The notes beneath the pieces are model-generated. The model was given only the letters and a program-made list of their open reading frames with translations, did not search any database and had not been told where the DNA came from. From Kalaharituber pfeilii (Eukaryota; Ascomycota; Pezizomycetes; Pezizales; Pezizaceae), in the NCBI GenBank assembly GCA_015179045.1, contig WHUZ01000057.1, forward strand, positions 248,001-312,000: a DNA stretch of 64,000 bases, given 5' to 3'. Made by a program: the position numbers and the translations under genes. Shown here in pieces: positions 1-64,000 of the stretch; within the stretch, counting starts at the first letter, position 1; each line of letters starts with the position of its first letter.

Positions 1-224
1 GGTCATGAGTTTCTTGAGATGGCCGAGCTTTTGCATATACAAGTGGGTCAGAACACCTTGGTGTTTATTCATTTGTTTTGTTTTATTTTCTGCCTACATC
101 GCAAGGTGGAATCGTGGGTGCAGGTAACTTTTACACTTGGTCTGGCTTGTGCGGTTGGTTTTGCTTTTCCGTCTTCAATTTAGGTGAGGAAGGTGGGCCA
201 TTATGTAACTTGTTATCTTTTCGT

Positions 225-534
225 TTTTTTTTTTTTTTTTATATCATTACTCGCATACCGCCCTATGGGCTATGGCGAGGTATTTATTAACGAAAGACAA
301 ACAAATCAACATCCCTAACTAAATGTAGTGCCCGCGACTCTCGTACATTGTGCGGGTGGTCAACACAGCCTACTTCCTCCGCCTGTCCGGCTCGTATTGA
401 GTGGTCCTCAAAATCTTCCCGCCTAACCTGACTCTGTCTATTTCGGTCTCCTCCTCCAAATACACCACGACCGAGCTAGTCTTCTTGCCTTCCTCCATCA
501 GCTCGGCCTTTCGTCTCAACCACCTTATCCCCAC
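225..534 (-). mobile_element. 5'-truncated ORF1-only LINE copy, tail A
   Basis: The insertion reads on the minus strand from a partial ORF1 C-terminus into tail A and a poly(A) run, seen as poly(T) from 225. It is flanked by a perfect 13-bp target-site duplication, GTTATCTTTTCGT, at 212-224 and 535-547. The ORF1 remnant (about 540-350) shows the family signature: a KTSSVVVYLE stretch, a VRLGG motif and a C-terminal YEPDRRRK. No RT or RNase H sequence lies between the ORF1 stop and the tail. The flanks 1-224 and 548-618 hold no recognisable gene. Confidence 0.8.
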
Positions 535-618
535 GTTATCTTTTCGTAGATAAGCACTCTATGGCTCTCCTTATAGGCCAGCAGGGCAGCATACAAGTGA
601 TGAAACACACACATATAC

Positions 619-963
619 TAGTGAGCGGCACCAGCTAGCTCGAGCCGAGCTGGAGGGTGAGCTCGAGCCAGCTCGTGAGTAAGTGAGCTCGGCTCGAGCC
701 TGGATTGATTATATACATAATATTGACAAACTAAACTAAACTAAGCTAAATTTTCATCTTTCTCACTACTATCAGCTAAATTGTGCATTTCGAAGTTGTT
801 GGTAGGTCAGAATGAGCTCCAAGTCTCTAATTTTTACTATATTAGGTATTTACAGTTTATGAAACCTTGCACTGGCTAAGCATTTTAGCGAGCTGTCAAG
901 AAAAACACAAGCATGATCTTGGCTCGTTTGAGCTCGAGCTGGCTCGGCTCGTGCCGCTCACTA
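619..963. mobile_element. hAT-type MITE, copy 1
   Basis: The ends are inverted repeats of TAGTGAGCGGCAC type, and a perfect 8-bp duplication ACATATAC flanks them (611-618 and 964-971). Eight-base duplications with TAG...CTA ends are characteristic of hAT transposons. The 345-bp body has no coding capacity and contains GAGCTCGAGC-rich subterminal repeats. A second copy lies at 62190-62480. Copy 1 is longer because the left subterminal GCTCGAGCC region is expanded. Confidence 0.9.
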
Positions 964-1704
964 ACATATACACAAGCAACAAAAGAAACAGAAAAAAAAA
1001 GCAACGACAGACGTGGAAACTCGGGCTGAAGAATTCTCAGAGACCTTGTCCCTCTCTATGGAGGCCACATTCCGATCCACATCTCTAAAGATCACTGCCG
1101 CGCCGGTGGGGCACGAGACGCGACCTAGTAGAGGGCTCGCTAGCCTGGAATCTTTACAGACACTCCTGGAAGGAGAACGCAGGAGGGCAGAGGCACGTGC
1201 CCTATGCTTCCCCAACGAACACTTACGGGAAAAACCCTAGGACAGCCGACACCTGAGAGGCTCCCTGATCCACAGACCCACCCTCCCATTAGCAATACTA
1301 CCCACCCTCCTGGCAGTGGTAGAGCTCGTGGCAGAAAGGCGGCGGAACTTGAGGGATCCCGGAGCTGTGAGGCTTGCATGGGTTAAGGCCCATGTGGGGA
1401 TAGAGGGCAATGAGATCGCAGATGAGAGGGCCAATGAGGGGGCCAGATGCATGAGGTACGATGGGCAGGCCACTGAGGGCGGTCTGCGCCAGGAGTTAGC
1501 TCGAAAGAGAAAGGAGGAGAGGGAGCGAGCTGGGTCCGGGAAGGGCAAGTTCGTGAAGTGGTGCAGAAGGGCCCTCACCAACTACACCTGGCTGCGAACT
1601 GGGAAAGGCGGAGCCATGTGGAGGAGGAAAATCAGTGGAGAGGAGGCGCGGTCCTCTTGTGGAGCAGCTTGGAGTGCAGAACATGTGGTGTTCGAGTGTG
1701 GTGA

Positions 1705-1736
<32 letters not shown>

Positions 1737-2628
1737 ATAACCCCGCTTGCAGCGCCAAGCCATGGCAGGGTCCCTGGGCACGCCCTCGAAGCCCGGAGAC
1801 AGGCTTAACAAACAAAGAAATTTCTATCTACTTCTACAACCTGAAACCAGAAACCTCCGGACGGTCCAAAACCTGATTCCAGAAACCTCCGGACGGTCCT
1901 TCCGGTTTCTGCCTCAGGGAGGCTCCACTATATATCTCCCCCTCTCCCCCCTCCCGCTTCTCCACACTTTCGCATCCCGGCAAGCAAACTTCTCCGACGG
2001 CAAACCGCACGGCGCCCTAGAACCTGATCCCGGAGAAGAACCTTTCCAACTCATCCCACTCCTCCCCATTCTCTGCTGTCCTTTTCCAGTTCTTCTCCAT
2101 ATTCCCCCATTCTCTAAAGCCTTCTGGGCGAAATCTCTGCTGACTGCACTGGAAGGCTAGGTGCGCCCCCGTCTGGACCTCCCCGCAGCTGCACTTCTCC
2201 GATTCCGCTGCTCCCATCCTCTTCAACCACACCCCGCATCTTCCTCTCTCCAAGCGCATGGCAGTGAAGTTGGACACCGCTGTCCTATTCCACTCCATGA
2301 CCTTTCCCTTTCCAAAGCCCTCCACTTCTCTCTTCTCCTTCCTCCACGCCTTCACCCTCTGGCGCAACCCACTTCCGGTGGCCACCTCCTTCCCCTGCAT
2401 CACCGTCCCCTTCTTTACCCACTCATCTGCCTTCTCATTTCCTGCGATTCCGATGTGAGCCTTGACCCACATCAGCTTCGCATCTCCTCCCTTGTTCTTC
2501 CTCCTCGCTACCGCGTCCACCACCCTTCTCACATCCTCGGTCTTTCCCTTTCCCTCCTTGCCTGCCTTCTGAATCGCCATGACAGCAGCTTCAGAATCTA
2601 AGCAAACCAGGACCGGTACCTCCTCCGG
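1705..2628 (-). mobile_element. LINE type C, 5'-truncated, inserted in type B
   Basis: The copy carries a minus-strand RNase H/C-terminal ORF2 fragment ending near 2017 in FFSGIRF, a 3' UTR, tail C and poly(A) (poly(T) 1705-1729). The duplication TCGAGTGTGGTGA occurs at 1692-1704 and 2629-2641. The RNase H part shows CLDSEAAV and WVKAHIGIAGNEKADEW, so the catalytic Asp and His residues are present. A cysteine motif CSCGEVQTGAHLAFQC follows. It is one of the better preserved type C fragments in the window. Confidence 0.85.
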
Positions 2629-2678
2629 TCGAGTGTGGTGAGCAGGAGCGGCCCAAGAGAAAGAAGGAGAGTGGTGAG

Positions 2679-3129
2679 TGTGATAACTGGCAAGCCGAAG
2701 CGGGTTACCGAAGGGACTTGGATGGCCGAATACAGCCAGCAATAGCAGCGGCCGAACGACGGATCAGTATGATCGTGACCTCAGTGCGACTCAACATGAA
2801 GCGACCAGCTGCGTACTAACATAGAGATTATCTCAACAGATCGAATGGGTAGCACTACTGACTATCTTAGTAGTTTTCCTCATGTTCTCTTGCATCATAA
2901 TGCTAGCAAGCTTCATGAGTGTGTGTGTGTCTGTGTCATCATTATCTGCTTGTTCAGTACTCGTTCACTTCGTCTACAAATATCTGTTCATTCGCTCTTC
3001 TGTAACGAGTTCCACACTGGTCAACTCAATAGTAACAATACAGCTAGACTCTCCTTGCGTCGTGTGCCTCCGTACCCACGAATACTACGGGTCATCTTTT
3101 AGTCAAGTGCTCTCGCTGTATTCCTTACA
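2679..3129. mobile_element. Solo LTR (451 bp)
   Basis: The segment begins TGTGATAACTGG and ends CCTTACA, which is the TG...CA structure of an LTR. It is flanked by a perfect 5-bp duplication GTGAG (2674-2678 and 3130-3134) and interrupts the type B LINE. Excising it restores the type B reading into the terminal segment at 3135. No internal retroelement sequence remains, so it is best explained as a solo LTR left by LTR-LTR recombination. Its superfamily (gypsy or copia) cannot be told from the LTR alone. Confidence 0.85.
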
Positions 3130-4722
3130 GTGAGATGGTCACCTGGCAGTGCTGGGAGGACTTAGAGGAGAAGGGGTGGAAGCAGGAGGGGGTAGAGGGC
3201 AACCCAGTCGAGGTATGGTTCGCCAGCCTCGACCTGGGCTAGCTGAAGGGCCGACGGGTACGTTGTGTATCAAGCGTGTACATAGTGTAGATAAGTAGCT
3301 GCTTTAACCTGACCCGGGTATACGGGTCCCTGCCATAGGCTGGTAGCCTGTAAGCGGGGCTACGTGAATTAAAAAAAAAAAAAAAAAAAAAAACCCTCCT
3401 GACAGACACCGACAAAGAGGAATGGGGAAGGGCCACAGCGGACGTAGAAGGTGAGGGCTGGAACGCCTTCTACACAGACGGGAGCCGAATGGACAACATC
3501 ACCGGCGCAGGCAATCACCGGCGCAGGCACATATGCCAATGGCCGCCCGACCTCCATGCACATGGGCCTACAGAGCACGGTTAACGACGCGGAGCTCATA
3601 GCCATGGGCGAAGTATTAGAACACCAGGAGGGAGAACTACGGATAGTGACCGACTCCAAGGTAGCCATCTCCAAACTCCAAAAAATAGCCAATGGGGAAC
3701 CCACCTACGAAGGCGTGACACAACTAGTCAGGGAAAAATGGGAGGCGAGAGCCCTGAGTGGCGACCTAGACGTAGCAATAATGAGGGTGAAAGGCCACAA
3801 AGGGGTCAAGGGGAACACAGAAGCAGACAGGGCCGCCAAGATAGGTGTCCACCTCCAAGCAGTTACCCCCTGACCTTGCGGCACATTGACTAATATGATC
3901 TGACCGACCCTCCATTCCAATACCAAGACGAGACGATCACCGAGGCGGGGATAAAACAACTGTCTAGAGCTTGGAAAGCCACGGAAAAGAACTGACTGGA
4001 ACTTAGCTACAGACCACTAACACGACTAGGACGAAGAGTATCGACACTTGCGGGCATACTGGGGGGGCAAGGGATTGAGAGGGTGGCGATACACAATCCG
4101 CAAAGCAGAAAGTCCAGACTGCTGGTGGTGCGGGGAGGAGGAGGAATCCACCACCCATGTGCTCACCAGGTGCAGAACATGGAAAGGGAAATGGCCGGGG
4201 GGAGAGCAGATCTGATCAGGCCACCAAAGAACAAAGACAAAGACCCCTTGGTAGACATTTTAGAATGGGCGGGACCTCTCTAGATGGACGGCGGAAATAA
4301 AGGACTAGTTTTCTGTTGTGTGACATTCATTCATCCGTTTACCTGTACTTGACGCTTTGTCCTCATTTCTACCTCGAGTTTATTTTTCTGTTTACCTGTA
4401 CTTAGCCTCAATCTCGCTATAGCCCCTAGGGCGGCACGCGAGTACTGATATTAAAAAGGAAAAAAAAAAAAAAAAACGATCCACATCTTTACAATTTCAT
4501 AAACTTGGATAGTTTATACCCGGGTGCCACTGCATTTGAGTTCTGTAGAAGCGCTATCGGGGTCACGAATAATTGTAAAGAACTTGCTGTGGAGGACAGA
4601 TTGATCGAAGTTCTCTATATATATATGCCCTGTTGCCGTTCGTTCGGGAGTCGGAAGTTGCATCCAACCTTTGCCCTACTCCCATTGAGACCTCAAAAGG
4701 AGAGATTTTTAAGCTTTTTTTG

Positions 4723-4773
4723 GGGCGGCACGCGAGTAATGATATATATAAAAAAAAAATTAAAAAAAAAAAC
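4723..4773 (+). mobile_element. Tail-A-only micro-insertion (51 bp)
   Basis: Only GGGCGGCACGCGAGTAATGA and the following A-rich run are present, flanked by the duplication CTTTTTTTG (4714-4722 and 4774-4782). It is a retroposed LINE 3' end with no coding sequence. Confidence 0.75.
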
Positions 4774-4782
4774 CTTTTTTTG

Positions 4783-6202
4783 ATCTTTTGGGGGTCACAT
4801 AACATCGCATAAAAGCTACCAACCTATGGCAAGGATGCGTATACCCGGGCCAGGTTAGTGACAACTGACTACAAGTAGTTTTACGTACAAACGCTATACA
4901 CCCATCGTACCCAAAGTAATTTCTGGTCCTGCACCTTAGCGCATACCTCGCCCGACTTTGCTCCGAGTCATAGTTGTATTTTCCACGCCTGTGATGGCCT
5001 CCACCTTGTCTGTCGACGGCCTCTGAACCGCCCCTGTGCATTTCTGGAGGGCCTGACATTGGAGCTGTGGGGAAGCTGAAAGAATTGGCGTTGCACCGGA
5101 ATAGGCTAAGCCTTGTGACACCGGGTTGTCGCTCTGGCATAAAGAATGGATCTTTGATTATTCTTCTTTGACGGTTCTTTGATTATTTGGACTTCTTTCA
5201 TTATTAGACTTCTTTGACATAGAATCTTTGTTTACTTTGTGATTCGAGTTATTACGTTCTTTGCTTCCTTTGTTCACATGTAGATTAAAAGGAGCATGTT
5301 TGTTCTATAATGAGGAAAGCAAGCAATCCTTTCAGCACTCTTGCATTACTACACTTCGCACCCACGGTTCGCATTCACTGTTCAACAACACAAGGTCCAA
5401 AACATCAGCGCTTGTGGTACCAGCCAACCATTGAGCGCAGCAAATACCATCCGCATGCAACAAATCAGGGCACGGAGGAACCATCAAGAACAGCATCACC
5501 AACAAACAAGACTTAACAAAATGCTGGTTCTGAGGAACGTCTCATGCTCAGTACACAAAGCTCTTGGGAAACTGCCAGCGTACCAGGACAAAGAGCCAGT
5601 GGAAATGGATACCGAGAACAAAGCCACTCGGTACCTTGATATCTCTGTCAGTCGGAAGAGCATTCTGGATTGAGTACAAGACAACGAATAAAGTGTACTT
5701 AGTTTCATTTTCCTTCTGTTCAGAAACGGAGGTTCATGGCCCGACAAACTGCAATGGCCCGGCAACGATTCCCACCAACACCCCCACCAGACTGCTACGA
5801 TTATGACCAGTCAAGACAGCCTGTCGAGGAAGATAGATTCAAGCCACGGGATGCTAATTTCAGCACCCCCACAAAGGTCAATACCAAGTACCGCACGGCT
5901 ATATAACTCCGCCAGTTACCCCAACTGCGGATTATTCAATGACCGACAGCTAGCTTATCCAAGAGCCACAGCAATCTCAGATATACGCCATGCTGTCTTG
6001 ATGTATCTTCCCATATATCAACTATCGTATAGCAGTTCAATTTACCTATTTCCTGGCCTATGTTGAGTTGGACATCAATTTATCGATTTTCATTTTCCTG
6101 TGCACTTTATCAATATCCCCACTTTTTGAACATTCTTTTAATACCACTTTCAAGCGGAAATTTCCTCAGAACCAGAAAGCTGTGCTAGGAATAATAGTAC
6201 AC
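4783..6202. other. Intergenic stretch with a possible coding scrap
   Basis: No intact gene was recognised. A 56-codon open frame at 5736-5906 (+) reads plausibly as protein, starting MARQTAMARQRFPPTPPPDC. It could be a relic of a retroelement gag or an unspliced exon, but nothing identifies it. The rest, including the TTTGATTATT-rich stretch at 5150-5240, shows no feature. Confidence 0.3.
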
Positions 6203-7180
6203 TTTTTTTTTTTTTTTTTTTTATATCATTAATCGCATACCGCCCTGTGGGCTATGGCGATGTCTTAAATACATAAATGAGTCAAACATAAATGATTCAA
6301 CAGGGAGATGAATGAAGTTGTGAAAACATAAATGTAACGAAACGCTCCCCTATGCTTCTCCCAGCATCTCAATTAATCTCCCTAACGGGTCTCCCTCCTC
6401 TTCCCCAGTCCGGGGGGGCTTTCTAATATCCTCCATCCCCCCTAGCCATCTCCTCCGCCATACTCTGCATTCCTCTAGGACGTGTCTCGTCGTTTCATCG
6501 CCTTCTCCGCACCATCTGCACTCCGGGCTGTCTTCTTTTCCTATATGGTATCTCCACGCCCGCAGGCCCTTCGTCCCTTTTTTTTTTTTTTTTTTTTTTT
6601 TTCTTTCACGTGACCCCGCTTGTAGCTGTTCGCCATGGCAGGGCGGCCCTTCGTCCCCAGCAAGCCTGCCAACCGTGCGGTCTGGTGTCCGAGTCTTTTT
6701 AGTGGTCTGTAGGACAGTCCCAATCTTCCTCTTTCTTCTGCTCTCTCTTTTTTGGCTTCCTGTCTCAGTCCGGCCTCCGTTACAACCTCAGGTTCGTTCT
6801 GTAAGGCCATGCCTACCTTCGCCGCCTTGTCCGCTTCTTCGTTCCCGGAAATGCCCCTGTGCCCCTTGACCCAGATTACGGCCGTGTCTCGGTCTCCTCC
6901 CTCGATCCTTCTCACCCATGACTCCCTGAGCAGTTGTGCCGCTCCTTCGTGCATAGGGATGCCGCTGGCAATGGCTGACATCTTGGTTATTGCAAACTTT
7001 GAATCCGTGAGAATCAGCAGCTCCCCTTCCGTCCTGTTCATCGCTTCACTTATCGCGTATAACTCAGCGTCGTTCACTGTGGCGTGTGTGCCTAGGTATA
7101 TCGACTCCTTTCTGCCCCCTCTACCACTCCTGCCCCCGCTCTCCTCCCCATCCCACTGCCATACACATGATGTTTTGAGG
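6203..7180 (-). mobile_element. LINE type A fragment (RNase H to tail A)
   Basis: Poly(T) at 6203-6222 and tail A are followed on the minus strand by ORF2 C-terminal sequence. The RNase H part includes NDAELYAISEAM, ILTDSKFAI, WVKGHRGISGNEEADKAAK and the SYRPLKRLG linker. A cysteine motif near 6500-6545 is interrupted by the micro-insertion at 6578-6644. The 5' boundary near 7180 is approximate because I found no clear duplication. Confidence 0.75.
6578..6644 (-). mobile_element. Tail-B/C-only micro-insertion (67 bp)
   Basis: Poly(T) followed by CACGTGACCCCGCTTGTAGC and a CCATGGCAGGG end, flanked by a perfect 13-bp duplication GGCCCTTCGTCCC (6565-6577 and 6645-6657). It splits the type A LINE ORF2 but carries no coding sequence itself. 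Confidence 0.85.
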
Positions 7181-7288
7181 AGGAAGGTGTGACCCTTTCA
7201 CGGCTGTACAACCAAAGGCCAGCCATGACAACCAGACTAGGGCTACCCCTGCGAAGCGTAAACAGGTTGGCATGTGTCACCAGAGTGA

Positions 7289-7598
7289 TTTTTTGTTTTT
7301 TTATATATATCATTACTCATATACCACCCTATAGGCTATAACAAGGTTTAAATACATAAAAGGGAAAATATTAGAATCAAAGGAACACAAGTAGATTATG
7401 TCTGAGCGCAAGGATACGGAAAATGACAGAAATAAACGTCGCAAGTTAAAAAGTCGAACACCAGTCTAGAAGTTCCACCAATGTGTCTCTGTCTCCGTCT
7501 TTTGGGGGATTCCGTAGATCTGCCTCCCCCCCCCGGCCATCTCCGTTTCCATACTCTGCATGCGGTCATGAAGTGCGTGGTAGTTTCCGGTTCATCCC
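7289..7598 (-). mobile_element. LINE type A 3' fragment (310 bp)
   Basis: It holds tail A, a 3' UTR and the last part of ORF2, including a CRVWKRRWPGG stretch typical of the type A C-terminus. It is flanked by the perfect 12-bp duplication TCACCAGAGTGA (7277-7288 and 7599-7610). Confidence 0.85.
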
Positions 7599-7962
7599 TC
7601 ACCAGAGTGAGCCTAAGCATACTAGGCAAATAAATCTCCAACAAAGCAAACCAACTGTTAGTGACAAAACATGTTCAGCGCAACGGGAGAGGGAGGAGAT
7701 GCCAGCTAGACCAAATGAGGAGGATGCTGAGGATATTGATCAGGACAGTGATGAACAAGAGTCTGACGACTCAGACTTTCCGCTTGTAAGTAGGCATTCT
7801 TTATTTACCAAGACTCCATGAATTAACTCTTATTAGGACTCCCTTGGCAGTGAAAGTCCTCTCTGTCATGACCCAGCACCCGCGTCGCCACACTCAGAGT
7901 AATGCAATGGCCGGTTAGTCGAATTCTCAGGGTAAGCCGGTTACCGGTTATTCGCAGCACTC

Positions 7963-8749
7963 ATTTTTTTTTTTTTTTTTTTTTTTTATCATTACTCGCG
8001 TGCCGCCCTAGGGGCTATGGCGAGGGTTAAGTACAGGAAAGATAAAGTAAGAAAGTAACAGAAAGGAAAATAAATAAATGAATAAGAGATGTAGAGACTA
8101 TAGTTGTCCCGCCCATTCTAAAATGTCTACCAGAAAGTCCTTGTCCTTTGCTCTTGGGTGGGTTGATCAAGTCTGCTCTTGCACCTGGTAAGCACATGCG
8201 TAGTAGATTCCTTCTCTTCTCCGCACCACCGAAATTCCGGGCTCTCTGCTTTGCCGATTGTATATCGCCATCCCCTTAAGTCCTTACCCCCTATTATGCG
8301 CGCGAAGGTTCATACCCTCCGCCCCCAGTCGTGTTAGTAGTCTGTAGGTGAGATCTAGTCGGTTCCTCTCCACGGCTCTCCAGGTTCTGCTCAATTGTCT
8401 CATCCCCGATTCGGTGACGATTTCGTCTTGGTATTGGAGGTGGGCGCCTATTTTGGTGGCTTTGTCAGCATCCGAGTTACCCTTGATCCCTATGTGGCTT
8501 TTCACCCACATTATTGCTACGTGTAGGTCGCCTCTCACGGCTCTGGCCTCCCATTTTTCCCTAACCAGTTGTACCGCGCCTTCGTATTTTTTTTTTTTTT
8601 TATATCATTACTCGCTTGCCGCCCTAATGGCTATGGCGAGGACGCCTTGGTATGTGGGTTCACCGTTGGCTATCTTTTGGAGCTTAGATATAGCTATCTT
8701 GGAATCGGTGACTATTAGCAGTTCTCCCTCCTGGTGTTTTATTGCTTCG
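7963..8749 (-). mobile_element. LINE type A 3' fragment
   Basis: Tail A and poly(A) (poly(T) near 7964-7987) follow a minus-strand RNase H/C-terminal ORF2 remnant. LLIVTDSKIAISKLQ, IMWVKSHIGIKGN and YRLLTRLG are readable across 8300-8749. The duplication is CGCAGCACTC (7953-7962 and 8750-8759). It hosts a micro-insertion at 8588-8642. The flanking host DNA carries GGTAAGCCGG on both sides. Confidence 0.8.
8588..8642 (-). mobile_element. Tail-A-only micro-insertion (55 bp)
   Basis: Poly(T), then TATCATTACTCGCTTGCC and a hairpin-bearing end. It is flanked by CGCCTTSGTAT (8577-8587 and 8643-8653, one mismatch) within RNase H sequence of the surrounding LINE. Confidence 0.75.
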
Positions 8750-8782
8750 CGCAGCACTCTCATGGTAAGCCGGCTACCGATC

Positions 8783-8817
8783 TTTTTTTTTTTTTTTATT
8801 TCATTACTCGCGTAGGT
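8783..8817 (-). mobile_element. Shortest tail-A-only micro-insertion (35 bp)
   Basis: Poly(T) plus only TTTCATTACTCGCGTAGG, flanked by the perfect duplication TACCGATC (8775-8782 and 8818-8825). It does not even contain the complete tail hairpin. Confidence 0.7.
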
Positions 8818-9070
8818 TACCGATCGCTCTTGGTGAAAATTCTGCACTCGCCGCCACCGCTTGATGTTGCCTCCGCTTACTGCCGCCTTGTCTCCACTTA
8901 TCGCCGCCCTGCCTCTGCCCATCGCCGCTTTGCCTCTGCTTCTTAGGCCGAAGGGCCCATCATGGATATAAGGGCCCTATCTGGCCATCTTGTAGATAGT
9001 TCTTTCTGTTGTTCTGTCAATCAACCGATCCGTCAGGCCGTGAACTATTGACCCCTTCGAACCCTTGATA

Positions 9071-9125
9071 ATCGCCATAGCCCTTAGGGCGGCACGCGAT
9101 TCATGATATATATAAAAAAAAAAAA
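9071..9125 (+). mobile_element. Tail-A-only micro-insertion (55 bp)
   Basis: ATCGCCATAGCCCTTAGGGC and the rest of tail A plus poly(A), flanked by the perfect 12-bp duplication GAACCCTTGATA (9059-9070 and 9126-9137). Confidence 0.85.
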
Positions 9126-9474
9126 GAACCCTTGATACCTCTGTACCCTTGACACCTTTTGAACTCTTAAACCTCCTGGAACACTCCTCTTGAACCTTGT
9201 TACCCTGAACCGACCTGAACCTCCGAATTCGCTAGAACGTATCCCTTGGTAGCATAGCCCGCCCGCCCGTGATACCACCGAGGAGCGACCGGGGTTGCGA
9301 CTGGTTACAAATGCATGAACTCAACAGCCGCAGGTCGTGCGACGAGAGCGACAGCAACCACAACAACAGCAACCACCACAACAGCAACGGGTAGGGCCAC
9401 AGTAACAGCAAGGTAGAGCAGTACCAAGATGGCGTCAGCATATGAGTAGGCATCTGAGTATTCTGGAGGAGCTT

Positions 9475-10154
9475 TTTTTTTTTTTTTTTTTTTTTTATAT
9501 CATTAATCACTTACCACCCTATAGGCTATAACAATACTTTAGATACATGATAGAAAAATAAAAGGACAATAATGAAATTAAAAGGAAAGGTTTAAGGTTT
9601 CCGCGTCGTCTTGCTCCGCTCGTCCTATTCCTCTAACATCTCCACCAGCCTTCTCAACGGGTCTTCTTTCCCTTTCTTGTTCCTGGGGGGTCTCCTGACG
9701 TCCTCCTCCCCCCCGAGCCATCTCCTCCGCCATGCCCCGCATTCCTCGAGTACGTGTGTCGTTGTCTCTTCTTTCTCTCCACACCACCTGCAGTCCGGAC
9801 CGTCTGGTCTGCCTTGCCTATCTGCCACCTCCATGCGCGCAGTCCCTTTCCCCCCAGAAGGCCTGCTATCCGTCCGGTCGCACGTACTAGTCTCTCTAAT
9901 GGTCGATAGGATAGGTTCAGTCTGTTCCGTTCGCTCGCTCTCTCTCTCTTAGCTCTCTGTCTCAATCCCGCCTCCGTCACCATGTCTGGTTCGTCTTGTA
10001 ACGCTGTGCCTATCCTGGCCGCCTTGTCCGCCTCCTCGTTGCCGGGAATGCCTCTATGTCCTTTGAGCCATAATATGGCCGTGTCCCGGTCCCCTCGTTC
10101 GACTCTCCTCTCCCAGGCTCTTCGTAAGTGCACAGATGCTCCGTCGCATGTGGG
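9475..10154 (-). mobile_element. LINE type A 3' fragment (680 bp)
   Basis: The minus strand reads RNase H (ILWLKGHRGIPGNEEADKAA), the SYRPLERL linker, a C-x2-C...H-x4-C motif (CRWCGEKEETTTHVLEEC), the ORF2 end and tail A with poly(A). The perfect 14-bp duplication TTCTGGAGGAGCTT lies at 9461-9474 and 10155-10168. Confidence 0.85.
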
Positions 10155-10168
10155 TTCTGGAGGAGCTT

Positions 10169-11028
10169 CTGGGTAACCATCCAGGTTTTCAGGAAGCTTT
10201 GGGGCACCTGCTGGACCTTAACAACTCCCACTGGCACCTCTTAGCCATCTACAAGTGCTTACCTGACACTCCACTACAACCTCCGCAGACCACGTATAAC
10301 GTCACGTGACTGCGGCCGAATTTCGACTTCCAGAGCAGCTATCGACACGGCGTCAACAGCAAAAGACGCCCCTCGGCCAGAGGTCGCGGGGAACCCAGAT
10401 AACCCAAGGGGACGACCAAATTACAGAAAGCCCCATAGGAAAATGAAATCCTCCCTCCCAAAACACATTCTCCAACAGCGCCCACAAACCCCACTCTACC
10501 TTGTCGGAACATTACATCCATTGCCACCTGTTGCTATTATTATTATCTTTTCTGTTATTTTGTCGTTCCACTCATGCATTAAGCCTCGCTATTGGACTGT
10601 GTATGAATTACGCCACAATGCCAACCTTTATGTGGCTTACGCCACGGCATTCTCTGTCCAAGACACGCATCCCGTGCCTTTCTCACCTTTCCTGATATGA
10701 TATCTTCCCTGATAATTTCCTATTCAGTCATGGTTCACAAGTCACGTTATGTTATGCTTTCTCATGTATATAAACCTGCTGTTCTTGCGACTCTGAGTTC
10801 AATAGACTCAACGGTATCTCTATATCTAGCCCTCACCGTGACAAAGCAGCCTTCGCAGACCCTCCCGCTAGTATATACCTCGCCATAGCCCATAGGGCGG
10901 CACGCAAGTAATGATAAAAAAAAAAAAAAAAAAAAAAAAAATCTCGCTGCCCACGCAATCTCCCGCTGCCCACGTACTTTCTCTTACTCTTACCTTTGCC
11001 CTTATCTTCATAATGATCATACATTCGC
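10169..11028. other. Intergenic DNA with one LINE tail
   Basis: No gene was recognised. A plus-strand tail A with poly(A) sits at about 10878-10940 without an obvious duplication. A TATA-like stretch near 10770 (CATGTATATAAACC) followed by short downstream sequence would fit an LTR promoter, but no LTR ends were found. Confidence 0.35.
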
Positions 11029-11029
11029 A

Positions 11030-11397
11030 AGTGGAGAGCACAGCAGCTGCAAATTGGGGGACCTGGTTCTGGTGTACAATAGCCAGCTTGATAAGCAGTG
11101 GTCTACTGTAGAAAGTTTGACAATAGGTAGATGGGGCCCTACCTCATCTGCTCTATTAGGTATGACAGGGGGACCTACCTTCTCACAGAGTTGGATGGCA
11201 CGCCCATGGATTCCGTAATCCTCGGGGACCGAATTAAGAAGTTCTTTCCACGTAGGAGGGTAGATAAGATCGATGATGACTCTGAGGCATTACAGTATGA
11301 GCAGTATAGGAGGTGGGTCGAGATGTCGAGATGTCGAGATGTTGAGATATTGAGGTGTGGGCAGGTTGGTAGGTATAGATCTCGTTTCTATTGAACC
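11030..11397 (+). pseudogene. LTR-retrotransposon integrase C-terminus remnant
   Basis: The reading LGDLVLVYNSQLDKQW (about 11054-11101) followed in a shifted frame by GPYLICSIRYDRGTYLLTEL and DGTPMDSVILGDRIKKFF matches the GPY/F and SH3-like end of Ty3/gypsy integrases. There, such a segment follows a K/W-rich stretch and ends in a GDRLKRF-like motif. One frameshift lies near 11125. The rest of the polyprotein is absent upstream. A purine-rich run at about 11515-11528 could be the old polypurine tract. Confidence 0.6.
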
Positions 11398-11696
11398 GTT
11401 TGCACATTCGCTTAATTTCGTTTGCTCGTTTGCTTGTTTGCTTGCTTTTTCTTACTTCGCTTGATTGATAATCTGCTTCTTTTCTTTATCGCGATCGGTC
11501 CACTCTTTTTTCATAGGGGGGTGGGAAAATGATGTTGAAACTGACGGATTTGGCGGAAGTTATTGTGGAAGGGTCATCTTATCCGGTCACTTTGACGTCA
11601 TTGAGCGCGGTAGCGACGAGGTTTTTTTTAGCTCTTCCTGAAAGCTGCTGTTTTCATCTATTGCTTGCACTTTTTTCACTTTTTCTACTCGCTACG

Positions 11697-11779
11697 TAGT
11701 CTCGTAACCAGACGCTGACTAAGCGGAGTTTCATGCATGAATGTGCTCCGCTAGGAGCGTCTGGGAGAAAATCGCCCGC
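11697..11779 (+). repeat. Left terminal inverted repeat
   Basis: It starts TAGTCTCGTAACCAGAC and can fold: an outer stem CCAGACGC/GCGTCTGG encloses an inner stem AGCGGAG/CTCCGCT. It pairs as an imperfect inverted repeat with 21745-21824. Confidence 0.85.
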
Positions 11780-11815
11780 TTTTGATGGGCGTCTCCGCTC
11801 CGCCAAGTTGGTTGA

Positions 11816-11885
11816 TTCCGCAACTAGTTCTGGGATTTCCGCAACTAGTTTTGGGACTTCCGCAACTAGTCTCGTAACCATTCCG
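11816..11885 (+). repeat. Subterminal 21-bp repeats ending in a TIR-like motif
   Basis: TTCCGCAACTAGT recurs at 11816, 11837 and 11858, a 21-bp period. The third copy runs into TAGTCTCGTAACC (11867-11879), an internal copy of the element's terminal motif, 60 bp upstream of the DUF6589 start codon. Such arrays could bind the recombinase or the promoter machinery; that is inference. Confidence 0.7.
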
Positions 11886-11945
11886 CAACGCAGTTTTTGA
11901 TGTTTTGAGCTACCCGAAATAAACTTCGCCTGCAGCCAGGATACA

Positions 11946-14882
11946 ATGGCAGCATCCTTCTCCTCTCAATCGCTGCTAAATGAAGATGCCGGGATCAGTC
12001 CCTTATTATTGGAGCAAGCAGACAGGATCACAGAGATTATCACATTCATGGCCCAAAAAGGATTCAGCTTCAATACATTTTTAATTGCCTTTCTTGATAA
12101 CCCAACACCCCGTGTGCGCCGCAAAGCTACTCGTTTCATTGGAAAGGGAGGGGGGTTCATCAACTTCATCAGTAAGGTTCTTGAAAGCTCTAGTTTTGCC
12201 AGAGGAGCCCGAGACCCAAGCGCACAAGCCATACAAGACTTCGAAGAAGGCATCGGTGAATCCCTAGTAGATTGGTTCATCCGATTACTGTCTAAGGAAG
12301 CAAAGGTACTGAGTAAACACCCTGGAAGCCGACTAGCGCCGGTGGACTTGACGCCAGATCATGCAACAAACTTCGATATAGAGGCCATCTACAGACATCA
12401 CCAAGTGGTGGCACCTGTCCTTCACAAGGTGATTTCAGCATTATGTCTAGTCAATGATCAGAACGGAGATGCTGAGGCTGAAGGGGATGACCCTGGACTT
12501 GAAGACCCAGAGACTGTGAACTCAAAGCAGACGGCGAAGATCAGCAAGAAAGAAATAATCTCGACTGCTGTTATTGCGCAGATGATGTTCTCCCGTACAA
12601 ATCGTGCCAATGCCTTGCAGACAATGATAGGTTATTATTTAGCTGCAACTAACACCTCCAAGAATACAATATCTGTATTGAATTACCTCGGGATTAGTAT
12701 TTCATACAGCTCGATAATCAAGGCAACATCTGCATGTGCAGCCGCTAGTAGGATAGCATTGCGCGATGCAGTAGCTGCTGGAGTGGCTGTAGGAGGATTC
12801 TGGGATAACATGACCATGTCTCAGCGAGTTGGAGAAGAAACCACTACAAATCGCCATGAGTTTTTAAATTGGACAGCACGAGGTGCCTGGCAGCTGAGGC
12901 CACCTACCGCATGCCCCCTGGAATGGGAAAAAAGTAAAGGTTGGGAAGATTTGGAGAGGCTGGGGCCTGGAACCTTGACAATGTCCGAAGAGCCTTATCC
13001 GATGGATATTGATAATTACAGTACCGGCAATGACAGTGCAAGTGCGGAGAAGAAATTTCGACAATGTTTGGACCGAAGAGAGCTGTTCCGTGATGTCAAA
13101 ACAGCTGATCTAAACAATCTCGATCTACTAGAAGTATTACGACTGGAGCAGTTGGAAGCTTATTGGGTGGAAACTGCAATTGGACATGTCAGTAGGGTGC
13201 TTTGGGAATTTTGCGGAAGTGGCACTCTTAGATTCCGCAAGGTGGAGTATCCAGCTGTGCCGACGATGTATCGTATTCCGGTACATGCCAGCAAAATATG
13301 GACATTACCAACCCTAGAAATAGATGAATCTACACTAGATGGGAATGCGCAATTAATGGAAGAGTTCTTAACAAGTATAGGAGTAGAGCCGGAGAGAATG
13401 GCGGAAAGAAGCACCTTGCTAGCAGGAGACTTGATGAGCGTAAACCGAGCAAATGGAGTCATTCAACTGCGCAAGAGAGATCTGCCAGAGCACCGTATGG
13501 ATTGGGCTATCACAGTAAATGGACAACTCCATACAGGAATGACAAGTGCTTCAGCCGTTGTGGAGTGTAATGGAGGGAGATCTGATGGGAGAGACCCAAG
13601 CTCAATGAGGCGCATAGCTGCAGTTTTGGGACGCAACAAGGTATTTGATTCGAAAAACGTAAAGGATTACTCATCTATGCATCGATTCATCCATCAAACC
13701 TGGAAAGCACATGTCCTTGTGGGAGCAATTGAGCTTGCGTCACGAGAGCACGAGTCGATAGTTAACCTAGGTACGATGCAAGCATGGCTAGAGGAAGATC
13801 CAACCAGGTTAGGTGAACTGGCTCAGAAGGTGGTTCTTGAGTATATGGGGCCAAAAAAGGTGACTGGCATGCGGCGCCGAGGGGAAGAAATCGGAGTGAA
13901 GTACTGGGAAGATATGATGGAACAACTGAGAGTATCACTAGCGACTAAAGCATGTACGGGATCCGGATCAAAAAGCTCTACCTCTACGCAGGGTACGAAG
14001 GGACGAAGTGGCAGAGGTAGAGTTCCGAAGTCAAGTTCCAACCTGTTAGAAGTTTCAGAATACAGTACCATTGGAAGCTTGACAAAGGCTCGTACAGCAA
14101 TAATCAAGGAAGTGGGTAGGCGTCAGAGGGATATTTCATATGAAAATTTCTGCTTGACACTTGTGCACGGAGGAATGTATGTAGACTTCTACGACGCAGT
14201 TCGTGCTGGGGATAGTGGCCGGCTGGAACGCTCATTAGATATGCATACAATTTTCTTCTTTGGGTGTGGACGTTGGAATTATGCAAGAGAACTGTTAGAC
14301 CTTCAAGTGGATCGGAAATTATACTGGAGCGATCCTATGCGTGGAATTTGGTTGAACAACATCTTGCTGAACTTATCTGGTTCTGAGAACACGTTCATGG
14401 GTATTGATGAGGCGAATGAGTACGTGGTAAGGGAACTGAAGGATGGTTATAACCCGAAGGGTACAATCCAGTCAAAGACTCATCTAATGGACACCATTTC
14501 CCCGAACATTTTTGGGTATATGGGAGTCCGACGTGCTATACCCCAGTCTTTTGGTATCCCCTGGGGTGGAACATCGCATAGTCAAGTTGACGACCGTCGG
14601 GATATTGGCCTAATTGTTGACCTTCTCCTGACAGAGAAAGTGGCAAGGTTTGATGCTGAAGGAAGATGGTTCACCGGCACTCGAACAAACCCTGTAGAGA
14701 TACAGCCAGGAATTGATGCATTCGGTGAAGGCATCAAAGCATTGAGTAGTGGGATGCCGCTTGCAAATGCAGTGCACAGAAGAAGCCGCGGAACGATGGG
14801 GACTCAAGCATCAGATGTTGAGAATAATACGGAGGAATTTTATAATGATGGATCTAATTTGTGTGAGGGACTAGTTACATAG
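11946..14882 (+). CDS. DUF6589-type protein, candidate transposition protein
   Basis: A single uninterrupted 978-residue frame. Residues about 200-275 (RTNRANALQTMIGYYLAATN, followed by a LNYLGISISYSSI stretch) and about 280-300 (FWDNMTMSQRV) match the layout I know for fungal DUF6589 proteins. So does residues 465-560, with a WTLPTLEIDESTLDGNA stretch, LLAGDLMSVNR and a late VECNGG. The family has no established function. Conserved acidic positions (the D in FWDN, the D in AGDL, later D/E) invite comparison with an RNase H-fold DDE transposase, but I cannot prove that. It is the only plus-strand gene in the element and is flanked closely by inverted copies of the terminal motif (11867-11879 and 14986-14998). 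No intron or frameshift was seen. An alternative reading is a passenger gene. Confidence 0.8.
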   Translation: MAASFSSQSLLNEDAGISPLLLEQADRITEIITFMAQKGFSFNTFLIAFLDNPTPRVRRKATRFIGKGGGFINFISKVLESSSFARGARDPSAQAIQDFEEGIGESLVDWFIRLLSKEAKVLSKHPGSRLAPVDLTPDHATNFDIEAIYRHHQVVAPVLHKVISALCLVNDQNGDAEAEGDDPGLEDPETVNSKQTAKISKKEIISTAVIAQMMFSRTNRANALQTMIGYYLAATNTSKNTISVLNYLGISISYSSIIKATSACAAASRIALRDAVAAGVAVGGFWDNMTMSQRVGEETTTNRHEFLNWTARGAWQLRPPTACPLEWEKSKGWEDLERLGPGTLTMSEEPYPMDIDNYSTGNDSASAEKKFRQCLDRRELFRDVKTADLNNLDLLEVLRLEQLEAYWVETAIGHVSRVLWEFCGSGTLRFRKVEYPAVPTMYRIPVHASKIWTLPTLEIDESTLDGNAQLMEEFLTSIGVEPERMAERSTLLAGDLMSVNRANGVIQLRKRDLPEHRMDWAITVNGQLHTGMTSASAVVECNGGRSDGRDPSSMRRIAAVLGRNKVFDSKNVKDYSSMHRFIHQTWKAHVLVGAIELASREHESIVNLGTMQAWLEEDPTRLGELAQKVVLEYMGPKKVTGMRRRGEEIGVKYWEDMMEQLRVSLATKACTGSGSKSSTSTQGTKGRSGRGRVPKSSSNLLEVSEYSTIGSLTKARTAIIKEVGRRQRDISYENFCLTLVHGGMYVDFYDAVRAGDSGRLERSLDMHTIFFFGCGRWNYARELLDLQVDRKLYWSDPMRGIWLNNILLNLSGSENTFMGIDEANEYVVRELKDGYNPKGTIQSKTHLMDTISPNIFGYMGVRRAIPQSFGIPWGGTSHSQVDDRRDIGLIVDLLLTEKVARFDAEGRWFTGTRTNPVEIQPGIDAFGEGIKALSSGMPLANAVHRRSRGTMGTQASDVENNTEEFYNDGSNLCEGLVT

Positions 14883-14985
14883 ATTTGAACATATGAGGAC
14901 TGGGCTAACTAGTCTTTAATGTATATTGCAAAGAATAAATTTGAGCTAGGGTATATATTTTGAGAACACGGTAAAGGTTCCTCCT

Positions 14986-14998
14986 GGTTACGAGACTA
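14986..14998 (-). promoter_or_regulatory. Internal terminal-motif copy, inverted
   Basis: GGTTACGAGACTA is the exact reverse complement of the first 13 bases of the element end. With the copy at 11867-11879 it brackets the DUF6589 gene. It also supplies the helicase stop codon. A further near copy, TAGTCCCGTAACC, lies at 18798-18810 between the helicase and the next gene. Confidence 0.6.
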
Positions 14999-17900
14999 GG
15001 GGTGGTGAGGTGTCTACCCGCATGCGCTTTTGTAGAACAGTAGTTGGATCAGTGGCAGGCGAACCATCAGCATAGTAATGTTTCCCAAGTGAAGAAGTCA
15101 AGCTGGTAGTGGACGAAATTTCCCTTGTATCCGCGATATTAGCTTCAATCTCTTGTAGAATGCGGTGTTCCGAGTTCGGTTGGTGTAGCGGTGTATCATT
15201 GACGACAGAATCGGAATTAGAATTGGATAATTCCTGTGGAGTTTGTATTTGTGGTTTTGCAAGCTTTGCTAGTTTTCTCCGCTGAGCGGAAGCACGATTG
15301 AGGGCTAGTCGGTACAAGAGCTTCTCTTCGTTTTTAATATGTTGCTGGCGTGCTTCCTCAATTAATCGATGTCGTTCATTTGGATCAGTAATTTCAGTCA
15401 ATACTGGTGGGATAAACTCTTTGGTTGTGGATACAGGCCTGCCAGATTTCCGGCGATATTCTAATACCGGTGGGTTTCCACCTCCATTAGAGGGAATCGG
15501 AGTTGATAGAGGAGTATCTTGTGGACTATCTCCAGTAATATCTAGATCATTGAAGATATTTGGAATTGAGAGAGCTTGTAGATTTGGAGTACTTTGGGAA
15601 GTTGCCCATTCCGGTAAACTTTGCACATATGGGGTGTGGATTCTTGATTGAGAGTCAACCTCCATTACCACATTGGAGTTTTGTAACCGGAAATCAGAGA
15701 CAGTGGTCCGTATGATATCAAGCAAGTTAGATACATAAGGACCTAGTGGTGAGAATGAGAGATGTCGCTCTTTGGTGAGTATCTTTTGGAGACTTGCGGT
15801 GTCGTCTATGTCTGTACAGAATCTAGCAATTCTGCTGATATCATCATTTGAAAGATATGAGAGTTCATCGATGAATGAGTTCTCTGACCCCCGGTGGCCT
15901 TATGCACATATTTACGGAAGGATTCCAATGCAGCTGTCACTTCGGCTTTTAACGCCTTTGTTTACAGGCTTTTTTCTTGTTCTCGAGGGTTCTGCAGGTG
16001 GCGGTGTAAGGACCGGGATTATATCTCCAATGGTGTCGGAGTAAGACAACCCTGGTGTGAGCCTTTGATGGCAACGGTCGCAACAGCGAGGGTCTTTTCC
16101 AAGAGGCTCTGGAAATGTCACATCGTTGAAGTATTTCATAACAACCTTGCGCCGACATCCAGAGGTATTGATAAACCATAATAGTGCTCGGTCCACCTTC
16201 TTAAGAACTTCCTTTGGCGGTCGACTTGGAAGGTCTTCTTTACCCAATCCCACAAACTGAGTATCCGCTTCAACCAATGCAGGCTCTACTTCACCTTCCG
16301 CTTCTTCATTTATTTCTATTGGAACCAAGGCTAGTTCTTGACCTTCACCTGACTGAAGCACTTGCGCATCTTCGCCAGCGGTGACAACTCTACCACCGGA
16401 AGCGTCGTTGCCGATCTCCGGTAACGTTTCCGCGGGGATCGGAGTATGCGGAAGCGGAAGCTCAATCGGAGCCATGCTTTCGGCGATACCCTCATCGAAA
16501 AGTTCTATATTATGTAAAATCTCCATGACATGAGAGCCATTGTATGGTTGACTGTATAATCCCAAACCAGGGCCTGCAACCTTACTGAGGTTGACATCTA
16601 TCGCAGCATTATAATAGAGGATCGCAGCACCTTGAATTTCCGGGTTTCGAGCACATCTGCCAGCTCTCTGGATAAATCCAGGCAGGTTCAAATGAGAAGG
16701 AATCGTCCACTGGATTACGACTTCAATGTCCTCCACGTCTAGTCCCATTCCTGCAGCCTCGGTACACACTAGAACACGAGTATTCTTTTTGCGCCGGATT
16801 AGGGAATCCTTGAAATTCAACATGGTTGCTTCTCTGCGTTGTTCACTTAATATGGTCGAATAGTCCATTATGACTTCTCTTCCTTGCAATACCGGTGCGA
16901 GGCGACGCTCTAGTTGGTCTACTACACTGCAGACCGTTTGCCGGGAATCAATAAATATCATGGTTTTGCGAATGCATCCGGGGTCAGAGCAGTTCATCGG
17001 AATTACAGACTCTAATTCCTTTCGCAACTTGATGTTCCCGTGTGCAATTGGAATCGCAGTTAAAAAGACATTAGGTCTATCCATTGTATTTTGAATCAAT
17101 GAAGTGGGGGAGTGAAGGCTGAGGCCCTTATGTATAAACCTCATTGCGCGCCTCGACAATGTGGCAGATAGACAGAGTACGGGGGCCTTGGGAAAAAAGG
17201 TACGGACGACTCCAATGTGCGCGTATGCTGTACGGAATTCCCGCCTGAAGCAGTTGATTAGCCTTGTTTCGGGAATCGTCTTTCCGCCGTGCCAGAAGCC
17301 AAAGCCGCTGCGCATTCCGCCATGCCAGAAGCCAAAGCCGCATGTCAACCAGACTAAGCCGCATGTTGGCTTTGCAGGAATGCCAAAGCCGCTGCGCATT
17401 CCGCCATGCTGGAAGCCAAAGCCGCATGTTGGCTTGACAGCAATGCCAAAGCCGCTGCGCATTCCGCCATGCCAGAAGCCAAAGCCGCATGTTGGCTTGA
17501 CAGCAATGCCAAAGCCGCTGCGCATTCCGCCATGCTGGAAGCCAAAGCCGCATGTTGGCTTGTCAGGAATGCCAAACCACCGCCATTTCCGCAATCAAAC
17601 GGAGCTGGGACTTACCAAGTGTAACATAAATGGGCCTCATCAACCACAATACATGTCAACTTTTCCACAAATTTGGAACTCTTTGCCCCGCGTCGTGCAC
17701 CTTTGCACTTTATGCCTAACAGCTTTTGAAAGCTCTTATCCCGCGCATTGATAAACTCTGGACCAACCATTACAACATTGTATTCTCCGTTCGCTGCTCG
17801 TTCAACAAGTTTTCGATCGTCACGCATGGTGCGTTTCGTCAGACGACAGGAACTGATTCCAACCCGCTCATTGCTTTCGCATTGGTCCTTCATCAATGAT

Positions 17901-18351
17901 AATAAAGGAGAAATTACCAATATTGTCCCATTATTGCTAATCGCAATGCCTTGGTAGCACATAGTCTTTCCGCTACCTGTAGCTGTTGTTACGATAGTAT
18001 CATGTCCTCCGAGGACTTCGGATGCTGCGATGGTCTGCCAAGGGCGTTCCGTCCATGACCTTTGATGAGCCTCCATCCTTTCAGCTACTTTCTTCCTCAC
18101 TTTGCGCGTAAGTGCATTATCCCGATGATAAATTGTTATAAATCGCCCGCAGGAGCTCAGCTTGTCCTCTTGCAGGTATTGTGCAGTGTTTTCCCCAAGG
18201 CTTTGCGAAACTGTGTCCGCATCCTCATCTTGAACCTCTATGTCTTGTCCATTCTCAACCCCAGTACCCTGCTATATGATTAATTAACCTTCATCTATTA
18301 CAATCATGTATTCTCTGAACTTACCATACTGTTTTGCTCAAACGTTGACAT
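14988..18351 (-). CDS. RecQ-family DNA helicase (frameshifted copy)
   Basis: Exons: 18325-18351, about 17616-18271, and 17244 down to 14988 (about 980 residues). Introns have GTAAGT/GTAAGTT donors and a CTAATC...CTTCAG acceptor. Splicing across 17245-17615 joins VVDEAHLCYTW to REFRTAY, the normal RecQ order. Motif I is TATGSGKT, Ia ISPLLSLMKDQ, II DEAH, III LSATL, IV MIFIDSRQ, V VLVCTEAAGMGLD and VI FIQRAGRCAR. A zinc-binding module typical of RecQ follows (GCRRKVVMKYF...CCDRC). The low-complexity C-terminus (14988-15860) is in the same frame as the helicase core. However, 15870-15975 needs two compensating one-base shifts (an extra A near AACAAAGG, one G missing from a G5 run). Such a helicase could unwind DNA for excision or replication of the element. 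Either the copy is damaged or the assembly has homopolymer errors. Confidence 0.8.
17245..17615 (-). repeat. 63-bp minisatellite inside the helicase intron
   Basis: The 371-bp intron consists largely of a tandem repeat of 63 bp, with full units at 17407-17469 and 17470-17532 and partial or variant units on both sides (about 17290-17406 and 17533-17575). Each unit contains AAGCCAAAGCCGCATGTTGG and CGCTGCGCATTCCGCC. Because 63 is divisible by 3, several frames stay open across it and give spurious long ORFs. The splice sites lie outside the array. Confidence 0.85.
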
Positions 18352-19209
18352 TCTATCGTGGCCGAATAAGCTTGTATTTGTCCCACTGACTTTGTTTTGG
18401 TGTTGTTTCCGTTGCTACGCACGACCCTTCAACTCCGAAACCTGAAGATGCCTTTCCGTCAAGCTTTTGGGTGCGGATTGGTGAATCCGCATTATAGCTC
18501 TCATATGAATCGACAATGCAACTTCACTCCCCAACGTTCCATCCGTCGAAATTAAATGTATTACTATTTCATCCATAAGCCTCTGACGACATAAGAATTA
18601 TTACATTCTTTCTCATCACTGGACGCCATATGAAGATGTGGTACCGCCAGATTATCTTTCCGACCGGAATTACTAGTTTGTAGTGGATACAACTCCGTAT
18701 GCCACTGAATTGTTGATGTCTTATATCATCTTTCAGATTACCGGATCATTCATCACTATGAGGCATGTCATTCCACTCTAAAACTCAGGCTAACAGCTAG
18801 TCCCGTAACCAGACTAGATTTAGGCTAACATCCTGGTCTCAAAGAGGCTACCGGACCGGCCCTCGGCTCCTTTCAGCCACCACTCTAATCCATCCTTAAT
18901 GACGCCATAGTGGATAGAGCTCCTCATTAATGTGCCTCAAGTTGCCATGATGATATATTATTTTGAATTTCAAAGCTAATTCCTATCATTACATACCCAA
19001 ACAAGCTTCTCTATTGCCCAATCAAGCTAACAAGATCACCCGAGATTAAATTCCTGACCCTCTGATACCATAGTAATCGTAAGGCAACAACCAATCCGCA
19101 GAGAACCCAATTTCGGAACCAAGGAAACTGTAGTCGATCCCCAATCACAATGGGATTACAATAGACGATATACCTGCTCACCCAAGTATGCCTTTTACAT
19201 TCCGGAAGC
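18352..19209. other. Non-coding spacer within the 10-kb element
   Basis: No coding frame was convincing. It contains the palindromic motif CTAGTCCCGTAACCAGACTAG-like sequence at 18797-18817 (first 13 bases TAGTCCCGTAACC), a near copy of the element terminus. Confidence 0.5.
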
Positions 19210-21462
19210 TTACATCGACTCAGCTTCAGGAATCTCTCTTCCTCCGAAAGCTCTTGCATCATGCATCTCTCCCGTAGCACGTCGAACCTGAAGATTAGTA
19301 TCATCGAGGAAGCTCTTGACACTTTCTCCAAGGTTCAATTGCGAGGCACGAGCCTGAGCATTCAGATCCAGAGATACCGAGCGCCTCCTAGTCTTTGCAG
19401 GAGTCTCCACTGCATATTCCATATCAAACACGTTCTCAACAGTCCTAGAAGAAGGTGTACTTGCTCCCATTGGTACTGCTCCTGAGGATGGCGGAATGGC
19501 CTCCCGATTATAGAAGTCTGTGAAGTCGATTTCGCGGCGTCTATTTGCTGCATATTTCTCTGCCCCTCCGCGACTCGTGGATTGGTAGTCCTTACTAACC
19601 TGGCTACTGCCATGCGAAGAGGACGCATATTGGCTAGCATAATGTTGAGACGAGTTAGGCGCCGGCGTTCCCATTGTTTTTTTTACCGCTAACATCTCAT
19701 CAGCTGCATCCTGATATTTCTCCACTGCAAGTTGCATCGCCACTTGCTTTCTTAGTCCCTCTTCCCTCAACTTGACCAAGGTTGCAATTTGATCTTTAAT
19801 TCTCTTTTGACGTTCTTCGATCAGGAACAAGGCTTCATTGCCCTGTTGATATGCCTGGCATGCAAGCCTTATTGTCATGTCAATTTTACCAGCAATTCCT
19901 GTTTTTGCCCAATGAATCGCTTCATCCGTCAAATACATTGCCTCGCGGTTTGGTGGTGGTGCCACTTTCCTAATGATTTCTTCCACCTCCGCGATCTCCT
20001 GATCCGCAGCATTTTTGATCCCTGCATAATCCTCCATGCTCAAACCTTCCCCTCCTTCGAATTTTGATTCTGCCCCCACAACATAGACGTAGACTTATCA
20101 AACTCGCTGCCAGGCTCATTCCAATCATATTTGGAAATCCGAATGCTTCTTTTCCCGGTCCTCTTTCTAGCAGCAATCCCTTGATGGATCTCAATCTGCG
20201 GTTGAACCATCTTGATTTTTTTCTTCATTGGAGTCCTCATTTCATCATCTTCATTACTGTCATCCCCATGATGAACCTCAAGCTGACTGTGCATTCTAGG
20301 GTATTCACGTTCGTCGCCAGAAGACTCCACCTCAATTGCCTCAACCTCTACTTCTGACTCCGATGAGATCTCAGATTCTGACTCTACCCCACTTCCCTCA
20401 CCACCCTCTTGTGGGACTTCCACGAGCCTCTTCATCAAAGATTTGAAAACTTCATCTGTGACGCTTCTGGGGATCCTTTCAGGGTATTCACCCCACTCCC
20501 CGGTACGCGGTCTTCCTTCTTTGACCAAATTTGGCATCAATGATGCTGGGGAGTCCAAGTCCGAAGAATACCAGAAATCTCTTTGACGACTGGTCACCGA
20601 CATTCCCCGTTGCGCAACTGGCGCTTTGGTTAGATGGTTAATATATGTGGCAATTAGGACATGGGTTGTTGAGCGTAAATGATCATGGAAGAACCGGGTG
20701 AAAGATGTGTTCCATGCAGAAAGCTGAAAATATTCTACCGGAATTGCAAAAGTACAGCACTTCCAGACTGCACCGACTTCTGCGGGCGTGAGTTGCAGCC
20801 ATTCTCCAACCTCCTCGGCCGTGATCTTAGGCAATGCCCTCTTGGTTGTTCTGCTCCTATCCCATACAATTAGTCCTTTTGTTCAATATGAACAATGATT
20901 AGGGAATAGCTTACCTTATCTCTGCAGCAGCCTCTCCATGCAGCCTCCCGGAATTTGTATTGAGCCAAGCTTTCGCTAAGAATTCATGTGCATCATGAGC
21001 ATTGTCCTGTAGCTCTTTTAGAATGACTTTCAGAGTGACTATTTCTTTGGACGCTACGATTACTCCGGACTTCTGTGGCTGAATGGCATTGATAATGTCC
21101 CGAATAACTTTCTCATTAAAATGTCTAAATCGGATAAACATAATGGCCATCAGGAACCGGGCCTTCGACCTCCAATCATCTATGGTCTTAGAGGCCTGCA
21201 ATCCAAATTTGAAGCGCTCCGGAATATAACTCTCAATGTCCTTAATATAGTACTGTCCTTTGTTTTTCTCCAGCTTATGAGCTTCGATTGACAAATCCTC
21301 ATGTTTACGTTTTGTTGGCTTTGTAGATACTTGCAGTTGTTTGTTCTCTTCTGTCAGATCCTGAAGGCTCGCCTGACGAGTGACTCTCTTTACTGTACGA
21401 CTGTTTTTTTTTGGTACCTCGGAGGACTTGGACGATGGAAGCTCTTGCTCAGAGTCTGACAT
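19210..21462 (-). CDS. Unknown protein of the 10-kb element
   Basis: ATG at 21462 (MSDSEQELPSS). Exon 1 runs to 20915 and an intron at 20857-20914 (GTAAGC...GGATAG) is followed by exon 2, giving ...AAAEIR-SRTTKRALPKITAEEV. Exon 2 stays open to near 20080. A one-base shift at a G5 run then continues the frame as AESKFEGGEGLSMEDY to 19210. Total about 730 residues. Visible parts are a lysine/serine-rich N-terminus, a central globular region with YYIKDIESYIPERFKFGLQ and EEVGEWLQLTPAEVGAVWKC, an acidic serine/glutamate tract, a basic stretch, and a C-terminal region with a likely coiled coil (IEERQKRIKDQIATLVKLRE). I recognise no family. It may be a DNA-binding or structural partner of the helicase, which is inference. 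Without the frameshift it would be two overlapping products. Confidence 0.6.
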
Positions 21463-21744
21463 TGTGCCAGTAAACAATCGTTGAATCTCGTTGCAGGGGT
21501 CCTCGTTGCAGGGGTCCAGTTGGCTAGCACGAAGCGGGAATAAATAAAGAAAGAGTGAAACAAGTCAAAAGGGACCAGGATTAGGACTGAAACCGCTCAA
21601 TTAGGTTTGGTGTTGAGGAGTTGAAGATACGCAAACATGCGGTACAGATGTAGTGGTAGGAAGGGTAACACGGAAGCTAATCATAACACAGCGGAATGGC
21701 CAAGCCGACGAGCAATCCACCAGCAAAAGTTGGTGCTAGCAATT

Positions 21745-21824
21745 GCGGGAGATAATCTCCCAGACGCTCCTAGCGTCGCCACTCCAATTTCATGCGACGC
21801 TGACTAAGTCTGGTTACGAGACTA
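21745..21824 (-). repeat. Right terminal inverted repeat
   Basis: Read inward it starts TAGTCTCGTAACCAGAC and contains GCTAGGAGCGTCTGGGAGA. Its inner stem is AGCGTCGC/GCGACGCT, unlike the left end in sequence but alike in pairing. Confidence 0.85.
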
Positions 21825-21833
21825 CTCGCTACG

Positions 21834-22640
21834 GTACCTGAGGTTCGCTGTGGTTCGTCCTGATTTAGGTCGCCGAGGCCGAGGTTAAGGTTGAGGTTGA
21901 GGTTGAGGTTGAGAGGAAGGAAAGATCAAGGTCACGGTGGGGTCGTCCATTTAGGGAAGGGGAGAAAATGACTTAGGTTTCTTACACTCGTTTTCGCTCA
22001 TTTTGTGATCATTTTCCTGCGGATTTCATACACTCGTTTTCCACCAGTTTTTCGCTCACTATTGCTCTCTTCTCACAGAGCCTCATGAACTCTTCTCTCC
22101 AGAGCGTCTGGCCCCTCCATCCAAGTTTGGAACCTCGCCATAGCCCATAGGGCGGCATGCCAGTACTGATATAAAAAAAAAAGAAATGGCATAACTGCTG
22201 CCACCGACACGTCAACCTCACTTGACCAACAGCGCCACCGATAGTGTCTGGCCACCATACATTCTGTAATATCCCGGAAGAATGCGCCAATGAAAACGGA
22301 GGCACCGGGAAGATGCCAGTGCCTACATGTGATAAGGCTCTGTTACAGGTGACCATATCTTAATGCTGTAGGTGCAACATGTTGTTCTAGGTTGGAAGGT
22401 ATAAACTAAGAATGCTACCTACGGATAATGTCATCTACTATACTAATTCTACGTAGCCAACTTGCACGTAGAACACTTCAAAAAAGGATACGCTCGGAGA
22501 CACAGACGGCAAAATGATTTGCACCAGAAATTCATGTGGAGTCACTTACACCTAGGCTAGTCTTACAACCCAAGGTCCGAAAGTTTGTTCCGCCATGGCG
22601 AACGGGTGAAAGGGGGATTGCTTGAGTGATATTAAAAATA
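21834..22640. other. Intergenic DNA with a short GAGGTT repeat and a tail A scrap
   Basis: A GAGGTT(A/G) microrepeat lies at about 21877-21912. A plus-strand tail A with A10 sits at about 22132-22182; no duplication was found. No gene seen. Confidence 0.5.
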
Positions 22641-23183
22641 AAAATAAAAAAGTTTTCAAAGCGTTACTTCAGAATCTATGTATTTACGTTTTGCGGTGTC
22701 CTGGAAAGAAGTTATGCACAGGTATCTTTGTTACTCCCTGCGCCAGGAACGGGCATAGTACATCAGCTTGCTGCGAATCCACTACCATTATCACAGTTAC
22801 TACATGGACAGGTGAAAGTTTGTAGCCGTGCAGGCTCGGTTTCCAACCGGCGTGAAAAGCTACAGCACGAAACGAGAAATACCGCAGCTATTTATCTTAT
22901 TCAGGGAGTTGATATTTAATGAAGACAGACCTTCAGGGCAATTTATTACACCTCCGTTAGCTATCTAGGATGATCACATTGTCAGATTTCTCCTGGACCC
23001 CACAGCCGCCACAGTGCACCCAATGTTTATTGTTGTAGAAAAAAGATCGTTCTTGGGCCTACGCCCATTCTTGTTGGTGCCATCCGCCTGAATTCGCATA
23101 TCATGTTGCACCTTGGGCAGGTGTATTCATAATCCTGGATAGTTCCAATTAGTCTTTGCCGGGCAACAGTCTCATGACAAACA

Positions 23184-24160
23184 TCATCCTAGATTGAACA
23201 CCGGGGGCGAGGACATTGGGAGATCAATGCGCTGTTGTAAGAACAACGGGGACATTGGTTCTGCATTGCGCTGTTGTAAGAACAGACCGCCCATCGGCCG
23301 TTCAGGATGCTGTTCTTCTTTTGTCGAGCTTGCACAACCAGATGGAGGCAATTCCGCAGCTCGAGAGCTCATAACAACGGCGACTGCGAAGTCATGGGAG
23401 CTGGAAAGCAGGTTCATGAACTTGCAACTGTTTCGGAGGGCATCAAGTGCCCAAGCAGCGTATTGCGTGAAGTAACGTAATAAACGGTCTGACGGCAATC
23501 CAGAGTTTCTAGCATCAAGGCTTGAGCAAGCGCTTGCAGTGGAACCAGAGGCATCCATTGTAGCAAGTGGGAGGTTTTCCCAAGCATATTCCATGGCCGA
23601 GACAACTGAGCTGACATCCTCAGATGAGGCTACCATACCCCAGTTGAGGAGCAAGGTGGTGATCCTGGAGTAACTCAAGTCACTGAGAGCAGGGATGTTG
23701 AAGCGGTCCGCAAGGGCATAAAGCTTTGTGTGATATAGCAGGGCTGAAGGCGATTTCGGATTGGGACTGTTCCCAAGGAGTTCGTTCCTCAGGGGAATTA
23801 ATATGGAGCCATTATGGGAGTTTATTGGCATGTGAACTCACGTCCTGTAATCCCTGGTGTATGCCCAAAGCAAGAACCCTTTTAGAGTCTCTTCATCCAC
23901 ATCGGTCAGCTCTATAGTACTCTCTTGCCCCTCGCGCATATCATTATTAACGTGTTTATCAAGTTCATTGGATAATGATGCCAGGAGGGCCTTGTGAATG
24001 AAAAACTCTGTTGCCGGTGTGGGCGATTCAGAAACTTTCAGTGTCGCTTGACCGACCTCCTCAGGGTGGGTGTCTTGGGTTTCGGCCGTACAATGTGGCT
24101 TGAGAATAATTTTGAAGAATGGGGAGCGAAGCAAATTAGGATCGAGCTCGTCTATCGGCC
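23184..24160 (-). CDS. BTB/POZ domain protein 1
   Basis: The exon from about 24160 to 23842 carries a BTB core: FFIHKALLASLSNELDKHV, then IELTDVDEETLKGFLLWAYT. An intron at 23788-23841 (GTGAGT...CCTGAG) joins it in frame to exon 23184-23787, which starts NELLGNSPNP and contains YHTKLYALADRFNIPALSDL. That segment is the helix after the BTB fold in many fungal BTB proteins. The C-terminus repeats LFLQQRNAEPMS-like units. A stop upstream of RPIDELDPN, after an ATATAG acceptor-like site near 24165, suggests a further 5' exon that I could not place, so the start is uncertain. The product is likely a cytosolic or nuclear adaptor, possibly for cullin-3. It is paralogous to 52874-53809. Confidence 0.75.
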
Positions 24161-24234
24161 TATATTAACTCATAGAAATCTCCAAGTCAGAGCTTTATAT
24201 TAATGTAACTGCACAAACTCTAGCGAAGAATGGA

Positions 24235-24936
24235 ATATTCCTTACTCCCCGCCTAGGCTGGCAGCCTGTATGCGGGGTTATGTGATAAACAAAAAAAGAA
24301 AGAAATGATCCTTACAACGGGGTAGCTTGAGGTGAAGCCATCGGATTGCTCGACATGGGTCTCATATATCGCTTCTTTTGTTGTTGCTGTCAGTTCACAA
24401 TGAAGTGATGGTTGACTTTTGCTAGTTTTCGTGTCTAGGTCTTGTTGGTATGCTACTTCCGAAGTGGCTCGGATGGCCTGAGATTGCTCTCAGTTTTGTG
24501 TCTTGGCGACACTGTCTATAATTAGCAGCCGGACTTTGGCTCGTTGAATATGTGCAGTGAGTGGACTAAAGTCTTGGTGAAACCGGTCTTGGCACGCCTT
24601 CTTGAGGTTGCCGACAGAATGGAAAATTTGCTCCCGACACAAATTGAGCAGATCGACCAAGTTGAGCATATAGGGAAAATCTGGTCTCGGATATTCAAGA
24701 TTTAGTGGTACTTTGTTTTTATCATATAGAGGACGATTTCGTTATTTGCAAGTTGTTGTACAGGTGCTTGTATCAGGGCCATAAAGGCTTTGGTCCAGGG
24801 ACCCCGGCATAGCGAACAGTGGCAAGTGATATCCATGGCACCGCTCTGTCTATAGCCCAGCAGTCTATCACCACATTCCCGCGCTACGTCTGTGTGTGGG
24901 CGATGCCACTAATGCGTAGCATCATATTTGCCGTGA
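24235..24936. other. Degenerate tail B and featureless DNA
   Basis: CCTAGGCTGGCAGCCTGTAT and GCGGGGTTATGTGAT followed by an A-rich run at 24250-24305 is an old plus-strand tail B. The rest shows no gene. Confidence 0.5.
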
Positions 24937-25140
24937 CCTTTTTTTTTTTTTTTTTTAATATCTTTACTCGCAGGCGGGCTATGGCGAGATTTCTGTTTAG
25001 TTACATAGGGAATAAGAACTATACTATATCATGTAAGGGAAAAAAGTAAACAAGATGAACGATGAGGAAGGTATATGTGATCCTAGAGTCCCGTCCAAGC
25101 CAGTAATTCCACCAATGCGTCATTATCTTCCTTTCTCGGG
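24937..25140 (-). mobile_element. LINE type A 3' end (204 bp)
   Basis: Poly(T), a degraded tail A, a 3' UTR and the last codons of ORF2 (…DALVELLAWTG). A short duplication GCCGTGA is seen at 24930-24936 and 25141-25147. Confidence 0.6.
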
Positions 25141-25218
25141 GCCGTGATTGTTAAACACGACACCGAGCCATCTGTGCCGAGGCCTAACGCGCATATAACT
25201 GCACACGACAGAGGTGTG

Positions 25219-25538
25219 CTTTTTTTTTTCTTTCGTCCTTTAATATCATTACTCGTGTGCCGCCCTATGGGCTATGGCGAGATAGGTACACAGGAGATTA
25301 AGGCAAATAACGGAAATAAACCCCTCCACCCCTAGGCTCGGAAAGTGAAAGGAAATATACCCCTCCACTCCTAAGCTCGCAAATTTGGTACAGCAAAATG
25401 TTTTCAACGCCCCGCCCATTCTAGCATTGTCATCAACGGAATTCTGCCGTCCTCCTTCGTCTCCGGGGGTTCTCTCACCGCCTCCTGACCCCCAGGCCAA
25501 TTCTACCTAGGCGTTTGGCCCCGAGTAGTCCTACCAGC
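25219..25538 (-). mobile_element. LINE type A 3' end (320 bp)
   Basis: Tail A, 3' UTR and ORF2 C-terminus (…RIPLMTMLEWAGR), flanked by the perfect 11-bp duplication ACAGAGGTGTG (25208-25218 and 25539-25549). Confidence 0.85.
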
Positions 25539-25557
25539 ACAGAGGTGTGTGTACATG

Positions 25558-25588
<31 letters not shown>

Positions 25589-25735
25589 TCATTTATCGCT
25601 TACCGCCCTATGGGCTATGGCGATGTGTTAGGTACATGTGATCAACAGGAACTAAATGAGATAGAGAAAATAAAATACTGGCACACTGAAATGTAACTGA
25701 AGTCACCCTCCGTCCTCTTCCATCATCTCCATCAG
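25558..25735 (-). mobile_element. LINE type A 3' end (178 bp)
   Basis: Poly(T) and tail A with a short 3' UTR and the last ORF2 codons, flanked by the perfect 11-bp duplication GTGTGTACATG (25547-25557 and 25736-25746). Its target overlaps the right duplication of the preceding insertion. Confidence 0.85.
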
Positions 25736-25746
25736 GTGTGTACATG

Positions 25747-26221
25747 AGAACGCAAATGCGTACGTGGATATGTGCGGCGTCTGCCATGACCACTCGCCTG
25801 TCGTCGGGTGGTCTGGCCCGTCGATGTGAGTGGCCGAGCCCAGCATCACAAAATGGAGGTTTTCGGTGGCCCGGGTTGGCCGGTGGCCATGACTGCCCAC
25901 GCCCATATAATCCTTAGCCAGACCGCCCACCTAAACGGGTCTCTCGACTGTGGTGACCATAAATGTCAATTCGCTGAATCGAACACACATAAAGAAGGAA
26001 AACAGCAGAAACGTGTGAAACATGAAACGCGAAACAAGTGACTCCAACTCAGTCTTCCTCACACTAAAGCCTAACTATGGCGCGACATTTGCCCTGTAAG
26101 TTTTTGGTAGTAATCCCATCTCCATATACCTGCCTCATATGCTCTCGACTTGGGACAGGGGTAAGCTTAATTTTCGGAGGCGTTCTTGCATTTTTCTTCG
26201 AAGGAGTACTTCATTCTCGTG
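25747..26221. other. Intergenic DNA
   Basis: No gene or repeat recognised between the LINE scraps and the stop codon of the ankyrin gene. Confidence 0.4.
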
Positions 26222-29200
26222 TTAATATTCCGACTGTAAATCACTCCCAGATAACCCTCCCCGCTCACGCAGTATAGCAGCGGCGTCCAAGTACTCATAC
26301 TCGTTGGCATCGTCCAGGGTAGTGCGGTTCTTGCTGTCTCTGGCGTTTATACTGGCTCCGGAATCAAGCAACAATTTGATGACATTCATATTTTTGTTTT
26401 GGACAGAATAATGTAAGGCACTCGCGCCGTCGTCGTCAGTGAGGTGTATATCTGCTCCGGCGTTGAGCAGTTTCGTCACCGTCTCCGCGGTACCCATTGC
26501 AGCAGTTACGTGCAAGGGGGTAGCTCCGCCTTCGAAACGATAGGTGCGGGGGCAGTACTCAAGAAGAGCATTCAAAACGCATTTACTGCTCGTGCCTTCC
26601 CTAACTAGGTACTCTACAGGGGTAATTCCATCTTTGTCCTCGTCTATGACGGATGCACCATGCTTAAGCAAAGCTTTCACGACGTCTGCATTGTATCCCT
26701 TTTCAAGAGCTAGTTGCAAAGGAGTTTTTCCATCTCTGTCCCTATCCGTTACGGAGGCACCATGGTGAAGAAGAGCTTTCACAACGTCTGCACTGCCTCC
26801 TTTTTCAAGAGCTAGTTGCAAAGGAGTTTTCCCCTCTCTATCCGTTTCCGTTACGGAGGCGCCGCGTTGAAGAAGAGCTTTCACAACGTCTGCACTGTGT
26901 CCTTTTTCAACAGCTAGATGCAAAGGAGTTTTTCCATCTCTATCCTTATTCGTTACGGAGGCGCCATGCTTGAGAAGAGAGCTCACCATGTCCGCAATGT
27001 ATCCCCTTTTAAAAGGATCGTCCAGTGATAGACTCTTGCCTGGGGGCAGAGAATGCTCCAACAGAAGTAAAAGGAGAGTTTCGTGACGCCGAAGGGCAAT
27101 ATTAGCGTCTGCACCATATTCCAGAAGCAGCTTAACTAGGTCGGCTTTATGATTGCTGACTGCTGCCACTAGGGGACAGAATGCCCGGCGCTTTGGTAGC
27201 CCCCAAGAATCCAAGTACGCAAATTTCCACCGGTCAGGATCCAAACCTGCATGAAACGCGAATCCTGCCATCTGCAGGTCAATCTGATGATCACGCTTCA
27301 TGAGCACTGTCGGAGATTGAGGAAAGTGATGCTGAATACTAGACACTCCAAAATCTTCTTGCCACAGTCTAATAATGTCGTCGAATTCATTTAAAACAAG
27401 CCAGGCAAGAACAGGATAGCCATTATGCTCCTTAAGCGGCAAATATGTATAGCGATTTTCATACTCATCTTCGTAATCAAAGAAATCTTCATAACCCTCG
27501 TCAGATTCCGAGTCGGAGTAATTTTCATAATTTTTCGAGTATCCATTTTTGGGAATTACTCCCTTGAGCTTATCTTGCGCTACTGCCTGGACCGCTGATA
27601 CGAACGCTGATTGGCCAATATTACTGACAACCTGAGTGGTCAGCGTATAGTGAAGTAGTGCTTTGACCACCTCCGATGAATATGTCCTAGACATGATGAG
27701 GAGCAATAAGAGGGCATTTCGATAATTGGTGTTCAAAGCTAAGGGCTCACTGAGGCCCAGAAGGTTGATATGTCGCCCAGAGTACAACATCACCCAAACA
27801 TGCAACAACATTGCATCTAATAAAGGAATGAATAAGCAATTACTAGGCTATTACGGGTAACGGCATACCTTTAGCTAAAGCCATGAGGATCTGATGCCCA
27901 TCTATAGATATAACTTTTGGGTTTGCCGTGCTGTATACAAGTGTCGATTTAGCTGTATGTAGCGAGTTAGATAGAATACTGGATTATGCATCACTGAATA
28001 ACGTACGAGATAGAGGGAACTCCCTGAGGCAGATTGACGCTTGGTCATGCACAAGAAGGCGTCCTTGCGTTCCCTTGGTGACAAGAAGCAGTACGAGACA
28101 TTGAATCGGAGTGCTGCGGTGGCTATCTTGATAAGTCGCAAATCTATCCCAGAGTCAGCTTGTGGGTTAAAGAATAGAGCATACAATTTCGTACGTTTGG
28201 TAAACAATATCCTGATCACTGGGAATATCCCAGTCGCCTGGAGAGCCCCTTCCCGGTTTGACCTCAGGACTGGGGGTCTGTCCTTCCCATATAACCAAAT
28301 CATTCAAGTCATCCTTAATCTGAGGAAGCTTGACGTTCATGCTTTTCAAGCGTTCAAATTCAGTATTGACAGCCTACGCGCCGGCATATTTGTTAGCTTT
28401 AGACAGATGTTACCGGGATGGCTAACTTACCTTCATCAAACGCTGGATATCAAGTCTGACATTGGTTTCCACATAAGCAAGCTGAGGATGTACGACAATG
28501 ACGTCTGTCACGATCCAGGAAGCTTTTAGAAGATTCAGGTAGACCTCCCGATTTACCTCCCGATCTACTGAGCGTAGATTCATGTTTGCCTTAAGTAACC
28601 ACCATCTACCCGCTCTAATCCATTCATCGATGCCAATGGCTACCCAACGCTGAGAAACCTCTGCAGCTTTCATGCACTGCTCAGTGAAAGTGATCTCGTC
28701 AAAAGTGGTGCCACCGTCAATGGAGATAATCGGGGTGACAATCGCGGTGGAGGCTTGCAGGTTGTTGGTTTGTGCACGCGTAAAGTGGACCTTCAGTTCT
28801 TTGACCCCTTCATCTATGGATTGAGTTACAGCCTCGATTTGCTGTAAGGAGGAACTGGTCGACATTATCAGCAAATTGACCTTCTCTAAAGCCAGTACGA
28901 TGTTCTTACTTTCCGACACATGCGATGATCAAACCCAGTGTTCCATTGTGAAATGTGAGCTAGTTGCATACTTTTAATATCTTTGAAATTCGTTGGACAA
29001 TTAGCAAAGGAGATCAATATACCTTACTCCTCAGTGCATCAACGTCTTTTGCATCAAGAGACCATCTAAACTTGTCCCACCACTGCTTTCGCCCAGACCT
29101 AGTTGTGTCCCCTAGGTTACGATGCTTTTGGAAGATCTTATACAACTCTTCCAAGGTCTTTTCGAGACTTCCAAGAATTCCGTACAACAATTTTTTGCGA

Positions 29201-29406
29201 TCCTCTCCCCCTCTTGCCAGAAGGGAGTTCGGATTCTTCATTTCTCCATCAAATACACGCATGAGGCTATCAAGCGATTTTAACTCATCAATTAGCATCC
29301 TAAACTCTTGAGGCGCATCACGGGCAACACGTATGCAGTCATTATATATAGTGAAGGCAAGCTTTCCAATGGCGAGAAAATCGCCACAACCGAATCCAAA
29401 TGACAT
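26222..29406 (-). CDS. Ankyrin-repeat protein with fungal STAND-like N-terminus
   Basis: ATG at 29406 opens MSFGFGCGDFLAIGKLAFTI, the N-terminal domain common at the start of fungal NLR-like and ankyrin proteins. Exon 1 ends near 29023. A second exon (about 28919-28431) ends at a GTAAGT donor, and intron 28374-28430 joins MK to AVNTEFERLKSMNVKLPQI. Downstream coding continues to about 27985. A small exon near 27869-27901 and intron 27817-27868 then join ALAK to DAMLLHVWVMLYSG in the last exon (27816-26222). The last exon has at least seven ankyrin repeats, three of which are almost identical (DRDGKTPLQLALEKG type, 26640-26990). A likely one-base frameshift lies near 28170, and the exon 1/2 junction could not be resolved, so the copy may be damaged. 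No NACHT or kinase core is present. Expected role: intracellular protein-protein interaction. Confidence 0.65.
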
Positions 29407-29584
29407 GAAAGGGTATGTATCTTCTGGATTTAACCTAGGGTTTGTTGATTTGGAAGCTAGATGAAGGTGGATCAATGTCCTATAGGGATGAGATATTATG
29501 AGGTTGAGATGAATTGCTCGATAATATTGTACGAACCAGTGGTGGAGGGTGAACTTAATATGTTGGAGGATGCGAGAGGTGCAG

Positions 29585-29628
29585 TTTTTTTTTTTTTTAT
29601 TCATGTAACCCCGCATACAGGCTACAGG
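29585..29628 (-). mobile_element. Tail-B-only micro-insertion (44 bp)
   Basis: Poly(T) then ATTCATGTAACCCCGCATAC and AGGCTACAGG only, flanked by the perfect duplication GAGGTGCAG (29576-29584 and 29629-29637). Confidence 0.8.
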
Positions 29629-29634
29629 GAGGTG

Positions 29635-29814
29635 CAGTTGCGAGGACCGCAGAGGCATAGTTCCATACCAGCAGCAGAGCCATGGATTTCACTTGCACTA
29701 TTTTTTTTTAACCACATAGCTCCGCTTATCGCCCTTTACGCCATTCAGATGGCAGTTGCGAGGACCGCAGAGGCATAGTTTCATACCAGCAGCGGAGCCA
29801 TGGATTTCGCTTAC

Positions 29815-29849
<35 letters not shown>

Positions 29850-29875
29850 ACATATCTCTGCTTATCGCCTTTTTA
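29635..29875 (+). repeat. Tandem duplication of about 120 bp with poly(T)
   Basis: GCAGTTGCGAGGACCGCAGA starts two successive units (29634 and 29753). Each continues through CAGAGGCATAG, AGCCATGGATTTC, a poly(T) run of different length, and a CTTATCGCC...TTTACGCCATTCA end. It looks like a duplicated old tail insertion with its flank. Confidence 0.6.
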
Positions 29876-29888
29876 CGCCATTCAAATA

Positions 29889-31601
29889 CAGTCTACCCTT
29901 GCTATACCGGATCGCTAAAATCTGGCAATTTTCGTCCGGTATAGCAAGGTTCCGGTATAGAATAAAATGCTTGGCAGACAGGGGGTGGCAAATTCCATTA
30001 ATTCCTGAAATAGGAGATGAACGAAGTAAACAACTTGTTCACACCCAGCCAAAGACATCAATATGCATCGGTTACGAAATCTAGAAAAACGTCGGGCCTT
30101 AAGTGTGCTTGAGAAGCATCAGCTATGTACATTGACTAGAACCAAAATATGCTAAAGAAAAGCTAAGTGAATTTGATAAACATTTTTGAGATGAAATTGG
30201 TAAGATTACTATACTTTAACTTAACTTTGATATCCTAGGTATCTAATTCATCATTTTAAGCTGATCAGTAGTTGTATCTACTTAGTCAGGTATTTTGAAA
30301 CAAGGTGGTCGGTGGTTAGCAATTAATCTCGGAACATGTAACAAGAAGCAACGAAGTGCCCAGTTTCCATTACTCGAACAACATTGTAGCAAGTGATGGT
30401 AGCCAGTAGTAGTAACGGCATTAGCAGAAGCAGTGGTGGCAGCAGTGATGGCAGCCTTGGGCAGCCGCAGTGAGGAAGGCGGTGTTGGTGGCGGATGGTG
30501 CTGGAGGCAGGTGATAGCAGGTGAGTCAGAAGGGTCCCGGTGGGTAGGCACAAAAGCAACTGTGTGGGACGGCGAGGTCTCAGGAATGAAGAGTGCCCTT
30601 GAAGCAGTTGATGGCAGTGAAAAAGTGCTACTACTCGCAGACTCTCAGGCAGCTATCAGTGCAGTCCAGAAAGCAGGAACAACTGGCAAGGCAAGGACTG
30701 CAGACCTAGCACGGGTGATAGAGCTGATTGCAGAGAGGCGGCAAAGGTTAAGGGAGGCGGATGCAGTGAAGCTGGCATGGGTCAAGGCCCACGTAGGGAT
30801 AGAAGGCAATGAGAAGGCAGATGAGTTGGCCAAAGAGGGGGCCAAGTGCATGAGGTATGGTGGGCAGGCCACTGAGGGTGGGCTGCGTCAAGAGTTAGTT
30901 CGAAAAAGAAAAGAGGAGAGGGAGCGTGCAGGGTTTGGGAAGGGCAAATTCGTGAAGTGGGGCAGGAGAGCACTCACAAATTACACATGGCTGCGGACTG
31001 GAAAAGGCGGAGCTATGTGGAGGAGGATGGTCAGTGGCGAGGAGGTACAATGTACATGTGGTGAGGCATGGAGTGCTGAGCATGTGGTGTTCAGGTGCAC
31101 CGAACTGGAGCGACCCCAGAGGAAGGACAAAGATGGGGCGCATGACACCTGGCAGTCCTGGGAGGACCTAGAGGAGAAAGGGTGGAAGCAAGAAGGTGTG
31201 GAGGGCGACCCGGTCGAGTACTGGTTTGCCTGCCTCGATCTGGGGTAGCCGGGGACGGAGAGCACTGAGTGCTCAAGATGTGCATGTAGATTCCGTAGTT
31301 AGGTGTTCCAAACCTGGCCCGGGTACTAGTATATGGGTCCCTGCCATAGGCTGATAGCCTGTATGCGGGGTTACGTGATTCAAAAAAAAAAAAAAAAAAA
31401 AAAAGTGTGAAATGGCGTCTAAGATGTATTAGTATTAGTGTGTCCGGTATAGCAAATATTATTTGTATGGAGGCAGGGGGGTACTTGTCTGGAGATTTCT
31501 ATCCGGTCCGGAATTGTTAGGGCGTCCGGTATAGCAAGGGCGATTTGTATGGGGAACGGATGTCGCAGACAGAGGCCATCCGGTATAGCAAGGGTAGACT
31601 G
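29889..31601. mobile_element. pogo/Fot1-like non-autonomous TIR element
   Basis: The left end CAGTCTACCCTTGCTATACC and the right end (reverse complement identical, ending GGTAGACTG at 31601) are flanked by TA (29887-29888 and 31602-31603). This is the Tc1/mariner-pogo pattern. CCGGTATAGCAAGG recurs several times near both ends (29930-29960 and about 31445-31590). The original interior (29960-30460) has no transposase. A type B LINE occupies 30470-31404. Confidence 0.7.
30470..31404 (+). mobile_element. LINE type B, RNase H to poly(A), open frame
   Basis: The frame 30433-31248 is open. RNase H motifs are WDGEVSGMKSAL (Glu), LLADSQAAI (Asp) and LAWVKAHVGIEGNEKADELA (His, Asp). A cysteine motif CTCGEAWSAEHVVFRC follows. 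The stop is followed by a short 3' UTR, tail B (CCATAGGCTGATAGCCTGTA and GCGGGGTTACGTGATT) and poly(A) at 31382-31404. RT and ORF1 are missing (5' truncation). The exact 5' boundary is uncertain. It is the best type B reference in the window. Confidence 0.75.
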
Positions 31602-31616
31602 TACGATCTGCATGCA

Positions 31617-31675
31617 ACCCTCGCCATAGCCCATAGGGCGGCACGCGAGTATTGATATAAAAAAAAAAAAAAAAA
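31617..31675 (+). mobile_element. Tail-A-only micro-insertion (59 bp)
   Basis: CTCGCCATAGCCCATAGGGC to poly(A), flanked by the perfect 12-bp duplication GATCTGCATGCA (31605-31616 and 31676-31687), immediately outside the pogo-like element. Confidence 0.9.
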
Positions 31676-32074
31676 GATCTGCATGCATACTGTACTACCG
31701 TACAATTGCAATGGTACATCTAGGTGGCAGAACAATGAAGTTACTCAACTATTCCTTGGTCGTGTAAGACACATAGCCGAGCGCCTCCCACTCCATCCCT
31801 AAAAAGCAATTCTGGCAAAAGGGAGAAAACTGTAAGCTGTATTTCTGGACTTCGGAGTGTTTGTATAGTTCATCAAAGCCGACTTTGGGCAACTGTGGGT
31901 TGCGATCAAAGAGTTCAGGTGCACCCTAGCTTTCCCTGATCACGGGATAAGGTATCCCGTATCCCGCTCAAGTGTCTGTTATTGCACTCGAGCACTTTAC
32001 GCTCAACACTGAGATCACCCATTGCAATACGTATAAGACACTAGCCAGCGGTGGAGTACTTGGGTCCACAGATC

Positions 32075-32134
32075 TTTTTCTTTTTTTTTTTAATTCACAT
32101 AACCCGGCTTGCAGCTATTCGCCATGGCAGGGCA
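32075..32134 (-). mobile_element. Tail-C-only micro-insertion (60 bp)
   Basis: Poly(T), TAATTCACATAACCCGGCTT, GCAGCTATTC and GCCATGGCAGGG, flanked by the perfect duplication CACAGATC (32067-32074 and 32135-32142). Confidence 0.85.
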
Positions 32135-32179
32135 CACAGATCAATACTGACCTGGAACACTAATGTTGCAATTTATAAG

Positions 32180-32480
32180 GTTTCACCGTAACAAATCCTC
32201 CCGTTATGCAACTGATGCCTGACTCCTGAGTAATTGTAAAGTCAATGATGAAAGTAGCGCATGTGGTGCAGGGGAGACAATGATACATCTCTGGAATAGG
32301 TGTGAGGTGGCGAAGCAGGGGGGTGGAGAACATAAGGAAGCCACCAGCGTATTAGGCGGACCACCTGATAGAATTGATGAGATGGTTGGAGCGATGGGGC
32401 TGGGTGAAACGGGGCTGAATTTTTAATATGCTAATGTACTTAGCCTCCTGTAGGGCTTTATACAAGTGATGATATAAAAA
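32180..32480 (+). pseudogene. LINE ORF2 C-terminal scrap
   Basis: The frame reads ACGAGETMIHLWNRC followed by EVAKQGGGEHKEATSV to a stop near 32424. The C-x2-C...H-x4-C pattern matches the LINE C-terminal motif. A tail-like A-rich end lies near 32475. Confidence 0.5.
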
Positions 32481-32663
32481 AGACGAACGCATTTCGCAAG
32501 AGCAGTGTATGCGGCTCTGCCGCTGCGCCAACGACTGTGCAAAAAAAAAAAAGGGCTGGCTAAGTGGCTCTGCCACAGTGACAGTCAATGCTGTCTTTGC
32601 AACCTGCAGGCAAGACAAGTTCAGCGAGCGATTGCACATTTCATCACTTGCTGTAAAGCGCTC

Positions 32664-32795
32664 TTTTTTTTTTTTTTTTTTTTTTTTTCACGTGACCCCG
32701 CTTGTAGCTGTTCGTCATGGCAGGGCAGAAGAAACGTAACCCCGCATACAGGCTACCAGCCTATGGCAGGGACCCATATACCCGGTAGAGTGCTC
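32664..32795 (-). mobile_element. Two adjacent LINE tails (C then B)
   Basis: Poly(T) 32664-32688 and a tail ending CCATGGCAGGG (to about 32727) are followed directly by a second tail without poly(T) (CGTAACCCCGCATACAGGCT, to about 32782). No clear duplication was found. Confidence 0.55.
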
Positions 32796-32879
32796 TGTAC
32801 ATACTCGAATACCCCAAGTGTCGCCCTTAGGGTATACTTTTACAAAGTGCGTTCAACAGAATTTCCCTGCATTTCACTG

Positions 32880-33163
32880 TGGCTCAGACAATGAAACACC
32901 TCTGGACCAGGTACGAGGTGTGGATAAGAAGGCGGCCAGGGGAGCGTGAGGTGATTAAAAGGCAACCTGCGGGGAAGGAAGACGAACTGGTTCCATTGGC
33001 AGTGCTGATGAAATGAGTAGAAAGATGACAAAACAGGAGGCATTCCATGAGACGATTGGAGTTTTTTAATTTTGTGTCGAATTATATCCTTTAATTTTTC
33101 TTATCTCCTTTGTATTTAGCGGGGTATACGAGTAATTAATAATGAAAAAGAAAAAAAAAAAGG
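32880..33163 (+). pseudogene. LINE ORF2 C-terminus with degenerate tail
   Basis: TMKHLWTRYEVWIRRRPGE is readable and runs to VLMK and a stop near 33017. A worn tail A-like GCGGGGTATACGAGTAATTA and an A-rich run end at 33163. Confidence 0.5.
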
Positions 33164-33298
33164 GCTTCACTGCATTACACCACCTCCCCTATAGAGATGT
33201 ATACTTCCCTGCGCTATATTAAGCTACCTTAGTTGGTGTGACATTGTAGTAGCACTCGGTAACTACCGCTACCCTAGATTCAGGGAGCGACAAGGTTA

Positions 33299-34175
33299 TG
33301 TTACGGGTTCACCGCGACCGTAGTGTGGGCGGCCGGTGGAGCGCATGAAAAGCGAAAAATGCAAGCGCATACGAAATGCGCATATGCGACGTAAGCGACA
33401 TGTGACAGCCGGAAAGGCGCCGCAGTCGCATAATGAGTACTATATGAGCTACGCAGAGGACTAGCGAGTATCGCTAGTAAAGTGTCTTTTTGACCTGGCG
33501 GACGGTAACTTTCTGCGTTTACCACCTCCGTAACAGTTGACTAGCGATAAACCGGTCATCGGTTCGATGCTTAACTTATCTCGCCAATTCCCTGAGTATT
33601 AAGTATTAAAGCCGCAGAAAGTAAGACCTTACCTGAGCCAAGAGCCAAAGAGCGAGAGCCACGAGCCAGAGCCAGAGCCAAGAGTAATATGGAAGGCCAT
33701 GTAAGACGGCAAAATATTGATATTAGGCGACGCTGTGTAATCCCGGCATACCAAGTGATGGGTGGCGCTTGCGCAATGCGTCTGAGGCAGCAGCAAGGAT
33801 AAAGTGACGTATCGGATCCCTGGCTGACATCCTGGTCGGAAGGGTCATGTAGCACAGCACATGGGATAATCCACGACGGCCAGGGTGGGGGCAGACTCAT
33901 ATAGCAACCCGGAGAAGTTGCCCTAAGAGGGGGGGTACTGTTACGGGTTCACCGCGACCGTAGTGTGGGCGGCCGGTGGAGCGCGTGAAAAGCGAAAAAT
34001 GCAAGCGCATACGAAATGCGCATATGCGACGTAAGCGACATGCGACAGCCGGAAAGGCGCCGCAGTCGCATAATGAGTACTATATGAGCTACGCAGAGGA
34101 CTAGCGAGTATCGCTAGTAAAGTGTCTTTTTGACCTGGCGGACGGTAACTTTCTGCGTTTACCACCTCCGTAATA
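33299..34175 (+). mobile_element. TRIM: miniature LTR retroelement (877 bp)
   Basis: Two 237-bp direct repeats (33299-33535 and 33939-34175) start TGTTACGGG and end CCGTAACA/CCGTAATA. They differ at three positions that I could find. A perfect 5-bp duplication GGTTA flanks them (33294-33298 and 34176-34180). A purine tract (AAGAGGGGGGG, about 33925-33935) precedes the 3' LTR, which gives the plus orientation. The 403-bp interior has no gag or pol and includes a GAGCCAAGAGCC-type short repeat at 33634-33685. The element must depend on an autonomous relative. Confidence 0.9.
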
Positions 34176-34180
34176 GGTTA

Positions 34181-35680
34181 AGTATGAAGGGCATTTTTTA
34201 TTTGCTATGGTGCCGGAAGTTAAGAACGGACATGTCACATTTCTGACCGCCCTCCTTTGACTACGATGAGCTGTCCTCTAACTTAAACTGTTGGAGAATA
34301 TACAGCGCTGAAGTGAAACATCATGCACAGTGTTTGGGTGTGCTAAACATATGCAATCTGAGCTGTGGCCATGATGCAGATTGACGTTTCATGATTCTAT
34401 GGTCTTCTATTTCCTATGCCGATTATATCCTCTTTACCGTCTGAATCCGCTGCTATGCGCAACCTCATTCCATACCAATAATTGTTTAGTTGGGTATGAA
34501 GGTACTTCTTGAATTTTGTTGCATAAATAGGGCTGTTTTAGGACGCATATTTGGGGTTATTCTGTTAGAATTAATCAACTGTATCCCACCGCAATTTAGC
34601 TCGTAATCTGTAGTTTTCCACATAAACAGCCACTTTCTTGCCTTGGCATTTGTCGCTTGGCAAGTTTTGGCTCATATGTAACCCAGGCTCCAAAAAGCCC
34701 AAAGCTTGAGCTCCACCATCTTTTCTCAAGTAAAAAATGGAAATCACAGATTTGTTCAGTGCTCGAAAGGCAACAAATCTATGATATAATCATTGAAATC
34801 AGAGTTGATTTGGTGGAGCTGACTGAGTTGGAAACTTTAGTGGGCAGACATGTCGGTTCTTAAGTTCCGGCACCATACTTTTTTTGTTGTATTAAGGGAA
34901 AGCTTAAGCTTAAAGGGTGGGTCAGGAAATCGACCTCTTCGTGGGAAAAATGTGGAGCGATTCGAATTCGGAGAGTTGGTTGGCGGACTTTACATAAAGA
35001 CGGGTGGCTATGGATCAGGGAGTAACTTGTACACAAATGTATGTACATATGTACGTGTGTATGTCGAGGATGTGATATGGATTATTATTCATGTGTCTAT
35101 AGCAGTTACATACTCAAAAACTTCTTACTTCCGTAGAGGTACTTGTCATAGAGCGATTTGTTTCTTTGCCACTATGTAGCTAGGTATTTCCGCGCTCCCC
35201 CAAGAAAAATCCGAACATCATTCAAGTACTAATTCAGTATGGTAAACTGTAAGTACAATGTCATGGAAATAGTGTAGTCACCACAGAAGTAAGTGAAAAA
35301 AAAACATGATAGACAGAACAATTTCACAAAATTCATACCTATGAAAAAAGGAAAAAAAAAAGGAGAAAAAAAGAGACAAAATGACCACTCAAACCCAGAC
35401 CAAACACCATCACCGCCTCCCTGCCGGACCATGTACTCTCTTCGTGTGTCAACTCTGAGCCGCCTCATCCTACCCTGTGCTCGCGGTCCAACCCTCCTTG
35501 CCAAACAAGTGCCAATGACGCCCCGCCGCCACTCCACATACTTGTCCATTATCCCCATCAGCCCCCTGCTCCCGATTGTGCCCTTGCCACTAGCGACGCA
35601 CCACAGGTGGGACTTCCATACCCTCGCCGAATCCGGCCTCCCAGTTCCTCACCACCAACCCCGTCCAGTGCGGCGATGTT
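34181..35680. other. Intergenic DNA without recognised genes
   Basis: AT-rich and free of LINE tails. A 109-codon minus-strand frame at 35229-35558 and a plus-strand frame at 34657-34863 show no recognisable motif. I would not call them genes. Confidence 0.4.
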
Positions 35681-35681
35681 T

Positions 35682-36590
35682 TTTTTTTTAATTTATTTTT
35701 TTATTTTTATTTTTTATATATCATTAATCGCATGCCGCGCTAAGGGCTATCGCGATATGTAGTTACATAAAGGAAAATTAGACATAAAAGTAGAAATCCC
35801 TGGAAACTCCTGCGTGAAGGGGAAGTGAGAATACACACAAAAGACAATAACAGATAAAAGTAGAAATCCCCGGAACCTCCTGTGTGAAGGGGAAGTGAAT
35901 ATGACAATAACATAAAGAAAGACAGTCTCCGTCCCAGTCTACTTCTGTCCCAGTCTACTTCCGTCCCCTGTCCCACTCGTATTGGCTGGTCTTCAACCAT
36001 TTTCCACCCAGTCTCACCTTATCCAGCCCTACCTGACCTTCTAGGGATACTACAACTGAGCTGGTGGTCTTGCCTTCCTCCGTTAGAATTGCCTTCATCC
36101 TCAGATACCGAATTCCCGCAATTTTTTCCAAGTCTTTGCTCGATGCCTCCAACCATTTCCGGACATTCTTCAGGTCCTTCCGGAGGGCTTTTCCATGTAC
36201 TACGAGGCCGTATTTTGTCCTTGTGGTGGCCTCCGGGGTGTCGGTTGGGGTTTTCGCCGGGCGGGGAGTAGGCGATGGGGGGGTCGGGCGGGGAGTGGGC
36301 GTCGAGGTGGTGCTGGCGCTGGGCGCCGCGGGCTTTTCGGCTGTCAGAGGGGGTGTAGGTGTGTCCGCGCTGGACGCCGCCGGGCACAATCGTTTCGCCC
36401 CGAACTTGCTCCTGTGGTGTGTGAGTAGCTCCACGTTTCCGGAAACGTGGACCTGGATTACGGGTTTGGTAGGGAAGGAGAGACCGGAGCAGGGCGCCGG
36501 GTGGGAGGGCGGCAGCGTCAGCTGAGGGAGAGGATCGAATACGCGCAGGGCCGAGCGCAAGGAGACACCTCAGAGGAGGTGGGCGCTGTG
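35682..36590 (-). mobile_element. ORF1-only LINE copy, tail A
   Basis: The minus-strand frame 36560-35955 encodes a proline/threonine-rich linker and the ORF1 C-terminal domain: YGLVVHGKALRKDLKNVRKW, then KTTSSVVVSLEG, VRLGGKWLKTSQYEW and the end DRGRK. About 200 bp after its stop come tail A (CGATAGCCCTTAGCGCGGCA) and an A-rich end. No ORF2 sequence intervenes. Confidence 0.75.
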
Positions 36591-36639
36591 GGGAGAGAAG
36601 GGAACTGAATAGGTGCAGAAATGAAGCAGCTCCACTAGG

Positions 36640-36856
36640 GGGTCCCCTTCCCCCCCTCTTCCCGCCAGCGCCCTATAAACCGCCTCCAACCCTCCTGGCG
36701 ACCTTCTCCTTCATACCCCGCAGTTGTTCCAAATATGTGTTACTGTCTCCTCCCTTCCGCATAATCTGCATTCTGGGCTGTCTGCCTTCTCTACCTTATG
36801 ATTCCATGCCTTCAGGTCTCAAAGAACCCAGTCTCTTTGGAGTGGTCTATAGCTCA
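36640..36856 (-). pseudogene. LINE type A ORF2 C-terminal fragment
   Basis: Minus strand reads MSYRPLQRDW, LKAWNHKVEKADSPECRLCG and HIWNNCGV: the post-RNase H linker and cysteine motif. Later LINE insertions interrupt it on both sides. Confidence 0.6.
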
Positions 36857-37004
36857 TTTTTTTTTTTTTTTTTCTTATATCATTACTCACATGCCGCCCT
36901 GTGGGCTATGGTGAGTTAGGTACATGTGAAAAAGAAGGGAAAGGAAATATACAAATAACTGAAGACCTAACCGACATGAAAAAGGAAGTGAAATGACCCC
37001 GAGG

Positions 37005-37978
37005 CAATAAATCCAACAGGCCAGGCCATTTACGTAGATTCAAGCGATTTTAGAATTTAACGCAGGTGAATTAGATTTTAATAGTCCTGGATATTTCCAC
37101 TATCAGTAATTGACAGTTGCGCATTAGGTATCATCATCGAAGAAGTGAGTCCCGTCTGTTGTATTATCTGAAGGTCCATCATTTCTAAAATATTTCTTAG
37201 TATATGTACTTGAATACAAAGTGTGATACATACTTGACGAAAGGCGTAGACCGCTGCTGTTTAAAATTCTAGGTATGCAGGAGATTCTACTCATTTAAAT
37301 ACTCAAACAATTTGGTAAATGCTGGCTCAATTCACCTGGATAGCTGTGGAGTGATTCGTTTAATTGGCTTGAACCTGCCTGAATGGCCTGGACCGGTCTG
37401 ATTGGTGTGGACCGGCCTGAATGGTCTGGACCAGCCCTCTCGACCTGGCCTGAATTTTTATGTCATTACTTGCGTGCCGCCCGATGGGTTATGGCGAGGA
37501 TTTATTGTAGATAAGTAGAGAAGAGAAAAAGACTTAGATACATGTATATCCCGCGGTGCTCATACATGATGCGGGTGGGAAGACAAGTGCAGAGCCTGCC
37601 TATTTCCTTCCTCTGTCCGGCTCGTACACATCCGTCCGCAACCATCTTCCCCCGAATCTCACTTTCCCGGCGTCCTTCTGTGTCTCCAAGAATAACACCG
37701 CCGAGCTTGTCTTCTTTCCTTCCTCCATCAAGGTGGACTTCTTCCGCAGCCATCTAATGCCTCTGGTCTTGCCTATTTCTTTATTAGATTCCTCCAACCA
37801 TCTTCTGACTTTCCCCAAGTCTTTCCTCAAGGCAATGCCGTGAATGACAATGCCGTGTTGTGTGGTGAAGTTGTCGGGGCACATGGCCTGATTGTTCAGG
37901 CCAGGCCAGGCCCAGAATTTCACAGTCCAGGCCAGTCCAGGGCTCCGGTTGGCCTGGCCTGGCCTGTTGGATTCATTG
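37005..37978. mobile_element. hAT-type non-autonomous element (974 bp)
   Basis: Inverted ends CAATAAATCCAACAGGCCAG and its counterpart ending CTGTTGGATTCATTG are flanked by the perfect 8-bp duplication CCCCGAGG (36997-37004 and 37979-37986). GGCCTGGCC and TGGACCGGCCTGAATGG-like subterminal repeats are abundant (37375-37460 and 37890-37970). It has no transposase and contains an ORF1-only LINE copy. Confidence 0.75.
37455..37884 (-). mobile_element. ORF1-only LINE copy, tail A, inside the hAT-type element
   Basis: Tail A without a long poly(A) is followed on the minus strand by ORF1 C-terminal coding: HGIVIHGIALRKDLGKVRRW, KKTSSAVLFLE, VRFGGRWLRTDVYEPDRGRK. The boundary duplication GGCCTGA is short, so the limits are approximate. 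Confidence 0.65.
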
Positions 37979-38047
37979 CCCCGAGGCTATTCTCTCCCCG
38001 CCCATTCCAAAGTCGCCGCTAATCCATCGGCCTCCTCCTCCTTTGAT

Positions 38048-38566
38048 TTTTTTTTTTTTTTTTTTTTTTTTTGATCACGTAACCCCGCATACAGGCTCTC
38101 AGCCTATGGCAGGACCCCTTTATTACCCGGAGGCAGGTCTGTGACGCCGGATTGTGGGCCAGATCACTCATGCTACTTATCTATATACACGACTTCACCG
38201 TGGCTGCAGATGAACAAATGCAGACAGACCGTGGACCAAGCACAATAATACATACAATGGGTTCGTGACCAGTCTCCATTGCATCCTCCCCAGCCCTACC
38301 CACCTGCTTTCCTTTGTCTTTCCTTTCCCTATTCCACTCATACGCATCCCATCTGTACCTCTTACCTCCGATGCGTAGAGTCTCTGGTATTTTACTAGTT
38401 CTACCTGCCCCCTCCAGGTAAGCAACAACTGAACTAGTCGCCTTTCCCTCCCTCCTCTCTTGCTTCAACAGCCATCGAGCCCCAGCGATTTTTGTGTCCA
38501 ATTTATTATCCACCTCTAACCACTTCCGAACATTCCCCGGTCTCTTGGTCACTGCTTCCTCCTTTG
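38048..38566 (-). mobile_element. ORF1-only LINE copy, tail B
   Basis: Poly(T) 38048-38071 and tail B are followed by ORF1 C-terminal coding (NVRKWLEVDNKLDTKIAGAR, KATSSVVAYLEG, LRIGGKRYRWDAYEWNRERK). TCCTCCTTTGATT flanks it (about 38035-38047 and 38567-38579), inside the ORF2 end of the surrounding LINE. Confidence 0.75.
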
Positions 38567-38640
38567 ATTCTGGGGGTTCTCTCATAGCCATCCGTCCCCC
38601 GGGCCATTTCTGGCCCCTAACTCTGCACTCTCCCCATCCG

Positions 38641-39158
38641 TGTGACTAACAAACAGTAAAGAAGCACCAACGCGAGGCACAACAGAGAAAATAAATCAGA
38701 ATAAGGACACAAAGTAGAAGTAGCCAGTCACCCCGTGGTTCGAACTCAGAACCTGGGCCAAGCTCAGGCTGCCTAGTGAGTGGGCAACTTGTTGTCTGTT
38801 CTTTCCTGAGCTCGCTGTGCTTTGGCCGCCATCCATATTACAGCCTTCATAATCGTTTTATTCTCGTATAGGAGGAATGAGAGCGAGTGTTATCTCCAGT
38901 ATAGATGTTCTGCGTCACTGGGGCGGCCCTGTCCTCTCGGGAATCAGCATTTCACAGCTCCATAATGAAATACATGCCAGGCTCCACGTTTATTGACAGT
39001 CAAACATGTACATATTTTCAGCAGAAACACCAGAATAACACACAACTGAGAACTAGCTATTCAGACTTCAAAAGAGAGCAGTGCTTGCCAACAAATTCAA
39101 ACCTTAATAAACATATACAAGGTATAACAATTTCGTCAGCCTCTCCAAGTGCATTAAT
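38641..39158. other. Intergenic DNA
   Basis: No gene recognised upstream of the tail insertion. Confidence 0.4.
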
Positions 39159-39210
39159 GCGGCATGCGAGTAATGATATTAAAAAAAAAAAATAAAAATA
39201 AAATAAAATA
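39159..39210 (+). mobile_element. Tail-A-only micro-insertion (52 bp)
   Basis: Only GCGGCATGCGAGTAATGATA and an AAAAT-patterned A-rich run, flanked by the perfect 12-bp duplication AAGTGCATTAAT (39147-39158 and 39211-39222). Confidence 0.9.
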
Positions 39211-39457
39211 AAGTGCATTAATACAGGTTTCTGACTATCAACTTTATAACATAGCAACTGTGAAGATGACATGATGGAATTAAAACTTGAGTTAAATATA
39301 TATATAACAGCCAATGAATAATAATCCTCCAGCTATATCGTAACAGGTATTGCCATAGAAGCGAAGCGTCTTATAAACTAGCGAAAATCAAATCAGTGAA
39401 AGGTCACAATGCAATATATTGGGTTGTCATGCGTACGTCGGCAGTGCGACACAACTT

Positions 39458-42400
39458 TCATCTTCTGTTGAACGCTATTGCCCATATTGATTCATCGGAA
39501 TGAAGAGCTATATCTTGTGGTGGCAACCTTCTGAATGGCAGCCCACCGACTGCACGTAGCATGAGTCGAAGTTTCTCATATACAGCCCTTGCCTGTCCAG
39601 TCCGTTGGGTCGAGTCCAGGTTTAGCAGCTTATGTTCCACAATGTCTGATGCTGTGAATAACTTTCCCTTTCCCAGAAACGGGCATGAAACAAGAGCATT
39701 GCAAACCGCTCCAGCTTCCAGTAAAACCTTCACCACATTTACATTCCCGTAATAGCAGGCCAGGTGTAGGGGCAATTTCGGATTGATATCATCACCGCGC
39801 TCATTGTTTGATGTCCCAGCTTTGTTGCAGTCAGCGCCGGCAGAAAGCAAAAGCTCGGTTTCCTCATGACATCCATGCTCAGCCGCTACAGAAAGCACGG
39901 TACGGCCCAAAGAATCAACAGCAGTCACCGCTGCTGGGTGTCTTTGTAGTATGAAGAGGATCAAATAGGTCAGCCTCCTCCTTATGGCAGAGTGTAACAG
40001 AATGACGCCTTCAGGTGCCAAACTGACAGCCGTAGTAGTGTTATTTGACCGTCGAGAGTGGTGATCGTTGGAAACTACAATTTCGTAACTAACTGAAAAC
40101 AAACGCTCCGCGATAGAATTGTGACTCTCTCTGATAGCTACTTCGAGTGGACTCAGAGTTGAGTTTAGTGTGTCTACGGACCCAGGCGTGCCATACAACT
40201 TAAACTTTGTTGCTGGCAGACATTCGTGGCAGTCTTTGGTAATTTTCAATATCAGTTCGACAACCTCTGCATATCCTCTAAAGCACGCTATCCATAGTGC
40301 TGTATAACTGCCCTCTTGAATATGAAGGTCGTGCGCAATGTGATGGCGATCCCCAAGGAGCACATGGCACCAATGTCTTTTAGCATTGCTCATCAAAAGG
40401 TTTAGCACTTGTAAGTTATTGTGCTTGACAGCGTTGAATATAGATTTTGAAGTTGGCAACGCGCCGGCCGTAATTAGCAACTTCACGACATTGGGGTTCC
40501 CGTTCTGGGAAGCCAATTCAAGCGCATCTGGAGCCATTTCCGGGTGGTCCTGGAAAATGTTGTATCCTGGGATTTTTGAAAATTGGATTATGCATTCCCC
40601 GGGGCCATTCCCTTCCTGTGCTCTCATTGCTTTCGTATTCAACAGCCGGAAAATAGCCGCCTCGTTCCCTTGCAATGCGGCAACTGCAAACGCCTTTCGC
40701 ATCCATTGACGGTGATCTTGATCCAATTTATTGTGTTTTGTCACAGGGGCAAAATTATCAGATTTGGGTACCCTTTTGTAAGGGAAAGGAACTTCACATA
40801 ACTTGCTATCCGGGTACCGTGCTTTGTAGTCACTTCTATACAGTTCCATTGCGGTTGCAAGATTTCCGTTCATGAAAGCAATATGCCACGCAGCAAGTTT
40901 CCCATATGGGCAAGAGGCTGTGCATTTGCTAGCAACCAGAGCTCGAGTCACAAGCCGTAAGGCTGCATCGGTTACTCCACACTCGAGCGATACGTGGAGG
41001 AGTACTGTGCGTAGAAGGGCATCAGCATTGGAACTGGGGTGCTGAGTGTTTACCGGGAAATTAGATATGTTGCCATGCATAGGCGCATCCAGTGGTCCCG
41101 CTAACTTTTCCAAAAGCATGTCTACAGTTTTTTCATATCCTCGAGCTATGGCTACAACGAACGCCAGCATATTTTGTTGTTGAGTTCGAGAGGGTAAGCC
41201 CATAATACACTGAGACTCAGGACTAAAGAATGTGCCATCGGGTAGCCGGATTTGGACATCATCGCCTATCATTCTGTTTCTAATATGTTGCTCCACACTT
41301 AGGTTGTTGGCTTGGATCGCCCACTGATAAATGAAGTAATATGGATCATTCGAATGAAGCAATTGTTGATCCAGTGAAAAGGAAGCGTCAGGCCGTAAAT
41401 GCTCGCGAACGTTTGGATCCTGGAATAGCTGAATCCATCTTCGGCTTCCGTGGCTTTGCCAAAAAGTTTCTAGGTCTGGAGAATGGCATAAGAACATCAC
41501 AAAATGGTAAACACAGTTCGCTATAATATACTGTAGTAGCACAAAGATTCTGCGTTGTGACTCAGGGACGTTTCCTTCTGACTTCAAATCTGGACGTGCG
41601 AATGGTAAGGCGGAGGGACCTTTGACCTCTTTGGACAGACTTTTCAATTTCAGCTGAATACTTGATGCCGCAATAGTGGAGAGTTGTTCAATAGTGCCAT
41701 CAGAACTAGCTTTCCCATAGGCTTTCATAATAGGTATCCAACTGACTGGCCCTCTTCCAGGTATCTGCACTCGCACTTGATCTTCCCGCTGAGTAATGGG
41801 TTCTGTGCTCACGACTGTCCTGCTTATTTCAGGGAACCTCAAATATGCGATGCACAACTCTGTAAGGATTCGGTGATTTTCGGCGATATTGATATGGAAA
41901 AGTCCATATCTCGGTAACATCAATTTCGATGTACTTAGGAACTCCAGCACTGTAGAATGTGCAAACTGGACAGTCTCATCATCGTTCAGAATGATCAAGT
42001 GTGCACAATTCTCAATCACTTTACGACTACTCGTAGGAAGACGACTTTCAACACACGTCCATTGTTTATCAGCTGGAGAAAGTGCTACCGCCTCAGCAAT
42101 TTCATCTAATGTTAGTGGCTGCTGCGCTCCTGCAACCCATCGGAAGACCTTCATGGCAATGTTAGGCTCCTTATATGGACTTGAAAGGATTTTGTCGAGT
42201 ATTCTGCTGTAGGTTTCGTCTAACCCTCTAGGCAAAGATGCCAAGGTTGCGCGGATGTCCTCATCGTTATTTTTAGCGCATATATCCTCAATCTGAAAAT
42301 AGATCCACAGGAACCTGATCAAGAAATTTAGCATCGGTACCATGATTAGAATATGCTGTCAGCTGCGATTGATATGAGAAAAGCAGGACAAGCAATACAA

Positions 42401-44489
42401 AATTTGTCTGCGGTGAAGAATGTTGCACCACTCACTGGTGAAGAAAATACTATGGTAATGCACCTCTCGTAGACCACATATGAAAAAGATAACTTACATT
42501 CCTTCAGCTCCTTGCAAAAGTGCTGTTGTTATTTCTGCTTTCATTGACTCACGTCGCAGTGACAGACGGCCTTGACTCAGGCGTTCGCTTATGGTTTCTT
42601 TTATGTAGGATTCAATTTCTGGGCGGTGTATGCCATGTGTAGACAAAGATACCTGAAAAAACTGGATTTGAGAGCTTGACGGCGGTAGAAGCGCGGAAAT
42701 GGGAACATGAGGACGGCTTGCAATGAAGATTCTGATTGTTTGACTAGTCGAGTCGCCGCCACCAACTGCTAGCTGTTGTAGGTACTTGATGAGAGAATAC
42801 TGATCTTCCTCGGAGCATTCATCCAGACCATCAATGCATATATAAAGATGCTTGGGGATGAGGCAAGCTGCTTTTAAAAGCTGAAGCCATTCGTCTGCGC
42901 AAAAGATACCACGGTATTCTGGATGCCCCTGTACAAAACGCGGTAATTGTCCGGCCAGTTCTGGAGTCACTCGGTCAAAAAATGTAGTCAGAAGCTGTTT
43001 CACCAAGGTCCTCAAAACGTTGTGTATTTGCAAGGACTGGCGATTCGCGTGGTCCACAAAATAATACCCTATGAAAGTATTGGTGCTTCTGAGTTTAGGA
43101 CAGGAGAGCAGCTCGTCAATTATAGCTGTTGTTAGAATAGTTTTTCCGGATCCAGCTATCCACCATTATTAGTGTTCATCGTCTTAGCGTGGCAGACAGG
43201 CCCAGAGGTTTGAGAACATACGAATTCCATGGAGCCATAACAGAGCTGATTTACTATCATCCTGTGCAAACCAGGCTTGCGTTTCCGGCAAATCAAATAA
43301 CCACTTGCCAGTACCCTTATGGCGACGACGACGGGCGTTTGAAGGGGTAGCGGTATAATCGAAGTCCGAGAGTGCGTCGATCAGCGAACGCAAATAGCGC
43401 TCTAAATGTATGTCATATCAAGGAAAAAATTATTCACCAGGAAACATAGACAGAGATCAAATAATGACACGAAACAATGAATATGAAGGAATAAATCCGG
43501 AAAGGTGAAGTTCATGGAACGAAATGAACGAAACTAACCTTTTTTCTTGGTGCGCTGAATTGACATCCAGTTGCTTGTCGAAAATTGGAAAAGTGTAATT
43601 TGCTGACGCATGGCATGACTTGCTTCCTCGGAAGCCAGATGCACACGATCCATAATAACGTTCCGCTGAAACATAAGAGAACTTTCTAGATGTGGAAACT
43701 GAAGTTCGAAAGGGTTGAACACGCTGTGGAGAAGTCGCTTGTAGCCTTGTGGGAGAATGAGTGATCGCAAGTCTCAATGGCAGATTAAGGATATTCATGG
43801 GACGGGAATTATCACCATTCTTTTGCAAAAATTTGATGACTTGACAAAAAATGTCCACTGCAATCGCCCAATACTCAGTCACAGCCTCTTGGAGGTCTGT
43901 ACGCTCCTGGAATAAGTTGACAAATTGGTCGAACGTTGATGTAAGTTTTCCGATTCTCTCTAGCAGCGTCGTGAGCTTGCTAAAAAAGGAAAAATAATTT
44001 AGCGCCGCCTGCAAGCAACTTTATTGTCAATATGAGTCCGAGTTTCAGGATGTAAAAAGTAAATTATTTTTTTGTGAACCATACCATGATTAAAAATTTG
44101 CAACTTCCCCATATCAAGGCAGATAGCTTAGGATCTGACTGTATGAAAGTATCAATAACTGGCGACAGCTTTTGGATAGATTCTAGGAGAGGCTGCAGTC
44201 GCTTCTCATATCTGCTTGCCCTAGATTGTCTGGATACTTTTGCATTGATTTCACTCAGTAGTCCCTGAATAACTGATGGAAGAGGAGATGAAGTATTTTG
44301 TACAACTGCTTGTTCTTGCGGTGAAAGCAGTTGGAGAAACTGATGAATCGCCTCTTGAAGCTTTGCTTCTGCGCTACTAGCGATTCCCGCGCTAGGATTA
44401 AGGTCAGTTTTGTCAAACTTAGGCGCAAAAAAAATTCACCGCAACAAGGTCATAAATTGGACATACCTCGCCATGTCGCTCACTAGCAT
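39458..44489 (-). CDS. NACHT-ankyrin STAND protein (fungal NLR)
   Basis: Seven exons fit by eye: 44467-44489 (MLVSDMA), about 44391-44085, about 43983-43816, 43772-43539, 43401-43222, 43155-42498 and 42314-39458. The product is about 1,470 residues. The N-terminal helical region contains DPKLSALIWGSCKFLIM. GTGKWLFDLPE precedes the NACHT P-loop; splicing at 43156-43221 creates HGIPGSGKT (Walker A). Walker B is LYICIDGLDEC and a SRPH segment follows. Splicing at 42315-42497 creates GMFLWIYFQIEDIC, then SLPRGLDETYSRIL and a winged-helix segment ending FAHSTVLEFL. The C-terminal part holds spaced ankyrin repeats such as LPLHLACYYGNVNVVKVLLE. The junction near 44085 is the only one lacking a convincing donor. 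Fungal proteins of this architecture act in non-self recognition and programmed cell death. No inactivating change was seen. Confidence 0.85.
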
Positions 44490-45074
44490 GTAAATCTGTA
44501 AAAAATTCAAATACCCTAATAAAAGCAGTTATAGAATGTGCTGTAGGTATAAGTGCTAGCAGAAGGTACGGGGTAGTGATGCTTGTGCTATCCTACAATA
44601 TTCGCTGACCTCAATATTAGGCAGCGATGTTGCCACAATGAAATTCACGGTTATGAGGATGGGTTGTTGAGTTAATGGAATGGCTGAAGCAGCCACGGTA
44701 GCAACAACAAATGTCAATTCCCTGCAATTACTCTCAATTGCACACAAGCACGATGCATCATAATTTGACAAGCAAGAATGGCTTCGGGGAGGAAATCTCA
44801 CTAAATTTCATGCAACTGAGTCTCATTGGTACAAACCCCTACCTATTTTTACACGAGTACATGCGAGCCCGGGGAAACAATTGCAACTTTTGTTTAGTGT
44901 ATAAAATGCCCCTGCTGAAGCAAGGTCACCCTTGTTCTCGTACCCAGACTACAGTCAGACCTTGCTATTCCGCACCCCACAATCTCGAACCGCGATCCAT
45001 GTCACTACGAGACCCCTTCCACCTTAACACATACTAAGTGTGCCCCCTGCTACGTTACATCAACCACACGAAGC
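44490..45074. other. Intergenic DNA upstream of the NLR gene
   Basis: No gene recognised. The NLR promoter and 5' UTR should lie here. A rightward LINE begins near 45075. Confidence 0.4.
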
Positions 45075-47122
45075 CCCATCATGCTAACACTACTCAATAC
45101 AGCTGCCAAATTAGGCCAAAAAGTCATAGCAGACCTTCTACAAAGGCAGGACACCCTGTTCCGAGACTCGCAATTGGGAGGAAGACCAAAGAGAGGGCGG
45201 AAGACCTTCAAAGACAGACCTTGAAGGAGATAAAAATGCGACTCGATAGGAAGGAGTGGGTGGCCATGGTTGGAGATGATATTAAGTCAGCGTTTAACTT
45301 CCTTAGGAGAGACAGAGTGGTAGACCGAATAAAAGGAGTCAATATCAATTTAGCAGCATTCGTTGAGGCATTCTTGATGCCAAACAACTTTAGCCTTCAC
45401 TGGGATGGGCGCAAGCATGCTACTGGCAGAATGACGGATGGGACACCACAGGGATCACCACTCTCACCAGTACTATTCCTGATAGGAGTAGCACCAGTAG
45501 CTGAACGCATGGACGAAACGAACTTAACAAGGTCTTATGTTGATGACTTTCATAGTGTAATCTCACACAGATCACTGCCCAGATTAAGACGAGCCATAAA
45601 GGAGCACCGGACGAAGCTCATTACAGAGGCAGCGAGTGAGGGTTACCAAATCGACCCTGACAAGTCCGAGACACTAATAATAGGAGTAAAGGGTCCAGAA
45701 TATAGGCTGGTAGGACTGACAGTCGATTGGGAACTGAAATTTGGTACTCACTTCAACAAGAGATTACACTTAGCCAAAACAGCCTGGAATGTAGTGACGA
45801 GACTAACACCCATAGCGCCAGAGAAAAAACGACAACTATACACTAGCATAGCCCGTAATATAGGGATGTGGGGATGTTGGGCCTGGATGGACTATGCACA
45901 AGGATCTCCAGCCAGGCAGAAACTAGACACTCTGGAAAGATGGCAGTATGTGGTGGCTAGAGAGATCACTAGGGCTCCATGGGGGACAAGAAGAGATATA
46001 GTAGAAGGACTGGCTAACCTTGAGTCGATCAGCACATTCGCAGACGGAGAAAGCATACGGGTGGAAGCACGCACACTCCGGTTTATGGGAGAACGGCTAC
46101 AAAGAGAAGACCAGGACACCACATACCTCAGGGGATCGCTACATCGTAGAAGACCTCTTCCATTAGCTACATTTCCCACACTCCCAGCCGATACCTCAGC
46201 TGAAGAATGGATGGCAGCTATTGCCGAAGCAGAAGACCAAGGCTGGGTCAGCGTTTATACAGATGGGAGCCGAATAGGTGACTCTACTGGGGCAGGCTCG
46301 TTCTCCCAGCACACCCAGAAACGGACTTCCACATATCTGGGAGCTCTCAGTACAGTAAATGACGCGGAATTGATTGCCATGGAGGATGCCCTCACAAGCC
46401 GATTCACTGAACTACTGATCATCACAGACTCCCAGACTGCAATAACCAAGCTACAAAGGATCGCCGAAGGGGAACCAACACACAAAGGGCCAGCACAGCG
46501 AGTAAGGGAGGCTTGGGACCGGAGAAACGAAAGGGGCGACCTTGACATAGCGGTAATGTGGGTCAAAGGTCATAAAGGAATCCCAGGCAACACCGAAGCA
46601 GATCGAGCAGCCAAGGTTGGTACACAGCTGCCATATCAAAACGAGATTGTCACGGAGGACGGGATGAAACAAGAGGCCAAAGCAAGGAGAGCGGCCGAAA
46701 GAAACAGACTGCATATGTCATATAGGCCACTACGCAGACTAGGCAATAGGGTCGCAACGCTAGCTGGCATCCTTGGAGGCAAGGGCCTCCGGCGCTGGAA
46801 ATTCAAGGTCGGCACAGCTGACAGCCCGGAATGCCGGTGGTGCGGCGAGGCTGAAGAAACGACCCTTCACATATTGTCTCAATGTAGAGTCTGGAAGCAG
46901 AGATGCCCAAGGGGTGAGGATGGATTGTGCAGACCCTTGGGTGACCAAGATGAAGGGGAGGGCCTTCGGGGAGTGATAGGAATTTTGGAATGGGCGAGGG
47001 GTTAGCCCCGGGGGATTTACTTCTATTGTTCCGTACTTGTACTTTGTTTTGATGTAACTAGACCTCGCCATAGCCCATAGGGCGGCACGCGAGTATTGAT
47101 ATAAAAAAAAAAAAAAAAAAAA
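45075..47122 (+). mobile_element. LINE type A with RT and RNase H (best copy)
   Basis: The insertion is 5'-truncated in the early RT domain (LTLLNTAAKLGQKVIADLLQ) and runs to tail A and poly(A) at 47064-47122. A frameshift near 45190 separates the first 40 codons from the long frame that ends at 47005. It is the most complete ORF2 in the window and the reference for type A. Confidence 0.85.
45190..47005 (+). pseudogene. LINE ORF2: reverse transcriptase-RNase H (partial)
   Basis: About 600 open codons. RT motifs: DDIKSAFNFLRRDRV, TPQGSPLSPVLFLIGVAP and the catalytic SYVDDFHS. RNase H shows YTDGSRIG, VNDAELIAMEDAL, IITDSQTAI and NTEADRAAK, with a WVKGHKGIPGN segment. A C-terminal CRWCGEAEETTLHILSQC motif is like those in Tad-type LINEs. 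The endonuclease domain and ORF1 are lost with the 5' end, so this copy cannot act alone. Confidence 0.85.
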
Positions 47123-47223
47123 TCATCACCACATACACACACATGCACACAAACCTGTCTCCATCGCACAATCTACTCCATCTCTCACAATGTCCCCACA
47201 AACCCCTCACACGTAGCTCTCTC

Positions 47224-48186
47224 CACAATACTACAGCAGCAGCAAGAATGCGGCGAATTTGATAGGAGAACATCGCAAATCGGGGAGGTGAGTGGAGTGA
47301 GAAGAGCACTGGAGAGTGCACCGGAAATGGTACCGATCCTGATCTGTCTGGATTCGGAAGCCGCTGTCATGGCGATTCAGAAGGCGGGCAGGGAGGGAAA
47401 GGGAAAGACGGTGGGTGTGAGAAGGGTGGTGAATGCAGTGGCGAGGAGAAAGAGGAAGGGGGGAAATGCGAAACTGTTGTGGGTAAAGGTCATGGAGTGG
47501 AATAGGACAGCGGTGTCCAACTTCACTGCCATGCGGCTGGAGAGAGGAAGATGTGGGGTGTGGTTGAAGAGGATAGGAGCGGCGGAATCGGAGAAGTGCA
47601 GCTGCGGGGAGGTCCAGACGGGGGAGCACCTAGCCTTCCAGTGAAGTCAGGAGAGGTTTCGCCCAGAAGGCTTTAGAGAATGGGGGGATATGGAGAAGAA
47701 CTGGAAAGGACGGCAGAGAATGGGGAGGAGTGGGATGAGTTGGAAAGGTTCTTTTCTGGGATCAGATTTTAGGAGTGCGCCGCGCGATTTGCCGTCCCGG
47801 GTCGGGAAAAAATTTGCGGGTTGCGAAGGTGTGGAGGAAACTGCGAAGGTGAGGTGTGGTTAACTGCGAAGGTGTGGAGGAGAGGGGAGGGGGGAGAGGT
47901 GGAGTTTTAGAAGCGCACGATTTGCCGTCGGGGAAGTTTGCTTGCCGGGATGCGAAGGTGTGGGGAAGAGGGGAGGCGGGAGAGGTGGAGATATATAGGG
48001 GAGCCTCCCAGATGCAGAAACCGGAAGAACTGTCCGGAAGTTTCTGGAATCAGGTCTTTAGAAGAGGGTGGAACGGGGACGTGTATATAGAAGTTTCTTT
48101 GTTAAGCCTGTCTCCGGGCTTTGAGGGGACCCTGCCATGGCTTGGCGCTGCAAGCGGGGTTACGTGATTTTAAAAAAAAAAAAAAA
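47224..48186 (+). mobile_element. LINE type C 3' part with RNase H deletion
   Basis: ILICLDSEAAVMAIQKAG is followed by LLWVK and then directly by VMEWNRTAVSN; about 60 codons of the RNase H core present at 1705-2628 are missing. After the stop the 3' UTR contains two versions of a GATTTGCCGTC...GCGAAGGTGTGG segment (47770-47990). The element ends with tail C (CCATGGCTTGGCGCTGCAAG and GCGGGGTTACGTGATT) and A14. The 5' limit is approximate. Confidence 0.75.
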
Positions 48187-48489
48187 TTGCAGCACTCTGG
48201 TTTAGCCCATACCTTCCACCTTTCTCAGGCTTTTCAAATATGCAGCCAGCAGAGCGGTAATGATTTCGCAAGCACAGAGGAGACATGTGGACATTTGTTG
48301 TTGATTTGAATTACGTTGATGTCAGTGAGGAAATGCGAGGTGAGGCACTTTGAACGAGATTGTATCAGGCGCAGTGTGAGCTGAAGCAATACCGGTAGTA
48401 CAGGGGAGGTTGGTAGTAGTAAAGGATTGAGCTAGTGCATAATAGCTGGCTCCCCAGTTTTAATTTCCACACTTCATAGGAGGTACACC
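48187..48489. other. Intergenic DNA
   Basis: No feature recognised between the LINE poly(A) and the next TIR element. Confidence 0.4.
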
Positions 48490-49342
48490 TACTGTACGAA
48501 AAAACCCCCTTTTTTTATAACCGTAATATCATTGTGAATGGGCAAATTTCCGTTAGTACTGGGAATGGGTTCTTGTACAAGGTTCATGCATAACCGGTTT
48601 GTTGTAGGAAATCGGTTTTGCGGTGGAAAAACAGTTAGGTCACGCCAAGTGGTTAGCATAAACTACACAATCCAGATACACAACAGTAAAATATCTGCAA
48701 CCTAAGGACTTACGCAATAGTTTAAATTACTTAATAATGTGAGCCCTAATACAAGTTTCTATACCAAACAGTATATGTATCCTAATCAAGTACTAATATC
48801 AACTATATAAATACTACAACTATATTTTTGAGATAATTATATATTTATCTGTACTATTATAAAAATTTAATAGTAATTTTTTTACTATAGTAATATGTTT
48901 CTGACTGTATTATTCTATAGCAGTATATTTCTTACAATAGTAAGGGTTTTTATAAACTATAATACTACTTTTAATAATATGAAATAGTTTTCAATTAAAC
49001 GTATCTATAATAGTATATCTTAATAATTATTTCTACTACTTAAAACTACCTAAATAGATACAAATAAAAAGAGTAAATTAAGAAGAAATGAATATAAAAG
49101 ATAGCAAGAAAAGTTATAGCTCAAGCAATCAAAAGTTAAGTTCCGGATCAATAGGATCACTAGAGAAAGCATAAAAGGTAGGATAAAGTTCCGTGATTTT
49201 TGTTGGACAATATCGTTTAGCTTTTCGTAAGGTTTCTAGTTTTTGAGTAGCAGATGGTATCATATTAACAGTAATATCATCAAAGACTAAGAACAATTAG
49301 TATAGGTAGTATTTCAAGTCATAGTAAAGATTAATAACTTAC

Positions 49343-50360
49343 TTAGTGCCCGGCTAATGTGAATTCCTTCTGAAGATACTTGAGAATTAAGCTTTCCTTC
49401 TGAAACTCGGCATATGCTGAATTGCTTTTAATCAATGCATTCCAATGGGTCTATATAATTACTATAGTTAGTAGAGAAAGAACACTTGTTAAGTTATAAA
49501 GTATACCTCAAAATTAGAAATCCATCTAGTTTGCCAGCCACGGATAGTATCCTTAATCTTCTGTCTAAGTTTTTTGTAAAGAGTACTATTAACAGGAAGA
49601 TCTGGGTCAAAGAATTTATGAATAATATCGCAAAGATCAGACTCAATAATTGAATAGTAGCGAGCATAGTATCTGTGTACATAGCAAATACAGTCATCAT
49701 ATCTCTGCTTATTATCAATATCAAGAGCAACTCGAGGTTGTTTGCGAGGCTTTCCATGAGTACGAGTCTCTTCCTCAGTCGAAGAGGATAAAAAATCAGT
49801 GTCCGAAAAAGATTGATCAGCCTTCCGTTTTTGCTCATACTTGTTCAATACATGAAGGATTCTGGTAGTTGTCCATATTCCGTTAAGTGTAATCGTAAAA
49901 GTACCACTTCTAGGCAAATCATCATGATTGGAATTATGCTAGAGAAAAGAATATAATACGTTAGCAGTCTATTTCACTAACTATCAAAAATAGGAATAAT
50001 TTGTACGCTTTCAAGAGTTTCTTGAGAGAAAACAGAGTGATCCCGCTGAAATGAGACAAGCGTATCATTTGACAATTCAGAATGCTGGGCTGCAAGTGGA
50101 TTGACCAGGGTGGAAGGAGGGACGCCTCCAGAGGAAAGTAGAGCAGGGTCAAGATTATTGTCAGAAACGTGGGAGGAAGACTCCGAAGTGCAGGCTATAT
50201 GGTTGACCTTACGACGATTCTTGGATCCCTTAGGGCGACCCATGTTCTTTCTGTGTGATGGCTGCGCTTGAGTGGTGGATGGGTGCAGAACGGAGGCAGG
50301 GATTTCTGAGTGGGCGTGTGGGCAGATGGTATGCCATTTTGCCAAGGTGAGTTGAGTCAT
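49343..50360 (-). CDS. AT-hook protein of the TIR element
   Basis: ATG at 50360. Exons 50007-50360, 49507-49938 and 49343-49450; introns 49939-50006 (branch TGCTAAC, acceptor TCTCTAG) and 49451-49506. The product is 297 residues. MGRPKGSKNRRK near residue 40 is an AT-hook-like DNA-binding motif. Downstream are LNGIWTTTRILHVLNKYEQK and a polar, basic segment, then YYARYYSIIESDLCDIIHKF and a tryptophan-rich C-terminal region (IRGWQTRWISNFETHWNALI). The stop TAA is immediately followed by GTAAGT. A further exon-like stretch at 49129-49280 (PSATQKLETLRKAKRYCPTK) hints at a longer original protein. No family recognised; it could be the DNA-binding component that mobilises the element. Confidence 0.6.
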
Positions 50361-50444
50361 CAGCACCTACCGGTATAGTGAGCCACTGCGCAGCTGAGCA
50401 GCAGAGGGGCAGTTACTCAAACTCATCATTTTCACATTGTCACT

Positions 50445-50515
50445 CGAATTCATTATTTGTGCACGAATTCATCATTTGTGCGCGAATTCGTCATTTGTGC
50501 GCGAATGCAAATTTC
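50445..50515 (+). repeat. Four 19-bp repeats between divergent genes
   Basis: CGAATTCATCATTTGTGCG-type units start at 50445, 50464, 50483 and 50502 (the last partial), between the starts of the two element genes. They could be binding sites for the AT-hook protein or a shared promoter; that is inference. Confidence 0.75.
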
Positions 50516-50566
50516 TTTTTTTTTTTTTTTTTTGCACTGAAAAGTGCTCCGAAATCATTAAGTCCA

Positions 50567-51492
50567 TGAGGGAACAACCTTGGCATTCTTGGCACTCATA
50601 TTTCCGGTGAACACTTCAACACACCATAGCATAAGCTCCTGGGCCGGCTCAAGATCACGATATGCTGATTTACAAGATAATGAAGATGGCCGTCAAGTAA
50701 AGCGTAAGTAACTACTTATTAGATATATTCTCTCAAGAAGAAAGCTAATTCTTTAATTTAGGGCATAAAAAGAAGGCTTTACGTAGAAAGCTCAGGCCGC
50801 AACAAGATCTACCTCTACCGCCTCCACCACTGCCTCCACCACCGCCTCCACCACCGCCTCCACCACCGCCTCCGTTTTATAAGCTCCGTGTAGCAACTAA
50901 ACTAACTAAGAAGCAAACGGCTCTTATAAACGCTCCACAGACTACCTTATCTGATCCGAACTGCTTTCCAACAACAATTTTTGAGAAAAAGCTTTTGGAG
51001 GCATATAAACGAGATTATGGCATAGAAATAATGAACTTTGGTACAAGGAAAGTTCATTATTATGCCAAAGCTTATCTTATGCCTCGGCTCGGAAAAAAAG
51101 AGAAAGTTAAGACTTTAAAAGGTGGGCGTTTTATCCTTTTACATACTAAAAATTCGATCTCCAGATCAATACCAGCACGCATCCATAGTATATTCACTCA
51201 TAAACGAGTTGATGAAGATCGAATCTTTGTTATAGTTTATAATGGTACTCAAGTCTTTCATGACTATGCAGTAGATGTAGATGTTTATTCTTTTGATTGT
51301 GATGAAAATTTTCAAATTATTGGCATCTCTGCTATTGATTCTGATGCTGGGTTTGTACATATATTGCCAGTGACAAGAGCAAGGCCATTGACAGCAGATG
51401 AGATTGAGACGGAATTGATACCTGTTGCACCTATTACATTAAATAGTAGTACAATGTGGTGGCGAAATGAACGCCTAACAAATTTGCTTTAA
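50567..51492 (+). CDS. Proline-rich unknown protein of the TIR element
   Basis: An upstream exon ends RYADLQDNEDGRQVK at a GTAAGT donor (50703). An acceptor TTTAATTTAG at about 50760 restores the frame as RHKKKALRRKLRPQQDLPLP. A run of about 17 prolines is broken only by one leucine. The body reads YKLRVATKLTKKQTALINAP, then YGIEIMNFGTRKVHYYAKAY and GRFILLHTKNSISRSIPARI. The end has FDCDENFQIIGISAIDSDAG, WWRNERLTNLL and a stop at 51492. No in-frame ATG lies in the upstream exon, so the true start or a 5' exon is missing. The beta-rich body suggests a globular domain of unknown type. It is divergently arranged to the AT-hook gene. Confidence 0.55.
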
Positions 51493-51830
51493 TTAGATAG
51501 AAAAGATCATGTATTTGCTTAATAATATATCTTTTATTTTCTTCTCTTTATTCTTGCTATAGGTTGGTTATCAAGTTTGTTACTATGTATGTAGCAAAAA
51601 TAGTTAAAATCTATTATAATCATTTAACCTAAAAGCGGTGTTATCACGAGATTTTCACAATTAACGGGTGTAAATATATTAACTGCTCTGGTGTCCTTGG
51701 TGTTACCGGATTTACAGCTGTAATTCTGTACTAAACTCTACGAAGCTAAATTTAACACAATTTGGAATTATTTATTGTGTGAACACGGAACCAATACGGT
51801 GACCCAAAATGGGGGTTTTTTCGTACTGTA

Positions 51831-52873
51831 TATAATACAATGCAAAAATCTAAGTAGTGAAGACGTAAAGAGCTTATTACTGCTGTCATGAATGCATATC
51901 CTCAATTGCTAAACCTTTACTAAATTATTAGATGCATAATGACCTAAATTACCTAAAACTTCTCCTCATTCTCTGCTTGGCTAACTTCTACTTCTAGTTC
52001 CAGGCATGTATCTTCTGCTAGAGTTCCCACAGCATGCTCTAATTATGCTAGATTATTGCTCTTATAGAGTTGCACCTCTACTGGGTTCACAATTGCATAG
52101 AAAGACATTCTGGGTATATTTATGGTCAGAATTCCTGTTTTCTCGGTAACCTACCCATTGGCCCCACCCACCTCAGCACGCAGACCACTACCACCCCACA
52201 TGTCTCACCAACCCCGATACCCCACTCTCGTGCCATTGAACTACCTTGAGCAAGTGGAGAAAGTAGCAATATGAAGGTATTAAGAGCATAGAGAATATAA
52301 TTTTAATTTTTAATTCTGTAAAAATATGTGACCCGCTTCTGCGTCGTGACCCGCTTCACCATGAATAAATTAAAAAAAAAAAAAAAAAAAAATATGTAAC
52401 AGTGACGAGTCTAAAGTAGTACTCCGCATTGGATGGTTTTTTTTAGAAAGTTACGGGACAAGAAAGTCCAAAACCTGGCACATGTAATGCCGTTTTTAGA
52501 ATTTGCAACGCAGAAACAAGCATTCTGAGGAAGAAATCATAACAAAGTGTATACAGTATGTACCTATTTATGAATGCAGACAAATACTGTAGTCGCAGTC
52601 CGTATCGATCTGTGCTCAATCAAATACAAGGAGGATATTTAATCAATTATGGACATCAGATGTTGTTTCAAATTTGAAACACCAAAAATACATTTGAGGG
52701 TCCAACTTAATATGACCTCCTCACGCCCACAAATTGCCCCGTCCCCGCTCGCCGCTTCATTTGAGAGTCGCATAACTGCACTCTTTAAATCAACAGCTGT
52801 TGCTGCTCTTGGATAGTCCTCCTAACCCACCCCGTGCAGGCGGCGCAAGAATATCGGTCAGATGCTTTTCGAC
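51831..52873. other. Intergenic DNA with one small poly(A) insertion
   Basis: ATATGTGACCCGCTTCTGCG to ATGAATAAATT and A23 at about 52325-52393 looks like a short retroposed 3' end of a different family (ATATGTRAC on both sides). Otherwise no feature. Confidence 0.45.
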
Positions 52874-53809
52874 TCAGGATTGATACTCCAATCCTGCTGA
52901 AGAGCAAAAGTAACATTGCAGATTTTGATGCGCATGATGTTCTGAGCCATTGTTATGACTACAACGCGACTTATAAGGCATCCATTTCTCTCGGGTACCT
53001 GTCAGAGATGTCAAGGCAGTCCCGGGCTCAATTGTGGAGCAAAAACTGCATCTGTACTGGGCCACCCCAATCTTCTTACACACTTTGCACCTCCTTGTCA
53101 GAACATGATCATCAATCAGCACCGACCACGGCGCAATGGCAACTGGCGGCATTGTCAATAGCACAGCGGCCGCAACTTCCCCTTTAGCAGTAAACATCTT
53201 CTGGTACGCTGGAATTTTTCGTATTGTTCTTAGTCCCCATGCCAAGTAGTACGCAAAGTACTCTAGAAGCCTATCTTCGGTGCATAAATTGCCAAAGGCG
53301 TACTCAATTATTTGAACAAGACAAGCGTGAATGTCAGACTCTGTTGGCGGGCAGCTGATGTCACGCAGGTCAGCCTTCACGCCCGCAAAAGACAAGCGCT
53401 TCAGGCGTTGGATGTTGAAACGGTCCGCGCAAACGTAAATACGCGTGTGGATTAAGAGGGAAGCAGGGCCGTCGACTCCTCTGCAAAGGTGCGGGTAGGC
53501 ATGATGTCAGCGACCGCTAGTTTACACAAAGCAGAATCTGGTCGGTACCTACGTCCGATATTGCTTTGTATATCCCCATTCTAAAATCCTCTCCATTGTT
53601 ACTCGATCGACGTCTTTGAGGACAATCGTCTTGGTCTTCCCTTCTTTCATCTCGTTGTACACATGCTTCTCTAGCTCAGGCGACAGAGACACTAAAAGAG
53701 ACCGATGGACGTAAAGTGGCCCCTTCTGGTTTGCGTTGGGTTGGATTGATAATGTTTCACTTGAGTCGCTGACTGCCAGTTGTTCGGGAGTCTCATCAGA
53801 TTCAAGCAT
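52874..53809 (-). CDS. BTB/POZ domain protein 2
   Basis: Exon 53553-53809 carries the BTB core (YVHRSLLVSLSPELEKHVYN, then IVLKDVDRVTMERILEWGYT). Intron 53481-53552 (GTAGGT...TTTGCAG) joins it in frame to exon 52874-53480: GVDGPASLLIHTRIYVCADR, FNIQRLKRLSFAGVK. The C-terminus has CKVCKKIGVAQYRCSFC, a possible zinc-binding cysteine set absent from the paralogue. The intron interrupts the same place (after YRT) as in the copy at 23184-24160. Upstream of the ATG, GETFDYSILSSEFFTI is in frame after a stop, so an earlier exon is likely and the annotated start is provisional. Confidence 0.75.
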
Positions 53810-53959
53810 AATTGTGAAGAACTCGCTGGATAGGATGGAGTAGTCGAAGGTCTCTCCCTTCTCTAAACCTGTTGTGGAACTGGCATGCGAAATAGGATAT
53901 GTTTAAAATTGTCAGTTTTGTACCAGGCATTTTACGTTGGCCGTGAACCTCCGCCATCT

Positions 53960-54371
53960 AGCAGCTTGAGACAAAAAATGATAGAACGGTATACTAGACT
54001 AAGATCATGTACTAACGCTGATGAATTCCCTTGGCTCATTCTTCTCTGATAGAGTCTTCCTTGACAGAGCAAAAATAAATGTAGGAGGAATATGATGGTC
54101 ACAACTCATAGAACTTATGCTGGATATCAACTCGCGGGAACGCTACGATGGGGCGTGTTCAGTTGCTGTTGAGATCTCACTGGGCGGTATTTGTATCCGT
54201 TACTGGAATATGGTGTGGGAAGGTCTTGGTATACCGTAAAATTGATTGAGCAGTTCTACTAATTTCAGGCGTCAATATTACCAGGCAGCTGAGATGATAT
54301 CATATGCAACAGGTGCACAAGTAAGTTCTAAATTTTTAGGCGCTAAAGGTCGAGCCTGCTTGGGTCATGCC
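53960..54371. other. Intergenic DNA
   Basis: No feature recognised. Confidence 0.4.
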
Positions 54372-54431
54372 TTTTTTTTTTTTTTTTTTTTTTTCACGTA
54401 ACCCCGCTTGCAGCTATTCGCCATGGTAGGA
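54372..54431 (-). mobile_element. Tail-C-only micro-insertion
   Basis: Poly(T), CACGTAACCCCGCTTGCAGC and GCCATGGTAGG, with near-identical flanks TTGGGTCATGC and TTGGTCATAC. No coding sequence. Confidence 0.65.
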
Positions 54432-55860
54432 CTTGGTCATACGGCGGCGGCGGCGAACTCATGCCTTGAAACAGGGCTAGGAACTCCATACCTCAAGTAG
54501 CGAAAATGCGCAAAGCGTCTGCAGATGCATGCATTTGTGCCGATGGAAGGCCTGCCAAGGAACACCTCATAGTGATGCAATGTGCTGGGACTTACCTTAT
54601 GGCGGATCCTGAATGGTCAGGACATTATAGCTCCTATCCAGTAGGTATCACCTTCACACACGGTGCATATATGGGTTTGCTTTATTCGACAGGCTTCACC
54701 ACACCATGCATGCGAATGACCTGTTTCTGAGCCATCGTCCCGCCCTGAGCTGAGCTGGGCTCAGTAGACATCCGTACCCCAGTCCCAACTTCCCATTCGT
54801 TCCCTGTTAGTCAAAATGTTACTAAATAATTCTTGAAAGGTACAGGCAGTGCTTCAGTGATGATTCCTGGCAACTGGATTAAATATATTTTCATGTCCCC
54901 CAAATTAACAAAACACTCGAACCGTTATTATGTGCACCTGGAGTTGCGAATGTCTTGGTGTTACCGTGTGCGAAGGTACCGCACTTAACAAACGTGTAAT
55001 AACTACTTCATTTTTTTCATATTACTCGCATGCCGCCCCTGATGGACAGGTATATGTTGCGAGACACGACTGACGTGCCTGAAATATCTTTACATCAACT
55101 TACGGTGGTTGCCTCTACATACCAGTAGTTAGGTACCTACATCGGTAATTCTAAGCTCATGCATACCTAAGTAACATACCATCTATGCCCGTGCATACCA
55201 AGCTTCTCAAACAATATTCCTTTAGCTCAGTACTTATCTTGCGACTGCGTGGGATGATTCGCCAGATCTCCTCCAGATACGATATCCACTCTCTCATCAC
55301 TGACACTTCTTGTGCCCTTTTATTTTGAGTTTCACGTCATTTTTCCTAGGTGACCATGTAGTTAACCTCGCCGTAGCCCCGAAGATAAATGGGACATAAA
55401 GGAAATAAGTCTTGAGAGAGAGCTGTCATACCTATCAACTTGACCACATTCTTCCTCATTGTGCCATTGAGACAGATCAATAAAATCAAGTGAATCAATA
55501 TACAACTAGGGGAGGCCCTTTGATCACAAGGCAATTGCCATTGGTGTGATCGTGCTAACAAAGAGTAGTATGTTCAGTCCGCTGAAATATTGCATGAGAA
55601 TCCCATACAAATAGATGTCAAGACATTGTTACAAATTTCACGGTGCCATAATTCCTCGAGAATGCTTTCTTTGAGCAGGCAGAGGTGCTAAACATGAAGA
55701 ACAAGTATTTATTTAGTGTCTCTAAATAGCGCTTACAACATTCTGCTCTAATGGTTGAGGTACACGCTCTTCTGTATGGCTAGTTTTGGTGGGAAAGTGC
55801 GTCGAATTGTAGTGTGCGTCGAGATGTGGTGAAACACAGTAGGGGCTATGGCAATAAAAT
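54432..55860. other. Intergenic DNA with a tail A relic
   Basis: A worn minus-strand tail A at about 55011-55045 (TCATATTACTCGCATGCCGC). A single unit related to the satellite downstream occurs near 55405-55445. No gene recognised. Confidence 0.4.
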
Positions 55861-55861
55861 T

Positions 55862-56430
55862 CGGCTCATCTCACTATATCACATGCCATTAAAAGAGAGC
55901 TATCATGCCTGTCCAACTGAGCTCATTTCTCTGGATCTTGTGCTGTCAAGAGAGAACCCTCATGTATATCAAAATTGGCTCATTCAGTTACGTCTCGCAC
56001 CGTCGAGGGAGACCTGCTATGCCTGTCAAATTCAGCTCAGTACTATGGAAAGAGATCTGGCGTACCTGTTAAATTTGGCTTATTCTGCTGCATCTCATGC
56101 TATCGATGGAGACCTATTATACGTATTATATTTAGCTCATTTTGCATTATTTTGTACTATCGAGAGGGACTTGTCATACCTGTAAATTGAGCCTATTTTG
56201 ACATGTCTCACACTATCATGAGAGATCTGCCATACTTGTCAAATATGGATCATTCTGCTGCATCTCGCACTGTCAATTGGAAGAGAGACCTACTACACCT
56301 GTTAAGTTTGGCTCATTCTGCTGTATCACATGGCCGAGGGAAATCTTATATACCTATCGAATTTGGGCTCGCTCTCCTATTCTCGTGCTGCGGAAAGAGT
56401 TCTGTCATATTCTGGTGCAAATTCTTGAGC
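55862..56430 (+). repeat. Degenerate satellite, about 57-bp units
   Basis: About ten units, each starting near GCTCATTCTGCTGCATCTCG and ending near ACCTGTCAAATTTG, with indels between copies. Open frames across it (for example 55814-56185) arise from the repeat and are not a gene. Confidence 0.75.
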
Positions 56431-57470
56431 TGGCTTCATTTGTCTGCAATAGCTATACATGATGTTTCCATAGTGCAACCAATATATAAAGAAGATTGTT
56501 TGAATGAAATCTGCATGCAAGGATTATAAAGGAGATTGTTTACAATATGTGACATTCAGGGGTACCGGTATATACATATCCTTCAGTACATTGACCTGGC
56601 TTTCGTGGTTGTCGCCAAGGTACTTGCTGACAGGAGTTCGGTGTACAGTACGCCAAGACGGATGTATTTCAGTACTGTATTTTTTTTTTTTTTTTTTTTA
56701 ATATCATTTATCGCTTGCCGCCCTACGGGCTATGGCGATGTTTTATATACAAGAGAACCTCAGATCCTTTAGTCTCTCCTCCCTCCCCAGGTCTCCTCCG
56801 AAAGAAATGAAATTAAGGAAATTTATCCCGCTTCGTCCAACAGTTCCAACAACTCTCTCATCTTGTCTCCGTCTTTTGCCTTCTCCGGTGTAAAGATGTC
56901 TTTTTCCCCCCTGGCCACCTCTTTCTCCATATTCTGCATCTACTCATTAGGTGTGCCAGAGTCTCATCTCCTTCCCCGCACCACCGGCAATCTGGGTCCG
57001 GAGCCTCGCCTATCTTATATGTCCATGCCTTCAGGCCCTTATTCCCCAGTAGCCCCGCTATCTTCGAAACACCCCGTCCTAGTCTCTGTAGCGGCCTATA
57101 GTTCATCCCCAGTCTGTTTCTCTCCGCCGCTCTGTCTCTCTTCGCGCGTTGGATGAGCCCTCGTTCAGTGATCGTCTCGTCCGAGTACTGGAGGGCTGTT
57201 CCCGTTTTGGCCAGTTTATCCGCTGCTGCGTTTCCTGGTATCCCTCTGTGGCCCTTGATCCACATGATGGCTAAGTCCGTGTCCCCTCTCACTACCCTGG
57301 CTTCCCACTCTTCGCGTACTCTCTGGCTTGCTCTTAGGTGGGTCGGTCAGCCTTCTGCTATTTTCCGGATGTTGGACAGAGCCACCTTTGAGTCCGTAAG
57401 TATTAGTGTCTCTCCCTCCGTTCCTAGTGCCTCACTGATCACCAGTATTTCCGCGTCGTTCACCGTCGAT

Positions 57471-58896
57471 TGTTTTTTTTTGTTTTTTTTTATTTCACGT
57501 AACCCCGCTTGCAGCTGTTCGCCATGGCAGGGTCCCTGGACCGAAGTCCTTCTGGCCCGCAGACAGGCACCTGTGCAACTACATACAAAATCGTCCCCTG
57601 TAAAAACACACAACGATACTATGACTTCGGTGATGTGGAGGAACACAAAGCGAAAGCCCAATCCCCCAAGAGAACAATTAAGCACGAATACTCAAATATC
57701 CCCCCAGAGAATCAAGCAGTCATATCCATCTCCTCCACATCCCTCCCTTCCCCTTTCTGTCCACCTTTGTTATTCTGTCCCAGTCATACAAGCACGAGTG
57801 GTACCATTTGCCTGATAACCGTACCTTCGCTGGTGTTTGACTATCTGATTCTACCTCCCCCTCCAGGTAGATAACAATCGAGCTAGTCTTCTTTCCCTCC
57901 CTCCTTTCTTTTCTCACCAACCATCTTGCCGCAACAATCTTCCCCATCCATGGGTTCGCCTTTTCCATCCACTCTCTTACTTTCCCAAGTTTCTTCGTCA
58001 CCGCTATGCCATGCACCACAACTGCCCGGCCAGATTGCGGGAGCCTTTCTTTCTGGGATGTTCTTGCTTTCGGAGATGATGTTGGAGGCTTCTTGTTCTG
58101 CTTGGGGGGGTTGGTACTGGACCCCCTTGCTGCGTTTTTGGATTGAGAAGCGGTGGACCTTGTTCGGTTTTTCGGTGGTGCTGCTGGAGGTGGGTTGGTT
58201 TTTTGTGCTAGGGGTGTATTTGGTGGAATGCTTTGAGAGACGATTGCTGCATATGACAGCGGAGGTATTGTCTCTGGCTCGGTCTGTGTTTCCCCTTCCT
58301 TTTGCCTATAACTTCGCTGTGTGGGAGCATAGTTCTTGCAACGTTCCCCTTTCGCTGCTGCTGCGAGTAAATCTATGCGCTGGTGTACGTGTCCGAGATA
58401 GCCTAGGAACAAGTCTGTTGGCTCGAAGTTTGGTCTTTTCATAAGGTCTTCTATACATTTCTGGATATGAATAATGATATCTCCCACTGCCTCAAGCATA
58501 CAAGTCATATTAACTCCACCAAGTTTTTCAATGATTGACTGGAGCAGTGGGGCCTCGAGACGAGTACTTCTGGCAAGTGTTGTCTTGGCACCTGAAGATG
58601 TGTTTTTCGGTGCCGGGCTGCCCAATGCCGCGAATCGATTGGTTCGATCCATGGTGGAAGTGCCAAGAAGTCAGGGGTAGTAGTGTGCTTGTCAACGGAG
58701 CAGGGAGCTGAAATCTCCTCAAAACTTAACCCCCAAGGGAAACTTGAGGAGTTGGGTTTTTTGGAATAAAAGTTAGATCTAAAGTCTCAGCGCACTGAGA
58801 GCTTTCGATCTATGTATGTTTCGCTGGGGGGGACGCTGTGGTTGCGGAGTGGCTTCCGAGTGCTCGTCCTGTCGAAGTGGTTGATGTCAACCTTGG
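57471..58896 (-). mobile_element. Structurally complete ORF1-only retroelement, tail C
   Basis: A perfect 12-bp duplication TTCACCGTCGAT (57459-57470 and 58897-58908) defines the insertion. It consists of a 244-bp 5' leader, a full ORF1, a 3' UTR of about 180 bp, tail C and poly(A). No ORF2 is present. Confidence 0.85.
57720..58652 (-). CDS. LINE ORF1 protein, intact
   Basis: ATG at 58652, 310 residues, no interruption. The N-terminus (MDRTNRFAALGSP) is followed by a helical segment, then a long proline/serine/threonine/lysine-rich linker (about residues 110-205). The conserved C-terminal domain reads VVVHGIAVTKKLGKVREWME, KKTSSIVIYLEGEV, VRLSGKWYHSCLYDWDR. The VxHGI and LEG core resembles the RNA-binding domains of LINE ORF1 proteins. 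I see no CCHC knuckle. Likely role: RNA packaging or chaperone in the retrotransposon RNP. Relatives are the ORF1 pieces at 225, 35955, 37455 and 38048. Confidence 0.75.
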   Translation of the reverse strand: MDRTNRFAALGSPAPKNTSSGAKTTLARSTRLEAPLLQSIIEKLGGVNMTCMLEAVGDIIIHIQKCIEDLMKRPNFEPTDLFLGYLGHVHQRIDLLAAAAKGERCKNYAPTQRSYRQKEGETQTEPETIPPLSYAAIVSQSIPPNTPLAQKTNPPPAAPPKNRTRSTASQSKNAARGSSTNPPKQNKKPPTSSPKARTSQKERLPQSGRAVVVHGIAVTKKLGKVREWMEKANPWMGKIVAARWLVRKERREGKKTSSIVIYLEGEVESDSQTPAKVRLSGKWYHSCLYDWDRITKVDRKGKGGMWRRWI

Positions 58897-59439
58897 TTCA
58901 CCGTCGATAGCTCTCCCAGATATCTCGCTATTTTCCTCTTCTCCCCCACCTCCCTGGCTCCTGACTTCTCGTCTATTCTACTCCTGTCTTTGTACGTGTC
59001 TTTCCATCCTTCCTCTCTGGCTGCCGCTATGTGGTCCACCCATTCCGCAGTCTCGGCGTCGCTGGGCAGTGAATTGAGGATGGCTATGGTCAGCGGTGGT
59101 CGGTGCTTCGTGGATCCTCGGAGGTATATTGCTTCGGGGTCCTCCCTTCTTCCGGAAAGCACAAGGTGCGCGCCTCTACCCTAGTGTTTATGAAGTCCAC
59201 AAACGTCTCCACCGATTCCAGGTTTGCTAGTCCTTCCACTAAGTCACGCCTCGTTCCCCACGGGGCCCCGGTTATACTCCGTGCCACCGCATACTGCCTT
59301 TTCCAGTTCTCGCAGTTTCGTCTCCCTCCGGGCCCCTTTCGCGTAGTCATACCAAGCCCAGCTTCCCCAGGTTGCTATGCTTCAGTACTGTATAAGATTC
59401 TTTATGTACAGTCTCCTTCATATGCGATGAAGATATCTA

Positions 59440-60388
59440 TTGTGCTAGCCTATCAAAGTGCAACTTCATCACAGAGGGACCGAACAACACCACACCGCGC
59501 CTCATCACCTCAGGCCTAACCCTCGACAAAGAACTAGCACGAAAAGCGACAGACAAGGCCCTCACTAGAAAAAAGTCGAGATCTGCACCAGGACCGGACG
59601 GAATCCAATACGGACTCCTAAAACTGCTGAAGAGCACAACCCTCTGGGAAGCGGTCCGCGAGAAGATAGTAGAGTATATCAACGGGGAAATCACTCTCGC
59701 CAGGGGCTTCGACATCGTCATGATCCTTAAGAAAGGGAAACCCCGAGACCAAATCAGCAGCTGGAGCCCAATAACACTACTCACTACGGTCGCAAAGCTG
59801 GGACAGAAGGTCATCGCTAACCTACTACAGAAAAAAGATTCCCTCTTCCATAACACACAACTGGGTGGACGACCATGACGGGGAGTAGAAGACCTACAAA
59901 GACAAACACTGAACGAAGTAGATGCAAGGCTACACAGGAAGGAATGGGTGGCCATAGTCGATGACGACATCAAATCGGCCTTCAATTTCATAAGAAGAGA
60001 CAAGGTAGTAGCCCGTATCAAGGAAGTCGACCCAAACCTGGCAGCTTTTGTGGAGTCCTTTCTGATGCTCAGTGAATTCAACCTACACTCGGATGGAAGC
60101 AAACGCGTCACTGAGAAAATGCTAGACGGCTTACCCCAAGGGTCACCACTATCCCCAGTATTATTCCTAATCGGAGTTGCTCCGGTAGCAACATGCATTG
60201 ATTAAGCACACTTCTCAAGATCCTACGTAGACAACTTTCACAGCATGTTATCGGACAAATCCCTCTCAAAATTACGACAAGCCATAAAAGACTACGGAAC
60301 TACCCTGACCACAGAGGCAGCAGCAGAAGGCTACGTCGTTGACCCGAGCAAGTCAGAGACACTGATCGTGGAAGTCAAGGGACCGAGG
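59440..60388 (+). pseudogene. LINE type A reverse transcriptase fragment
   Basis: KKSRSAPGPDGIQYGLLKLL, ITLLTTVAKLGQKVIANLLQ, GLPQGSPLSPVLFLIGVAPV and SYVDNFHS are readable. The catalytic YVDD has become YVDN, and stop codons occur near 59877 and 60203. It stops abruptly at about 60388, where type C sequence begins. Confidence 0.75.
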
Positions 60389-61020
60389 ATGTGAGGAGAG
60401 TGGTGGATGCCGTGGCGAGGAGAAAGAAGAAGCGGGATGACTCCGGACAGGTACTTTTTACCTGTCCGCTCAGGGACAGGTAGTTCCTTGTACGGTAAGC
60501 GGATCGCCAGTGGCGTGCGCTAAAATGCAGAGTTTTCAAGGGTGGCGAGCTCGCATGTACCCGAGTACAACTTTATGTATATCGAAGATATGATTGCTAC
60601 CCACTCACAGCTTTTCTCTTTCGCATCTGCTGTCGCGGAATCATTTACTAGTTACCGCTTGATAGCCAGGAGGCGTGGTCTTTCAACAACGCCAACCGCC
60701 ACTACCTCCGAAGTTGGCCATACATCCATTAAGTCCACCAGTAATACATGTTGCTGCGTCCTACAATAGTAAATGGCTGAATGATAGTAAAAGAAAAAAA
60801 AAAAAAAAAAAAAAAAAAGCTGTCGCCGCAATTTTGTAAATACTTGGCCGAAGAACTTTAATAGTATACAAGGCTTTTGATGACTGTTCTGGCATATGTT
60901 TTCTGCTTATTCAATAGCTCACTGTGCCCATTCTCACTCAGCATTACCTATCATCTCGGTCTCATTCCTCTTAGCAACACCTAGCCCCCACGCATATCTT
61001 TTTATACCTAAATAGGCAAT

Positions 61021-63478
61021 ATGGGTGATAGATATGATATTCCTGCACTTCATCGAAGCATCCCAATTACTGGAGAGCAGTATGCTTTTGTTGATGAAGT
61101 ATTACATCGCCTTCAAGACTATGCATTAGTTACTGGATTTGCAGTTGTAGTTGGAAGTGGTTCAGAGAAGAAAGGTAGAATTGAATATCTCTGTGTCCAT
61201 CATGGAAAGGTTCGGAATACACGCAAGTAAGTTAAGAGCTCTAATATAGTAAATACAATTAATAGCTAATATCTGAATAGGTTGGAAGATGCTACACGCC
61301 AGCGTGAAACTAAGTCTCGAGCTAAGGATTGCAAGTGGATGTGTTACTTATCCTATAAAAATATTAAGGATGGTAATACTAGCAGCAAGCAAAAAGGCTG
61401 GGTTCTGACAGTTAAAACACTTAAGCATGTTCATCCTATGGAAGAGCAAGCAGGTGATATCTATCCTGAGCATAAACGGCGAGATATAGGACAACAACGT
61501 CAGCTTGCAGAGGCATCCGAATTCAGATCTGCTGGAGCAAGTTATAATGAATACCTACGATTTCAAGCTCAACCAGGTCATCCACTCGATCCTAAGTCAT
61601 TTTAGAATACAAAGCGTACTCAATCTTTAAAGACACCTTCTGATATGATAGAGCAAATGCTAGCAGCATTAGAAAAGGCAGGCTTTCATACTCGCACTAG
61701 ATGGAGTGAAAAAAGTAAGGAAGATCTAGTAATACGCCGACTAGAGCAGATCTTCTTTATTGATTCACAACAGATTCTTTTATGCCAACGCTTTGCATCA
61801 GATTTTTTACTTGAAAGTGATGCCACTTTTGGGAATAATCAACTTCGCATGCCTCTTGCTCATTTGATTGGAATTACTAATACTAACCTAACATTTACGG
61901 CTTGTTTTTCATTTATTCGATCTGAAAGTTGTGAGGATTTCAACTTTATTCATTCACAAATGGAAGAGCTAGTACGGGCAGGTAGATGTCCTCCTCCACG
62001 AGTCATTATTAGTGACCAAAGCAAAGGGATGATAAAGTCAATGAGTGAAACTATGCCACATTCTATACATCAGCTATGTGAATGGCATATGTTTCAAAAT
62101 ATCAAGAAACGGCTGACTGAAAGTGGACGATATGATAAAGAGCAGCGTGAGATATTGCATGGATTTGTTTGGGCCTAGAATCAAGCTACTAGTGAGCGGC
62201 ACGAGCTAGCTCGAGCCTGGATTGATTATATACATAATATTGACAAACTAAACTAAACTAAGCTAAATTTTCATCTTTCTCACTACTATCAGCTAAATTG
62301 TGCATTTCGGAGTTGTTGGTAGGTCAGAATGAGCTCCAAGTCTCTAATTATTACTATATTAGGTATTTACAGTTTATGAAACCTTGCACTGGCTAAGCAT
62401 TTTAGCGAGCTGTCAAGAAAAACACAAGCATGATCTTGGCTCGTTTGAGCTCGAGCTGGCTCGGCTCGTGCCGCTCACTACAAGCTACTACAGTAGAGAA
62501 TATGCAGAAGGCAAAGGCAGACTTACTATATCGATTGCATTCACAAGAGCAGGAATATCTAACTCAAAATTGGGATGATAAAGAGCAACAGGGTCTCCGC
62601 TGTTATACATCCCAATATCGCAACTTAGGTGCAAATTCTACTCAACGAAATGAAGGGGTTCATCCAATAGCGAAGCAATTTCTTAACCCACAACTGACTT
62701 TGGATGAATGTACTTCACGACTTATGAAGTATTTACATGCTATGCATTCTCGCCTTGAACGCTCAGAAAATGAAAGCCGTACAAAAGTCCCTAGAATTTA
62801 TGATCCTCAAGGTGCCTTTAAGCTTCTTTTAGGTACTGTTACACATTTTGCAATTGAAAAGATCAAATACGAATGGAATGCAGCCCGAATTCAGCATGAT
62901 AAATACCTTAGTGACAATACTTACTCTGGCCACTTCAGCTTCTCCATCCACGGTGGCAAATCAGAGGTCCAATAGCACCAATGGAGTGGACAATGACCGA
63001 CAGAGAAACACCTTCAGATCCATCTATTACAATACCTCAACAACAGCCACAAGACCAATATACTAATCAAGGTCGAGACCTCCTTCTACGATCATTTTAT
63101 GACCAAGAACAGTTGCATGGTACCCTTACTGGTGAGAAGGCAGAGCTCTTTGCACGTTTGCAGCATACTCATACCAGCCACATGCAACGGATGTTCAGTT
63201 CCAGTACACCTGCTGGTCATGGTGCTCAGCCGATTATCCAGCAATTTGTACCGCCAGATTTAAATCAATATCGTCAGAAAAAGCCTAAGGGGAAAGCTAA
63301 AGCTCGTGCTATGACCTCTGCTGAGTTGGCTGAACGAACAGCTGCAGCAAGAAATACTAGAAAGCGCCGTAGGGAAGGCTCCTCAGGTGTAGTTGAGCTT
63401 GATGAAGATACGCAAGCTACGCAGGATGTTATTCTCGTTGCATCAAGGTCCCATGTATCTTCCACTGCACCTATTTAG
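61021..63478 (+). pseudogene. MULE transposase, disrupted by a MITE
   Basis: ATG at 61021. A FAR1-like C/H-rich N-terminus (EYLCVHHGK, CKWMCYLSYKN, LKHVHPM) spans an intron at about 61227-61280 (GTAAGT...GAATAG). The transposase core has LESDATFGNNQLRM, VIISDQSKGM and LCEWHMFQNIKKRL. TAG stops occur at 61602 (SF*NTKR) and 62176 (VWA*NQA). A MITE (62190-62480) follows, whose removal restores NQATTVENMQKAKAD. A final frame 62981-63478 is basic (KKPKGKAKARAMTS) and may be the C-terminus shifted by one indel or a small second protein. It cannot be functional as it stands. Confidence 0.8.
62190..62480. mobile_element. hAT-type MITE, copy 2, inside the MULE transposase
   Basis: TAGTGAGCGGCACGAGC inverted ends with the perfect 8-bp duplication CAAGCTAC (62182-62189 and 62481-62488). 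The 291-bp body is nearly identical to copy 1 at 619-963. Confidence 0.9.
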
Positions 63479-64000
63479 ATGTTGAAGTATTGTATGTAGT
63501 CTCTTAGCTTAGATAGTACCTGAGGCCAAGAGAAGAGCCGTGAGTGGGAAACTACTAAATTTTCGATATATACATCAAGTTGTACTTGGGTACATGCGAG
63601 CTCACCACCCTTGAAAACTCTGCATTTTAGCGCACGCCACTGGCGATCCGCTTACCGTACAAGGAACTACCTGTCCCTGAGCGGACAGGTAAAAAGTACC
63701 TGTCCCGAGTCATCCCGAAGAAGAAGGGAGGGGACGCGAAACTGATGTGGGTCAAGGCTCATATCGGAATTGCAGGGAATGAGAAGGCTGATGAGTGGGC
63801 AAAGAAGGGGACGGCGGTGGAACGGAAAGTGGTGGCCACCGGGAGCGGGGTGCGCCAGAGGATTAAGGCGTGGAGGAAGGAGAGGAGGGAGGTGGAAGGT
63901 TTCGGGAGGGGGAAAGTAATGGAGTGGAATAGGACAGCGGTGTCCAACTTCACAGCATTGCGACTGGAGAGAGGAAGATGCAGGGTGTGGTTAAAGAGGA

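What the first reader, a model, noticed from the sequence alone, without database searches (positions are those of the whole stretch)
11697..21824. Possible new class of large DNA transposon: DUF6589 protein plus RecQ helicase between TIRs
A perfect 9-bp duplication (CTCGCTACG) and matching 17-bp terminal inverted repeats delimit a 10,128-bp unit. It holds a DUF6589-type gene, a true RecQ helicase with the family's zinc module, and a third unknown gene. No known transposase is present, so DUF6589 is the best candidate for the mobilising enzyme, with the helicase as partner. I know of no described transposon with this gene set.
Basis: partly seen in the sequence, partly recalled or inferred. 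Interest (0 to 1): 0.95.

Follow-up and report, generated by a model that had tools for sequence, protein, structure and literature searches.

The report
Helicase-carrying fungal transposon and its scars
A 10-kb jumping gene in a desert-truffle fungus carries a transposase hidden in a 'function unknown' family plus its own DNA helicase; it most likely belongs to an already described transposon lineage, but its genome also holds many tiny scars that suggest an unusual way of cutting itself out.

Summary
A 10,128-bp unit (11697-21824) lies between perfect 9-bp duplications, with 17-bp perfect (about 80-bp imperfect) inverted ends, a DUF6589 gene, a RecQ-family helicase and a third gene. The genome is Kalaharituber pfeilii (Pezizales). 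Six other elements read there have their own perfect 9-bp duplications; 14 other genomic places match the joined flanks through the junction, and the two read are empty. DUF6589 is predicted to be an RNase H-fold DDE transposase (D287, D495, E733; best fold matches Hermes and P element). Fifteen of 23 DUF6589 loci have the helicase within 10 kb, all 15 convergent.

A new class is not supported. A helicase-carrying lineage found in fungi with 9-10-bp duplications, AcademH, is already published; this is most likely a member. I could not compare its transposase with Academ sequences.

What looks new: of 50 copies of the 13-bp terminus read, 32 are inserts of 11-30 bp (17 of them 14-15 bp) holding a single end between 9-bp duplications (control 0.4%). 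The best reading is excision scars from cutting about 15 nt inside the end, as P elements do at 17 nt. A second terminus family shows no such breakpoint in counts. All eight ends tested fold into a hairpin.

The parts
11688..11696 (.). left 9-bp target site duplication CTCGCTACG
   Evidence: two paralogous empty sites read have a single related site
11697..21824 (.). whole element, 10,128 bp
11697..11713 (+). left terminal inverted repeat (17 bp perfect, about 80 bp imperfect)
11708..11764 (+). hairpin-forming part of the left end, CCAG paired with CTGG, after the first 11 nt
   Evidence: z -6.78 as single-stranded DNA
11816..11889 (+). four copies of the 9-mer TTCCGCAAC separated by inserts of 12, 12 and 14 bp; the 14-bp insert is a terminus (TAGTCTCGTAACCA); the repeated part is absent from copy L060 and present in L059
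11946..14882 (+). DUF6589 gene, 978-aa open frame, predicted DDE transposase (D287, D495, E733)
14984..14998 (-). internal copy of the 15-bp terminus, no 9-bp duplication found
14988..15899 (-). open frame (303 aa) downstream of the helicase, short matches to frames of other elements' helicase genes
15912..17594 (-). RecQ-family helicase, C-terminal half (motifs III-VI, Cys-rich zinc module)
17265..17576 (-). 63-bp minisatellite inside the helicase frame between motifs II and III
   Evidence: matches in L060 point to a different number of units there
17612..18271 (-). RecQ-family helicase, N-terminal half (GSGKT, DEAH)
19210..21564 (-). third gene, in at least three open pieces (19210-20094, 20040-20882, 20911-21564); no known domain; recognisable in 6 of 10 fetched paralogous loci
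21808..21824 (-). right terminal inverted repeat (17 bp perfect)
21825..21833 (.). right 9-bp target site duplication CTCGCTACG

Best explanation
A cut-and-paste DNA transposon, most likely of the published AcademH lineage. SHOWN by sequence: ends, 9-bp duplications, recurring three-gene layout, empty sites. PREDICTED: DUF6589 is a DDE transposase with an RNase H-type core and a helical insertion before the catalytic Glu, which cuts at the element ends and joins them to targets 9 bp apart. INFERRED: on excision one strand is cut exactly at the end and the other about 15 nt inside the repeat, leaving long single-stranded tails; the host often joins one tail to the other flank, leaving 'duplication - one 14-15 bp end - duplication'. 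The RecQ-family helicase probably opens or processes these tails and the hairpin-forming ends, or helps repair the gap; it may not be strictly required, since one element lacks it. The role of the third gene is not known; a DNA-binding or complex-building accessory is only a guess.
Confidence: 0.72

Rival explanations
1. A transposon superfamily of its own: DUF6589 transposases are not Academ, and only share a helicase and duplication length with AcademH by convergence, as KolobokH also took up a RecQ helicase.
For: RecQ helicases occur also in KolobokH (PMC9587614 passage). The name DUF6589 occurs in no paper of the library. The transposase was not compared with Academ.
Against: 9-bp duplications, helicase and fungal host match the published AcademH description.
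Confidence: 0.2
2. The tiny inserts are not excision scars but the outcome of abortive one-ended insertions, or of a fragment of the terminus being integrated.
For: Only one end is kept in each; two 19-bp and five of six 25-bp forms begin TAGTC and end GACTA, so they look like minimal inverted-end units.
Against: A DDE enzyme is expected to need two ends for a 9-bp duplication (general knowledge); the 25- and 19-bp forms are what end joining at GACTA or AGAC microhomology between the two native ends would give (sequence), and two inserts carry filler bases (L005, L062).
Confidence: 0.12
3. The scars come from replication slippage or recombination at the hairpin-forming ends, without transposase.
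For: All 8 ends tested fold into hairpins starting at base 11-12.
Against: The far breakpoint sits at the 9-bp duplication in 32 of 50 cases; random deletion would not stop there. In the 15-bp class the last retained base differs from the last base of the far end, so no homology joins them.
Confidence: 0.1
4. The helicase and third gene are passengers and DUF6589 alone moves the element.
For: C304: perfect duplications and ends, DUF6589 and third gene, no helicase match.
Against: Helicase kept in convergent order at 15 of 23 loci, with matches down to about 30% identity; copies with helicase but no DUF6589 also spread.
Confidence: 0.25

Closest known systems
AcademH (Academ superfamily lineage, Kojima 2020, doi 10.1186/s13100-020-00211-1; paper itself not held, seen through citing passages)
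   Same: encodes a helicase, 9 or 10 bp duplications, reported from Ascomycota, Basidiomycota and Mucoromycota
   Different: Transposase identity not tested. Whether AcademH was described with a third gene, hairpin ends, a helicase-free member or end scars I could not check.
KolobokH
   Same: Fungal transposon with a RecQ helicase (passage)
   Different: Kolobok duplicates TTAA (recalled); here 9-bp duplications of varied sequence
AcademX
   Same: Same superfamily as AcademH
   Different: 3 or 4 bp duplications and a nuclease instead of a helicase (passage)
P element
   Different: 8-bp duplications (passages); no helicase in the element (recalled); no THAP match in the DUF6589 gene
hAT (Hermes)
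   Different: 8-bp duplications (recalled); no hAT family match
Helitron
   Same: Carries a helicase
   Different: Helitrons have an HUH nuclease (passage) and, as recalled, no duplications or inverted ends; here both are present and no such nuclease match in the frames scanned

Membership tests
AcademH | 9 or 10 bp target site duplications | tested here: met
   9 bp, perfect, in the window element and six others; definition from passage
AcademH | encodes a helicase | tested here: met
   15 of 23 DUF6589 loci; but C304 has no match
AcademH | Academ-type DDD/E transposase | not testable with these tools
   no Repbase or Academ sequences; DDE nature itself supported
AcademH | occurs in fungi including Ascomycota | tested here: met
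   host Kalaharituber pfeilii, Pezizales; definition from passage
AcademX | 3 or 4 bp duplications | tested here: not met
   9 bp
AcademX | encodes an XPG-like nuclease (recalled) | tested here: not met
   no such match in the seven open frames scanned; smaller frames were not scanned
KolobokH | TTAA duplication (recalled) | tested here: not met
   9-bp duplications of varied sequence
KolobokH | RecQ helicase, fungal host | tested here: met
P element | 8-bp duplication (passages) | tested here: not met
   9 bp
P element | long staggered cut inside the inverted repeat | tested here: inconclusive
   scar lengths and prefix counts fit about 15 nt for one terminus family, not for the second
hAT | hAT family profile and 8-bp duplication (recalled) | tested here: not met
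   no hAT Pfam match; 9 bp
Starship/Crypton | tyrosine recombinase (recalled) | tested here: not met
   no such Pfam match in the seven frames scanned

The most novel reading that the evidence does not exclude
These transposons excise by a P-element-like long staggered cut (about 15 nt inside hairpin-forming ends), and carry their own RecQ helicase to do the job that the host's Bloom helicase does at P-element breaks: unwinding or clearing the long tails and hairpins so that the donor gap and the new insertion can be completed. The genome keeps a fossil record of this in hundreds of single-end scars.
Probability: 0.3. Interest if true: 0.78.

Novelty: new member of a known kind. Interest (0 to 1): 0.5.

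Why it matters
It ties an unnamed Pfam family (DUF6589) to a transposase fold and a likely active site, so DUF6589 proteins can be read as transposases. If the scars are what they seem, one terminus family of 944 exact copies gives a dense record of past excisions, a direct handle on how this superfamily cuts DNA, and a reason why such elements would carry a RecQ helicase. It also warns that tiny end-plus-duplication inserts can be excision scars rather than miniature elements.

Tried and rejected
New class: rejected because AcademH is published. KolobokH: rejected on duplication (TTAA recalled). Database searches for DUF6589 proteins beyond this genome gave eight proteins without an organism name (P0003, P0005, P0008-P0013; sources lgn, ena, jgi) and otherwise Kalaharituber proteins only; two of the three searches were cut at the candidate limit, so absence elsewhere is not shown. 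A viral-contig scan with alignment A3 failed for lack of conserved stretches and was not repeated. Foldseek against PDB gave nothing significant on its own. The third gene gave a poor model (pLDDT 56.1, pTM 0.55) and I drew nothing from it; no fold search was run on it. The TTCCGCAAC repeats near the left end look like stacked scars, but 21-bp (9+12) tandem repeats are common in these elements, so I do not count them. The second terminus family did not show the 15/17 breakpoint. Ends with duplications were found at 5 of the 10 paralogous DUF6589 loci read; at C35, C57, C352, C223 and C335 the scan found none that I accept (the C352 hits are satellite repeats, the C35 hits match at 10 of 14 with 8-bp repeats). 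Of the two helicase-only copies read, the right end of the C336 copy (L059) was not found. A dN/dS run on copy L059 stopped at an error because of a stop codon; only the C2/C57 and L060 values came out (L060 helicase: dN 0.014, dS 0.033). Literature: searches for DUF6589, AcademH, RecQ and TIR transposons, Academ, P-element footprints, scars in fungi and Kalaharituber. I saw listings, and passages of eleven papers, no paper whole. None of this shows the scars described, but the main AcademH paper is not held, so I cannot say they are unpublished.

Full report
OBSERVATION. The unit is there to the base. CTCGCTACG stands at 11688-11696 and 21825-21833; between them lie 10,128 bp whose first 17 bases are identical in inverted order and whose ends stay alike for about 80 bp. 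The same kind of structure is found once in the window and in none of 20 shuffled windows. It holds a 978-aa DUF6589 frame (E 9.8e-75), a helicase split into DEAD and Helicase_C frames, and a third gene in three pieces. The helicase has GSGKT, DEAH, SAT, FIDSR, TEAAGMGLD, QRAGRCAR and a CCDRC cluster (motif names recalled). RecQ is the best NCBIfam family of both halves, and the top seven PDB matches of the C-terminal half are WRN, short and modest (best E 1.4e-5). RecQ_Zn_bind is 1.7 bits under its cut-off, so 'true RecQ' is a fair but not a strict reading.

HOST. Four DUF6589 proteins named from Kalaharituber pfeilii sit on contigs whose lengths (555,395; 1,436,384; 1,178,782; 1,541,133) equal those of G000 contigs C296, C35, C57 and C2. 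The window is G000:C314:248001-312000. The species is a pezizalean ascomycete.

ELSEWHERE IN THE GENOME. PF20231 gives 34 matches, which I grouped by hand into 23 loci (two of them, C235 and C24, below the family's cut-off); the helicase gives 54 matches, grouped into 42 loci. Fifteen of the 23 DUF6589 loci have a helicase match within 10 kb, all 15 tail to tail as in the window; chance per locus is about 1%. I read ten paralogous loci. Five of ten have like ends with perfect 9-bp duplications: C296 (9,616 bp, GCGGAATAA), C2 (9,301, TGGCGAGGT), C298 (10,118, GTCATAGCC), C327 (9,685, GTGTGGTAA), C304 (6,747, TAGATCAGG). The third gene is recognisable in six of ten (C296, C35, C298, C327, C2, C304). 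C304 has DUF6589 and the third gene but no helicase match. Copies with near-identical left ends and helicases of 94-97% identity but no DUF6589 match within 10 kb exist at C336, C298:301855, C43, C146 and C296:139134; two were read. C298:301855 is 7,082 bp with duplications CCCTCAGGA, and has lost DUF6589 and most of the third gene. Such derivatives would have to be moved in trans.

EMPTY SITES. The flanks, joined with one copy of the duplication, match 14 other places in the genome besides the element's own two flanks, each in one piece through the junction at 67-77% identity. Two were read: continuous sequence with one related site and no element, with a 4-bp alignment gap inside the duplication. 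The other 12 were seen as matches only. The flanking DNA is thus an old repeat, and the insertion boundaries hold.

SCARS. The 13-bp terminus occurs 944 times, far more often than elements. I read the first 50 listed places (contigs C1 and C2 only, not a random sample; loci L001-L008 and L061-L100). Four belong to two short inverted-end elements (78 bp with duplications at 8 of 9, and 103 bp at 9 of 9). Thirty-two are single ends with a 9-bp duplication at 8 or 9 of 9 bases (19 of them 9 of 9), the insert being 11, 13, 14 (6), 15 (11), 16, 17, 19 (3), 25 (6) or 30 (2) bp. Two of the 15-bp cases lie side by side at one locus (L098). Fourteen have no such duplication; of these L068 is one end of an inverted-end element of about 128 bp and L076 has 7 of 9 at 25 bp. 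With left 9-mers swapped among sites the rate is 0.40% (389 of 97,855). Because the search asked for 13 bases, shorter scars could be missed; so I counted prefixes of the terminus genome-wide: 11 bases 1,251 (control 64), 13 bases 944 (2), 15 bases 777 (0), 17 bases 342 (0). Losses are about a fifth to a quarter per two bases up to 15, then more than half: a break just after base 15, though differences between subfamilies at bases 16-17 could add to it. Five of the six 25-bp inserts end in GACTA (the sixth is a diverged copy, L081), which is both bases 21-25 of the left end and the last five of the right end; two of the three 19-bp inserts fit the same logic with AGAC, the third (L005) is 15 bp plus filler; L062 is 14 bp plus filler. 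These are marks of end joining.

MECHANISM. P transposase cuts 17 bp inside its repeat and leaves 17-nt 3' tails (PMC7776569 passages); those tails are non-complementary and are repaired largely by alternative end joining, often at microhomology (PMC2895639 passages). A 14-15 nt tail here, joined to the recessed other flank, would give exactly the main scar class. Against: the P joints in the table passage seen keep bases from both sides, ours from one; the 25- and 30-bp forms exceed a 15-nt tail; and the second terminus family falls smoothly, 661, 550, 441 at 13, 15, 17 bases, with one 33-bp candidate scar at 7 of 9. So the stagger is a hypothesis for one family.

ENDS. All eight ends folded (window left and right, C296 left, C2 left and right, the C298/C327 type, C304 left and right) make a hairpin whose main stem starts at base 11 or 12 with CCAG paired to CTGG (z -2.2 to -6.8; in four of the eight a few bases of the outer tail also pair). 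It may be a binding-site pair rather than a real hairpin. The P-element review names the Bloom helicase in repair of the gap; an element with its own RecQ enzyme and long tails is a natural parallel, but nothing here tests it.

KNOWN OR NEW. A 2023 paper states that AcademH generates 9 or 10 bp duplications and AcademX 3 or 4, and links this to helicase and nuclease (PMC10045372 passage); a 2024 paper says AcademH is low-copy in Basidiomycota, Ascomycota and Mucoromycota (PMC10799480 passage). Marasmius oreades authors noticed widespread insertions of putative non-autonomous Academ elements (PMC8290104 passage). The original paper was not held. What could be tested fits AcademH, save that one element lacks a helicase match; the one test that would settle it, the transposase alignment, I could not do. 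I therefore call it a likely new member of a known kind, with scars and DUF6589 active site as the fresh content.

Noticed in passing
L098 (G000:C2:713522-713621): Two identical 15-bp ends in tandem, each flanked by the same 9-mer GAATGCGGC: a repeated event at one site or a 24-bp duplication.
   Followed up: no
L069 (G000:C1:1193560-1193880): A 15-bp scar of one terminus family sits inside a terminus-like stretch of the other family (TGTTCTCGTGCC), the duplication being part of that stretch.
   Followed up: partly
window 17265-17576: 63-bp minisatellite inside the helicase frame between motifs II and III; unit number seems to differ between copies.
   Followed up: partly
L060 about 1362-2570, L059 about 1517-1950 and 4483-4602, L053 from 9458: 21-bp tandem repeats (9+12 layout) inside elements, in L060 and partly L059 in the stretch that replaces DUF6589; perhaps transposase-binding arrays.
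   Followed up: no
C296:305408-315023 against the window element: Left ends about 89% identical (right ends 75%) while the aligned inner DNA is 63-72% identical, so ends of different subfamilies stay compatible or are exchanged.
   Followed up: partly
window 44933-44953: A lone terminus of the second family (TGTTCTCGTACCCAGACTACA) with no 9-bp duplication found.
   Followed up: partly
window 9654-10217, minus strand: Open frame with an RNase H-like motif (GHRGIPGNEEADKAA), probably a piece of a retroelement; recognised by eye, not searched.
   Followed up: no
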